44,534 nt of DNA from positions 1 to 44,534 of the forward strand of contig JAFXZY010000008.1 in assembly GCA_017541025.1 (NCBI GenBank), in the 5' to 3' direction. The stretch comes from Bacteroidaceae bacterium (GTDB taxonomy: Bacteria > Bacteroidota > Bacteroidia > Bacteroidales > Bacteroidaceae). Under the pieces are notes generated by a model that was not told where the DNA came from, searched no databases, and was given only the letters and a program-made list of their open reading frames with translations. Made by a program: the position numbers and the translations under genes. Positions 1-44,534 of this stretch are shown in pieces (within the stretch, counting starts at the first letter, position 1; each line of letters opens with the position of its first letter).

Positions 1-102
1 ATGTCATGACTTGTGCGGGAACTTGTTCACAGGCACAAAGCCATGAGCCACCACAGAAGCTCGAAGAGCTAAGACAGCTGAAGAGGGGTTTTCCTGGTTT
101 TC
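1..102 (-). repeat. Cloverleaf palindromic element E (truncated by window start)
   Basis: Partial copy of the ~155-bp element family described at 12983-13319 and 16958-17310. The conserved end GGGTTTTCCTGGTTTTC is at 86-102. The side hairpin AGCTC-GAA-GAGCT is at 58-70. Part of the long inner stem is formed by about 5-22 pairing with about 25-45. The other side hairpin, the outer-stem partner and the opposite end must lie upstream of base 1. In the orientation used for copies A and C this copy is reversed, so a partner copy is expected just outside the window. No gene is seen in 1-287. Confidence 0.75.
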
Positions 103-287
103 TTTTATCAACAAAAGTGACGAAGAACCACTTGTTAACTTAAAAATGTAACTCCCGCCGGGGAGATCCCTTTGAAAAAGCCTCTCCTGTACTTAGTACA
201 GATGTTTGGCGGAACCTATTGGAAGAATAAACAACAAACAAAACAAAATTTTTAATTAACATTATTATTAACAAAACTTTTAAGCTT

Positions 288-3200
288 ATGAAAAGAAATT
301 TTCTTTTAATGCTTTTGCTGACCCTCTTGCCGCTGGTAGGTTGGGCAGCAAACCCGACCATAACTTGGAAAAGTTCTGGGTCTAATTCAAAAGTTTGGAA
401 TGGAGTCTCGAACCCAGATTTCATATCCGAGCTTAACGTTAGAAGTGGTTCCGGTGGCACTCCCTGTACCAGCCTAGGTTTAGGTACAAGTTCCCCATCT
501 GGTAACGTTAACCAGTACCGCTACAACTTCTACGCATCTACATCAAGTACTACTCCACTTACTGGAGTACTGGATGCAGGTTCCTATGACCTGAGATTGT
601 TTGTTAAACATCATGCTCAGAATTATGGTACTCAATACCAAGACTATGTGGCACATGTGAGCGTAACAATCACTCAGGCTTCTAACAAGATCGATGCTAT
701 TACGATGGCAGATTATGCATCTGATGGAATACCCACTGCTCCAACTTGTACCGCTGACTTCGGCGCTAGTACTGCTGAATTCAAGTTTGCAACAAGTAAA
801 GATGGCCCTTGGACTTGGACATGGCCCTCTTACCCCACAGCAGCTGGCATTTATTATGTTCAAGCTTCAATTCCTGCAGATCCCAGTGGTAACTACGAAG
901 GAGTTCCCGGAACTGTATTCGCAGGCCAGACATTCAAGGTTGCTAAGAAGGCTACTTTGACTACCGTTCCTACCCTGAAGGGAGGCTTAGTTTATAATGA
1001 CGGCCCTCAGGATCTGATTGAAGGTGAAGCTAAATTCCCTGTTGACTACGAAACTACCAAAGGTGGTGTTAAGTATAAAGTAACTGATTCTGACACTAAG
1101 CCCACAACAGATGAGGGCGCAACTACTGCATTCCCCCAGATGACCGCTGCTGGTAAATACTATGTATGGTACAAGCCTTTGGCTGACGGTGACATTTATA
1201 TTGATGGCGAATGGACTCAGATTGGTTCAACAGGTGTGAAGATTTCTAAGAGAAACATTACAGCTGCTGACTTCACTGTAACACCAAACGATCTTAAATG
1301 GACTGGCTCTGCCCAGGAACTTGTTACTTTTGCATGGAATAATAACAAAGACCGCGGTACAGAGACGATCACTCCCCCTACAGAAACGGCCGTAAATGAA
1401 ACTGGATATGATGTATATGTAGCGATTGCTGGTGACGAGAACCACAATGATTTTGCTAGCACTAAGGTAGCTACTGTTATAATCAATAAGGCTGACAACG
1501 CATTCACAGCTGCTCCCACCGCAACTAATGCTGATCTGACTTATGACGACAATCCAAAAGATTTGTTTGCAGCAGGTACTGCCACTAGTGGTACTGCTAA
1601 GTATAAGGTTGACTGGACATCAACTGATGGTCAAACAACTGTTGAAGGTACATGGGTGGACGCCCCGATTCAAGGCACAAATGCTGGTACTTACACTCTC
1701 TCCTATAAAGCAGAAGCTAACGGTAACTATGTAGCAGTTGATGAAGTTACTCTTGGTACAAAAGTTACAATCAAGCAGGCTCCTGTTGCCATTTCCGCTG
1801 ATCCTACATTGAATATCGGTTGGACATACGATAACAAAGCACATTCTCTCATAACGGCGCCCGAACCTACTGTTACTGGTGGTACTATTAAATACATTGC
1901 CAAGGGTGCAAATGAGACAGAAGCAACTGAGTTTAGTACTTATAGCGATCCAGAAGGCGCAAGAGTAAATGCTGACACATATACCGTTAGCTATGAGCTC
2001 ATAGCAGATAACACCGGTAACTATAAGAATGTTGCTGCTAAGCCTCTCGGTACAGTAACGGTTGCCAAGAAGGAAGTAATCCTTGGTGGCAAGACGCTCC
2101 CAGGTACTATTGAGACCTTCTATGATAAGACTGATGGTAAGGTAGATGGCACTAAGCCTTTATATACCGCATCTGACTTCCTGGAGGATATTGAGATACT
2201 TCCTGGTGATGATCCCAAGGTGATTCTTCCAAAGATTGTCACAATGACATATCCTGCATTTGAGAACCTTATTGTTGGAACTAACGGCGTAGAGTTTACA
2301 GCTAATGACGACAACAATGAAAACTATAAGGCTAAGGTTGTTGGTGGCGCTGCTAATCTGAAGATTGAGGCAATGCCTGCTACTGTAACTACCGATCCTA
2401 CTGGTGTAACCACAGTTTACAATACTGAAGAGCAGAGCCTGATTGCTACAGCTGGTGTAGCTAATGGTGGTACTGTAGTTTACAGCCTCGATAAGGATGC
2501 TGCTCCTGAAACTTGGACTGAGGACATCAAGCGTACTAATGCTGATGACTACACAGTTTACTATTCAGTTAAGCCCGACAAGTTCTATACTTACACAGCT
2601 GCTGCTGTTGACTTCGAAGCTAAGATTACTCCTGCTGCTGTTACTCCTGCAACTATTGCTGCTGCTTCTGACCTCGTATTCGAGAAAGGTCTTGCACAAC
2701 CTTTGGTTAAAGTAACTGGTGAGACCTTGAACGGTACAATGAAGTTTGCATGGAAGGAGTCTAGTTCCGCTAGTTTCAGCGAGTACTCTGATCAGATTCC
2801 TGCTCAGGTAAATGCTGGTACTTACGATGTTGTGTACTACGTTGAGGCAGACAAGAACTACGAGAGCACAGCTGCAATTACAATTACTGGTATTGAAATT
2901 GCTCCTATGGATCTTAAGGATCTTGCTGAGGCTGACAAGTTCACTTTGAATCCTGCAGAAGCTGTATTCACCGGTTCTAACTTGAAGCCTGAGGTTGTTA
3001 CAACTCTCACTGATGAAGACTACGACGTTGACGCAGTTGACGATATGACTGATGTTAACAAGTACACCTTCACCTTCACAGGTAAGGGTAACTACAAAGG
3101 TATAGCTACTGCTACATTCGAGATTACTGCTAATAAGGCTGAGATTTCTAACCTCGCTATCGAGGGTTGGACATACGGTTCTTATGACCCAGTGAAGAAT

Positions 3201-6200
3201 GCTCCAAAGGCTAATACTACATTCGGCGAAGTTACATTCTCTTATACTGACGAGAACGAAGAGGCTCTCTCAGGAGTTCCTGTAGATGCAGGTACATACT
3301 TTGTAGTAGCTAACGTTGCTGCTTCAGCAAACTGGGCTGCTGCTGATCCTGTGAAGTTCCAATTCAACATCAAGCAGAAGCCTGTTACTCCTACAGCTCC
3401 TAAGGCTCACGCTCTGACCTACAACGGACTTGATCAGGCTCTTGTTGATGCAGGTTTCGCAGAAGGTGCAACTATCCAGTATGCTACTGGTGAAGTAGAA
3501 CCCGCTATCACTGCTTACAGCGATGCAATTCCCGAAGAAAAGAATGCAGCAACTTATAAGGTTTGGTATAAGTTCACTGTTGATCCTAACTACACATTCG
3601 GTAACGCTCTTGAGGCAGGTTCTGTAGACGTTAAGTTGAACCCCGCAAGCATTACCTACAGCTTGGGTAACCAGACTGTAACCTATAATGGTAGCGCTGC
3701 TACTCCAAAGGAGAACGAGGCATACCAGATTACCAATGGTGCTCTGATGGTAGGCGACGGTGATGCATTCACATTCGAGTTCACTGAAATCAATGCTACC
3801 GATGCTAACGAGGACGGCGTTCCCTTCACAAAACTGAAGACTAAATGGACGAAAGAGAATGAACAGAATTATGCTATCCAGTTCAACCTGACCGGTAAGC
3901 TGTTCATCCAGAAGGCTGAGGTTGAGGTTACTGCTCCAGAGCCCAAATCAGACTTGGCATTCAATGATGCAAACCAGCAACTGATGAAGGCTGCTGCTTA
4001 TGCAGAGTTCAATGGTGAGGCATTCGACTTCATCTACTCAGGCAACGGTATTTCTTCTAGCGATTTCACTGAGATTGTCGCTAAGGAAGCTGGTGAATAC
4101 GAAATTTCTTGGAAGGTTACCGATCCCGGCAAGAACTTCAAGTTCGTAGACGCTGACAAGAAGGACGCTGCTGAAGGTACAATCAAGGCTACTATCGGTG
4201 CTAAGACAGAATGGGCTGCTGCAGTTCCTGCATTTGCTGACGGTGACATCGAGAAGATTTACAATGGCACAAACTTTGCAAATGGTTTCAACCCTGTAGA
4301 CTTCGTTCTGTATGACGACGAAACACCTCTGACTGTTAGTGACTACACTATAGAAGTTAATGAAAAAGCAATCAGCGGTAAGATTATCAATACTGAGTTA
4401 AATGCTTGGAACATTAAAGAGGCTGAAATCACAAATGCCGCCGAGTATAAGATTACTTATAAGGGTATCGGCAACTATGAAGGCGCTAAGGCAGAGTACA
4501 AGGTCGTAGTTGATCCTAAGAAGATTGGAAATGATCTTCTTCAGACCGTAGAGGATATTGAAATTGCAAATGTTCCTCAGGCAACCGATCTTGTATACGA
4601 CAAGAAGACAGATTACTATAAGGAGCCCGTTGTTACATACAAGGTTTCTGAAGAGTCTACTCTGACCCTTGTTAAGGCTGCTGACAAGAAGGACAACGAC
4701 TACACACTTGTACTTACAAGAGACGTAAAACAGGGTGATGAAATTGTTCCTGAAGAAGTTACTGAAATTAGAAACGCTGGTGACTATACTTACACATTCG
4801 AGGGTAAGGGTAACTACAGCGGTAAAGTTACAATTCCTGTAAATATCGCTAAGGCTGAGCTGATTGTAATTGCTCCTAACGCTACCAAGACCTATGACGG
4901 TTCAACTGATGTTGAGCATAAGGAGTTCGGTGAGTTGACTTACAGCGGTCTGCTGAAGGGTGACCATGTAGAACTTGGCGAACTGGAGGTTGAAGACGTA
5001 GTAGCTGTTCCCGAGGAGGCTATCAATGTAGGTGAGTACACTCTTACTATCGACGTAACTGAATTCCCCGAGCAGGAGAACTACGAAATCAGCAAGACCA
5101 ATACTCTTCCCGGTACTCTGACCATCAATCCTGCTGCTCCTGTTAAGATTAGCTTCAACAAGGATGCTAAGTTCGGCAAGCAGTATTCTCAGGAGGATGA
5201 CCTGAGCTTCACAGCTACTGACCTTGTAGTAAATGAAGGCGACGGTGTACTCTTCGATGATAAGGAAGATGTTGCTGAGCTGTTGTATCTCAAGCGCGAG
5301 GCAGGTGAAGACGTAGGTGACTACACGTTGAGTATCGACTACCGTACGAGTCCTGAGGCTACTGCTAAGGCTGTTGAAATATTCAAGAAGAACTACGAGA
5401 AGATTGAGTTCGGTACAGGTACATTCAGAATTGATCCTCTCAAGGCTGCTCTGAAGGTTTCTATCGCTGCTACAAGCAGTACTTACAACGGCAAGGCTCC
5501 ACAGCTTGCATGGGCTGAGGATCTCTCTAACATGGTTGTAACAGGTCTGCCCGAGGGTAAGAAGAAGGATGGCATCTTCACTACATTGCCAACCATCACA
5601 ATTCAAGACGATGAAGAGAATGTTCTCACAGATGCAACTGCTAACGCTGGTGAATACAACATCGTGCTGAGCGGTGGCGTATCTAAGAACTACACAGTCG
5701 TTTCTCTTGTTGGTTCTTACTACACAATCGAGCCTGTTGCAGTAGAGGCTGCATTCAACACTATCCCTGTAGCTGCCGTAGATGTTCCTGCAAAGGATAT
5801 CATGGATCAGGTTACATTCACAGTTAAGGCTGTTAACGAGGAAGACGAGGCTACTCTCGCTGCCAACATGGACAAGTTCGAGGCACAGTGGACTGACCTC
5901 GCAGCAATCACCAACAAGGATGGTAACATCACGGCAACTTCTACCGTTTATGATGCATTAGTAATCGCTTACACAGGCGATGAAGCAGAGCCTAACTTCA
6001 TATTTAAGAAAGAAGAAGATAGATATGGTGACCTGCACATCGGTAATGAAGGCGGTGAAATCGCTCTGAACGATGCTAGTGATGTCGTAACATACGCAAG
6101 TACAAAGACAACCGTTACATTCTCTAACTCTCGTGCTATTAAAGCCGATAAATGGCAAGCATGTGTTCTGCCTTGCACAATCTCTATCCAGGAGTTCTCT

Positions 6201-6785
6201 AAGGCATTCGGCTATGCTGCAATCGACGTATTGGATGAGGAAAGAACCCAGGGTGACGAGATCCACTTCAGCCTGAAGGTTACCGGTAACATCGAAGCCG
6301 GTGTTCCATTCCTCTTCAAGGCTAACGGCGGTACAAAGGAAGATCCTAAGGTTGACTTCATTAAGGTAACACTGAACGACGTAGACGTAGCAAGCACTGC
6401 TGCTCTCGTAGACGAAGGTGTTAACGTAGTTACTGATCCTGACAACAATGTTAAGTTCATTGGTACATTCGAGACTGTAAACATCACAAAGAGCGGCTAC
6501 CGTTACATCTCTAACGGTAAGTGGTACAACACTAAGGACGGCTATGCTAATCCTTATGTAATCAGACCTCTCCGCGCTTACCTCGACCTCACCGAGATGA
6601 CAGGTGCTGCTGGTGCTCGCATCTTCATTGAGGAGCCCGACGGTACTGAGACCGCAATCGACGCTATCGAGTTCGCTAACGAGATTAACGGCGAGAGCAT
6701 CTACACTGTTGACGGTAAGAAGGTTAGCAAGGCTGCTCAGAAGGGTATCTACATCCAGAATGGCAAGAAGATTGCTGTTAAGTAA
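288..6785 (+). CDS. Giant secreted MBG-repeat surface protein
   Basis: 2165 aa. It opens with a clear Sec signal peptide (residues 1-21, ending GWAA). About residues 130-1925 are made of roughly 70-80-residue repeats. Each has the pattern 'LTYNG..Q.L', 'G.V.Y...', 'NAGTYTV.Y.V..D.NY' and a closing 'I.KA' or 'I.PA' strand. This is the MBG/YDG-type immunoglobulin-like repeat found in bacterial adhesins and filamentous surface proteins. Residues from about 1927 form a different globular module, followed by a tail 'IYTVDGKKVSKAAQKGIYIQ' typical of secreted Prevotella proteins and resembling a type IX secretion C-terminal signal. The module is homologous to the 267-aa protein at 7624. No enzymatic motif is visible; adhesion or a cell-surface stalk is inferred. 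A hairpin terminator follows 27 bp after the stop. No convincing promoter was found upstream. Confidence 0.9.
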   Translation: MKRNFLLMLLLTLLPLVGWAANPTITWKSSGSNSKVWNGVSNPDFISELNVRSGSGGTPCTSLGLGTSSPSGNVNQYRYNFYASTSSTTPLTGVLDAGSYDLRLFVKHHAQNYGTQYQDYVAHVSVTITQASNKIDAITMADYASDGIPTAPTCTADFGASTAEFKFATSKDGPWTWTWPSYPTAAGIYYVQASIPADPSGNYEGVPGTVFAGQTFKVAKKATLTTVPTLKGGLVYNDGPQDLIEGEAKFPVDYETTKGGVKYKVTDSDTKPTTDEGATTAFPQMTAAGKYYVWYKPLADGDIYIDGEWTQIGSTGVKISKRNITAADFTVTPNDLKWTGSAQELVTFAWNNNKDRGTETITPPTETAVNETGYDVYVAIAGDENHNDFASTKVATVIINKADNAFTAAPTATNADLTYDDNPKDLFAAGTATSGTAKYKVDWTSTDGQTTVEGTWVDAPIQGTNAGTYTLSYKAEANGNYVAVDEVTLGTKVTIKQAPVAISADPTLNIGWTYDNKAHSLITAPEPTVTGGTIKYIAKGANETEATEFSTYSDPEGARVNADTYTVSYELIADNTGNYKNVAAKPLGTVTVAKKEVILGGKTLPGTIETFYDKTDGKVDGTKPLYTASDFLEDIEILPGDDPKVILPKIVTMTYPAFENLIVGTNGVEFTANDDNNENYKAKVVGGAANLKIEAMPATVTTDPTGVTTVYNTEEQSLIATAGVANGGTVVYSLDKDAAPETWTEDIKRTNADDYTVYYSVKPDKFYTYTAAAVDFEAKITPAAVTPATIAAASDLVFEKGLAQPLVKVTGETLNGTMKFAWKESSSASFSEYSDQIPAQVNAGTYDVVYYVEADKNYESTAAITITGIEIAPMDLKDLAEADKFTLNPAEAVFTGSNLKPEVVTTLTDEDYDVDAVDDMTDVNKYTFTFTGKGNYKGIATATFEITANKAEISNLAIEGWTYGSYDPVKNAPKANTTFGEVTFSYTDENEEALSGVPVDAGTYFVVANVAASANWAAADPVKFQFNIKQKPVTPTAPKAHALTYNGLDQALVDAGFAEGATIQYATGEVEPAITAYSDAIPEEKNAATYKVWYKFTVDPNYTFGNALEAGSVDVKLNPASITYSLGNQTVTYNGSAATPKENEAYQITNGALMVGDGDAFTFEFTEINATDANEDGVPFTKLKTKWTKENEQNYAIQFNLTGKLFIQKAEVEVTAPEPKSDLAFNDANQQLMKAAAYAEFNGEAFDFIYSGNGISSSDFTEIVAKEAGEYEISWKVTDPGKNFKFVDADKKDAAEGTIKATIGAKTEWAAAVPAFADGDIEKIYNGTNFANGFNPVDFVLYDDETPLTVSDYTIEVNEKAISGKIINTELNAWNIKEAEITNAAEYKITYKGIGNYEGAKAEYKVVVDPKKIGNDLLQTVEDIEIANVPQATDLVYDKKTDYYKEPVVTYKVSEESTLTLVKAADKKDNDYTLVLTRDVKQGDEIVPEEVTEIRNAGDYTYTFEGKGNYSGKVTIPVNIAKAELIVIAPNATKTYDGSTDVEHKEFGELTYSGLLKGDHVELGELEVEDVVAVPEEAINVGEYTLTIDVTEFPEQENYEISKTNTLPGTLTINPAAPVKISFNKDAKFGKQYSQEDDLSFTATDLVVNEGDGVLFDDKEDVAELLYLKREAGEDVGDYTLSIDYRTSPEATAKAVEIFKKNYEKIEFGTGTFRIDPLKAALKVSIAATSSTYNGKAPQLAWAEDLSNMVVTGLPEGKKKDGIFTTLPTITIQDDEENVLTDATANAGEYNIVLSGGVSKNYTVVSLVGSYYTIEPVAVEAAFNTIPVAAVDVPAKDIMDQVTFTVKAVNEEDEATLAANMDKFEAQWTDLAAITNKDGNITATSTVYDALVIAYTGDEAEPNFIFKKEEDRYGDLHIGNEGGEIALNDASDVVTYASTKTTVTFSNSRAIKADKWQACVLPCTISIQEFSKAFGYAAIDVLDEERTQGDEIHFSLKVTGNIEAGVPFLFKANGGTKEDPKVDFIKVTLNDVDVASTAALVDEGVNVVTDPDNNVKFIGTFETVNITKSGYRYISNGKWYNTKDGYANPYVIRPLRAYLDLTEMTGAAGARIFIEEPDGTETAIDAIEFANEINGESIYTVDGKKVSKAAQKGIYIQNGKKIAVK

Positions 6786-6810
6786 TCCCTTACACATTGC
6801 ATTACATGAA

Positions 6811-6846
6811 GAGACCGCTCACCTGAGCGTGAGCGGTCCTTCTTAA
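6811..6846 (+). terminator. Rho-independent-type terminator after the MBG protein
   Basis: The 10-bp perfect stem GACCGCTCAC / GTGAGCGGTC (6813-6822 with 6829-6838) has a 6-nt loop and is followed by CTTCTT. It lies 27 bp after the stop codon. Confidence 0.8.
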
Positions 6847-6890
6847 ATAAAGCGTTTTAATAATAACAGATTAAACACAAATTTAAGGAA

Positions 6891-7025
6891 ATGAAAAAGA
6901 TTGAATACATTGTGCCAGAGATGGAGGAACTTGAGTTGAGGTACTCCAAGATGCTTTGTGCAAGTGGTGATGATGAGCCAGGAGATGGCGGAGATGGTGA
7001 TCCAGATGTAAACATCCCAGACTAA
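6891..7025 (+). CDS. 44-aa acidic small protein
   Basis: Too short for most gene callers. It reads ATG to TAA for 44 codons with AAGGAA directly before the start. The first 24 residues have the pattern 'MKKIEYIVPEMEELEL..SKML' then 'CASG', with a single Cys23. The last 20 are almost only Asp, Glu, Gly and Pro (five GD or DG steps) and end NIPD. Short proteins of the form 'MKK.Y..P..E......LL.AS' plus a Gly/Asp-rich tail are frequent in Bacteroidales and have no assigned function as far as I know. It sits between two strong hairpin terminators, 105 bp after the MBG giant and before its stand-alone tail paralogue. A leader/core-type precursor or a small secreted partner is possible, but neither is shown. 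No lipobox spacing is convincing. Confidence 0.65.
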   Translation: MKKIEYIVPEMEELELRYSKMLCASGDDEPGDGGDGDPDVNIPD

Positions 7026-7060
7026 TTGTCACAAAGAAAATAGTAAATTCCGATAAGCAT

Positions 7061-7107
7061 GCCGGAGATGCACCCCTCCTTAGGAGAATGCATCTCCGGC
7101 TCGCTTT
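7061..7107 (+). terminator. Terminator after the small acidic protein
   Basis: The 12-bp perfect stem GCCGGAGATGCA (7061-7072) / TGCATCTCCGGC (7089-7100) has a further inner CTCCT/AGGAG pairing and ends in TCGCTTT. It lies 35 bp after the small-protein stop. Confidence 0.8.
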
Positions 7108-7623
7108 AATTAGGTTAAAAGGTTAAAAGGTTAAAGAGTTAAAAGGTTAGGGGTTATTGAGACTTTGGCTGTTGGCCGTTGGCTCTTTAAACGATAACGT
7201 TAACGTCAACGATAACCGAAGAACTTTGGCTGTTGGCCGTTGGCTATTGGCTTTTAACAAAAACGAAGATAATTAACAAATAACAATTAACAAAAAGAGT
7301 TATCGTTATCGTTAACGTTAGCGTTATATAAATGTTATCGGTTAGCGAAACAAAAACAAAGACAAAAACAAAAAAGTTATCGTTATCGTTAACGTTAGCG
7401 TTCAATTAACCTATTAAGCTAATAACTTGAATCTTGAAACCTGAATCTTGAATCCAGTTAAGGTTAACGTTAACGTTATCGTTGGAAAACGGTTATTGGT
7501 TATAGACCTGAAACTTGAAGGCTGCGATTGAGCGAGAGGAGAGCTAAGCTCGCTTAAGCTATCCCGAGCGTGAGCAGGCTCGACCGCAGGTCAATCTTGA
7601 AACTAGAATCAAATTATTACAGT
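7108..7623. repeat. Repeat-filled spacer: hexamer arrays and dispersed repeat words
   Basis: No gene is seen. The spacer contains GGTTAAAA-type tandem words (7113-7150). It also has 'ggctgttggccgttggct' words (7164-7183, 7227-7250). Four blocks of (A)ACGTTAACGTT-type hexamers lie at about 7188-7214, 7300-7334, 7375-7401 and 7461-7484. About 7222-7334 is repeated nearly unchanged at 34752-34855. A 77-bp unit at 7517-7593 is repeated at 33821-33898. Confidence 0.85.
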
Positions 7624-8427
7624 ATGAGAAAAACATTACTTACATTATTAATAGCAGTAACATGCGTTATGGGTGCTAATGCACAGGTGCTTACACTCAG
7701 AGACACGCGTGACCTTACTGAAAACATCAATGCAGCAGCAGAGTCAGGCAGTGAATACATCTTAAGATTCTCAAACCGTGCTGTAAACGGCGATATGTGG
7801 AATGTTCTGGTACTACCGTTCGACACGGACGTAGCTACCATATCAAATGCCTTCTACTATGTTGCAGTTGATATCCTCAACGAGGAAGTTGCGAGCGGCA
7901 ACGTACATTTTAAGACATATACAGGTAAGATTCCTGCCTACACACCCTTCTTGTTCAAACCCACCAGCGACCCGAAGTATGGCAAGAAAAACTTTAATGA
8001 AGTGTCATTCTCTGGTGTAAAGCTGAAGGCAGTTCCCGAGAAGATAGAGGTAAGTGATGCTGCAGGCAACAAGTTCGTAGGGACTGTGGCTCCTACCACG
8101 TTCTATGGAAGCAAGTATTGGTACCTGTCGAAGAACCTGTGGTATCGTGCCACACGCTATACAGAAGAGAATCCGGTTAAGCTGAAGTCTCTGCGTGCCT
8201 ATGTGGATTATACCCGTAATACCAGAAACATGGCACCACAGATTATCATCGAGGAGCCGGACGGCACCACCAGTATCGTCAGCCCTGAGGCCTTAAGCGA
8301 AGGTCAGTTCAGCACCGATGCTACACAGGACGATGGCTGGTACACCATCACAGGCGCCCCCCTCTCTGAGAAACCTACAACACAAGGTATGTACATTCAT
8401 CAGGGGAAAAAGGTGATTGTGAAGTAA
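7624..8427 (+). CDS. Secreted protein, stand-alone copy of the giant protein's C-terminal module
   Basis: 267 aa from the ATG at 7624, which gives a clean signal peptide (MRKTLLTLLIAVTCVMGANA, cut before Q). An in-frame ATG at 7570 lies inside the dispersed 77-bp repeat (7517-7593) and is rejected as the start. The body aligns with residues from about 1940 to the end of the MBG giant. Shared points are 'FSNR.I....W...VLP', 'F.YA.IDVL.EE...G..HF', 'PFLFK', 'FVGT', 'YRY/YWYLS..LWY', 'LRAY.D' and 'I.IEEPDGT', and both end in a 'GIYI..GKK' tail. The function is unknown. Its shared tail suggests the same export and surface-anchoring route as the giant. Two hairpins follow. Confidence 0.85.
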   Translation: MRKTLLTLLIAVTCVMGANAQVLTLRDTRDLTENINAAAESGSEYILRFSNRAVNGDMWNVLVLPFDTDVATISNAFYYVAVDILNEEVASGNVHFKTYTGKIPAYTPFLFKPTSDPKYGKKNFNEVSFSGVKLKAVPEKIEVSDAAGNKFVGTVAPTTFYGSKYWYLSKNLWYRATRYTEENPVKLKSLRAYVDYTRNTRNMAPQIIIEEPDGTTSIVSPEALSEGQFSTDATQDDGWYTITGAPLSEKPTTQGMYIHQGKKVIVK

Positions 8428-8510
8428 AACAGCCTCACCCCCTTAACAATTGAAAATTGAAAATTGAGGCTGCGCCTGATCTCGCTCAATCGCAGACTTG
8501 AAAATTAAAC

Positions 8511-8600
8511 CACGGGTCCCTGGTCACCCGTGAGGGAAGGGGGAGGTAACATAAACAAAAGGAACGAGGATGCGACCCATCCTCGTTCTTCTTGTTTATG
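8511..8600 (+). terminator. Terminator hairpins after the tail-module protein
   Basis: A small stem CACGGGT/ACCCGTG is at 8511-8532. It is followed by a 23-bp nearly perfect stem, 8550-8572 pairing with 8578-8600 (one mismatch, one G-U), with a 5-nt loop. The right arm is T-rich (TTCTTCTTGTTT). Confidence 0.75.
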
Positions 8601-8689
8601 TTAGCAAGGATTTGAGGTTATGAGGTTGCTATTATCACCTTAAAACCTGAAAGCGAAGCGACCTCATTACCTGAAACCTGACTTTTATT

Positions 8690-8990
8690 TCGTTTTATTT
8701 TGTATTCCGCTCTATTATTCATAACTTTGAACTGCGTTCGAAGGTACTTTCGCTCGGAAAAGCAAAAGAAAAAATCGTTTTCCTTTTGCTTTCCACTCAC
8801 TTAATCGTTACATTGAGACTACGTCTCGAACTTACTCGCGCTCGGGAATAAAAATAAATGCTAGTTTATTTTGTATTCCACTCACTTAATCGTAACATTG
8901 AGTCTGTTTCACAGCCTCGAAGATAGGCGGCACCTCGGAAATACTCAAATATATTTGGTATTTCTCTCGGTTTGCACTATCTTTGCATCG
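8690..8990 (+). promoter_or_regulatory. Tandem array of four promoter-bearing palindromes
   Basis: Four successive units each show TTTG, a 19-20-nt spacer, then an octamer close to TAnnTTTG. They are 8699-8702/TAACTTTG 8722-8729 (19 nt), 8785-8788/TTACATTG 8808-8815 (19), 8870-8873/TAACATTG 8893-8900 (19) and 8954-8957/TATCTTTG 8978-8985 (20). In units 2-4 the TTTG lies in the right arm of an inverted repeat (8756-8794, 8845-8879, 8937-8964). The spacer text 'CACTCACTTAATCGT' recurs in units 2 and 3. The last unit lies 32 bp before the DUF4160 start. The consensus match is to the known Bacteroidetes primary sigma promoter; use in vivo is inferred. Confidence 0.75.
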
Positions 8991-9017
8991 GATAATGTAA
9001 AAAACAGAGTATTAGAT

Positions 9018-9314
9018 ATGCCTAAAATATTACTGTACATCACTGCGAAGATAATTTGGCAATTTCTCTTTTGGAATACAGACTATAACGAGAATCGTGC
9101 CCATGTACATGTAGGTAAACGCAGTACGGAGAATCTTTGTAAAATTTGGCTGGAGCCAACAGTAGAAATAGATAAGCAAGGAGATCTGACTGACGCTCAG
9201 GCTAAAGAGGTGTTAGAAATTGCTCAGGAATATCGCGAAAGATTGCTTAACCAATGGTCTCTCTTCAAACAGGGAAAGAGAATAAAAATTATCACAGTAA
9301 AGAAAACCAAATAA
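9018..9314 (+). CDS. DUF4160 domain protein
   Basis: 98 aa from the ATG at 9018. The longer reading frame from 8871 runs through the promoter array and is rejected. The sequence 'MPKILLYITAKIIWQFLFW', then 'NRAHVHVGK' and 'CKIWLEP', then a helical segment with 'LTDAQAKEVLEIAQEY', matches the DUF4160 pattern (His-rich 'HVHV' strand followed by 'K.WLEP'). DUF4160 proteins are small and of unproven biochemical role. They are very often encoded next to DUF2442 proteins, as here, 10 bp upstream of one. That pairing and the size resemble toxin-antitoxin modules, but no toxin fold can be recognised from sequence. The promoter is probably unit 4 of the array. Confidence 0.8.
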   Translation: MPKILLYITAKIIWQFLFWNTDYNENRAHVHVGKRSTENLCKIWLEPTVEIDKQGDLTDAQAKEVLEIAQEYRERLLNQWSLFKQGKRIKIITVKKTK

Positions 9315-9324
9315 ATAAGCGCCT

Positions 9325-9591
9325 ATGTATAAGAAAGAAGGATATTGGGATGTTAAGCCCAGAATTAAGCGACTTTCATTTCCAAGAAGAGGAAAGTTTC
9401 AAGTTGACCTTCAGGATGGTCGCTCAGTTGTAATGCCGGTCTCTGCTTTCCCCTCGTTAAAAAAAGTGCCAACAAAGGAACGTGGCAAATGGTATCTGAT
9501 AGGTGGGGGCGTTACCTGGGATTCATGCCCAGAGGTTATCCATATAGAACAAATATTGGGTAACTATGAGAACTATGCACATGAATCTTGA
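9325..9591 (+). CDS. DUF2442 domain protein
   Basis: 88 aa, starting 10 bp after the DUF4160 stop, so co-transcribed. Recognisable points are 'DGRSVVMPVSAFPSL' and 'RGKWYLIGGGVTWDSC', followed by 'HIEQILG'. These match the DUF2442 core (DGR.(L/V).(V/M)P...FP.L...... W.LIGGG..W......I....L). The family is a small alpha/beta protein found next to DUF4160 and in other two-gene cassettes. A role as the antitoxin or DNA-binding half of a pair is plausible but not shown. A bidirectional hairpin terminator lies 127 bp downstream. Confidence 0.8.
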   Translation: MYKKEGYWDVKPRIKRLSFPRRGKFQVDLQDGRSVVMPVSAFPSLKKVPTKERGKWYLIGGGVTWDSCPEVIHIEQILGNYENYAHES

Positions 9592-9718
9592 ACGAGGTTC
9601 GAACATACTCACAAACATTGAAAATAGATAGAAACATGCTAACAAGAAGTCTAAAGTGATGTCTTAGCGGCTTTAGCCGCGATAACTCCTTTAACTCCTA
9701 AACGGAACCTTGTACAAA

Positions 9719-9762
9719 AAAACTGCTGAAATGATTTAAATTCATGTCATTTCAGCAGTTTT
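9719..9762 (+). terminator. 16-bp perfect hairpin terminator
   Basis: AAAACTGCTGAAATGA (9719-9734) pairs with TCATTTCAGCAGTTTT (9747-9762) across a 12-nt loop. A-tract and T-tract ends make it usable on both strands. It separates the DUF pair from the GH31 promoter. Upstream, 9592-9718 has a small GCGGC-TTTA-GCCGC hairpin (9667-9680) and no gene. Confidence 0.85.
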
Positions 9763-9773
9763 CATTTCACAAA

Positions 9774-9805
9774 TTTGCTGAATTCATAGAGAATCTTTAC
9801 TTTTG
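9774..9805 (+). promoter_or_regulatory. Promoter of the GH31 gene
   Basis: TTTG (9774-9777), 20-nt spacer, TACTTTTG (9798-9805). This is close to the Bacteroidetes consensus TTTG-N19-TAnnTTTG. It lies 54 bp upstream of the GH31 ATG and just after the terminator. Confidence 0.7.
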
Positions 9806-9859
9806 CGGCAGAATATAATAATAAAGAAGTAACCGTATCGAATTCTTGTAATCCAACTT

Positions 9860-12730
9860 ATGAAACAGTCTTATATGCTCCTTATCATCGCCGGATGCCT
9901 GATGGCGTCTTGCGGCCCCTCTGCCGTAGAGCGGACGAAGAATGGTGTGATTGTGCAAATTGACACGCAAGACCCCACTCAGGCACGACAAGTAGCCCTT
10001 GAGGTACTGGGAGAACGGCTGATACACGTATCTGCCACACCTGAACGTGAATTCTCCAAGAAAGAAAGTCTGGTAGTACTGCCACAACAGACGAAAACGG
10101 ATTTTACCGTTGAGGAAAGTGCTGACTCGGTATTCGTTCGGACAAGAAAACTGACGGCATCCGTCAGCAAAAAGACGGGAGTGGTACACTTTGCCGATGC
10201 CAACGGCCATCTGCTCTTGGCAGAAGAGGAGCAGGGACGCACGTTCCAACCTACAGAAGCAGAGGGTACTCGCGGCTATGCCGTTCAGCAGGTATTCCGT
10301 TCCGCAGCCGACGATGAAGGACTATACGGACTGGGACAACATCAGTCCGACGAATTCAACTATAAAGGTAAGAACGAGGAACTTTTCCAATACAACACAA
10401 AGGTGAGCGTGCCGTTCATCGTCTCTACCGAAGGTTACGGCGTGCTATGGGACAGCTATTCGTTCTGCCGTTTCGGTGCTCCCCTGCCCTATCTGCAGCT
10501 GGGCGATGTCTTCGGTCTGTGTGACAAAGACGGTCAGGAAGGCGCCTTAACGGGTACCTACGTGCCAGCCCAAGGCGAGACGCTGGTGCGGCGCGAAGAC
10601 TCGCTCTACTTTGAATGCAACGACCGTTCCGCACATCTGCAACGTACAGTAAACCTACCCGAGAACTTCCGTTTCGGGGGCAGCAACGTAACCTACGAAG
10701 GAGAACTGACAGCCAAAACCGACGGCATGTACCGCTTCCTACTCTACTACGCCGGCTACGTGAAGGTATATTTAGACAATGAGCTGGTGGTACCCGAACG
10801 ATGGCGTGCTGCCTGGAACCCCAATAGCTGGAAGTTCCAGACCCGGATGGAGGCAGGACAGAAGATGCTGCTGCGCATCGAATGGAAGCCGGACGGAGAC
10901 AAATCCTTCCTGGGCTTACGTGCCATGAATCCCGTATCGGAGGAAGAAAACCGGAAGATGACTTGGTGGAGCGAAATGCAAGAACAAATGGATTACTACT
11001 TTGTGGCCGGCGAGACAATGGACGAGGTAATCAGCGGTTACCGCACCCTGACAGGCAAGGCACCCGTGATGCCCAAATGGGCGATGGGTTTCTGGCAGAG
11101 CCGCGAGCGATACAAGACACAGGAGGAACTGCTGAGTACCCTCGGCGAGTTCCGCAGCAGACAGATTCCCATCGACAACATCGTGCTGGACTGGTTCTAC
11201 TGGAGAGAGAACCAATGGGGCAGCCACGAGTTCGATCCCGAACGGTTCCCCGACCCCAAGGCGATGGTTGACAGCATACATGCCCTGAATGCCCACATGA
11301 TGATTTCGGTCTGGCCGAAATTCTATGCCAACACCGAACACTTCAAGGAATTCGACAAAAACGGCTGGATGTACCGTCAGGCCATCCGCGACAGCATACG
11401 CGACTGGGTAGGACCGGGCTATATCGGTTCCTTCTACGATGCCTACAGCGCAGATGCCCGCAAACTCTTCTGGAAGCAGATGTACGATCACCTGTATCCC
11501 TTGGGCATTGATGCCTGGTGGATGGATGCCAGCGAACCGAATATTGCCGACTGTACCGACTTTGAATACCGACAGGAGTTGTGCGGTCCCACGGCACTCG
11601 GTCCATCGAAGCAATACTTCAATACCTACGCACTTATGAATGCGAAGGCGATTTACGAAGGTCAGCGCGAGGCTGAACCTGACCGACGCGTGTTCCTGCT
11701 GACACGTTCGGGCTTTGCCGGTCTGCAGCGTTACTCCACAGCCACATGGAGCGGTGATATCGGTACCCGATGGGAGGACATGAAGGCACAGATTTCCGCC
11801 GGACTGAACTTCTCGGTCAGCGGTATCCCCTTCTGGACGATGGACATCGGCGGGTTCTCGGTAGAGGGACGCTACTATGCAGCACAGGAAGAATTCAACC
11901 GCACAGGGCACGAGAACAGCGACCTGCGCGAATGGCGCGAGCTGAACACACGCTGGTACCAGTTCGGAGCCTTCTGCCCGCTTTTCCGTGCACACGGACA
12001 ATATCCCTGCCGTGAGCCGTGGAACATAGCTCCCGAAAAGCATCCTGCCTACGAATCCATTGTCTATTACCTGCGCCTTCGCTACCGTCTCATGCCTTAC
12101 CTGTACTCGTTGGCAGGAATGGCGTGCCACGAGGACTACACGCTGATGCGTCCGTTGGTGATGGACTTCACCTCGGACCGCGAGGCACGTAATATCAGCG
12201 ACCAGTTCCTTCTGGGTCCGGCTCTGATGGCAGCACCCGTCTATACATACGGTGCCCGCAGCCGTAGCGTCTATCTTCCCGAAGGCTGTGGCTGGTATGA
12301 TTTCTATACAGGAAGTGCAGTAGGCTGTGGCAGACAAGAAGCAGCTGCCCCATACGAGCGCATTCCGCTCTTCGTGCCTGCAGGCAGCATAATACCTGTT
12401 GGTCCTGACGTACAATATGCTGCCGAACAGCCCAACGCTCCGCTGACAATCTACGTATATACGGGAAAGGATGCCCGCTTCACGCTTTATGAGGACGACG
12501 GTACCACCTACGCCTACGAGAACGGGAAGTTTACTACGATTCCGTTCTCCTGGGACGAGGGGACAGAAACCCTGACCATCGGGGCCCGTCAGGGTGAGTT
12601 CCCCGGTATGGCTGCAAAGCGTACCTTCCGAATTGTGTTTGTCAGCCCCGACAGCCCGAAGCCCTTCGGTAGCGAGGATGGTGCTGTAAGCGTGGAGTAT
12701 GAGGGGGAAAGCCTCTCATTTACCATTTAG
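9860..12730 (+). CDS. GH31 alpha-xylosidase/alpha-glucosidase lipoprotein with PA14 insert
   Basis: 956 aa. It starts with a lipoprotein signal (LMASC, Cys18), so it is membrane anchored. Residues about 30-220 are the N-terminal beta-sandwich. About 225-370 is a PA14 domain ('YEGELTAKTDGMYRFLLYYA', 'KVYLDNELV'), as in the Bacteroides xyloglucan alpha-xylosidase BoGH31A. The barrel follows: 'PKWAMGFWQSRERY', 'DNIVLDWFYW', then 'WWMDASEPN' with the nucleophile Asp556, and 'WSGDIGTRWED' with the likely acid/base Asp633. The C-terminus is beta-rich ('LYEDDGTTYAYENG'). It would remove non-reducing alpha-linked xylose (or glucose) from oligosaccharides; alpha-xylosidase is the better guess because of the PA14 arrangement and the hemicellulose locus. 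The last codons (SLSFTI) lie in a 47-bp sequence repeated downstream. It is convergent to the GH10 operon end. Confidence 0.9.
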   Translation: MKQSYMLLIIAGCLMASCGPSAVERTKNGVIVQIDTQDPTQARQVALEVLGERLIHVSATPEREFSKKESLVVLPQQTKTDFTVEESADSVFVRTRKLTASVSKKTGVVHFADANGHLLLAEEEQGRTFQPTEAEGTRGYAVQQVFRSAADDEGLYGLGQHQSDEFNYKGKNEELFQYNTKVSVPFIVSTEGYGVLWDSYSFCRFGAPLPYLQLGDVFGLCDKDGQEGALTGTYVPAQGETLVRREDSLYFECNDRSAHLQRTVNLPENFRFGGSNVTYEGELTAKTDGMYRFLLYYAGYVKVYLDNELVVPERWRAAWNPNSWKFQTRMEAGQKMLLRIEWKPDGDKSFLGLRAMNPVSEEENRKMTWWSEMQEQMDYYFVAGETMDEVISGYRTLTGKAPVMPKWAMGFWQSRERYKTQEELLSTLGEFRSRQIPIDNIVLDWFYWRENQWGSHEFDPERFPDPKAMVDSIHALNAHMMISVWPKFYANTEHFKEFDKNGWMYRQAIRDSIRDWVGPGYIGSFYDAYSADARKLFWKQMYDHLYPLGIDAWWMDASEPNIADCTDFEYRQELCGPTALGPSKQYFNTYALMNAKAIYEGQREAEPDRRVFLLTRSGFAGLQRYSTATWSGDIGTRWEDMKAQISAGLNFSVSGIPFWTMDIGGFSVEGRYYAAQEEFNRTGHENSDLREWRELNTRWYQFGAFCPLFRAHGQYPCREPWNIAPEKHPAYESIVYYLRLRYRLMPYLYSLAGMACHEDYTLMRPLVMDFTSDREARNISDQFLLGPALMAAPVYTYGARSRSVYLPEGCGWYDFYTGSAVGCGRQEAAAPYERIPLFVPAGSIIPVGPDVQYAAEQPNAPLTIYVYTGKDARFTLYEDDGTTYAYENGKFTTIPFSWDEGTETLTIGARQGEFPGMAAKRTFRIVFVSPDSPKPFGSEDGAVSVEYEGESLSFTI

Positions 12731-12880
12731 CCATTTACGATTTACCATTTATTGTCTGGAGTCTGGAGACAAGGGTCTGGAGGCGATTGAGAGTTGAGAG
12801 CCTCTCATTTACCATTTAGCCATTTACGATTTACCATTTATTGTCAAGAGTCAAGAGTCTGGAGGCGATTTAGAGTTGAG
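12710..12880. repeat. Tandem ~89-bp duplication covering the end of GH31
   Basis: 47 bases at 12710-12756 recur exactly at 12799-12845, an 89-bp offset. They are made of the words 'catttaccatttagccattt' and 'acgatttaccatttattgtc'. The flanking 'gtctggaggcgatt.agagttgagag' words also recur. The first copy contains the last GH31 codons and its stop. Downstream to 12982 there are 'ggttatcggttattggttat' words and no gene. Confidence 0.85.
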
Positions 12881-12982
12881 AGGCAGTTTGTAAAGGTTAT
12901 CGGTTATTGGTTATCGGTTATAGACGAAAAACGGTAAACAGTAAAGGTTCTTCTTCAATTTTGTTGAAATGTAGGAATTAAA

Positions 12983-13319
12983 GAAAACCGCCAAAACCCG
13001 CTTTTGTTGCTCATGGTTTTCACCCATTCGTATTCAGTCCGTGAATCATCGAATTCAAATTAATTTGCCTTCGCTGCTTCACAAACCGAATACAGCCTTA
13101 CGGCTTGAGCAACAGAACCGAAAAACAGAGAAAACCGTTTACAATTTACAATGAACAGTAAACATTTTCTCTGTTTTTCTTCCATTGATTTCAAAGCATG
13201 TAATGCTGCGGGTGGTGTTGATGATGAATGATGGAAGCTTGCTTACGTTCATACATCAGCAATAGCATACGCGAATCTTGTTAAAGATTGAAATCAAGGG
13301 AAGGGTTTTTCTGGTTTTT
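12983..13319. repeat. Head-to-head pair of cloverleaf palindromic elements (A and B)
   Basis: Copy A is 12983-13136 (154 bp). It has the end motif GAAAACCGCCAAAACCC, outer stem 13001-13013 with 13106-13118, a weak left hairpin 13014-13026, a ~31-bp inner stem (13030-13060 with 13063-13093), right hairpin AGCC-TTAC-GGCT 13094-13105, and the end motif GAAAAACAGAGAAAACC (13120-13136). Copy B is 13165-13319 (155 bp) in reverse orientation. It has TTTTCTCTGTTTTTC, outer stem 13180-13193 with 13289-13302 (13 of 14 pairs), hairpins GCAT-GTA-ATGC 13196-13206 and ATCTT-GTTA-AAGAT 13275-13288, and the end motif GGGTTTTTCTGGTTTTT (13303-13319). The two copies are 28 bp apart, between the convergent GH31 and GH10 genes. 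I do not recognise the family. Confidence 0.85.
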
Positions 13320-13346
13320 GTTTATTTACTCGTTAACTTTCAATTC

Positions 13347-15197
13347 TCAATTGTAAAAGAGGGTACCGTTTACGATGTAGAGGCCCTTCTTTAAACATCG
13401 GACATTGAGCTTTCGACCTGAAAGGTCGTAGATACCCTTTGAGACATCGGTGGTGTTTGAATCGGAAACGCCATCAATGCCCGTTTCTGTGGGCTCTTCG
13501 CCAAAAAGTCCGCGAACAAAGCCCGCATAGACATGCTTCCGGTAGTTATTGATATCCCAGATACCGACAGGCGTGTCCGCACGCCAACTGCTGCCAGAGG
13601 GGGAATCGTTCGTGCACCACTGGCAGATGCCCCATTGCTGGGCTGGTGGAACCAGGCGGAAATACTCCTTGATGATCCACTCGTAGAAGTCGGCCATGTT
13701 CTTGTGCTGCGTTTCTGTCATCTTATTTGTCGGGACAGCCTTTCCGCTAGCATCATTATAGCCCATATCCATCTCGCTTACACGTACCCATTTGCCTGTG
13801 GCAGCCATCAGTCGGAACATATTGCTGATGGCGTTTTTCTTGCTGTTCTGGGTATAGCTGTTCTCGTAATACGAGATGTGCATCTGGGTACCGATACCGT
13901 CGATTCTCGTAACGCCGTCAGCCTCCCATTTCTTTATCCAGTTGATGAGCGACTTTAACTTCTTGTTCTGATCCCAGTCTGATTCCAGGTTATAGTCGTT
14001 GATGAAGAGTACCATGTCCTCAGGACCGTACTTACGTGCCAGACGGCAGGCCTGTCGGACGTATTCCAGAGAACCCATGTAGTCTTGCCAGAAGAAGTTC
14101 TCGCCGCCCACATCCCATGTGGCATCGGGATTGCCGTTCGGGTTGTACCCTTGCAGTACGTAGTTGCCCGATCCGTCATCACCGCCTCCCGAGATGGCTT
14201 CGTTGACCAGATCCCATGCCTTCACTTTACCGCCACAGGCCTCCATCATTCCCTTAATCCACTTATCCATTGCATAGACCAGCGTGTCATGGCGTTCTTG
14301 CGGTGTCAGCGGGATGGTCTTACCCGTATAGCCCTCGAACTTGATGTTCTTAATGTAGATGTCGCCTACGAAGTCGCCGCACTGAAGCATGAAGAAGTTT
14401 CCCGACACTACTGCCTTATAATCTACCGTCACTTCCTTCCATTCCGTGGTGAAGGGAATATTGGGGTAATCCCCGTTGTCCCAGTCGCCCAGCTTACTAT
14501 GTAGGACACCTGCCTTTGACCCGCGTACTGTCATCGTCATTTTGTAGGTCTTGCCTACTTCGGCGATAATATTTTCCATTGCCAGGAACTGTACATCCCA
14601 CGAGTTCGGGCATATCTTTGTCGTATGTATGGTAAGGCCGTTTGTGGCATCGAATGACAGCGAGTATCCGAATTTCGACTCATCCGATTTCCATCCTACT
14701 TTTTTATCCGTTCTGAAGTCCTTTTGGGCAATTACCGTCAGAGCTTCACCGCCGCCGCTGGGGTCTGGCTTGTCGGCAAGGAGTTTCAGCAGCCAGCTTT
14801 TCGGTTGTTGCGAGTGCCAGGCAAGGGTGTGCCCATATACGTTCAGTCCGGCATGGGTGGCAACCTCTACATAGTTTTTCACGGTAGTGAAGTTCATGTT
14901 GCCGTTGCCATCCACGCAGCTCCCCATCTTCATGGCATTACCGGCAACAGTTTCCGTGAAGTTCTTGTTAATCATGTTTCTGACCAACGGCTTATTCAGA
15001 TAGTCAATGACGGTTGTTCCGGCACCCAGTTTAAAGTTCGGGTACTTGTAGCTGTTAATATAGTCCTTGAGGGCCATATACTCGTCCAGATACCGGTAGT
15101 TATCATTATCGGGTTTACCCAACTCAAATCTCTCCTGCGCCATAGCAGAAGTCGCCATACAAGCTGCAAACAGCCAAATCAAAACATTTCTCAGCAT
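13347..15197 (-). CDS. GH10 endo-1,4-beta-xylanase with inserted carbohydrate-binding module
   Basis: 616 aa with a signal peptide ending AMAQ. The GH10 barrel starts about residue 50 ('FKLGAGTTVIDYL', 'GHTLAWHSQQP'). It is interrupted at about 155-295 by a beta-sandwich of the CBM4/CBM22 type ('WDVQFLAMEN', 'FMLQCGDFVGDIYIKNIKFE'), then resumes. The acid/base is Glu333 in 'WDLVNEAI' and the nucleophile is Glu475 in 'RVSEMDMG'. A CBM inserted in this barrel loop is typical of Bacteroidetes xylanases linked to xus-type loci. The C-terminus ends in the Prevotella secretion-type tail 'IYDLSGRKL...KGLYIVNG'. It would cut the xylan backbone at the cell surface or outside. It is the last gene of the minus-strand cluster, 161 bp after GH5. 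The stop TGA lies in an AATTGA-type repeat word. Confidence 0.93.
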   Translation of the reverse strand: MLRNVLIWLFAACMATSAMAQERFELGKPDNDNYRYLDEYMALKDYINSYKYPNFKLGAGTTVIDYLNKPLVRNMINKNFTETVAGNAMKMGSCVDGNGNMNFTTVKNYVEVATHAGLNVYGHTLAWHSQQPKSWLLKLLADKPDPSGGGEALTVIAQKDFRTDKKVGWKSDESKFGYSLSFDATNGLTIHTTKICPNSWDVQFLAMENIIAEVGKTYKMTMTVRGSKAGVLHSKLGDWDNGDYPNIPFTTEWKEVTVDYKAVVSGNFFMLQCGDFVGDIYIKNIKFEGYTGKTIPLTPQERHDTLVYAMDKWIKGMMEACGGKVKAWDLVNEAISGGGDDGSGNYVLQGYNPNGNPDATWDVGGENFFWQDYMGSLEYVRQACRLARKYGPEDMVLFINDYNLESDWDQNKKLKSLINWIKKWEADGVTRIDGIGTQMHISYYENSYTQNSKKNAISNMFRLMAATGKWVRVSEMDMGYNDASGKAVPTNKMTETQHKNMADFYEWIIKEYFRLVPPAQQWGICQWCTNDSPSGSSWRADTPVGIWDINNYRKHVYAGFVRGLFGEEPTETGIDGVSDSNTTDVSKGIYDLSGRKLNVRCLKKGLYIVNGTLFYN

Positions 15198-15311
15198 AAG
15201 CCTTATCTATTTAACCATCCCAGCCTCTCCCCTGGTCTCTCTCCGAGGAGAGTTTAGAGTTTAGAGTTTAGAGGGAGGGAAGGGGGGGTAGAGTTGAGAG
15301 ATTAGAGTAAT

Positions 15312-15338
15312 GTTGCGTTAGGCAGAACCTAACGCAAC
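15312..15338. repeat. Hairpin GTTGCGTTAGG...CCTAACGCAAC between GH5 and GH10
   Basis: An 11-bp perfect stem with loop CAGAA. The core GCGTTAGG-N5-CCTAACGC recurs at 19726-19746, between the glycan-binding protein and GH3. There is no T-tract, so an intra-operon RNA hairpin rather than a terminator is likelier. Nearby, 15218-15250 holds a copy of the CCTCTCCCC/GGAGAG repeat, and 15250-15300 holds 'gagtttagagttta' words. Confidence 0.7.
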
Positions 15339-15358
15339 ACTAATCTCCTGGTTGTAAG

Positions 15359-16909
15359 TTATTTAGGAGCATTGTTGTAAACAGTCTCGAGGGTGTAGGT
15401 GGCATCATCGCTGGTGGCAGCCTTAATCATGGTTTGAACAATAGGCTCTGAAGCATTGATGTAGGTGCCGTCGTTGTGGTTGAAATAGCCGTGATGCTCG
15501 TTGCCCGCTCCCTGAGAGTTGTTGTCCCAAAGAATGACCGGCATACCATAGGTATGGGCTGCACGACATACATACTCGAGATAGTAATTGCGGAAGAAGT
15601 TAGAGCGGTTTGTCTTATGCTTCACACAACCGTATTCACCTATATAAACAGGGATGTTATTGGAGATATATTTCTGCTGCAGTTTACGGAAAGTCTCCAC
15701 CACATGTTCCTCGTTGCTGCCCGGTTGGTACTTGCCCGCAGCGGCTGTATGACCCCATTCCGATTTGCCGTCGCTGTTCTCGGGTGTCAGCGTGAAAGTA
15801 TTCGGGTCGTAGAAGTGCACGCTGACCATGAGGCGGTTAGCAGGATCGGTAGGCAATACGAAACTTTCCTCAACGGCGAATGCCGGATTTGAGGCATAGC
15901 ACGGAATGCCTATCCAACGTGTCGCGTTGTTGCCTCCTGTAGCTCGGATGGTGTTCACCACCAACTGGTTCCACTCGTTGAGTGTCCGGTACTGTTTGCC
16001 CCCGTCTGTGCGGTTGGCTCCCCAGCCCCAGCCGCCGTCCTGAATCTCGTTGAACGACTCGAAGAAGAGGAAGCTACCCTTGTCCTTGAAAACCTCGGCA
16101 ATCTGTTTCCAGGTGGCCTCGATACGCTTCTTGATATTGGTGTTCGTTGTCTCGTCGTTAGCAGCCCCCTTGATATCGAGCCAGTATTCATCGTGGTGCA
16201 GGTTCAGGATGACATTGAGACCGGCTGCTTCTGCCCATTCCACATTCTTTTTGACTTCAGCCATGTAACTGTCGTCGATGGTCCAAGTGTCAGGTGTCTG
16301 ATAGTTGCCCCAAGTGGTGCAGATACGCACGGTACTAGCTCCCACCCCTTTCAGGTTCGTGTAGAGAGCTGTAGTAGGCGTTGCACCGTCCCAATATCCC
16401 CACTGATTAGGATTATTGTCCTTTCCCGAGCTGGTATCGAAATGGTTGCCGAGGTTCCACCCCCACCCCAGTTTCTTGGTGATGTAGGCAGCCTCCTGAC
16501 CGCTATCCGGCTGATCATCTGCTGCCTTGGTAGCAAAATTCAGCGTAAACTCGGGTGCCGAAGCGGTGGCATCCGTTGTTGAGACAATGGCTCCCTTCGC
16601 AACCCGCAAAGTATATCTCGTTCCTTCCGCCAAGGCCAGAGGGATGTCGACGGAAACAGACGATGAGGTATTCGTCTTGGCAGTAACTGCCACACCGTTA
16701 AGTGTGATGCCTGTGCCAGTCACCTTCACGGGATTGTTGTAACTTAGCGTGAGTACGGTTGTTGTGCTGGCATCTACCACAGTTCCCTCTGCTATGGACT
16801 GTGAACGCAACTCAATGGTAATTGACGGCTTTTCGTTGTTTTCACTATTACAACTGAAAGAAAACAATACAAATACAATAAATAATATCCGATTAAAATA
16901 TGATTTCAT
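15359..16909 (-). CDS. GH5 endo-glycanase lipoprotein (endoxylanase or xyloglucanase/glucanase)
   Basis: 516 aa lipoprotein (LFSFSC, Cys20). Residues about 30-130 form a bacterial Ig-like domain of the Big_5 type ('LTLSYNNPVKVTGTGITLNG', 'TRYTLRVAKGAIVS'). The GH5 barrel runs from about 145 to 500: 'GWGWNLGNHFD', 'LNVILNLHHDEYW', acid/base Glu288 in 'FESFNEIQ', 'VSVHFYDP', and nucleophile Glu425 in 'VYIGEYGC'. Subfamily cannot be settled by eye. GH5_4 (xyloglucan or glucan) and GH5_21 (xylanases of Bacteroidetes xylan loci) are both possible. The GH10 neighbour favours xylan, while GH31 and GH3 fit xyloglucan. It is a surface-anchored endo-enzyme by its lipobox. It lies 475 bp downstream of GH3, separated by two cloverleaf elements. 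Confidence 0.85.
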   Translation of the reverse strand: MKSYFNRILFIVFVLFSFSCNSENNEKPSITIELRSQSIAEGTVVDASTTTVLTLSYNNPVKVTGTGITLNGVAVTAKTNTSSSVSVDIPLALAEGTRYTLRVAKGAIVSTTDATASAPEFTLNFATKAADDQPDSGQEAAYITKKLGWGWNLGNHFDTSSGKDNNPNQWGYWDGATPTTALYTNLKGVGASTVRICTTWGNYQTPDTWTIDDSYMAEVKKNVEWAEAAGLNVILNLHHDEYWLDIKGAANDETTNTNIKKRIEATWKQIAEVFKDKGSFLFFESFNEIQDGGWGWGANRTDGGKQYRTLNEWNQLVVNTIRATGGNNATRWIGIPCYASNPAFAVEESFVLPTDPANRLMVSVHFYDPNTFTLTPENSDGKSEWGHTAAAGKYQPGSNEEHVVETFRKLQQKYISNNIPVYIGEYGCVKHKTNRSNFFRNYYLEYVCRAAHTYGMPVILWDNNSQGAGNEHHGYFNHNDGTYINASEPIVQTMIKAATSDDATYTLETVYNNAPK

Positions 16910-16957
16910 TACGCGTTGTTATTTATTTAAGTTCCGGAATTTTATTATGTGAATGAA

Positions 16958-17310
16958 GAAAACCGGGAAAACCCTTTTCTGTTGTTTATGAGTAATACTC
17001 ACATGTTTTCAATCTGTCCATCAGCGAACGCAAGTGAACTTGCCTTCTCTGACGCCCATATTGAAAACAGCCTTGCGGCTTAAACCACAGAAAAGAAAAA
17101 CATCAAAAACCAGACTTGTCAGAAAAAAATAATCATTAATATTGTAAAACAGAATGTTTTCTCGGTTTTTCTTTTTGTGTGGTTGAGGACCCATCGGGGC
17201 TGTGATGATGACATAGGTTTTTGTCTGGGAGTTTGCTCACATGAAAAAGGATATGTCATTAGCACAAAAGACGACAGTCACAACCACACAAAAAGGGTTT
17301 TTGAGGTTTT
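16958..17310. repeat. Head-to-head pair of cloverleaf palindromic elements (C and D)
   Basis: Copy C is 16958-17111 (154 bp). It has the end motif GAAAACCGGGAAAACCC (16958-16974), outer stem 16975-16988 with 17081-17094 (13 of 14 pairs), left hairpin GAGT-AAT-ACTC 16990-17000, inner stem starting with a perfect 10 bp (17004-17013 with 17060-17069), right hairpin AGCC-TTGC-GGCT 17069-17080, and the end motif GAAAAACATCAAAAACC. Copy D is 17156-17310 (155 bp) in reverse. It has a perfect 14-bp outer stem TTTTTGTGTGGTTG 17172-17185 with 17281-17294, hairpins CCC-ATC-GGG 17190-17198 and GAC-GACA-GTC 17270-17279, and the end motif GGGTTTTTGAGGTTTT. The pair fills the GH3-GH5 gap. AACGTT-type hexamers follow at 17334-17359. 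No gene is seen in 16910-17384. Confidence 0.85.
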
Positions 17311-17384
17311 AGTTATTTCCGTGTGGGAAAAATAGTTATCGTTAGCGTTAACGTTAGCATTGAATTATTTATAATTGAATCAGA

Positions 17385-19700
17385 CTATTCACATTGTACA
17401 ACAACCCGCTGGTCAGCGATGAACAGGCGGAACTCACCTGGCTCCAGCACCCACTGGCCGTCAAGATTGACGAAGGACAGGTCGCTGGCCGGAAGTTGCA
17501 GGGTTACGGTACTTGTCTGACCTGGCTGTAGCTCCACCTTTTCGAAGCCACGCAAACGGCAGTTGTCAGGGGTGAGTGATGCTACGAGGTCGCTGCTGAA
17601 GAGCAAAACGCTTTCCTTAGTGGGGCGCTGGCCTGTATTCGTTACATCGACACTGACCATCAGGACATCTCCCTCGCGGAAGGTTTCCTTATCTACCTTC
17701 ATATTGCTATATGTTACAGTGGTATAGTGCAACCCGAATCCGAAAGGCCACTGAACGTCCATCACGGCATCGTAGTTATAGTTACCCTCCATCTGTCCCA
17801 TGTTCTCGCAAGGCTTGTAGTCGTAGGTCACAAGAGAACCGGTATATTTAGGATAGGTATAAGGCATACGGCCTGTGAAGTCGGCATCGCCAGCCAAGAG
17901 GCGTGCCAAGGCAATTCCGCCATAGTTACTGGGCAAGAAGGTATGTACGACAGCCTGGCAAAGCGGCTCAATGTCGCGAATGATACGCGGACGGCCCTCT
18001 GCCAGCACAAGTACGACAGGTTTACCAGTCTGTGCCAGTAAGCGAACCATCTCCTTCTGGTTGTCGCTCAGGTTCAGATCGTTGATATTACCCGGTGTCT
18101 CGCAGTAGCTGTTTTCGCCCATACAAGCAATGACAACATCAGCCCGCCGTGCAGCAGCAGTCAGCTGGTTCCAGTCGTCGGCTTGATGGTCGAGGTTAAA
18201 GTCACGGGCATCCCACTGAACGCCCTGCAGGTACTGCACGTTTGTTTCGCCAAAGCGAGTCTTCAATGCCTGCTGGAAAGTAGGATACTGGCCCATCAGC
18301 GGAGCGAGCTCGTTGGTACGGTCGCCCTGCCAGGTGTAGCTCCAGCCTCCGTTCATACCTCGCAAGTTGTCGGCATTGGGACCACAGACAAGGATGCGAG
18401 AGCCCTCGTTCAGCGGCAGAACTGACTGCTCGTTCTTCAGCAGCACCATACACTCTTCAGCTATCTGCTCAGCCTCCTGTGCAAAGCCATCGCTGGCGAA
18501 GTCGGGGAATTCCTTTGCCAATTCCTGAACATCCTTATCCCAGGTTTCCTTATCCAGGAGTCCCAGACGGATTTTCAGGCGGAGGATGCGACGGACAGCA
18601 TCGTCGATGCGGGCCTTAGATACACGGCCTTCATCAACCAGCTCACGCAACAAGTCACAGAACTCCACCTCGTAGGGTACCATAGACATATCGATACCTG
18701 CATTGATAGCCATGCAGATGGCATCCTTCTTTGTAGCAGCCACATGGTCGCGGAGACATATATTATTAATGTCCGCCCAGTCCGTAACAATCATACCGTC
18801 CCATTGCAGTTCCTCCTTCAGCCAAGTATTCAGATACTTGGCATTGGCATGGAAGGGTACGCCATTGTTAACGCCCGAATTGACCATCAGCGACAAGGCA
18901 CCTGCCTGGATAGCAGCACGGAAGGGCTGGAAGAACTTCTCGCGCATCTCACGGTCGGTGACACTGCTGGGTGTACGGTCCTTTCCGCTGACAGGCACGC
19001 CATAGGCCATATAGTGTTTGAGACAGGCAGCCACACGGTTGGCAGGAATGTGGTTAGGGTCGTCACCCTGATAACCCAACACAGCCTGGCGAGCCATCTC
19101 GCAGTTCAGATAGACATCCTCGCCATAGCTTTCCCACATACGGCTCCATAGGGGCTGTCGGCCCAGGTCCATCACAGGTGAATAAACCCAGGGAATGAGG
19201 CAGGCGCGACTCTCGTAGGCAGCTATCTCGCTGACGCGGCGCGGAATATTACGGTTGAAGGAAGCCGCCTGTCCCACCTCCTGCGGGAACAGCGTAGCTC
19301 CCCAAGTATAGGAAGCGCCGTGAATCTGATCGACACCATAGATTTGCGGTACTCCGGCACAAGTTTCCATGGAGAGTTGATTGAGGCGGCGAATAAGAGC
19401 GCTCCACGCCTCCGGTTTCTGTGCGACTCCCTTTGGGACGTTCAGAATGCTACCCACATGGTACTTTTCGAATACGTTCTTCAAAGCCTCTTCGTTCAGA
19501 CGGAATTCCTGACTTTGCATGTCGGTGATGACATCGATGGTCAGTTCGCACATCTGTCCTATCTTCTCGTCCAGCGAGAGGTTCGAAAGGGTCTGCTCAA
19601 CCTGTTTTTCCACCTCGGCATTTTGGGGAATAGCGGGTTGACGTACTTGGCTGGTTGTACATGCTGTGGCCAATATAGACATGATAATAATTTTTTTCAT
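17385..19700 (-). CDS. GH3 beta-glucosidase/beta-xylosidase lipoprotein
   Basis: 771 aa. It has a short lipoprotein signal (ILATAC, Cys14). The N-terminal barrel starts 'LSLDEKIGQM'. It contains 'IYGVDQIHGASYTWGATLFP', 'VAACLKHYMAYG' and 'MIVTDWADINNI' with the catalytic nucleophile Asp307. The second alpha/beta domain ('VLPLNEGSRILVCGPNAD', 'DVVIACMGENSYCETPGNI') follows, and a fibronectin-III-like domain ends the protein ('VTNTGQRPTKESVLLF', 'WVLEPGEFRLFI'). The 'VDQIHG...FPQ' pattern is that of the BoGH3B-like beta-glucosidases. In a xylan context beta-xylosidase activity is also possible. It probably acts on imported or periplasm-facing oligosaccharides. It lies 127 bp after the glycan-binding protein. 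Confidence 0.88.
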   Translation of the reverse strand: MKKIIIMSILATACTTSQVRQPAIPQNAEVEKQVEQTLSNLSLDEKIGQMCELTIDVITDMQSQEFRLNEEALKNVFEKYHVGSILNVPKGVAQKPEAWSALIRRLNQLSMETCAGVPQIYGVDQIHGASYTWGATLFPQEVGQAASFNRNIPRRVSEIAAYESRACLIPWVYSPVMDLGRQPLWSRMWESYGEDVYLNCEMARQAVLGYQGDDPNHIPANRVAACLKHYMAYGVPVSGKDRTPSSVTDREMREKFFQPFRAAIQAGALSLMVNSGVNNGVPFHANAKYLNTWLKEELQWDGMIVTDWADINNICLRDHVAATKKDAICMAINAGIDMSMVPYEVEFCDLLRELVDEGRVSKARIDDAVRRILRLKIRLGLLDKETWDKDVQELAKEFPDFASDGFAQEAEQIAEECMVLLKNEQSVLPLNEGSRILVCGPNADNLRGMNGGWSYTWQGDRTNELAPLMGQYPTFQQALKTRFGETNVQYLQGVQWDARDFNLDHQADDWNQLTAAARRADVVIACMGENSYCETPGNINDLNLSDNQKEMVRLLAQTGKPVVLVLAEGRPRIIRDIEPLCQAVVHTFLPSNYGGIALARLLAGDADFTGRMPYTYPKYTGSLVTYDYKPCENMGQMEGNYNYDAVMDVQWPFGFGLHYTTVTYSNMKVDKETFREGDVLMVSVDVTNTGQRPTKESVLLFSSDLVASLTPDNCRLRGFEKVELQPGQTSTVTLQLPASDLSFVNLDGQWVLEPGEFRLFIADQRVVVQCE

Positions 19701-19725
19701 TGTGTAGTTTTGTTTTTAGTTAAAG

Positions 19726-19818
19726 GGCGTTAGGCGAAACCTAACGCAATACTGAAAAGAAAAAAAAGACTCTCCCTTAACCCGCCCCCGTAAGGGAGGG
19801 GTTAGGGGAGAGGACTTT
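19726..19818. repeat. Hairpin GCGTTAGG...CCTAACGC and CCC/GGG palindromic repeat
   Basis: An 8-bp stem, 19726-19733 with 19739-19746 (loop CGAAA), shares its core with 15312-15338. A copy of the dispersed C-rich/G-rich palindromic repeat ('ctcccttaaccc...gggaggggttaggg') follows at 19771-19815. Both lie between the glycan-binding protein stop and the GH3 start. Confidence 0.7.
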
Positions 19819-19827
19819 TCTATTCAT

Positions 19828-21771
19828 CTATTTGAAATACATTCTCAGTGGCGTAAATCTGTCACCCGTGATGAGTAAATGTCTCTCATCAAGCGCATCC
19901 AGGAAGTTCGTATCATCAGAGATGTTGATGGTAACTGTGAATGTTCCATTACCATTGTCCGTGATCCGTTCATTGCCTGGCTGAATGTCACCGACATTCC
20001 AACTAGGATCCCACCAGCCTGTAGTCACACGAACCTGTGGATCCGTTGCCTCAACATCCAGATAGAATGTGGTGCTCTTAATCTTGTCCCATGTATCCTG
20101 CGGGAACTCGGCGAGACACTCACTGTTGCTGTCGTGACCCTCAAGAGCAAAACGATAGACACCACTCCAGCTAACTGCACCGCCAGTGCCGTCGCTCTTC
20201 CAGAAGACAACTTCCTTTTTACCTCCACCGCCGGAACCTTTTTCAATGAAATAGATTTCCAGTGGTGTGTAACCGGCACCCGTGAAGAGCAGATGCTGTT
20301 CGTCGAGAGAACCGACTATCGGATCATCGCCGAAGTTAATCTCAATGAAGTACGTACCGTCCTCATTATCGATAATACGCTCGGCCATGTTCCAAGGAGC
20401 AATATCATTGTCTGAACCAAGCCACTGAACGCTCCACCATCCGGTAGTTACGCGGATCTGATATGAATCGCCATCAGGACGATAGCGCATATAGAAGGTT
20501 CCGGTCTTAATCTTGTTCCAGACATCTTCAGGGAAGGTAGCTATACACTCGCTGTTGGGATCATTTCCTTCGAGACCGAAGCGATAAGTGCCACTCCAAC
20601 TGATAGAACCGTGACCTTCGGGATCATCATTCGTCCAAACGGGAACTTTCACGTCCTCTTCGTCAGGCTCATCAACCCATACCTCCTCCTCGGAGTAGAT
20701 TTCCAGAGGTGTGTAACCAGCACCCGTGAAGAGCAGATGCTGCTCGTCGAGAGAAGCGACTATCGGATCATCTCCGAAGTTGACCTCAATGTAATAAGTA
20801 CCGTCGCCATTGTCGATAATACGCTCTGCCATGTTCCAGGGAGCAATATCGTTGTCGGAACCCATCCACTGAACGCTCCACCATCCGGTGGTTACGCGGA
20901 TCTGATATGAGTCGCCGTCAGGACGATAACGCATGTAGAAGGTTCCAGACTTAATGACGTTCCAGATATCAGCTGGGAAGGTTGCTATACACTCACTGTT
21001 GGGGTCTGCTCCGTCGAGACCGAAGCGATAAGTGCCACTCCAGCTGATAGAACCGTTACCTTCGGGATCGTCGTTCTTCCAGAAGGTGGTCTTCACAGTT
21101 TCCCAGTGACCGCCATCAGCTGCCGGTTCATAAGCCAGTTCGGGCATCAGGATTTTCTGCCCGTCGTAGGTGTGAAGGATTCCCACAAAAGTACCCTTGA
21201 AGATATTCTTCTTAGGAACACGGAATTTGAGCTCGTTGGTTCCTTTGCGATAGAAATCCTTATGGTCAATCAACTGTGGAACGCCATCTGCATCGAGCAG
21301 CTCGACACTATTGATAAACTCCAGGTCGGTACCATAGACAACAATCAGTTCTCCGCCCGAAGCTTTCTCGCCTTCTTGTTTGGAGAATCCCGACACTACA
21401 GTATGTCCGAGCGTTAATGAAACAGAAGACTCGGCTTTATCATTAGTTGAACGTACTATAATCTTACCACCCTCCTCGGGAATGCCTGCCGGTGTATTGA
21501 CGCGAATCATGTCTTTGCTGACAATCTCGAAATCGGTCACCTTGACGCCACCGGGGAACTCTATTTCCTGAACTCCACCAAGACCTGTACCGTTAATGGT
21601 TATCGGCTGGTTGGTGACCACCTTTGTAGGGAAGAACGTCTTGATGCCCAACTTATAACTATCCGGGCCAAGCTGGTCATCAGAACAAGCGGATAAAAGT
21701 AAAAAGGTAAAAAGGTAAAAGGGTAAAACCTTTACAAATCCTTTGGCCTTATATAATATACTTGTACTCAT
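19828..21771 (-). CDS. Surface glycan-binding lipoprotein (XusE/SGBP-like), IPT domains plus three tandem binding repeats
   Basis: 647 aa from the ATG at 21771; the longer frame starts at a TTG in an AATTGATAATTGA spacer repeat. It is a lipoprotein (LLLSAC, Cys29). Residues about 40-120 and 120-215 look like two IPT/TIG Ig-like domains ('PTKVVTNQPITINGTGLGGV'). Three C-terminal repeats follow at about 230-377, 378-520 and 523-647. Each has 'GSISWSGTYRFGL', 'PNSECIATFP', 'IRVTTGWWS', 'I.DN.DGT' and 'LDE.HLL.TG..YTPL.IY'. The Trp-rich 'TTGWW' suits sugar stacking. The place after susD2 matches XusE/SGBP-B positions, so outer-surface xylan binding is inferred. Repeats 1 and 2 are nearly identical at the DNA level. 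The signal-peptide core is encoded by a GGTAAAAA-type repeat at about 21695-21731. Confidence 0.85.
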   Translation of the reverse strand: MSTSILYKAKGFVKVLPFYLFTFLLLSACSDDQLGPDSYKLGIKTFFPTKVVTNQPITINGTGLGGVQEIEFPGGVKVTDFEIVSKDMIRVNTPAGIPEEGGKIIVRSTNDKAESSVSLTLGHTVVSGFSKQEGEKASGGELIVVYGTDLEFINSVELLDADGVPQLIDHKDFYRKGTNELKFRVPKKNIFKGTFVGILHTYDGQKILMPELAYEPAADGGHWETVKTTFWKNDDPEGNGSISWSGTYRFGLDGADPNSECIATFPADIWNVIKSGTFYMRYRPDGDSYQIRVTTGWWSVQWMGSDNDIAPWNMAERIIDNGDGTYYIEVNFGDDPIVASLDEQHLLFTGAGYTPLEIYSEEEVWVDEPDEEDVKVPVWTNDDPEGHGSISWSGTYRFGLEGNDPNSECIATFPEDVWNKIKTGTFYMRYRPDGDSYQIRVTTGWWSVQWLGSDNDIAPWNMAERIIDNEDGTYFIEINFGDDPIVGSLDEQHLLFTGAGYTPLEIYFIEKGSGGGGKKEVVFWKSDGTGGAVSWSGVYRFALEGHDSNSECLAEFPQDTWDKIKSTTFYLDVEATDPQVRVTTGWWDPSWNVGDIQPGNERITDNGNGTFTVTINISDDTNFLDALDERHLLITGDRFTPLRMYFK

Positions 21772-21811
21772 AATTATCAATTATCAATTATCAATTGTCA
21801 ATTACCATTTA

Positions 21812-23527
21812 TCACCATCCTTCGTTTTGTGTAAGGTTGGGATTCTTTCTCAGTTCTGACTGTGGGATGGGATAGAAATAGTACTTATCCTCCCACTGGC
21901 GTGTATTGGTAGAACGGGTGAGCATCAAACTGTTGCTGATATTTGCCACCTGGACATTCTTGAAATACTGTGGTCCCTTCTTCCAACGTCGTACATCCCA
22001 GAAACGATGGTTCTCGAAGGCCAATTCTACAAGGCGCTCACGCTCATAACGCGTTACCCATGCATCACCTTCCTCAGTGAATTTCGGCATCTGGATATCC
22101 GAGCGGTTACGCAAGACATTGATAGCCTCGTTGGCCGACATTCCATAGGTGCGGTCGTTGGCACTGCCTGTAGCATTAAACACCGCCTCGGCATAGTCAA
22201 GATAGAACTCTCCCAAACGGAAGATTATCCATGTGTGACGACGACGGGTCTGGTTGTCAGCTGTAGTGACACAAGCTCCATCAACGTACTTGCGGAGATA
22301 GTAGCCAGTGGAGGTGGCTCCATATTTAGGAGCTGCATTGAATCCGCCCGCGAATGTTTCGATAACCTTCTTCTGCGCACCGTTGGTGGGCCATTCATCT
22401 CCATTCTTTATCACAGTAAGTGCAAAACGCGGATCAAGGCCGTCATACGGATCGTTGGTATTGAGGTTGATGTCGCCGGGATAGCGCTGGGCAAAAGTCT
22501 CGCCATTGTCCTGGTACTCATACTGGTCAACCAAACTCTGGGAAGGGCAGTTGCCTGAAGAGCCGTTCTCTACACCAATGGGATAGTTTGCCATCTCGAA
22601 GGTATTGCTCTCGCCACGTCCGATACCGAAAATCAGTTCGGGATTAAGGAATGCATCATGTCCCCATAATGAGCCGTAAGAGCTGAGCTTCAGTTCCCAC
22701 GTGGATGCATTATCGAGAATATACTTACATGCCTCGGCAGCCTTAGCCCACTTGGTCTTGTCGTTAGTTGGATTGTGAAGCGGTGATGCAGCATAGAGCA
22801 ACGTGCGGGCCTTGAGGGCAAATGCCGCAAGACGTGTGGCACGTCCGATTTCAGCACCGACTTCGGTAACGTATGTAACAGGCAGATAGGGTGCGATAGC
22901 ATCACATTCGTCAACAATAAATTTCACGATTGAATCTGCCTTGGTACGGTGAATGCTGTTAGCCTGCTCATTGGTAAGCGTGGTTGTCACCAGAGGCACA
23001 TCACCATACGTCTTGAACAATTCAAAATAGAAGTAGGCTCTAAGGAAGCGCAACTCGTAGGGGAACAGCTCCATTTGAGCTATCCAATTCTCGTATTGTC
23101 CATTGTACTTCCACTCTGAGATGTCAGTCTGTTCTATCTTCTCCAGATACATGTTGACATCAGCGATGGCTGTATAGGCCCTTGTCCAAGTACCGGAATA
23201 GGGGTTTGCGGGACTCCAGCTTCCATTGATATAGCCGTTGATTGCACCTGTTTCGAGTGCATACTGAGCTTCATCAGTAGCTCCGGCAAGGAAGGTGGCA
23301 CTGTTGGACTCAAATTCATTATTATATACTTGCGCATAGACATCGAACACCAAGTTCTTAATTCCATCGGCGTAATAAGAATAGGTCCACTCCTCATCGC
23401 GGGTTGTCTCCTCTGTGTATTCAAGATCAGCACAAGAGGTCAGGAACCCACATAGGGAAGCGCAAAACAAGAAGTATGAAGCAAGGCGCATAAGAGCGGA
23501 CCTGCTGTTTTTCTGATTGATATTCAT
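21812..23527 (-). CDS. susD: SusD/RagB-family outer-membrane lipoprotein (second pair, XusD-like)
   Basis: 571 aa from the ATG at 23527, which is preceded by GAAAAAAGAAAGG; a longer frame from 23560 is less likely. It is a lipoprotein (FLTSC, Cys32). It has the SusD helical layout: 'MELFPYELRFLRAYFYFELFKTYGDVPLVT', 'ATRLAAFALKARTLLYAASPLHNP', 'RRRHTWIIFRLGEFYLDYAEAVFNATG', 'INVLRNRS' and 'ERLVELAFENHRFWDVRRWKKG', with the typical end 'NPNLTQNEGW'. SusD proteins form the lid of the SusC channel and bind incoming oligosaccharide. The gene follows the second susC by 43 bp and is co-transcribed with it. An AATTGATAATTGA-type word fills the 40-bp gap to the next gene. Confidence 0.92.
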   Translation of the reverse strand: MNINQKNSRSALMRLASYFLFCASLCGFLTSCADLEYTEETTRDEEWTYSYYADGIKNLVFDVYAQVYNNEFESNSATFLAGATDEAQYALETGAINGYINGSWSPANPYSGTWTRAYTAIADVNMYLEKIEQTDISEWKYNGQYENWIAQMELFPYELRFLRAYFYFELFKTYGDVPLVTTTLTNEQANSIHRTKADSIVKFIVDECDAIAPYLPVTYVTEVGAEIGRATRLAAFALKARTLLYAASPLHNPTNDKTKWAKAAEACKYILDNASTWELKLSSYGSLWGHDAFLNPELIFGIGRGESNTFEMANYPIGVENGSSGNCPSQSLVDQYEYQDNGETFAQRYPGDINLNTNDPYDGLDPRFALTVIKNGDEWPTNGAQKKVIETFAGGFNAAPKYGATSTGYYLRKYVDGACVTTADNQTRRRHTWIIFRLGEFYLDYAEAVFNATGSANDRTYGMSANEAINVLRNRSDIQMPKFTEEGDAWVTRYERERLVELAFENHRFWDVRRWKKGPQYFKNVQVANISNSLMLTRSTNTRQWEDKYYFYPIPQSELRKNPNLTQNEGW

Positions 23528-23570
23528 AACCTTTCTTTTTTCAAAATTATTACTTATCATTTGTCACTTC

Positions 23571-26405
23571 TTAAAATTGTACAGAAAGACCAATGTTCAC
23601 ACCCTTCATCACGGGATAACCTGTGTTGAGGTTCTCGCCATCCATCGCGCTGATATTGTCGAAGGAAAGAAGGTTCTGACCCTGTACAAATACCCTGGCA
23701 GCTGACATCCTCAGAGGCTTAATGACCTTTTCCGGTAACTTATAGTAGAGCTCGATGTCACGCATCTTCAGCCAGTTGGCGTTACGATACCATATCGTAG
23801 AGTTCTGGGCATTGTTAGCCACATTCTCTGTGGAGAGACGTGGATAAAGAGCACCGGCTCCTGCCATGTCGTAGCAGTTTTTATAGTATTCCTGAGAGAG
23901 GTTACGGTTGTCAGAGAGGGCTCCCCATACACCGTCAACATAGCGCAGGTTCTTCACCTGATGACCAGCACCCTGGAAGGTGGCGTTAAATCCGAAACCC
24001 TTGTACTCCAGTCCAAAACTGAAAGCATAGTTCAGTGAGGGGAAACTGGTACCATAATCCTGCGCAACAAAGTCGTTCTCGTTGATGACATTGTCACCGT
24101 TTACATCCTTGTATTTTATATCACCGACCTTCACCTGTCCGAACTGCTGGAGTGGGCTGTTGTCGATTTCATCCTGACTCTGGAAGAAGCCCAAAGCTAT
24201 GAGGCCTCGTTCTGCATCGGCAGGCCCACCAACTACAGAAAGATTTGGATAGGCAGGATTCTCAATCCATTCCAGAATCTTGCTCTTCACCGTTGAGAAC
24301 ATGGCATTGGCGTTTACGTTAAGTCCGTTACTGAACGTCTTAGCATAACGCAGTCCCAATTCCAAGCCCATGCTTTCCACACGACCCTTGTCGTCATACG
24401 AGGATTGGATACCAACTACGTCGGAGTTCAACTGAGCGGCACTAACCAGGATGTTACGACGCTGCTGGTAGAACAAGTCGAATGTCACATCGAGCGATTT
24501 GAACAGTCTCAAGTCGGTACCAAGATTGACCTTATAGGCTTTCTCCTGTGCGAAATCAGAAGTGGGGAACTGAGTCAGGAAGGCACCCCACGAATTCTGG
24601 AAGTTGTTGCCATACCAGAACTGTCCGTGAGAATTACTCCATCTGGCGAGCCAAAGTCCAGCCTCAGGCACATAGTCAGAGTGCTGGATACCACCTGAGA
24701 AGCGAACCTTACCATAGTTAAGAATATTGCTTTCAGGTTTGTTGGCATAGATATAACCCAAACCTAATGTGGGTGAGAATGCCCATTTAGCAGGATAACT
24801 GCGATTGGAACCGTTGGCTGCCAACACGACGTCTGCCATCAATTTGTTGGCGTGGTCGTAGTGCATAGCCAGCTGCCAGTTGGCACGATACCATGTATTG
24901 TTCTGACCATCGCGAACCTCTTTCTTCATGTTGTAGTTAGCATTGGCAGAGAGGTTGTCGCCATTCCTAAGTTGTATGCCATATTTGAAACCTGCATTGA
25001 AGGTAGCAATACGCCATTGTGACTCAACATTGTTTTCGAATCTCAACTTATCCTCTTTGGTACCAATGATGGCCGCAGCAAGATAATTATCATAATTACT
25101 GTAGGGGTCATAGTAGTTCCAACCATACTGATATCCCTTTGAGCGGTTCTCGACAGTGTTAGAGCAATTGTCGTACGAAGCGCCAATGTAGAATTTCAGT
25201 CCCTTGGTAATGATATCGAGATCCTGCTCCAATGTAATGTTAGCCCAAATCTGACGCTGGTGGGTCTTCATGAAACCGGTACCCTGCGACTTGGCCAGCA
25301 GGTTGAAATTACCATAGGTCTGACTACCGCCCCATACACTAGGTAGGACCACGTCGGCCCCATCATTCCTGGTAACAGGAGATGTCATAATGGGGTATGC
25401 CAAAGCGGGTACCTTATACAGATGCCACCAAGCATCGTTTGAGGTTAGGTTGGGCACCCCGTTGGTCTCCATTAGAATACCCAGAATATTTGTGCTTATC
25501 CTGGTGGACTTGGTCACCTCGAAGTCGAGATTAGCGCGAATATTGGCCTTAGAGTATTTAAGCTGGGAATTCCAGTCACCCTGATTGGGGTTCTTATAGA
25601 GACCACGGGCGTCAGTATAGTCAAGCTGTGTATAATACTGAAGCTTGTCTGTTCCTCCAAAGAACGAAAGGAAAGCATTCGTCTCATGGGCAGTATTCTT
25701 AAACACTTCCTTCTTCCAATCTACATTAGGATAGACGAAAGGATCGCTATTATCCAAGAATTTCTGCAACTCGACATCGGAATAGGCTTTAGCAAGACCA
25801 TCGTTCAGACGTGCCGTGTTCAGGGCATTGGCATAGTCATAGGCACTCACCATGTCGGCAGTTTTAGGGTCAAACTGGAACTTGTGTGAAACACCAGCCT
25901 TGAAATTGAATTTCCCGTCTTTATTGCCACGTTTGGTTTTCACCAGCAGCACACCGTTGACACCCTCGTGTCCGTAGAGTGCCACAGCAGCAGCATCCTT
26001 CAGGACTGTAACGCTTTCCACCTCCTCGACTGTAAGACGGTCGATAGGACGTTCATAACCGTCGACAAGAATCAGGATATCTGTCTCGCCGGTAGTCTGG
26101 ATGCCACGGATGTTAAATGATGCACCACGGCCTTCCTCGCCCTTAAAACCTGTATTTTGGATAGCAGTTAGGCCAAGAAGCTTACCATATAGAGCATCTG
26201 CCAGGCTAATGGCTGACGTGCGACGAAGCTCTTCTGCGGTGATAGTAGTTGCTGCCGCCGTAGTGAGAAATTCTGACTGCTCAACGCCATAGCCTAAATC
26301 TACCTTCTGCGACTCTTTGTCGCTCAAAGTTACCTGGGCATTAACCACCATTGGGATACCGCAGAAAACCGCAAAGGCATATTTTGTTATATTTCTTATT
26401 TTCAT
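23571..26405 (-). CDS. susC: SusC-family TonB-dependent transporter lacking the N-terminal regulatory domain (XusC-like)
   Basis: 944 aa from the ATG at 26405; the upstream TTG at 26414 lies in a spacer repeat. A signal peptide (ends VVNAQ) is followed almost at once by the plug ('EQSEFLTTAAATTITAEELRRTSAISLADALYGKL', 'GRGASFNIRGIQTTGETDILILVDGYER', 'VTVLKDAAAVALYG.EGVNGVLLVKTKRG'). Then comes a beta-barrel ending in an aromatic residue ('NIGLSVQF'). Compared with the 1050-aa paralogue at 28501 it lacks the ~85-residue carboxypeptidase-regulatory-like domain and the 'DEVVVIAYG' segment. Shorter second SusC proteins are known in xus-type loci. It would import oligosaccharides with its SusD partner. 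The gap to susD1 is 39 bp. Confidence 0.92.
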   Translation of the reverse strand: MKIRNITKYAFAVFCGIPMVVNAQVTLSDKESQKVDLGYGVEQSEFLTTAAATTITAEELRRTSAISLADALYGKLLGLTAIQNTGFKGEEGRGASFNIRGIQTTGETDILILVDGYERPIDRLTVEEVESVTVLKDAAAVALYGHEGVNGVLLVKTKRGNKDGKFNFKAGVSHKFQFDPKTADMVSAYDYANALNTARLNDGLAKAYSDVELQKFLDNSDPFVYPNVDWKKEVFKNTAHETNAFLSFFGGTDKLQYYTQLDYTDARGLYKNPNQGDWNSQLKYSKANIRANLDFEVTKSTRISTNILGILMETNGVPNLTSNDAWWHLYKVPALAYPIMTSPVTRNDGADVVLPSVWGGSQTYGNFNLLAKSQGTGFMKTHQRQIWANITLEQDLDIITKGLKFYIGASYDNCSNTVENRSKGYQYGWNYYDPYSNYDNYLAAAIIGTKEDKLRFENNVESQWRIATFNAGFKYGIQLRNGDNLSANANYNMKKEVRDGQNNTWYRANWQLAMHYDHANKLMADVVLAANGSNRSYPAKWAFSPTLGLGYIYANKPESNILNYGKVRFSGGIQHSDYVPEAGLWLARWSNSHGQFWYGNNFQNSWGAFLTQFPTSDFAQEKAYKVNLGTDLRLFKSLDVTFDLFYQQRRNILVSAAQLNSDVVGIQSSYDDKGRVESMGLELGLRYAKTFSNGLNVNANAMFSTVKSKILEWIENPAYPNLSVVGGPADAERGLIALGFFQSQDEIDNSPLQQFGQVKVGDIKYKDVNGDNVINENDFVAQDYGTSFPSLNYAFSFGLEYKGFGFNATFQGAGHQVKNLRYVDGVWGALSDNRNLSQEYYKNCYDMAGAGALYPRLSTENVANNAQNSTIWYRNANWLKMRDIELYYKLPEKVIKPLRMSAARVFVQGQNLLSFDNISAMDGENLNTGYPVMKGVNIGLSVQF

Positions 26406-26444
26406 AATCTTCAATTATCAATTGTCAATTATCAATTATACTTA

Positions 26445-28466
26445 TCACCATCCAGGATTCTGTGTAAGTCCATATCCCTTTTGAATCTCTATACGAGAAA
26501 CTGGATCAAGATACCATTTGTTTGTCCAGAAGTTCGGCTCCCACCAACGGCGGGCACCATTTACGATCTGAGGCTTCTCATATTCGAACTTAGGCCAAGG
26601 TGTGCCGGCTACCCACGATTGATCACCTTCGGTCAGACGGTTGCCAGCAGCATCCAGACGATAAACCCTGATTTCATGGAGAGGTTTGGTAAAGAGATCC
26701 TGACGCTTACGACGAATCATATCATATACACGGTCGCCACACTCAGCTCCAATCTCACAGTTGCGTTCACGGAGAATCTCATTAATCAAGTTTTCCTTGT
26801 TAGTTGTCAACTGCAAACCTGGGTTCATTGCCTCAAGGCGTCCCAATCCTACTCGGCTGCGTACTGCATGCAAATCATCAAGGGCGCCCATGTAATTGCC
26901 TGTTTCAGCAAGAGCCTCGGCACGTATCAGATACATTTCCGCCAGACGAATGTATGCTACACCGATATACTCATCATTCATTCTGTTGTCCTGGTAGTCT
27001 AACATCCATTTGAACTTCCTATAGTGAGAAGCACAGTCATCAGATCCGGCATCTCCGAAGATATCCTTGTTGTAGAACATACCTCCTTGTTCCCAAGTGT
27101 CGGCATAGTTCTTGCCGGCATAATCGAATCCAGCAGGTAGCGACTGTCTGGGAACCAACATCGTCTCGTACAAACGTGGGTCGCGATCGGCAAAGATATC
27201 TATGCCAGTAGGATTCTTACCAGGACCGTAGATTCCCTCGTATGGGAAGTTACGACCATCCTGCATACCAAAGCATTCCATTAACTCGTTTGTGGGAACG
27301 GCACCACCCTGACGATAGCAGTCCAGAGCGAAACCAGCCCATCCCCAGCCCCATGATCTTTGCTGCTCGCCATTCACCACTTGGTCACTCAGGTACTGAG
27401 TAGGATGAACGTCGAAAATCTTCTCATGGCGTGTTTCATTATTACGATAGCGGTAAGCACGGCGGTAGGCCATACGGTAACCAGCCTCGTCCTGAGTAGC
27501 AGGTTGTATCAGTTGGTAGTAGTTTCCGTTGGCTTCATTGTCTGCAAAGAAATCATTGCAATACTGCAAGCAGCGATTCCATAGTGTGGGATCTTCCTTG
27601 CCGAACCATACATGCTCCACATTCTCCAGACCCGTAGGTGTCTTGGTGTACTCCATATAAGGCTTGGAATTATTGAACAACGGTGATGCAGCAAACATCC
27701 ATACCTTAGCACGAAGGGCACGGGCCGAGGCTCTGGTAAGACGGCCTGACCACTGGCCAATATCAGCATCGGGAATGTTCCAGATGAATCCGGGTTCATC
27801 AATGGCGCACTGAATCAGTGAGTCTATGAACTCCACGGTCTCCAATGCAGTAGAACGGCCGCTAGTGAAAGCTTCTCCAACTTCATATGCCTTCTTCACC
27901 AGACACAGACCGCCGAAATTGCGGAATGCATCATAGTAACGGCTGGCCATAATCGTGTAAGCCTCACCACGCAGACGACTCTTTTCACTTTCGCCCATGT
28001 CAGGTACACGGTGAATGTTCTCTATGAGTTGCCAGCACTTGCGTACTGTCTCATAGATGGACACGCGGCCATCAGCATCATAGTCAGGAGATTTCGTTGA
28101 ATAAGAGAATTTACCAACATAGTTACCATTGTCAGTATCCTGAGCATCCTCGGTCAAGCTACCGGGATAGTAGCTCTGCTTGGGACCACCCCAGCTTACA
28201 TAGCAATGATAAGAATCGGAAAGAACGTCGATTGGCGCTCCATTCATCATATTTCCTGATGTGTAGGTACAGTACAGTTGACCGTATGCACTCCACAGGA
28301 AATTGCGGGTATATTCGGCCTTAGAGAAAACGGTGTCAATGGTTATGTCAACACCAGGGGCTTTCTCTAAGAAGGCATTACCAATAGCGACTTGGTCGAC
28401 ACATGATGTGAAGATGCCCGTCAACCCTATAACCAGTATATAAATAAACTTTTTCATATTCTTCAT
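26445..28466 (-). CDS. susD: SusD/RagB-family outer-membrane lipoprotein (first pair, XusB-like)
   Basis: 673 aa. It is a lipoprotein (IFTSC, Cys22; the start could also be the ATG nine bases inside). The SusD signature regions are 'SRLRGEAYTIMASRYYDAFRNFGGLCLVKKAY', 'RLTRASARALRAKVWMFAASPLFNN', 'NDEYIGVAYIRLAEMYLIRAEALAETGNYMGALDDLHAVRSRVGL' and 'INEILRERNCEIGAECGDRVYDMIRRKR'. It ends 'GLTQNPGW', like the second SusD. It is about 100 residues longer than its paralogue, mostly in the middle ('RSWGWGWAGFALDCYRQGG'), where substrate-facing loops sit. It lies 34 bp after the first susC. It would be the lid and binder for the long SusC. Confidence 0.92.
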   Translation of the reverse strand: MKNMKKFIYILVIGLTGIFTSCVDQVAIGNAFLEKAPGVDITIDTVFSKAEYTRNFLWSAYGQLYCTYTSGNMMNGAPIDVLSDSYHCYVSWGGPKQSYYPGSLTEDAQDTDNGNYVGKFSYSTKSPDYDADGRVSIYETVRKCWQLIENIHRVPDMGESEKSRLRGEAYTIMASRYYDAFRNFGGLCLVKKAYEVGEAFTSGRSTALETVEFIDSLIQCAIDEPGFIWNIPDADIGQWSGRLTRASARALRAKVWMFAASPLFNNSKPYMEYTKTPTGLENVEHVWFGKEDPTLWNRCLQYCNDFFADNEANGNYYQLIQPATQDEAGYRMAYRRAYRYRNNETRHEKIFDVHPTQYLSDQVVNGEQQRSWGWGWAGFALDCYRQGGAVPTNELMECFGMQDGRNFPYEGIYGPGKNPTGIDIFADRDPRLYETMLVPRQSLPAGFDYAGKNYADTWEQGGMFYNKDIFGDAGSDDCASHYRKFKWMLDYQDNRMNDEYIGVAYIRLAEMYLIRAEALAETGNYMGALDDLHAVRSRVGLGRLEAMNPGLQLTTNKENLINEILRERNCEIGAECGDRVYDMIRRKRQDLFTKPLHEIRVYRLDAAGNRLTEGDQSWVAGTPWPKFEYEKPQIVNGARRWWEPNFWTNKWYLDPVSRIEIQKGYGLTQNPGW

Positions 28467-28500
28467 TTTTATAGTGGTAGCAATTAATACACTTTAAACT

Positions 28501-31500
28501 TTAGAAATTGACTTGCACACCAAAGTTATACACACGTGTCATAGGATAACGCATACCGAAGTCAAGTCCTTGTCCGGGAGCCTCGGGGTCGTTGCCCTTG
28601 AAGTTAGCAAATGTCAGCAGGTTCTGACCAGAAACATAGAACCTAATGTAGTTGAACAATGGAATCCACTTAGGTTTGTTAATGGTATAACCAATCTCTA
28701 GATTCTTTAGACGAGCGTACTTAGAGTCTACAATCCATGCCTGAGAATCACGATTGTTATGAACGCGGTTTTCAAACGAAATACGCGGCAAGATGGCGCC
28801 GGGATTATCTTCCGTCCATGAATTGTCGGCAACCCACTGAGCCAATGCCGAAGTATTCGTAGATCCAAACTGATCGCGGAAATATCCGTTCAGAACACGG
28901 CTGGTATTAGTAGCACCTACCCAGAGCATTGAGAAATCAAGACCCTTCCAGTTCAGGCTGGCATTGATTGACCAGGTAAACTCAGGATTTTCTGTATAGC
29001 CAAGGGGTCTTTGGTCGTTCTGGTCGATTATACCATCATCATTCAGGTCAACGTATACAGCATCACCATATTTCAGGTCAATCACCTGATCAGGCATCGG
29101 TTTATTGTATTTTTCGAAGTAACGTTCCTCTGTACCTTCCTGATAGAACTCAAAGAGGTCATAGCCAAAGCGCTGTCCTACAGGGAGTCCGGTACGGCTC
29201 AGATAATCGTACATGGGTGGAACCTCCAGCATATCTATCACCTTGTTTCTGGCAAAGGCAATGCTTGGACTGATGCTATATCTGAAATCACCTACTTTAT
29301 CACTCCATTTCAGCGTCAGCTCAAAACCATGATTCTTCACACGGCCCTCGTTGACATAGCCTGAAGGCAGACTGGTTACAGCAGGCAACAGGGCTGCATT
29401 CGAAACCAGAATATCCTTACGGTCTTCCCAGAAGAAGTCAAGGTTCATGCCTAACCTGTCATTGAAGAAATAGGCATCCAAACCGATATTGAACTTGGAA
29501 GCAGTTTCCCATGTAATGTTCGGGTTACCAGTTGCCAACTCCCTGACAGCCTGCAGCCAGTTGCCGCTCGTACCGAAATTGGCACCACGCATCTGAGGAT
29601 TTACTGTCATCGAACCCTGATAGAACTGCCAGGGACCCGGCAGATAGAGGAAACGATTATAGGAACCATTGGCATTGTCGTTACCAACCTTACCCCAAGA
29701 ACCACGAATTTTCAGGAAGCTGATAACATCCTTCACGGGCTCCCAGAACTTTTCGGCCGATGGAATCCAACCCACAGAGACTGATGGGAATATACCATAG
29801 CGGTGACCCGGGGCAAAGTTCTCAGATCCATTATAACCTATGTTGAAGTCCAGCATGTAACGTGATAGGTAGTCGTAAGTAACACGACCTACGAGTCCCA
29901 CATATCCCGAAGGAATATCTGTGTAGTAAGTGGGATAATATCTCTTCAACTGGTTATAAAGGAACAAAGCGCCCACATTGTGATCGCCGAACTTACGAGC
30001 GTAGTTGAAACTTGCCTCAGCATACCAGTTACGAGTTCCCCAGCGACTCTCTCCGTAGGGCAATGGCCACGTAATATTCTCCTTGCGGAGCACCTCCTGA
30101 CCGTCTACGATGGTTGCCACGTATGTAACACCCGTACCGAATCCGTTCTGACGGTTCTTTTGTGCCGTATATTCAGAGTTATAAGAACCCTTAATTCTGA
30201 AATCCAGACCCGGTGTAAGGAAACTCATGTCCAGTTTGTACTGCAGGTCAAGGTTCAGTACGTTGGTGCTTGTCTTCGTATAACCTAAGTCATAAAAGTT
30301 TGAAAGAGCATCACGGTCGTAAGGACCTACGATGTTGGCATCTGCTATGATATGACGGCCTTCTTCGTCAACTCCGATACCAGCGTATGGAGTAGCACCC
30401 TGCAAATAACGGAAAAGGAATCCTTCGCCACTACCCATCTCAGTACGGTTCTGAACACGGCCTCCCAACGTAAGTGAAAGTTGGCTGTACTTGGATACAT
30501 CAATATCTAAGTTGGCACGATAGTTGAACCTGTTGAAATGGAAGGTCTCATCGTTATTCAATGAGAAGGTCTTCAAGAGTGAACTCTGATTCAGGAATCC
30601 AGCAGAGATAAAGTACCTTACTCTCTCCGAACCTCCTTTTACATTCACGTTAACCTGCTCCTGCCATGCAGCCTTCCTCATCAGATAGTCAATCCAATTG
30701 GTATTGGGGAATGTAACAGGCATGTCACCTGTACGGAAATGCTCCATGACATCCTGGTTGAATCGAATACCGGTGTTGGCATAGGGCGTATAGTCGGGAA
30801 TGGTAGCGGAACCAGGCCACTGATCCATTGGTAATGCATCTGTTATGGCCGCATAGTTCCACATCTTTCCGTATGTATAGGAATCAGCGAAGTCAACGAA
30901 TTTAGAAACCTGCTGTACGGCTGCGCTTGCGGAAACAGAAACAGAGGCCTTGCCAGTTTCACCACGTTTTGTGGTAACAAGGATTACGCCATTGGCACCT
31001 CGTACACCGAACACAGCTGTTGCCGAAGCATCTTTCAGAATGGAGATATCCTGAATTTCGTTGGGGTCGAGCTGCGAGAAGGGACGTTCAACACCATCGA
31101 CGAGTACCAGCGGTTCGGCACTGTTCAGGGTACCAATACCGCGCACGCGGATAGTAGGCTCATCGGCACCAGGCATACCTGAAGGTTGAACCACCGTAAT
31201 ACCCGGCAGTTTACCTTGCAAGGCATTAGCCACGTTAGCTACAGGCTGCTTTAGCAGCTCCTCTCCTCCCACGGCAGAAACAGCACCGGTAAGGGTCAGC
31301 TTCTTCTGTTGTCCGTAAGCAATTACCACAACCTCATCCATGATTTTCTGATCAGGTTGCAAACTAATGATTAATGGTTTTCCATCAACCTTGTGTGTCT
31401 GCGTCTGGTAACCCATGTAGGAGATTTCCAGGGTTGCGCCACGTTCTACCGATGGAAGGACGAAATGACCGTTAAGATCCGTAATGGTACCTGCACCACC

Positions 31501-31653
31501 CGGGCGCACCTTAACAGTCGCTCCGATAAGGGGTTCTCCCGTCTCGTCGTTCACCGTTCCCTCCACTGTTGAACTTTGGGCAAACACGACATTAGGTAGC
31601 AGGAATAAAATAACCAGCATACCTAGCAAATAACTTTTCGTTGTCTTCTTCAT
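28501..31653 (-). CDS. susC: SusC-family TonB-dependent transporter (first pair, XusA-like)
   Basis: 1050 aa, full length. Signal peptide 1-25 (ends VVFAQ). Residues about 28-112 are the carboxypeptidase-regulatory-like domain ('VEGTVNDETGEPLIGATVKV', 'DLNGHFVLPSV', 'EISYMGYQTQ'). The linker 'MDEVVVIAYGQQKKLTLTGAVS' leads into the plug ('VANALQGKLPGITVVQPSG', 'TIRVRGIGTLNSAEPLVLVD', 'SILKDASATAVFGVRGANGVILVTTKRG'). A 22-strand-type barrel follows and ends 'YNFGVQVNF'. It is the first gene of the minus-strand cluster, with a good promoter at 31800-31829 and a ~145-nt leader. It imports hemicellulose oligosaccharides with TonB energy; xylan is inferred from GH10 and the xus-like gene order. Confidence 0.94.
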   Translation of the reverse strand: MKKTTKSYLLGMLVILFLLPNVVFAQSSTVEGTVNDETGEPLIGATVKVRPGGAGTITDLNGHFVLPSVERGATLEISYMGYQTQTHKVDGKPLIISLQPDQKIMDEVVVIAYGQQKKLTLTGAVSAVGGEELLKQPVANVANALQGKLPGITVVQPSGMPGADEPTIRVRGIGTLNSAEPLVLVDGVERPFSQLDPNEIQDISILKDASATAVFGVRGANGVILVTTKRGETGKASVSVSASAAVQQVSKFVDFADSYTYGKMWNYAAITDALPMDQWPGSATIPDYTPYANTGIRFNQDVMEHFRTGDMPVTFPNTNWIDYLMRKAAWQEQVNVNVKGGSERVRYFISAGFLNQSSLLKTFSLNNDETFHFNRFNYRANLDIDVSKYSQLSLTLGGRVQNRTEMGSGEGFLFRYLQGATPYAGIGVDEEGRHIIADANIVGPYDRDALSNFYDLGYTKTSTNVLNLDLQYKLDMSFLTPGLDFRIKGSYNSEYTAQKNRQNGFGTGVTYVATIVDGQEVLRKENITWPLPYGESRWGTRNWYAEASFNYARKFGDHNVGALFLYNQLKRYYPTYYTDIPSGYVGLVGRVTYDYLSRYMLDFNIGYNGSENFAPGHRYGIFPSVSVGWIPSAEKFWEPVKDVISFLKIRGSWGKVGNDNANGSYNRFLYLPGPWQFYQGSMTVNPQMRGANFGTSGNWLQAVRELATGNPNITWETASKFNIGLDAYFFNDRLGMNLDFFWEDRKDILVSNAALLPAVTSLPSGYVNEGRVKNHGFELTLKWSDKVGDFRYSISPSIAFARNKVIDMLEVPPMYDYLSRTGLPVGQRFGYDLFEFYQEGTEERYFEKYNKPMPDQVIDLKYGDAVYVDLNDDGIIDQNDQRPLGYTENPEFTWSINASLNWKGLDFSMLWVGATNTSRVLNGYFRDQFGSTNTSALAQWVADNSWTEDNPGAILPRISFENRVHNNRDSQAWIVDSKYARLKNLEIGYTINKPKWIPLFNYIRFYVSGQNLLTFANFKGNDPEAPGQGLDFGMRYPMTRVYNFGVQVNF

Positions 31654-31799
31654 CTGATCATGTTTTAATTTAAGTATAGTTAAACAATGGGTTAATTAGT
31701 TCGGTTGATTCAATCAGAATTAGTTAAATTATGCGTATTTTTTGCTTTGAAATAATATTTTTTTTAAAGTTTTTGAACAGTTGTTAGGCATTTGATATG

Positions 31800-31829
31800 C
31801 AAAGTTAAGTTTTTTTTCATATCAACAAA
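31800..31829 (-). promoter_or_regulatory. Promoter of the susC-led minus-strand cluster
   Basis: Read on the minus strand: TTTG (31829-31826), 18-nt spacer, TAACTTTG (31807-31800) followed by C. This is a near-consensus Bacteroidetes promoter about 145 bp upstream of the first susC ATG. The leader is A/T-rich (31680-31800). No regulator-binding repeat was recognised. Confidence 0.7.
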
Positions 31830-31959
31830 CTTTTTTTGCACTTTTTTTTCATTATAAGCAATTTAATAATACAATTTTTATTTTGACTGGCAGGATATGA
31901 CTCACTTTCCGTCCCAACAAAAGGAGGGCAGAATGGAAGAGAGAGGAAGATAAGGAAGA

Positions 31960-32182
31960 TAGGCGGCACTTCGGAAATAAAAATAATACCTTTTTTATTA
32001 TGTATTTCGCTCGGTTTAGATAAATTTCTCACACTCAAATATACAAATTCATTTGCATATTCTTCGCTTAATCGAAATTTTGCACTATCTTTGAGATTGG
32101 CATCTCTAAGCTACTTCCGTTCGGAAAAGAAAAGAAAAATATACTTTTCTTTTGCTTTTCTCTCACTTATTCGTAACTTTGC
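31960..32182 (+). promoter_or_regulatory. Array of promoter-bearing palindromes upstream of glyS
   Basis: The same unit type as 8690-8990 ('aggcggcac.tcggaaat' and 'ctcactta.tcgtaac' words are shared). A degenerate unit is at 31971-32030. A second has TTTG at 32052-32055 and AAATTTTG at 32075-32082 (19-nt spacer), with TATCTTTG just after at 32086-32093. The last unit has TTTG at 32151-32154, 19 nt, then TAACTTTG at 32174-32181, and overlaps an inverted repeat (32123-32160). It is 38 bp before the glyS ATG. The rest of 31654-31959 holds the susC leader, its promoter and A/T-rich sequence, with no gene. Confidence 0.75.
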
Positions 32183-32219
32183 AGCAAAATTTACTATGTA
32201 TAAATAAATAAGGTATATT

Positions 32220-33773
32220 ATGGCACAGCAAGAAGATGTTTTCAAAAAGATAGTTTCACACTGTAAGGAGTATGGTTTTGTATTCCCCAGCAGCGACATT
32301 TATGACGGTCTGGGTGCTGTATATGACTACGGTCAGAACGGTGTGGAGCTGAAGAACAATATTAAGCAATACTGGTGGCAGAGCATGGTGCTGCTGCACG
32401 AGAATATCGTGGGTATAGATGCCGCTATCTTTATGCATCCCACCACATGGAAGGCCTCAGGTCACGTTGATGCCTTCAATGACCCCCTCATCGATAACCG
32501 CGACTCCAAGAAGCGCTATCGTGCAGACGTGCTCATTGAGGAGCAGATGGCAAAGTATGAGGATAAAATCCAGAAAGAGATAGAGAAGGCCCAGAAGCGC
32601 TTCGGCGATGCCTTCGACGAGGCCCAGTTCCGTGCTACCAATGCACGTGTCCTGGAAAACCAGGAGAAATTCGATGCGTTGCACAAGCGCTATCAGGAGG
32701 TGATGAATGCTGAGGGCGGTATTGATCTGGAAGGCATGAAACAGATTATCCTGGACGAGGGAATCGTGTGCCCCATCAGCGGGACACGCAACTGGACCGA
32801 TGTCCGTCAGTTCAACCTGATGTTCAAGACCGAAATGGGTAGCACAGCCGATGGCGCCAGCACCATCTATCTGCGTCCCGAGACGGCTCAGGGTATCTTT
32901 GTGAACTACCTGAATGTACAGAAAACCGGTCGTATGAAGCTGCCCTTCGGTATCGCTCAGATCGGCAAGGCATTCCGTAACGAGATTGTGGCCCGTCAGT
33001 TTATCTTCCGTATGCGTGAATTTGAGCAGATGGAGATGCAGTTCTTTATCAAGCCCGGCACCGAGCTGGACTGGTTTGCCAAATGGAAGGAGACACGTAT
33101 GAAGTGGCACCAGAACCTGGGCTTCGGCGCCGAGAACTATCGTTTCCACGACCATGACAAACTGGCTCATTACGCTAACGCTGCTACCGATATTGAATTC
33201 CACATGCCCTTCGGCTTCAAAGAGGTGGAGGGTATCCATTCACGTACCAACTTCGACCTGAGTCAGCATGCCAAGTACAGCGGCAAGAAGATTGAGTACT
33301 TTGATCCTGAGACCAACGAAAGCTATACACCATATGTTATAGAGACCTCTATCGGCGTGGACCGTATGTTCCTCTCTATCATGTGCCACAGCTATGAGGA
33401 GCAGCAGTTGCCCGACGGTCAGACACGTACCGTGCTGCACCTGCCCGCTGCCCTGGCTCCTGTGAAGCTGGCTGTATTCCCTCTGACCAAGAAGGACGGC
33501 ATGCCTGAGAAGGCTCAGGAGATTATCAACGACCTGCGCTTCCACTTCAACTGCAAGTACGAAGAGAAAGATCAGATAGGTAAACGCTACCGCCGTATGG
33601 ATGCCATTGGCTGCCCCTACTGCGTAACCGTTGACCAGCAGACACTGGAGGATAATACCGTTACCCTGCGTGACCGCGATACGATGGAACAGCGCCGCGT
33701 TGCCATCAGCGAATTGCGTGGTATCATTGAAGATCAGGTAAGCATAACCAGTCTGCTGAAGAAACTATTGTAG
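32220..33773 (+). CDS. glyS: Glycyl-tRNA synthetase (dimeric, class II)
   Basis: 517 aa, the usual size for the single-chain alpha2 enzyme of Bacteroidetes. It charges tRNA-Gly with glycine and ATP in the cytoplasm. It starts 'KKIVSHCKEYGFVFPSSDIYDGLGAVYDYG'. Class II motif 2 is in 'GKAFRNEIVARQFIFRMREFEQMEMQFF', preceded by 'LRPETAQGIFVNY', and motif 3 is in 'VIETSIGVDRMFL'. The anticodon-binding domain follows from about 415 ('APVKLAVFPLTKKDGM', 'YRRMDAIGCPYCVTVD'). It is a housekeeping gene that separates the xylan locus from the downstream GH43. Expression is likely from the last palindromic promoter unit, 38 bp upstream. Confidence 0.96.
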   Translation: MAQQEDVFKKIVSHCKEYGFVFPSSDIYDGLGAVYDYGQNGVELKNNIKQYWWQSMVLLHENIVGIDAAIFMHPTTWKASGHVDAFNDPLIDNRDSKKRYRADVLIEEQMAKYEDKIQKEIEKAQKRFGDAFDEAQFRATNARVLENQEKFDALHKRYQEVMNAEGGIDLEGMKQIILDEGIVCPISGTRNWTDVRQFNLMFKTEMGSTADGASTIYLRPETAQGIFVNYLNVQKTGRMKLPFGIAQIGKAFRNEIVARQFIFRMREFEQMEMQFFIKPGTELDWFAKWKETRMKWHQNLGFGAENYRFHDHDKLAHYANAATDIEFHMPFGFKEVEGIHSRTNFDLSQHAKYSGKKIEYFDPETNESYTPYVIETSIGVDRMFLSIMCHSYEEQQLPDGQTRTVLHLPAALAPVKLAVFPLTKKDGMPEKAQEIINDLRFHFNCKYEEKDQIGKRYRRMDAIGCPYCVTVDQQTLEDNTVTLRDRDTMEQRRVAISELRGIIEDQVSITSLLKKLL

Positions 33774-33967
33774 ACCCACCCCTAACCCCTCCCTCTGAGG
33801 AGGGGGAGGGGAATAAAGTTGAAGGCTGCGATTGAGCGAGAGGAGAGCCAAACTCGTTTGAGCTTTTCCGAGCGTGAGCAGTCTCGACCGTAGGTCAAAG
33901 TTGAAAGTTGAGAGGAAGCCCCCCTGACCCCCTTCAGGGGGAGGATGTGAAAAGTGAAGAGTAAAAA
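33774..33967. repeat. Dispersed repeats between glyS and the FKBP gene
   Basis: C/G-rich palindrome at 33786-33811 ('cccctccctctgaggagg'). The second copy of the 77-bp 'gaaggctgcgattgagcgag' unit is at 33821-33898. A CCCCCTGA/TCAGGGGG hairpin is at 33920-33941. AGTGAAAAGTAAAAAG words at 33948-33982 run into the next gene. Confidence 0.8.
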
Positions 33968-34648
33968 GTGAAAAGTAAAAAGTTTTTTCCAGTTAATCTT
34001 GCCGTACTGGTTGGACTGGTAGGATTAGTTTTTGTTTCCTGCTCGGAAAAGAGCAACGAGTGGGATCCCTATTACAGTTGGCAAAGCAGAAACGCCCTGT
34101 GGTTTGAGCAGGTGGCAGACTCTGCCCGTACCGCTATTGCTGCAGCAAAAGCCCAGTATGATGAGGACTGGGAGGAACACTGCCCATGGCGAATGTTCAA
34201 GAGCCTTCAGCGCAGCGCGGATTTTCCCGGCGCTACAACAGACAGCATCGTGTGTAAAATCATCACGAAAGGTAATGGCACACAAGAGGTGAATTATACC
34301 GATTATGTACAACTCCACTATCGAGGTTGGCTGATGCCATCGGAATACATGATGGATGATGGCGTAACGAAGGAAACGAAGAGCGTTGTCTTTGACCAGT
34401 CCTTTTACGGCGAATTTAACCCCGCAACAGCAGCTCCGGTCACCATGTACGTGGGAGGGACCATCGAAGGCTACCAAACGGCTTTACAGAATATGGTGGC
34501 AGGAGACATGTGGTTCGTATATATACCTCAACAGTTAGCATATAAAGGGGATTCAAGCGGTTCTGTTCCTGCCTATAGCACGCTGCTGTTCCAGTTGAAC
34601 CTGGTAGCTGTGTACGAGGATATTGATGACATACCGGACTGGAAGTGA
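33968..34648 (+). CDS. FKBP-type peptidyl-prolyl isomerase lipoprotein
   Basis: 226 aa from a GTG start at 33968. Other starts further upstream in the leader run into stops. It is a lipoprotein (VFVSC, Cys25). The C-terminal half (about 95-220) is an FKBP domain: 'NYTDYVQLHYRGWLM', 'VFDQSFYGEF', 'MYVGGTIEGYQTALQNMVAGDMWFVYIPQQLAYKG', 'PAYSTLLFQLNLVAV'. Several aromatic active-site positions are retained, so folding activity in the periplasm or on the outer membrane is likely. The glyS-FKBP order is common in Bacteroidales as far as I recall. The start codon and the 'KSKK' n-region are encoded by an intergenic-type repeat word (AGTGAAAAGTAAAAAG). Confidence 0.85.
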   Translation: MKSKKFFPVNLAVLVGLVGLVFVSCSEKSNEWDPYYSWQSRNALWFEQVADSARTAIAAAKAQYDEDWEEHCPWRMFKSLQRSADFPGATTDSIVCKIITKGNGTQEVNYTDYVQLHYRGWLMPSEYMMDDGVTKETKSVVFDQSFYGEFNPATAAPVTMYVGGTIEGYQTALQNMVAGDMWFVYIPQQLAYKGDSSGSVPAYSTLLFQLNLVAVYEDIDDIPDWK

Positions 34649-34905
34649 TTTCAATTGAAAATTGAAACGCTAACGTTAACGCTAACGTTAACTAGTTCAA
34701 GGGTTTAAGGAGTTCAAGAACGGTTATTGGTTATAGGTTAGGGGTTATTGAGACTTTGGCTATTGGCTATTGGCTTTTAACAAAAACGGAGATAATTAAC
34801 AAATAACAATTAACAAAAAGAGTTATCGTTATCGTTAACGTTATCGTTAAATAATAGTTATCGTTATCGTTCTATAAGGCTACTAAACTATTAAGCTAAA
34901 AACAT
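34649..34905. repeat. Repeat-filled spacer before GH43
   Basis: AATTGAAAATTGAAA word, hexamer block 34668-34692 (CGCTAACGTTAACGCTAACG), then about 34735-34855 nearly identical to parts of 7145-7334 ('ttaacaaaaacggagataat' and 'taacaaataacaattaacaa'). A further hexamer block runs to 34872. No promoter was recognised for GH43. Confidence 0.85.
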
Positions 34906-36438
34906 ATGAAAACAACAATCAAGAGTCTGCTTCTGTTTGCATTATTAGTATGTGCTCATACATTGAGGGGCCAGAACACCTTCACCAATCCTGTGATATG
35001 GTCTGATGTGCCCGATATGGATGCCGTCCGCGTAGGTAACGATTACTGGATGGTTTCGACCACCATGCATTTCTCGCCTGGAGCACCTATTATGCACTCC
35101 AAGGACCTTGTCCACTGGGAGACAGTGAACTACATCTTCGATACACTGAACGACAGTCCGAAGAACAACCTGGAAGGCGGTAACGTATATGGTCGTGGCC
35201 AATGGGCTGCTTCGCTGAAATACCACAAGGGTAAGTTCTACTGCTTCTTCGGCACAGGTGGAAGATCCTTCCTGTACAGCACAACAGACCCTCGAAAAAA
35301 GTGGGAGATTATCTGGCAAAGTGACAACTATTACCATGATGCCGCTTTCTTCATCGACGATGACGATCGTCCCTTCCTCTTCTTCAACGGCTCACATATA
35401 CAGTTGCGTGAGTTCTATCCCGACTTCCGCCCCGGATTCAAGGAAGACGGTGTGAGTTGTGAGGTCATTCACGGTGAGCCAAGGGGCTTGTTGGAGGGTT
35501 CACATGCCTACAAGCACGACGGCAAATACTATCTTACCTGTATCTGGTGGCCACAAGGCGGCATCCGCACGCAGGTTTGCTTCCGAGCCGACAAGATTGA
35601 CGGTGATTATGCCAATAATATGAAGGTCATTCTTTCTGACGATGCCGGCATCCGCGGACGTGGAGTAGCCCAGGGTTTCTTTATAGATACACCCAACGGT
35701 GAATGGTGGAGCATGATGTTCCAGGACCACGACGCTGTGGGCCGTATTCCCTACCTGATGCCTATGCAGTGGAAAGACGGTTGGCCTATATTGGGCGACG
35801 AGAACGGCAAGGTGGGTAAGGTTCTGAACATGCCAGGCGGTGGCAAGAAATGCAAGGAACGCATCTCTGCCAGCGACGAGTTCAAGAAGCCCAAGTTGGA
35901 CATCGTATGGCAGTGGAACCACAATCCCGATAACAGTCTGTGGTCACTGACAGAACGCAAGGGTTTCATGCGCCTGAAGACCGGCAAGGTTGTGGGCAGC
36001 ATCTTTGAGGCACGTAACACGCTTACCCAAAGAACCTACGGGCCAAAATCAGAAGCCAGCATACGCATGGATATCAGCCAGATGAAGGAAGGTGATCACG
36101 CCGGACTTTCTACCTATTGCTCTAAGCCAGGCACCATAGAGGTGGTGGTAGAGAACGGACAGCGCTATCTGCTTATGACCGACCGAACAGAAGAGAAAGC
36201 ACGCATTGCCTACAATGCAGACATTGTTTATCTGCGTGCCGATGCCGACTTTACCACAGACAACGCCATCTTCCTCTATTCACAGGATGGAAAAGAGTGG
36301 AAGCAGTTAGGTAACAGCTTCCACATGGTATTCAACCTGGAACACTTCGTAGGCAATCGCTTCGCTATCTTCAACTATGCTACCAAGCTGAGTGGAGGAT
36401 GGGTGGATGTGGATTGGTTCCACTTCTTTAAACGCTAA
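34906..36438 (+). CDS. GH43 glycosidase (arabinofuranosidase/xylosidase, probably subfamily 12 type)
   Basis: 510 aa with a signal peptide (ends HTLRGQ), so periplasmic or secreted. The five-bladed propeller covers about 25-320. The catalytic base is Asp37 in 'SDVPDMDAVRVGNDYWM', the pKa-modulating Asp145 is in 'YYHDAAFF', and the acid Glu197 is in 'GLLEGSHAYKHDGKYYL'. A C-terminal beta-sandwich (about 325-510, 'LWSLTERKGFMRLKTGKV', 'GDHAGLSTYC') is the usual second domain of GH43_12-type enzymes, which act mainly as alpha-L-arabinofuranosidases. It would remove arabinose from arabinoxylan or xyloglucan fragments produced by the nearby locus. It is unlinked to the operon by two unrelated genes. 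The last codon and stop (AAACGCTAA) open a hexamer repeat block. Confidence 0.9.
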   Translation: MKTTIKSLLLFALLVCAHTLRGQNTFTNPVIWSDVPDMDAVRVGNDYWMVSTTMHFSPGAPIMHSKDLVHWETVNYIFDTLNDSPKNNLEGGNVYGRGQWAASLKYHKGKFYCFFGTGGRSFLYSTTDPRKKWEIIWQSDNYYHDAAFFIDDDDRPFLFFNGSHIQLREFYPDFRPGFKEDGVSCEVIHGEPRGLLEGSHAYKHDGKYYLTCIWWPQGGIRTQVCFRADKIDGDYANNMKVILSDDAGIRGRGVAQGFFIDTPNGEWWSMMFQDHDAVGRIPYLMPMQWKDGWPILGDENGKVGKVLNMPGGGKKCKERISASDEFKKPKLDIVWQWNHNPDNSLWSLTERKGFMRLKTGKVVGSIFEARNTLTQRTYGPKSEASIRMDISQMKEGDHAGLSTYCSKPGTIEVVVENGQRYLLMTDRTEEKARIAYNADIVYLRADADFTTDNAIFLYSQDGKEWKQLGNSFHMVFNLEHFVGNRFAIFNYATKLSGGWVDVDWFHFFKR

Positions 36439-36546
36439 CGTTAACGTTAACGATAACTTTTAGGGTTAAGGTTAGGGTTAACGTTAACGTTTAAAGAGCC
36501 AATAGCCAAAGTTCTTCGGTTATCGTTGACGTTAACGTTAGCGTTT
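36431..36546. repeat. AACGTT-hexamer block between convergent GH43 and kinase genes
   Basis: (A)ACGTTAACG repeats at both ends and 'gggttaaggttagggttaac' in the middle. 36496-36530 is an inverted copy of the 'ccgaagaactttggct' word at 7206-7235. Both flanking genes, on opposite strands, end with AAACGCTAA followed by CGTTAACG, so the block supplies both stop codons. No classical terminator stem with a T-run is seen. Confidence 0.85.
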
Positions 36547-37623
36547 AATAAAGGCATTCATCTCTTCCTCATGCGCTTCGATGCTGAGCAGGAGGTGGAG
36601 CTGATTGTTGGCACGGACAAAATTGTGTTCCGGATACTGACACTTCCAATACTTGTCGCCACTCAGGTAATCCCATAGGAAACGTACGCACTGCATATAG
36701 GGGAAGAGCTTCACGGCATAGGGCAGGTTCTCAATCTCCACTGGGGTGAGGAAACTGGAGGCGCTGCTCAGGTAACCTTCTGTAAAGGCCTTGAAGATTT
36801 CCACATTGAACTGTACCTTATCCATATCGGGACAGTCCTCAGCCACTACATTGGCACCTGTACGGAGGAAATCGCCATAATCGGAGAAGATGAAGTTGGG
36901 CATCACGGTATCCAGGTCGATAACACAAAGCACATTATCATTCTTGTCGAACATCATATTGTTGACCTTGGTATCGCAGTGGCATACTCGTTTGGGCAGG
37001 ATGCCTTCACGACCCATACGCTCTGCCTTGCACATCTCTTCGGCACGTGCATCTATCTCCTTAAGCATATGCTGCACCTGGGGTTCGCTGACACGCCCTA
37101 CAGGATCGGCAGCTATTACCTCGCGCAACTGCTCCAGACGGAACTCCATGTTATGAAAATCCTTAATGGTCTCACCCAACTGAACGGGGATGTCTGCCAA
37201 CATCGCCTGGAAGTTGCCGAAGGCTTTTCCGGCAGCCCTGCTGCTCTCAGGATTCACTGCCTGCTTGGTAATGGCATCAGGAATGAAAATCATGATACGC
37301 CAATACTTACCTTCGACCTTGGCATACAACTTCTTGCTGTCGTCCTTTAAGGGAATGAAGGTCAGCACCTTACGGTCTATATCGGTCTCACTTTTCTCTT
37401 CCAGTTTCCTACGGATATGGGTGGTAACCGCATCGATATTACGCATTACCATGTCCACATCGGGGAAGACGGCATCGTTCACACGTTGCAGCACATAGTC
37501 GGGCTGGTCAGCTTCAGCTGTCTTTACCTTATAGGTGTCATTAATCAGACCTTCGCCCAAGGGCTTTATCTCACTCACGTTGCCACGAATGGCAAATTTT
37601 GCAACAATGTCTTTTAAATCCAT
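36538..37623 (-). CDS. APH-fold sugar/small-molecule kinase
   Basis: 361 aa, cytoplasmic, no signal. It has the choline/aminoglycoside-kinase fold: Gly-rich start 'IKPLGEGLINDTYKV', catalytic 'CHCDTKVNNMMFD' (Asp217, H.D....N) and metal-binding 'VIDLDTVMPNFIFSDYGDFLRTG'. Antibiotic resistance is unlikely. Family members of this kind in Bacteroidetes are mostly annotated only as phosphotransferase and resemble N-acetylhexosamine 1-kinases, so sugar phosphorylation is the best guess. It lies 75 bp downstream of the MG2 gene on the same strand. The gap is filled with GGTTAAAA repeat words (37627-37670). The C-terminal Lys-Arg-stop is part of the hexamer block. Confidence 0.8.
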   Translation of the reverse strand: MDLKDIVAKFAIRGNVSEIKPLGEGLINDTYKVKTAEADQPDYVLQRVNDAVFPDVDMVMRNIDAVTTHIRRKLEEKSETDIDRKVLTFIPLKDDSKKLYAKVEGKYWRIMIFIPDAITKQAVNPESSRAAGKAFGNFQAMLADIPVQLGETIKDFHNMEFRLEQLREVIAADPVGRVSEPQVQHMLKEIDARAEEMCKAERMGREGILPKRVCHCDTKVNNMMFDKNDNVLCVIDLDTVMPNFIFSDYGDFLRTGANVVAEDCPDMDKVQFNVEIFKAFTEGYLSSASSFLTPVEIENLPYAVKLFPYMQCVRFLWDYLSGDKYWKCQYPEHNFVRANNQLHLLLSIEAHEEEMNAFIKR

Positions 37624-37698
37624 GCTATTTTAAAGTTAAAAGGTTAAAGGGTTAAAAAGTTAAAGGGTTTTCGCCGACAAAATCGGCGGGCACAGTAG

Positions 37699-40533
37699 CT
37701 ATCTGTCTTCCGGCATACTTTTACCTGTCAGGAGGGTACCGTCTGCTGTCATGCCCTCCGCACTGACGGCAATCTGGGTGGGTTTGCAGTTGTTATAGAA
37801 CTGTATCTTTGCAGAGCCGGAGTCGTCCAGTTTCAGGTTGGGGTTCCAGTACAGGGTCCGCCTATAGTCCTTTGTGTCCGGCAGCGGTTTCTTAGTATAA
37901 TCGGGCTGATAGAAATCATCGGGGGCAGAGAAACCGGGCAGTATGAGGTAACGGTCGCGTCGAACCAGACGCACACTTTCATCGGAATAGGTTCGCAAAT
38001 CAATGCTAACCTGCGGCTGGTTGCTCCCCTCAAAATGCTTGTCACCCTCACGACGCGGACTGTAATCCGTATAGATATATACCTTATCAATATTAGCAAA
38101 CTTATTGAATGTCTCCTGGTCTCGAGTGGAGATATTGCTGGTCCAGACAGGCACCGATCCGCTGGCATCCCTGCCCGTCGCCATCCTGTTCTGTTGCATC
38201 GCCGACTCTTCATTCAGCAATTTCGTATTCATTCGGGTTACGATGTCATAAGGACGTTCCATATTCATATCGCCGATATAGGTGCGTGACACATCGACCG
38301 TAAAACGCTGCTGCCCGATATAGTAACCTGTACACAGACCGGCATCGATGGCCTCGTTCAGTGCCGTGTACGCATCTACAACGAAGGCTGGCTTGCTGGC
38401 ATCGAATTTCCTCAACATGGTACGCTTGGCTCCGATGGTGACCTCATGAAGCGTTCGTGACCCGTCGTTCAGCCAGTCCTCTGCTATCACACTTCCCTTG
38501 GGAGCCTGTGCCAGATGTTCCTGATACCAGTCGTAAGGCTTTACAAATCGCGGATAGATGGGACGCAGACGGACATAGAACTCCGGATAGTTTATCCCGC
38601 CAAATTTTGTTGTACCGCCTTCGAACCAGGCATCATGTTTGCCGTGCTTCCATTTGGTGGTATCCGAGGCTGCCAGCTCCATGATACAGCCTTCGTAGAA
38701 ACGCGGGCTCTGGATGCTGAACTGTCCCTTCTGTGTGACCATTTCGCCTACCACACCGTCGGAACCTTTATCTGTGGGCTTCGTGAATTTGGCATGCACC
38801 TTGACCTCGTTTTTCAGTGAGCCCTCACTCTTATTGAAACGACTGAAGCCATCGTGCAACGTTTCCATCTCTTTATTGTCATCATTTACCGACATGTCCT
38901 TCTCCGTGTAATTGGGCGTCGGCGTTTTTTCCTCGTCCGATTCTGCCTCAGGCATATCAGCATTAACAGCCTTCTCGCCAGCCTGGGCAAACAAATCCTC
39001 CACGTGCTCCGACTGGTACTTGTTGACCTCGCCTGTCATCAACGGTGTCATCTCCGGCATATGATTCAGCACAAAGGCACCCGGTGTGGCCATTGTATGC
39101 CAGTCGTACCTGCGCCAACCCTGTATCATAAGCAGGAGGTCGAGAGCACGCTGGTGCTCGGCATCGTCCTTCTCAAAGAAGTATTCGGGCTGTTCCACAA
39201 AACCGCGTATCTGACTGCTCAGCAGCATTTCAGTAAGAATATTGCCTGAGTCGTAGATGTACTCTGTATGGGCAGCATCACGAACGGCGATGCTGACAGT
39301 CCCGTTGGGTGCATTGGACTGAACCCGCAAGCTGATAGGTTCAAAAGGCTTGGTCGGCGTATCGTCGATATCGGCAAAGGTAATGCTCTGTGCCTGGAAA
39401 TCATTCTGGCGGACAAAGAACAGGCGGTCGGCATAGACACGTCCCTCTGCATTGAAGACAGTAACCTGACAGACACCCGTCTTCAACTTGTCAGGAGTCA
39501 GGGTAACGGAGAAGGTGGCGCCTGCGCCCAATTCCTCGAAGGCCAACACCTGACCCTGGTTCATTACCGTCATGCCAAGAGGCTCGTTGGCAGCTTTGCC
39601 GGCAAGGGCAAGATCCACTTTCGCCTCCCCGTTCTGCTGGGTTACCGTCATGGCACATCCATCTGTCTCTACATCAGGAATAATCGGCTTTGCCCCTTTA
39701 TAATTCCATGTGAACTCAGCTGTGTATTTGGTTCCGTTAGTCGGAATAAAATCTATACTTCCTCTGCCACGCTGCTCCGTTTTGGCTTCTGCCACTTTAT
39801 TGCCAGAGCCGTCTGTAATAGCCAACGTGCCCTCAATATGCATACCCTCATCATCGTTAGCCTCAAAAGCCACACGGTTCTTAACACCTGCAATCAGATG
39901 ACCGCCTTCGGGGTAAAGTCGGACGACGGCCTTGGGCAGCTCATTGTCGGCCTTGTACTGACGACGCAAGGGACGCAGGGTCATGAAATGCTCATATTCG
40001 CCCGGCACCTTGGGCTTATCAAACACAGGAAACACCTTGCTGTAAAGCTTTTCATAATCGCGGTAGTACTCCCTGGCCATTTTCTTGTTGAAGAACCACT
40101 TCTCGGCATAATCGGTATGCGGATGCTGTGTTTCGCCCCAGTTCAACTGCCAACGGGTATAGGCACGCAACTCGTAGTAACCGCCATAAAGCGTGTCGTT
40201 CAGTATAAAATCACCATGCGCCTCCCCTTTCTCCAGCTCCAACAACTGGCGTTGCACGAGATAGCCGTCCTGGTTCAGCAGCTCGACATACAGAACCTTG
40301 CTCACTCTGGAGGGCTTGCCGTCGCTTCTGCGTACATAGGCTTTATAATATAATGTATCACCCAGGAAATAACAGGTGTTATCTGTATGGATGAATATCT
40401 GCTCCTGCGGAATACCCGATCCGAACTTCTGCAAACGGTCGGCCCAACCGTCTAAAGTCGTCGGCATATTAGTCTGAGCCGTCAGGTTCAGGCAAACCAA
40501 AGTGCAAAGGACAAACGAAAGTATCTTTTTCAT
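37699..40533 (-). CDS. Large secreted MG2-domain protein
   Basis: 944 aa with a signal peptide (ends NLTAQ). Residues about 35-135 resemble the MG1/MG2 domains of alpha-2-macroglobulin-like proteins ('PQEQIFIHTDNTCYFLGDTLYYKAYVRR', 'VLYVELLNQDGYLVQRQLLELEKGEAHGDFIL', 'GYYELRAYTRW'). More Ig-like segments follow ('VVRLYPEGGHLIAGVKNRVAFEAND', 'PFEPISLRVQSNAPNGTVSIAVRD'). A central charged linker is at about 530-570. The C-terminal part ends 'TLYWNPNLKLDDSGSAKIQFYNN', which is also macroglobulin-like. No thioester motif is seen. Proteins of this type are common in Bacteroidetes with unknown function, perhaps in envelope protection or export. A TATCTTTG octamer (minus strand, 40601-40594) lies upstream, but no well-spaced -33 element was found. 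Confidence 0.8.
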   Translation of the reverse strand: MKKILSFVLCTLVCLNLTAQTNMPTTLDGWADRLQKFGSGIPQEQIFIHTDNTCYFLGDTLYYKAYVRRSDGKPSRVSKVLYVELLNQDGYLVQRQLLELEKGEAHGDFILNDTLYGGYYELRAYTRWQLNWGETQHPHTDYAEKWFFNKKMAREYYRDYEKLYSKVFPVFDKPKVPGEYEHFMTLRPLRRQYKADNELPKAVVRLYPEGGHLIAGVKNRVAFEANDDEGMHIEGTLAITDGSGNKVAEAKTEQRGRGSIDFIPTNGTKYTAEFTWNYKGAKPIIPDVETDGCAMTVTQQNGEAKVDLALAGKAANEPLGMTVMNQGQVLAFEELGAGATFSVTLTPDKLKTGVCQVTVFNAEGRVYADRLFFVRQNDFQAQSITFADIDDTPTKPFEPISLRVQSNAPNGTVSIAVRDAAHTEYIYDSGNILTEMLLSSQIRGFVEQPEYFFEKDDAEHQRALDLLLMIQGWRRYDWHTMATPGAFVLNHMPEMTPLMTGEVNKYQSEHVEDLFAQAGEKAVNADMPEAESDEEKTPTPNYTEKDMSVNDDNKEMETLHDGFSRFNKSEGSLKNEVKVHAKFTKPTDKGSDGVVGEMVTQKGQFSIQSPRFYEGCIMELAASDTTKWKHGKHDAWFEGGTTKFGGINYPEFYVRLRPIYPRFVKPYDWYQEHLAQAPKGSVIAEDWLNDGSRTLHEVTIGAKRTMLRKFDASKPAFVVDAYTALNEAIDAGLCTGYYIGQQRFTVDVSRTYIGDMNMERPYDIVTRMNTKLLNEESAMQQNRMATGRDASGSVPVWTSNISTRDQETFNKFANIDKVYIYTDYSPRREGDKHFEGSNQPQVSIDLRTYSDESVRLVRRDRYLILPGFSAPDDFYQPDYTKKPLPDTKDYRRTLYWNPNLKLDDSGSAKIQFYNNCKPTQIAVSAEGMTADGTLLTGKSMPEDR

Positions 40534-40621
40534 ATATTATAACTTACAAATCATAAAAGCATCACTAACCTCCCAACTCTCATCTTTCAATGGCAAAGAT
40601 AAGACTTTTTCCTCACATACC

Positions 40622-40653
40622 CTTGTACAACCCGGTTTTTTACGTTAATTTTG
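40622..40653 (+). promoter_or_regulatory. Promoter of the helicase gene
   Basis: CTTG (40622-40625), 20-nt spacer, TAATTTTG (40646-40653) followed by C, near the Bacteroidetes consensus. The transcript would begin about 40-50 bp before the GTG start. Confidence 0.65.
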
Positions 40654-40702
40654 CAAAATAAATATGAGGTTGTGAGGTTAAAGGTTAAAGACAGATTGAG
40701 AG

Positions 40703-43700
40703 GTGAAAGTAGAAAGTAGGACATTTGCAGTTGAGTTTTATACCGACATCCGCACTATTCTCTCTAAACGGATGGCGGTTAGCGAGGCATACGTGCGTTT
40801 AAACCGTGTGTTCCTGCATCTGTTGGACGAGCATACGGCACAATTGCCTGTTCATCTGGTAGGACCCTTTGCCAAGACCGACTATCTGCTGAAGGAACAC
40901 AATGCTCCCAAGAGGCTCTGGCGTATGGTCAATGACCTGCGAGTACGTCTGAACCGCTTCAAGAAACAGGAACTCCCCACGGAGGAACAGCAACGTATGC
41001 TTGCCGATGACGGGCAGGCCCTCAGTCTCTTTGTGAAGCATCTGTATGGTATTCCTGTTCCAGAAGCCCTGACCGCTCTCTTCCCTGCCAAGAGACAGCG
41101 CCGACCCAGACAGATACTGTTGGCAGAATGTCTCAGAATGATTGTGGACAGATGGGATGATGAGTCTGTCTGGGGAAGGATAGAAACCGACGGCGTAGAG
41201 AACGTGAACGTCAACGTCAGCAGCCTCACCCCCGGCCCCTCTCCTTGGGGAGAGGGGAGAGATGGGAACGGGAATGATTGGTCGTATATTATTCCGCTTT
41301 TGAAACCTGGTATGCAGTTGAATCTTATTAGGCCGCGTGTTGATGAAAAAGGGACACTCTTCCCGGAACTTATCATCTTAGAACCCGACTATCTGGTGGA
41401 TATCTCACAGATAGCACGGTGCATGGACAATTTCTCAGATTCACCCCTCGTCTATCTGCTGCACATGATAGAGCCGCAAGCCGAATCGGAGGCCATCATG
41501 TTAGGTAACTTAGCCGGACAGCTGTTGGATGAAACCCTTCACAAACAGGCAGAGGAACGTTCCTACGGCAACTCAGCCCGAAAATTCTTTGAGAAGAACG
41601 CCATGAGTCTGCTCTCCACCCCACCCAATGCCCAGTTTCATGCCAATGCACAGAATCAGTTGCAGAACATCCGAAAGGCCATCAGACAAGACTTGCCCAC
41701 ACAGATAGGAAGTTTCGATGCAACGAAGGTGATGGTGGAACCTTCCTTCTTCTCATCGATGTTGGGTTTGCAGGGACGTATGGATATGTTGCAACTTGAC
41801 TTCCGTGTTCTGGTGGAACAAAAATCGGGCAGCGGTGCCTTTGTGGCAGGGGATGCCGATCCCTCGACGCCCAAACCACAACGGACCCATTATGTGCAAC
41901 TCCTGCTCTACATGGCGTTGCTGCGCTACAACTACCGCAAACAGTACGAGCAAAACAATCACCAGCTACACGCCTTCCTGCTGTACTCCAAGTATGTACA
42001 TCCGCTCTTAGGTCTGGGATTTGCACCTGAACTGCTCTTTCATGCCTTCCGACTGCGCAACCAATTGGTCTGGCACCAGTTCCGACTGGCCGAAGGGGGC
42101 TTTAACATATTGGAAACCCTTACGCCGGAACAACTGAACCGGAACGGCGTACAAAACCGCCTGTGGAAGGAATTCCAACGACCCAAGATAGAACAGCTTT
42201 TAGCACCCATCCGACAGGCCAATCCTACTGAAAAGGCTTACTACTACCGTATGCTTACCTTTATAGCACGGGAACATCAGCTCAGCAAATTGGGCAACCA
42301 GCAAAAGGAGAACTCGGGGTTCTCCAGCATCTGGACAGACAGCTTGGAAGAGAAACTCGCTGCCGGCAATATCTACCACCAGTTACGTTTAGAATCCCCC
42401 GCAGAAGGAGCAGAGGGACAAGTGGAACAGGTTGTACTACGCTTTCATGGTAAAGAGCTGAACGACATGAGCAACTTCCGACCGGGGGATATCGTTATCC
42501 TTTATTCCTATGAACCTGAGACCCTCCCCGATGCCTGCAATACCATGGTGTTCCGCTGTAGCATTGTCAGTATCACACCGGAGAAGATTATCCTGAACCT
42601 GCGTAAGACACAGGTGGATGCCTTTGTCTTCCTGCGACATAAAGACTGTTTCTGGGCCGTGGAGCACGATTTCTTTGAGTCGTCCTACACCGCACTGTAC
42701 CGAGGCATGCATGCCTTCCTTTCCGCACAAAAGGAACGACGTGAGCTACTGATGGCTGCCCGGCGGCCCAAGGTAGATGAGACGCTCTCCTTAAAAGGAG
42801 AATACGGAACTTTCAATGAACTCTCGCTGCGTGTCCGCCAGGCTCGCGAACTCTTCCTGATAATCGGGCCGCCGGGAAGTGGAAAAACATCCTTCGGTAT
42901 GCTCAACACCCTTCAGGAGGAACTGCTGCACCCAGATACCAGCGTGCTGCTGCTCTCGTATACCAACAGGGCAGTGGATGAGATTTGCAGCAAACTGCAT
43001 GGGGCGCGGATTCCCTTCCTGCGCATCGGTAATGCGCTGGCCTGCCAACCCCAGTACCAACCTTACCTCTTTGACAATCAAGTCAGGAAGTGTACTGACT
43101 TGACGAGCTTGCAGGAACTGATTATTCAGACACGTATCATCGTAGGCACCGTTACAGCCATGAACAGCGCCCAGGCTATCTTCAAATACAAGCAGTTTTC
43201 GTTGGCCATCATAGATGAAGCGTCACAGATTCTGGAACCACACATCATTGGATTGCTCTGCGCTACGCATAAAACAAAACCTGCCATCAGGCGCTTTGTG
43301 ATGATAGGCGACCACAAACAGCTGCCAGCTGTCGTGCAACAGACCCAACAGGAGTCGGCCGTCAATAACCCTCTGCTCCACGGGATAGGCTTGTACAACT
43401 GCCGGCTCTCGCTCTTTGAACGACTCCTTCACCTGTATGGCGACGACCCAAGCATAACCTATATGCTAACACGGCAGGGACGTATGCACCAGGAGATTAT
43501 GGAATTACCCAACCGCCTTTTCTATAAGGGAAAACTACAGGTGGTTCCCCTACCCCACCAGATAGCACAACTGCCCACAGAAGGTGGAACAGAGGATGAG
43601 CTAACCAACCAACTGCTGACGCGCAGGGTGATGTTTCTGCCCAGCAAGACACCCAAACAATCACCCTCAGACAAAGTGAATCAACCCGAGGCCGATATCA

Positions 43701-44122
43701 TCGCCTCGCTGGTAGAGCGTATCTACAAGTTAGAGAGAGAACGTTTCTGCGCCCAAGATACCATTGGCATCATTGTACCCTACCGCAATCAGATTGCCAC
43801 CGTGCGCAACACCATCGCACGATTAGGCATACCAGAACTGATGGATATCACTATAGATACGGTAGAGCGTTACCAAGGCAGCCAGCGAAGGTACATCATC
43901 TATGGCTTTACCATCCAGAAACACTACCAGTTACGTTTCCTGACCAACAATACATTTGTGGAAGACGGCCAACTCATTGACCGCAAACTGAACGTGGCGA
44001 TGACAAGAGCCCAGGAACACCTTATTTTAATAGGTAATCCTGAAATTTTGAAAAGCAATCCGCTGTTCAAGATAATAATAAAAGCCTCTCTCCCCGTCCT
44101 CCCCAAAGAGGGAGGGAGCTAA
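40703..44122 (+). CDS. Dna2-like nuclease-superfamily 1 helicase
   Basis: 1139 aa from a GTG at 40703; the start is uncertain and an ATG-led 'MAVSEAYVRLNR' is 24 codons inside. Residues about 340-420 show PD-(D/E)xK-like motifs: 'QGRMDML', 'VLVEQKSG' (E371-K373) and 'YVQLLLYMALLRY' (the QxxxY-type motif). I see no iron-sulphur cysteines. The SF1B helicase follows: Walker A 'GPPGSGKTS' (about 722-729), motif II 'LAIIDEASQ' (about 834-842), motif III 'VMIGDHKQLPAV', and C-terminal 'DTVERYQGSQRRYIIY' and 'LNVAMTRAQEHLILIG'. It probably acts in DNA processing or repair; a defence role cannot be excluded. Residues about 165-187 ('NVNVNVSSLTPGPSPWGEG') and the last ten ('LPVLPKEGGS') are encoded by dispersed repeats. 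Confidence 0.85.
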   Translation: MKVESRTFAVEFYTDIRTILSKRMAVSEAYVRLNRVFLHLLDEHTAQLPVHLVGPFAKTDYLLKEHNAPKRLWRMVNDLRVRLNRFKKQELPTEEQQRMLADDGQALSLFVKHLYGIPVPEALTALFPAKRQRRPRQILLAECLRMIVDRWDDESVWGRIETDGVENVNVNVSSLTPGPSPWGEGRDGNGNDWSYIIPLLKPGMQLNLIRPRVDEKGTLFPELIILEPDYLVDISQIARCMDNFSDSPLVYLLHMIEPQAESEAIMLGNLAGQLLDETLHKQAEERSYGNSARKFFEKNAMSLLSTPPNAQFHANAQNQLQNIRKAIRQDLPTQIGSFDATKVMVEPSFFSSMLGLQGRMDMLQLDFRVLVEQKSGSGAFVAGDADPSTPKPQRTHYVQLLLYMALLRYNYRKQYEQNNHQLHAFLLYSKYVHPLLGLGFAPELLFHAFRLRNQLVWHQFRLAEGGFNILETLTPEQLNRNGVQNRLWKEFQRPKIEQLLAPIRQANPTEKAYYYRMLTFIAREHQLSKLGNQQKENSGFSSIWTDSLEEKLAAGNIYHQLRLESPAEGAEGQVEQVVLRFHGKELNDMSNFRPGDIVILYSYEPETLPDACNTMVFRCSIVSITPEKIILNLRKTQVDAFVFLRHKDCFWAVEHDFFESSYTALYRGMHAFLSAQKERRELLMAARRPKVDETLSLKGEYGTFNELSLRVRQARELFLIIGPPGSGKTSFGMLNTLQEELLHPDTSVLLLSYTNRAVDEICSKLHGARIPFLRIGNALACQPQYQPYLFDNQVRKCTDLTSLQELIIQTRIIVGTVTAMNSAQAIFKYKQFSLAIIDEASQILEPHIIGLLCATHKTKPAIRRFVMIGDHKQLPAVVQQTQQESAVNNPLLHGIGLYNCRLSLFERLLHLYGDDPSITYMLTRQGRMHQEIMELPNRLFYKGKLQVVPLPHQIAQLPTEGGTEDELTNQLLTRRVMFLPSKTPKQSPSDKVNQPEADIIASLVERIYKLERERFCAQDTIGIIVPYRNQIATVRNTIARLGIPELMDITIDTVERYQGSQRRYIIYGFTIQKHYQLRFLTNNTFVEDGQLIDRKLNVAMTRAQEHLILIGNPEILKSNPLFKIIIKASLPVLPKEGGS
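41223..41263. repeat. C/G-rich palindromic repeat inserted in the helicase coding region
   Basis: The stem CCCCTCTCC (41236-41244) pairs with GGAGAGGGG (41249-41257). It is preceded by an AACGTGAACGTCAACGTCAGC-type hexamer run (41203-41222). The same palindrome type occurs between genes at 44191-44226, 33786-33811, 19771-19815 and 15218-15250. Confidence 0.85.
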
Positions 44123-44190
44123 ATCGGATAGTGTGATTTCACCGGATTACTCTGAGTAATCAGAATATTCAGGGTACCCTAATTATATTA

Positions 44191-44226
44191 TTATCCCCCT
44201 CTCCTTGGAGAGGGCTGGGGGTGAGG
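44191..44226. terminator. Palindromic repeat between convergent helicase and dehydrogenase genes
   Basis: CCCTCTCC-TT-GGAGAGGG stem with flanking CCCC/GGGG, a copy of the dispersed C/G-rich repeat placed directly after the dehydrogenase stop. It may serve as a bidirectional terminator; there is no long T-run. Confidence 0.5.
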
Positions 44227-44228
44227 CT

Positions 44229-44534
44229 TTATACTACATTCTGTGGTTTCCCCTCCATGAAAGCTTTCACATTTGCTACCGCGATGTTTATCAGTCGGGT
44301 TCTGGCCGCTTGAGTGGCCCATGCGATATGGGGGGTGATGAAGCAGTTGCGGGCTCCTATGAGAGGACTGCCCTTACGTGGAGGTTCCTGCTGCAAGACA
44401 TCCACGCCGGCTGCCATGATGCGACCATCATTCAGGGCCTGAGCTAAGGCGCCCTCGTCTATCAAGGGACCTCTTCCCGTATTAATCAGTATGGCGGTGG
44501 ACTTCATCCATGAAAGACGTTCGGCATTCACCAA
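44229..44534 (-). CDS. D-2-hydroxyacid dehydrogenase, C-terminal part (N-terminus beyond the window)
   Basis: 101 residues visible; the frame is open to the window edge, so the gene continues past 44534. It shows the C-terminal half of the NAD-binding domain of the glycerate/phosphoglycerate dehydrogenase family. The points are 'AILINTGRGPLIDEGALAQAL' (part of the substrate/NAD site), 'GRIMAAGVDVLQQEPP' with the catalytic Glu, and 'NCFITPHIAWAT' with the catalytic His. It then ends 'INIAVANVKAFMEGKPQNVV'. The 'TPHIAWAT..AR.RL' ending is typical of hydroxypyruvate reductase/glycerate dehydrogenase-like members, which reduce 2-oxoacids with NAD(P)H. The exact substrate cannot be told from the fragment. 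Confidence 0.9.
   Translation of the reverse strand: MVNAERLSWMKSTAILINTGRGPLIDEGALAQALNDGRIMAAGVDVLQQEPPRKGSPLIGARNCFITPHIAWATQAARTRLINIAVANVKAFMEGKPQNVV

Follow-up and report, generated by a model that had tools for sequence, protein, structure and literature searches.

The window, a stretch of 44,534 nucleotides that comprises bases 1-44534 of contig C83, contains four complete copies (A-D) of a cloverleaf element and a fifth (E) that is truncated at the start of C83 (Table 1). The original prediction had listed these copies, and their coordinates, lengths and shared ends hold on the sequence. It had also described the ends as direct, which is correct within a copy. Copies A and C lie on the plus strand and B, D and E on the minus strand, and A/B and C/D are convergent pairs. 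Due to this convergence the outer ends are inverted across each pair, though direct within a single copy. The outer end of each pair reads GAAAACCnnnAAAACCC on the left and nearly its reverse complement on the right; inverted outer ends of the form (A)AAAACCnnnAAAACCC ... GGGTTTTnnnGGTTTT are found in units A/B and C/D and in others, and the outer consensus of the copies is TTTaAAC-AAAAACCnnnAAAACCC. Hence, what had been taken for free-standing elements are the ends of inverted-pair units, 337 bp long for A/B and 354 bp for C/D, neither of which holds a gene. Unit A/B is placed where a GH31 and a GH10 gene converge, between their 3' ends, and unit C/D follows a GH3 gene and precedes a GH5 gene. 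A flank resembling the outer extension of copy A is present at loci L005, L006, L010 and L012.

Table 1. Cloverleaf copies and associated features of the window
Feature	Position	Strand	Basis
Copy E, outer part of cloverleaf end, cut by contig start	1..102	-	R1 E=6.8e-6, match truncated at 3'
Outer extension before copy A	12946..12982	+	87.5% identity between L280:1203-1242 and window 12947-12986
Copy A: cloverleaf at the left end of unit A/B (gene-free)	12983..13136	+	R1 E=8.5e-25
Spacer of unit A/B, 28 bp, gene-free	13137..13164		Sequence
Copy B: cloverleaf at the right end of unit A/B, then GTT	13165..13319	-	R1 match 13163-13319, E=1.2e-22
Stretch with unit C/D, missing in relatives G051 and G128	16910..17376 (approximate bounds)		Site comparison
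Copy C: cloverleaf at the left end of unit C/D (gene-free)	16958..17111	+	R1 E=6.6e-28
Spacer of unit C/D, 44 bp, gene-free	17112..17155		Sequence
Copy D: cloverleaf at the right end of unit C/D, then GTT	17156..17311	-	R1 E=3.9e-32

Copies A-E belong to a real family that folds into four-way junctions with covarying stems. We picked 11 full copies from the window's own genome by their end pattern, without reference to structure, and aligned them by sequence alone. The paired changes named in the original prediction were recovered: in 17 of the 23 RNAalifold pairs both partners have changed. A covariance model built from these 11 copies (R1) was then the source of a larger set, in which 256 matched ids were reduced to 199 of ~140-180 bp with recognisable ends and to 125 copies after removal of near-duplicates; one of the R1 input tables contributed the 150 aligned of its 191 matches. 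Since R1 rewards pairing, counts on the 125 copies lean towards the fold, a bias of which the 11-copy test is free: the minimum free energy (MFE) structure is a closed three-branch cloverleaf, the predicted four-way junction, in 90/125 copies versus 20/2,500 dinucleotide shuffles (109/125 copies with DNA energies), and the median folding-energy z is -6.1. The outer arms were located via the conserved ends, independently of folding. Over 14 positions they pair at 68% within a copy versus 46% when arms are swapped between copies (n=125), and pairing of at least 80% is reached by 56/125 copies versus 174/15,500 arm swaps. Chance hairpins are ruled out by the shuffles together with the arm swaps.

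We searched for the family elsewhere with R1. The own genome has 25 matches at E<=1. Thirteen of them are full-length with E<1e-16, 11 of which are the training set; the others are five opposite-strand shadows below 1e-3 and seven partial, weak or shadow matches. Among 101 genomes of a genus sample, own one included, 38 match at E<=0.001, with up to 26 matches per genome. An order-wide search with R2 gave matches in 5/393 genomes (own one included), where absence carries little weight since seven candidates were scored per genome; GxxExxY, the protein considered below, was not found by tblastn in 14 outgroup loci from that search. Viral contigs gave 217 matches to the end pattern and no relative among them. 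No tRNA was found in the window, and no Rfam 15 family reached the gathering score there or E<=1 in 12900-17400.

The original prediction had named folded recombination sites among its nearest ideas, and a folded mobile-element end fits what was found in relatives, where paired ends enclose a gene. The first such pair was seen at locus L081 of genome G045; the enclosed ORF encodes a PD-(D/E)XK protein of the 'GxxExxY' family (PF13366 / TIGR04256), and PF13366 genes adjoin copies in several genomes. Scores against the TIGR04256 profile (cut-off 35) are 113.9 bits for protein P0001 and 140.2, 145.6 and 98.1 bits for those of L118, L103 and L079, respectively. A search for the subfamily of this protein in a genome collection described as covering 84,980 species returned 129 relatives. 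We analysed the best 80 of these 129, which are Bacteroidales or Bacteroidetes by title and include Xylanibacter brevis ATCC 19188 and Hallella mizrahii. A plus copy lies at most 500 bp upstream of the gene in 65 of these 80 loci and a minus copy at most 500 bp downstream in 66; wrong-way copies occur upstream in 9 and downstream in 11. Both ends are in place at 59/80 loci of this one GxxExxY subfamily and neither at 8, a tally based on the 150 aligned matches plus 43 further rows of the 191-row table, with shadows and the weakest rows left out. One or both ends are missing within 500 bp at 21/80 loci, and 7/80 have <500 bp of sequence on one side. The median span from end to end at GxxExxY loci is 894 bp.

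After removal of 9 repeats, 75 non-duplicate convergent units remained. They fall into two length classes, with 38 units that do not exceed 600 bp, 37 that reach 750 bp or more and none between; because units were partly sampled through the gene, only the existence of two classes carries weight, not their shares. The GxxExxY gene lies inside 36/37 long units and 0/38 short ones. The sole long unit without it, L198:2969-3847 of X. brevis, has a repeat-like filling.

The single PF13366 gene of the own genome (contig C32, locus L118) belongs to a second GxxExxY subfamily, whose identity to P0001 is 27-29%. Cloverleaf cores with other terminal repeats stand on both sides of the gene in L118, L101 and L107, and on one side only in L103; L282 has one too. 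Overall, of 49 loci of other subfamilies that were scanned, some of which overlap, 5 have cloverleaf cores at E<1e-5; the cloverleaf end is thus not a general feature of GxxExxY genes. Inverted repeats of some kind are more widespread: at 20 of 22 loci tested, out of 30, those flanking the GxxExxY gene exceed the 95th percentile of 94 control places, a contrast that may be inflated since most control places probably lie in coding DNA. With a loose cloverleaf detector (outer stem at least 8), GxxExxY flanks (25/30) could not be told apart from shuffles (24/30). Fold-comparison scores of the protein are mostly below the level where chance matches occur, and the match with T7 endonuclease I lacks significance (E 0.7-0.8) and has a probability of 48.5 in pairwise hhalign. 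In PADLOC, P0001 has no match and L118 has a weak one to Cas4 (E 0.009 at best); structure 4ic1 is a Cas4 protein. In PHROGs, L118 matches a CRISPR-associated family at 3.2e-6, and P0001 gives only E 0.0066 and weaker.

The original prediction had left open whether selection acts on RNA or on single-stranded DNA. We define the outward-reading strand as the one that runs from inner repeat through fold to outer repeat; it is the reverse complement of the orientation used in that prediction. This strand folds better in 117/125 copies with RNA energies, in 120/125 with DNA energies, and in every one of 27 additional matches, drawn from a set of 37 at outgroup and other GxxExxY loci. The original prediction of selection on a folded strand holds, and the loop types speak to its chemistry. 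RNA tetraloops favour GNRA, with a purine in third position, and d(GNNA) loops are stable. On the outward strand, 50/70 side-hairpin tetraloops are GNNA (37 of them C-G closed), the third base being a pyrimidine in 29 and a purine in 21. Side-hairpin triloops are GNA in 90/137 cases, 59 of them C-G closed, where ~13% would be expected from loop composition. A count of perfect stems without energies gave GNA in 78/126 and GNNA in 37/64 (third base 22 pyrimidine, 15 purine), and the 27 extra matches gave GNA in 14/21 triloops and GNNA in only 5/25 tetraloops. GNA triloops closed by C-G are described as a stable family of DNA loops in PMC5815330. Since the loops are GNA/GNNA and lack the purine preference of GNRA, we read the selected form as single-stranded DNA.

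A structured RNA copied from the outward strand, in which case GxxExxY would act on RNA and the units would resemble excised intervening sequences, seems improbable to us. It would suit the purine-rich unpaired bases of this strand and the advantage that the strand keeps under RNA energies. The 1x1 loops, counted on the plus strand as C.T 188, A.C 91, T.T 48, C.C 47, G.T 30, A.A 9, A.G 4 and G.G 1, become mostly G.A, G.T, A.A and G.G when read on the outward strand, and the resulting excess of G.T (91) over A.C (30), obtained by complementing the plus-strand counts, would again suit RNA; the outer stem alone, with 24 G.T and 28 A.C on the plus strand, has no such wobble bias. An RNA is further disfavoured by third loop bases that are pyrimidines at least as often as purines and by the lack of an Rfam match. 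Moreover, either strand of a unit carries one better and one worse fold, which would rather suit the two ends of an element. We thus consider it quite likely, judging from loops and strand preference, that the functional form is folded single-stranded DNA of the outward strand. Covariation in a four-way junction combined with DNA-type loop caps allows sequence alone to argue for selection on folded single-stranded DNA and to name the strand.

We compared occupied and empty sites between relatives. At the C/D site, genomes G051 and G128 carry 26-29 bp where the window has 476-479, and G081 has the unit; the bounds of the missing stretch are approximate. At the A/B site, G051 has one plus copy. 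A pair on contig C52 of the own genome has its counterpart in G051, and G081 carries a GxxExxY element of the second subfamily at that place. Gene-bearing and gene-free forms are also related by sequence: one end of the gene-bearing element of G128 is 86-87% identical to gene-free ends on contig C72 of the window's own genome and 89% identical to a gene-free end of G051, and this element has a common outer flank with copy A (87.5% over 40 bp). No signal of target-site duplication, a frequent though not universal trait of MITEs, was found in 72 distinct units, where a short one may be masked by the TTTAAAC-like flank. The two cores within a unit have a median identity of 57%, barely above the 54% of random pairs, and reach at least 80% in 5/76, so the typical unit is not one long hairpin. 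Overall, the family is very probably a mobile DNA element with gene-bearing and gene-free forms. Inverted terminal repeats and short, dispersed, multicopy units without a transposase gene are features of the MITE type, and units A/B and C/D are best read as MITE-like derivatives of the ~0.9-kb element.

The units could instead be resident intergenic repeats, such as terminators or chromosome-structure sites, that were once spread by a now lost element and are immobile today. The intergenic position of the window units, with A/B between convergent gene ends, is what such repeats would show, and some genomes have copies without the associated gene. We regard this as very improbable, given that units differ between close relatives and that gene-bearing forms, whose ends are the same and whose catalytic residues are invariant, are common.

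If the units are mobile, GxxExxY may still be cargo or a regulator, and the mover an IS200/IS605-type Y1 transposase, host resolvases or replication restart. Secondary structures of single-stranded DNA at element ends are described as the substrate of Y1 transposases (PMC6006769), and two copy-rich genomes, G000 and G056, have no gene of the associated GxxExxY subfamily. In the own genome, with 13 strong copies, no gene of that subfamily was found at E<=1e-20, and G056, with 19 copies, has no PF13366 match, in both cases in an incomplete assembly. A cargo gene is at odds with the near-perfect split of the gene between long and short units and with the inverted repeats around other GxxExxY genes. 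Nor are Y1 enzymes associated with the copies: Y1_Tnp matches (E<=0.001) occur in 14/38 genomes with copies and 26/63 without (Fisher test, p 0.68), and the own genome has none at this threshold. We therefore judge another mover unlikely and lean slightly towards GxxExxY as the protein that moves the element.

Taken together, we find it reasonably probable that the ends are folded single-stranded DNA on which GxxExxY acts and that the copies are the ends of a mobile element. The full element of ~0.9 kb consists of an outer repeat (A)AAAACCnnnAAAACCC, the cloverleaf, an inner repeat, the GxxExxY gene and a like end in inverted orientation. At a replication fork or in a cruciform, the outward strand of an end would become single-stranded and adopt the four-way junction. 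The GxxExxY protein might then bind the fold and the terminal repeats and cut near the AAC/GTT terminus, whereupon the element would be moved or copied; cut-and-paste, copying through repair and transfer of single-stranded DNA are candidate chemistries. Gene-free units would be served in trans. More tentatively, a whole large class of small mobile elements may be moved by GxxExxY proteins; in its cloverleaf branch, one-strand four-way-junction ends, resembling a Holliday junction, would be cut by a PD-(D/E)XK nuclease. If it does move them, such an enzyme would be the sole enzyme of a mobile element and would act on a branched single-stranded DNA end, which would set it apart from DDE, HUH, serine and tyrosine enzymes. 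In the open-access literature searched (titles and listed abstracts), there is no description of such a class, of these elements or of the role of GxxExxY. The family descriptions of TIGR04256 and PF13366 state no biological role, and a passage of PMC8934634 mentions GxxExxY in passing. The reading given here offers a testable role for a curated family without a described one.

Several known systems resemble the elements in part. Integron attC sites are imperfect hairpins recognised on one single strand, each forming one long hairpin on which a tyrosine integrase acts, whereas here we see a four-way junction, inverted pairs and a different gene. IS200/IS605 elements and their non-autonomous derivatives are likewise small, with folded single-stranded DNA ends (here argued from sequence) and gene-free relatives. 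Their ends have subterminal secondary structures used by the Y1 HUH transposase, according to PMC6006769. In contrast, the end described here is a four-way junction of 155 nt, its partner stands in inverted orientation, and the inner gene is the PD-(D/E)XK GxxExxY, not Y1. REP/BIME sequences with RAYT (TnpA-REP) are palindromic repeats that likewise occur dispersed and are presumably spread by a nuclease acting in trans. PMC6006769 places GTAG or GTGG beside the REP hairpin; this tag is not present in window copies A-D, whose fold, on the folding strand, is four-way and starts after GTTTTTC.

Prokaryotic MITEs such as BrickBuilt of Porphyromonas gingivalis are, like our units, short, intergenic, multicopy and gene-free, with inverted terminal repeats. 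BrickBuilt is described as having 23-nt tandem repeats and terminal inverted repeats like those of ISPg1/ISPg9, and the accessible part of this account mentions neither a cloverleaf nor a GxxExxY parent (PMC4596501). The gene-free units described here also occupy intergenic regions of polysaccharide-use loci, the window included. Contig C53 of the own genome starts inside an element like copy E, as C83 does, which is expected where a repeat breaks the assembly.

In the genome of the window, an intergenic space on contig C52 (L085:7138-7499) holds a gene-free pair of convergent cloverleaf ends, and an equivalent pair is present in the relative G051. The equivalent space in another relative, G081 (C11:68480-69620, locus L103), carries a different element with a gene of the GxxExxY nuclease family instead. 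Because the same space is thus occupied by a gene-free pair in two genomes and by a different GxxExxY element in the third, it is possibly an insertion hot spot.

The L103 element, a member of the second GxxExxY subfamily, is flanked on both sides by a terminal inverted repeat of ~45 bp, of the type CTCCTATGC... AGATCTCACAGAT. This type of repeat is also found in the genome of the window, upstream of the match at locus L007. GxxExxY genes of subfamilies other than the one associated with the cloverleaf ends (loci L093-L122) are often bracketed by inverted arrays of short motifs, spaced ~10-11 bp apart as judged by eye; the motifs vary from one subfamily to another.

A dense cluster of 13 cloverleaf copies in ~38 kb lies on contig C20 of genome G017 (L078-L080), its pairs interleaved with genes, Abi_2 and GxxExxY among them. 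Repeats of 30-100 bp also recur in intergenic regions across many genomes of the genus.

Positions of short intergenic repeats
Feature	Location
Short intergenic repeat	window 12717-12751
Short intergenic repeat	window 12806-12840
Short intergenic repeat	L083:118-214

Shortly after copy E, the cut cloverleaf end, lies an ORF of 2165 residues (window 288-6785), for which no Pfam match was found at E<=0.001. The GH10 gene (window 13347-15197) adjoining the gene-free unit A/B is in reversed orientation in relatives G081 and G128, and one breakpoint is close to unit A/B.
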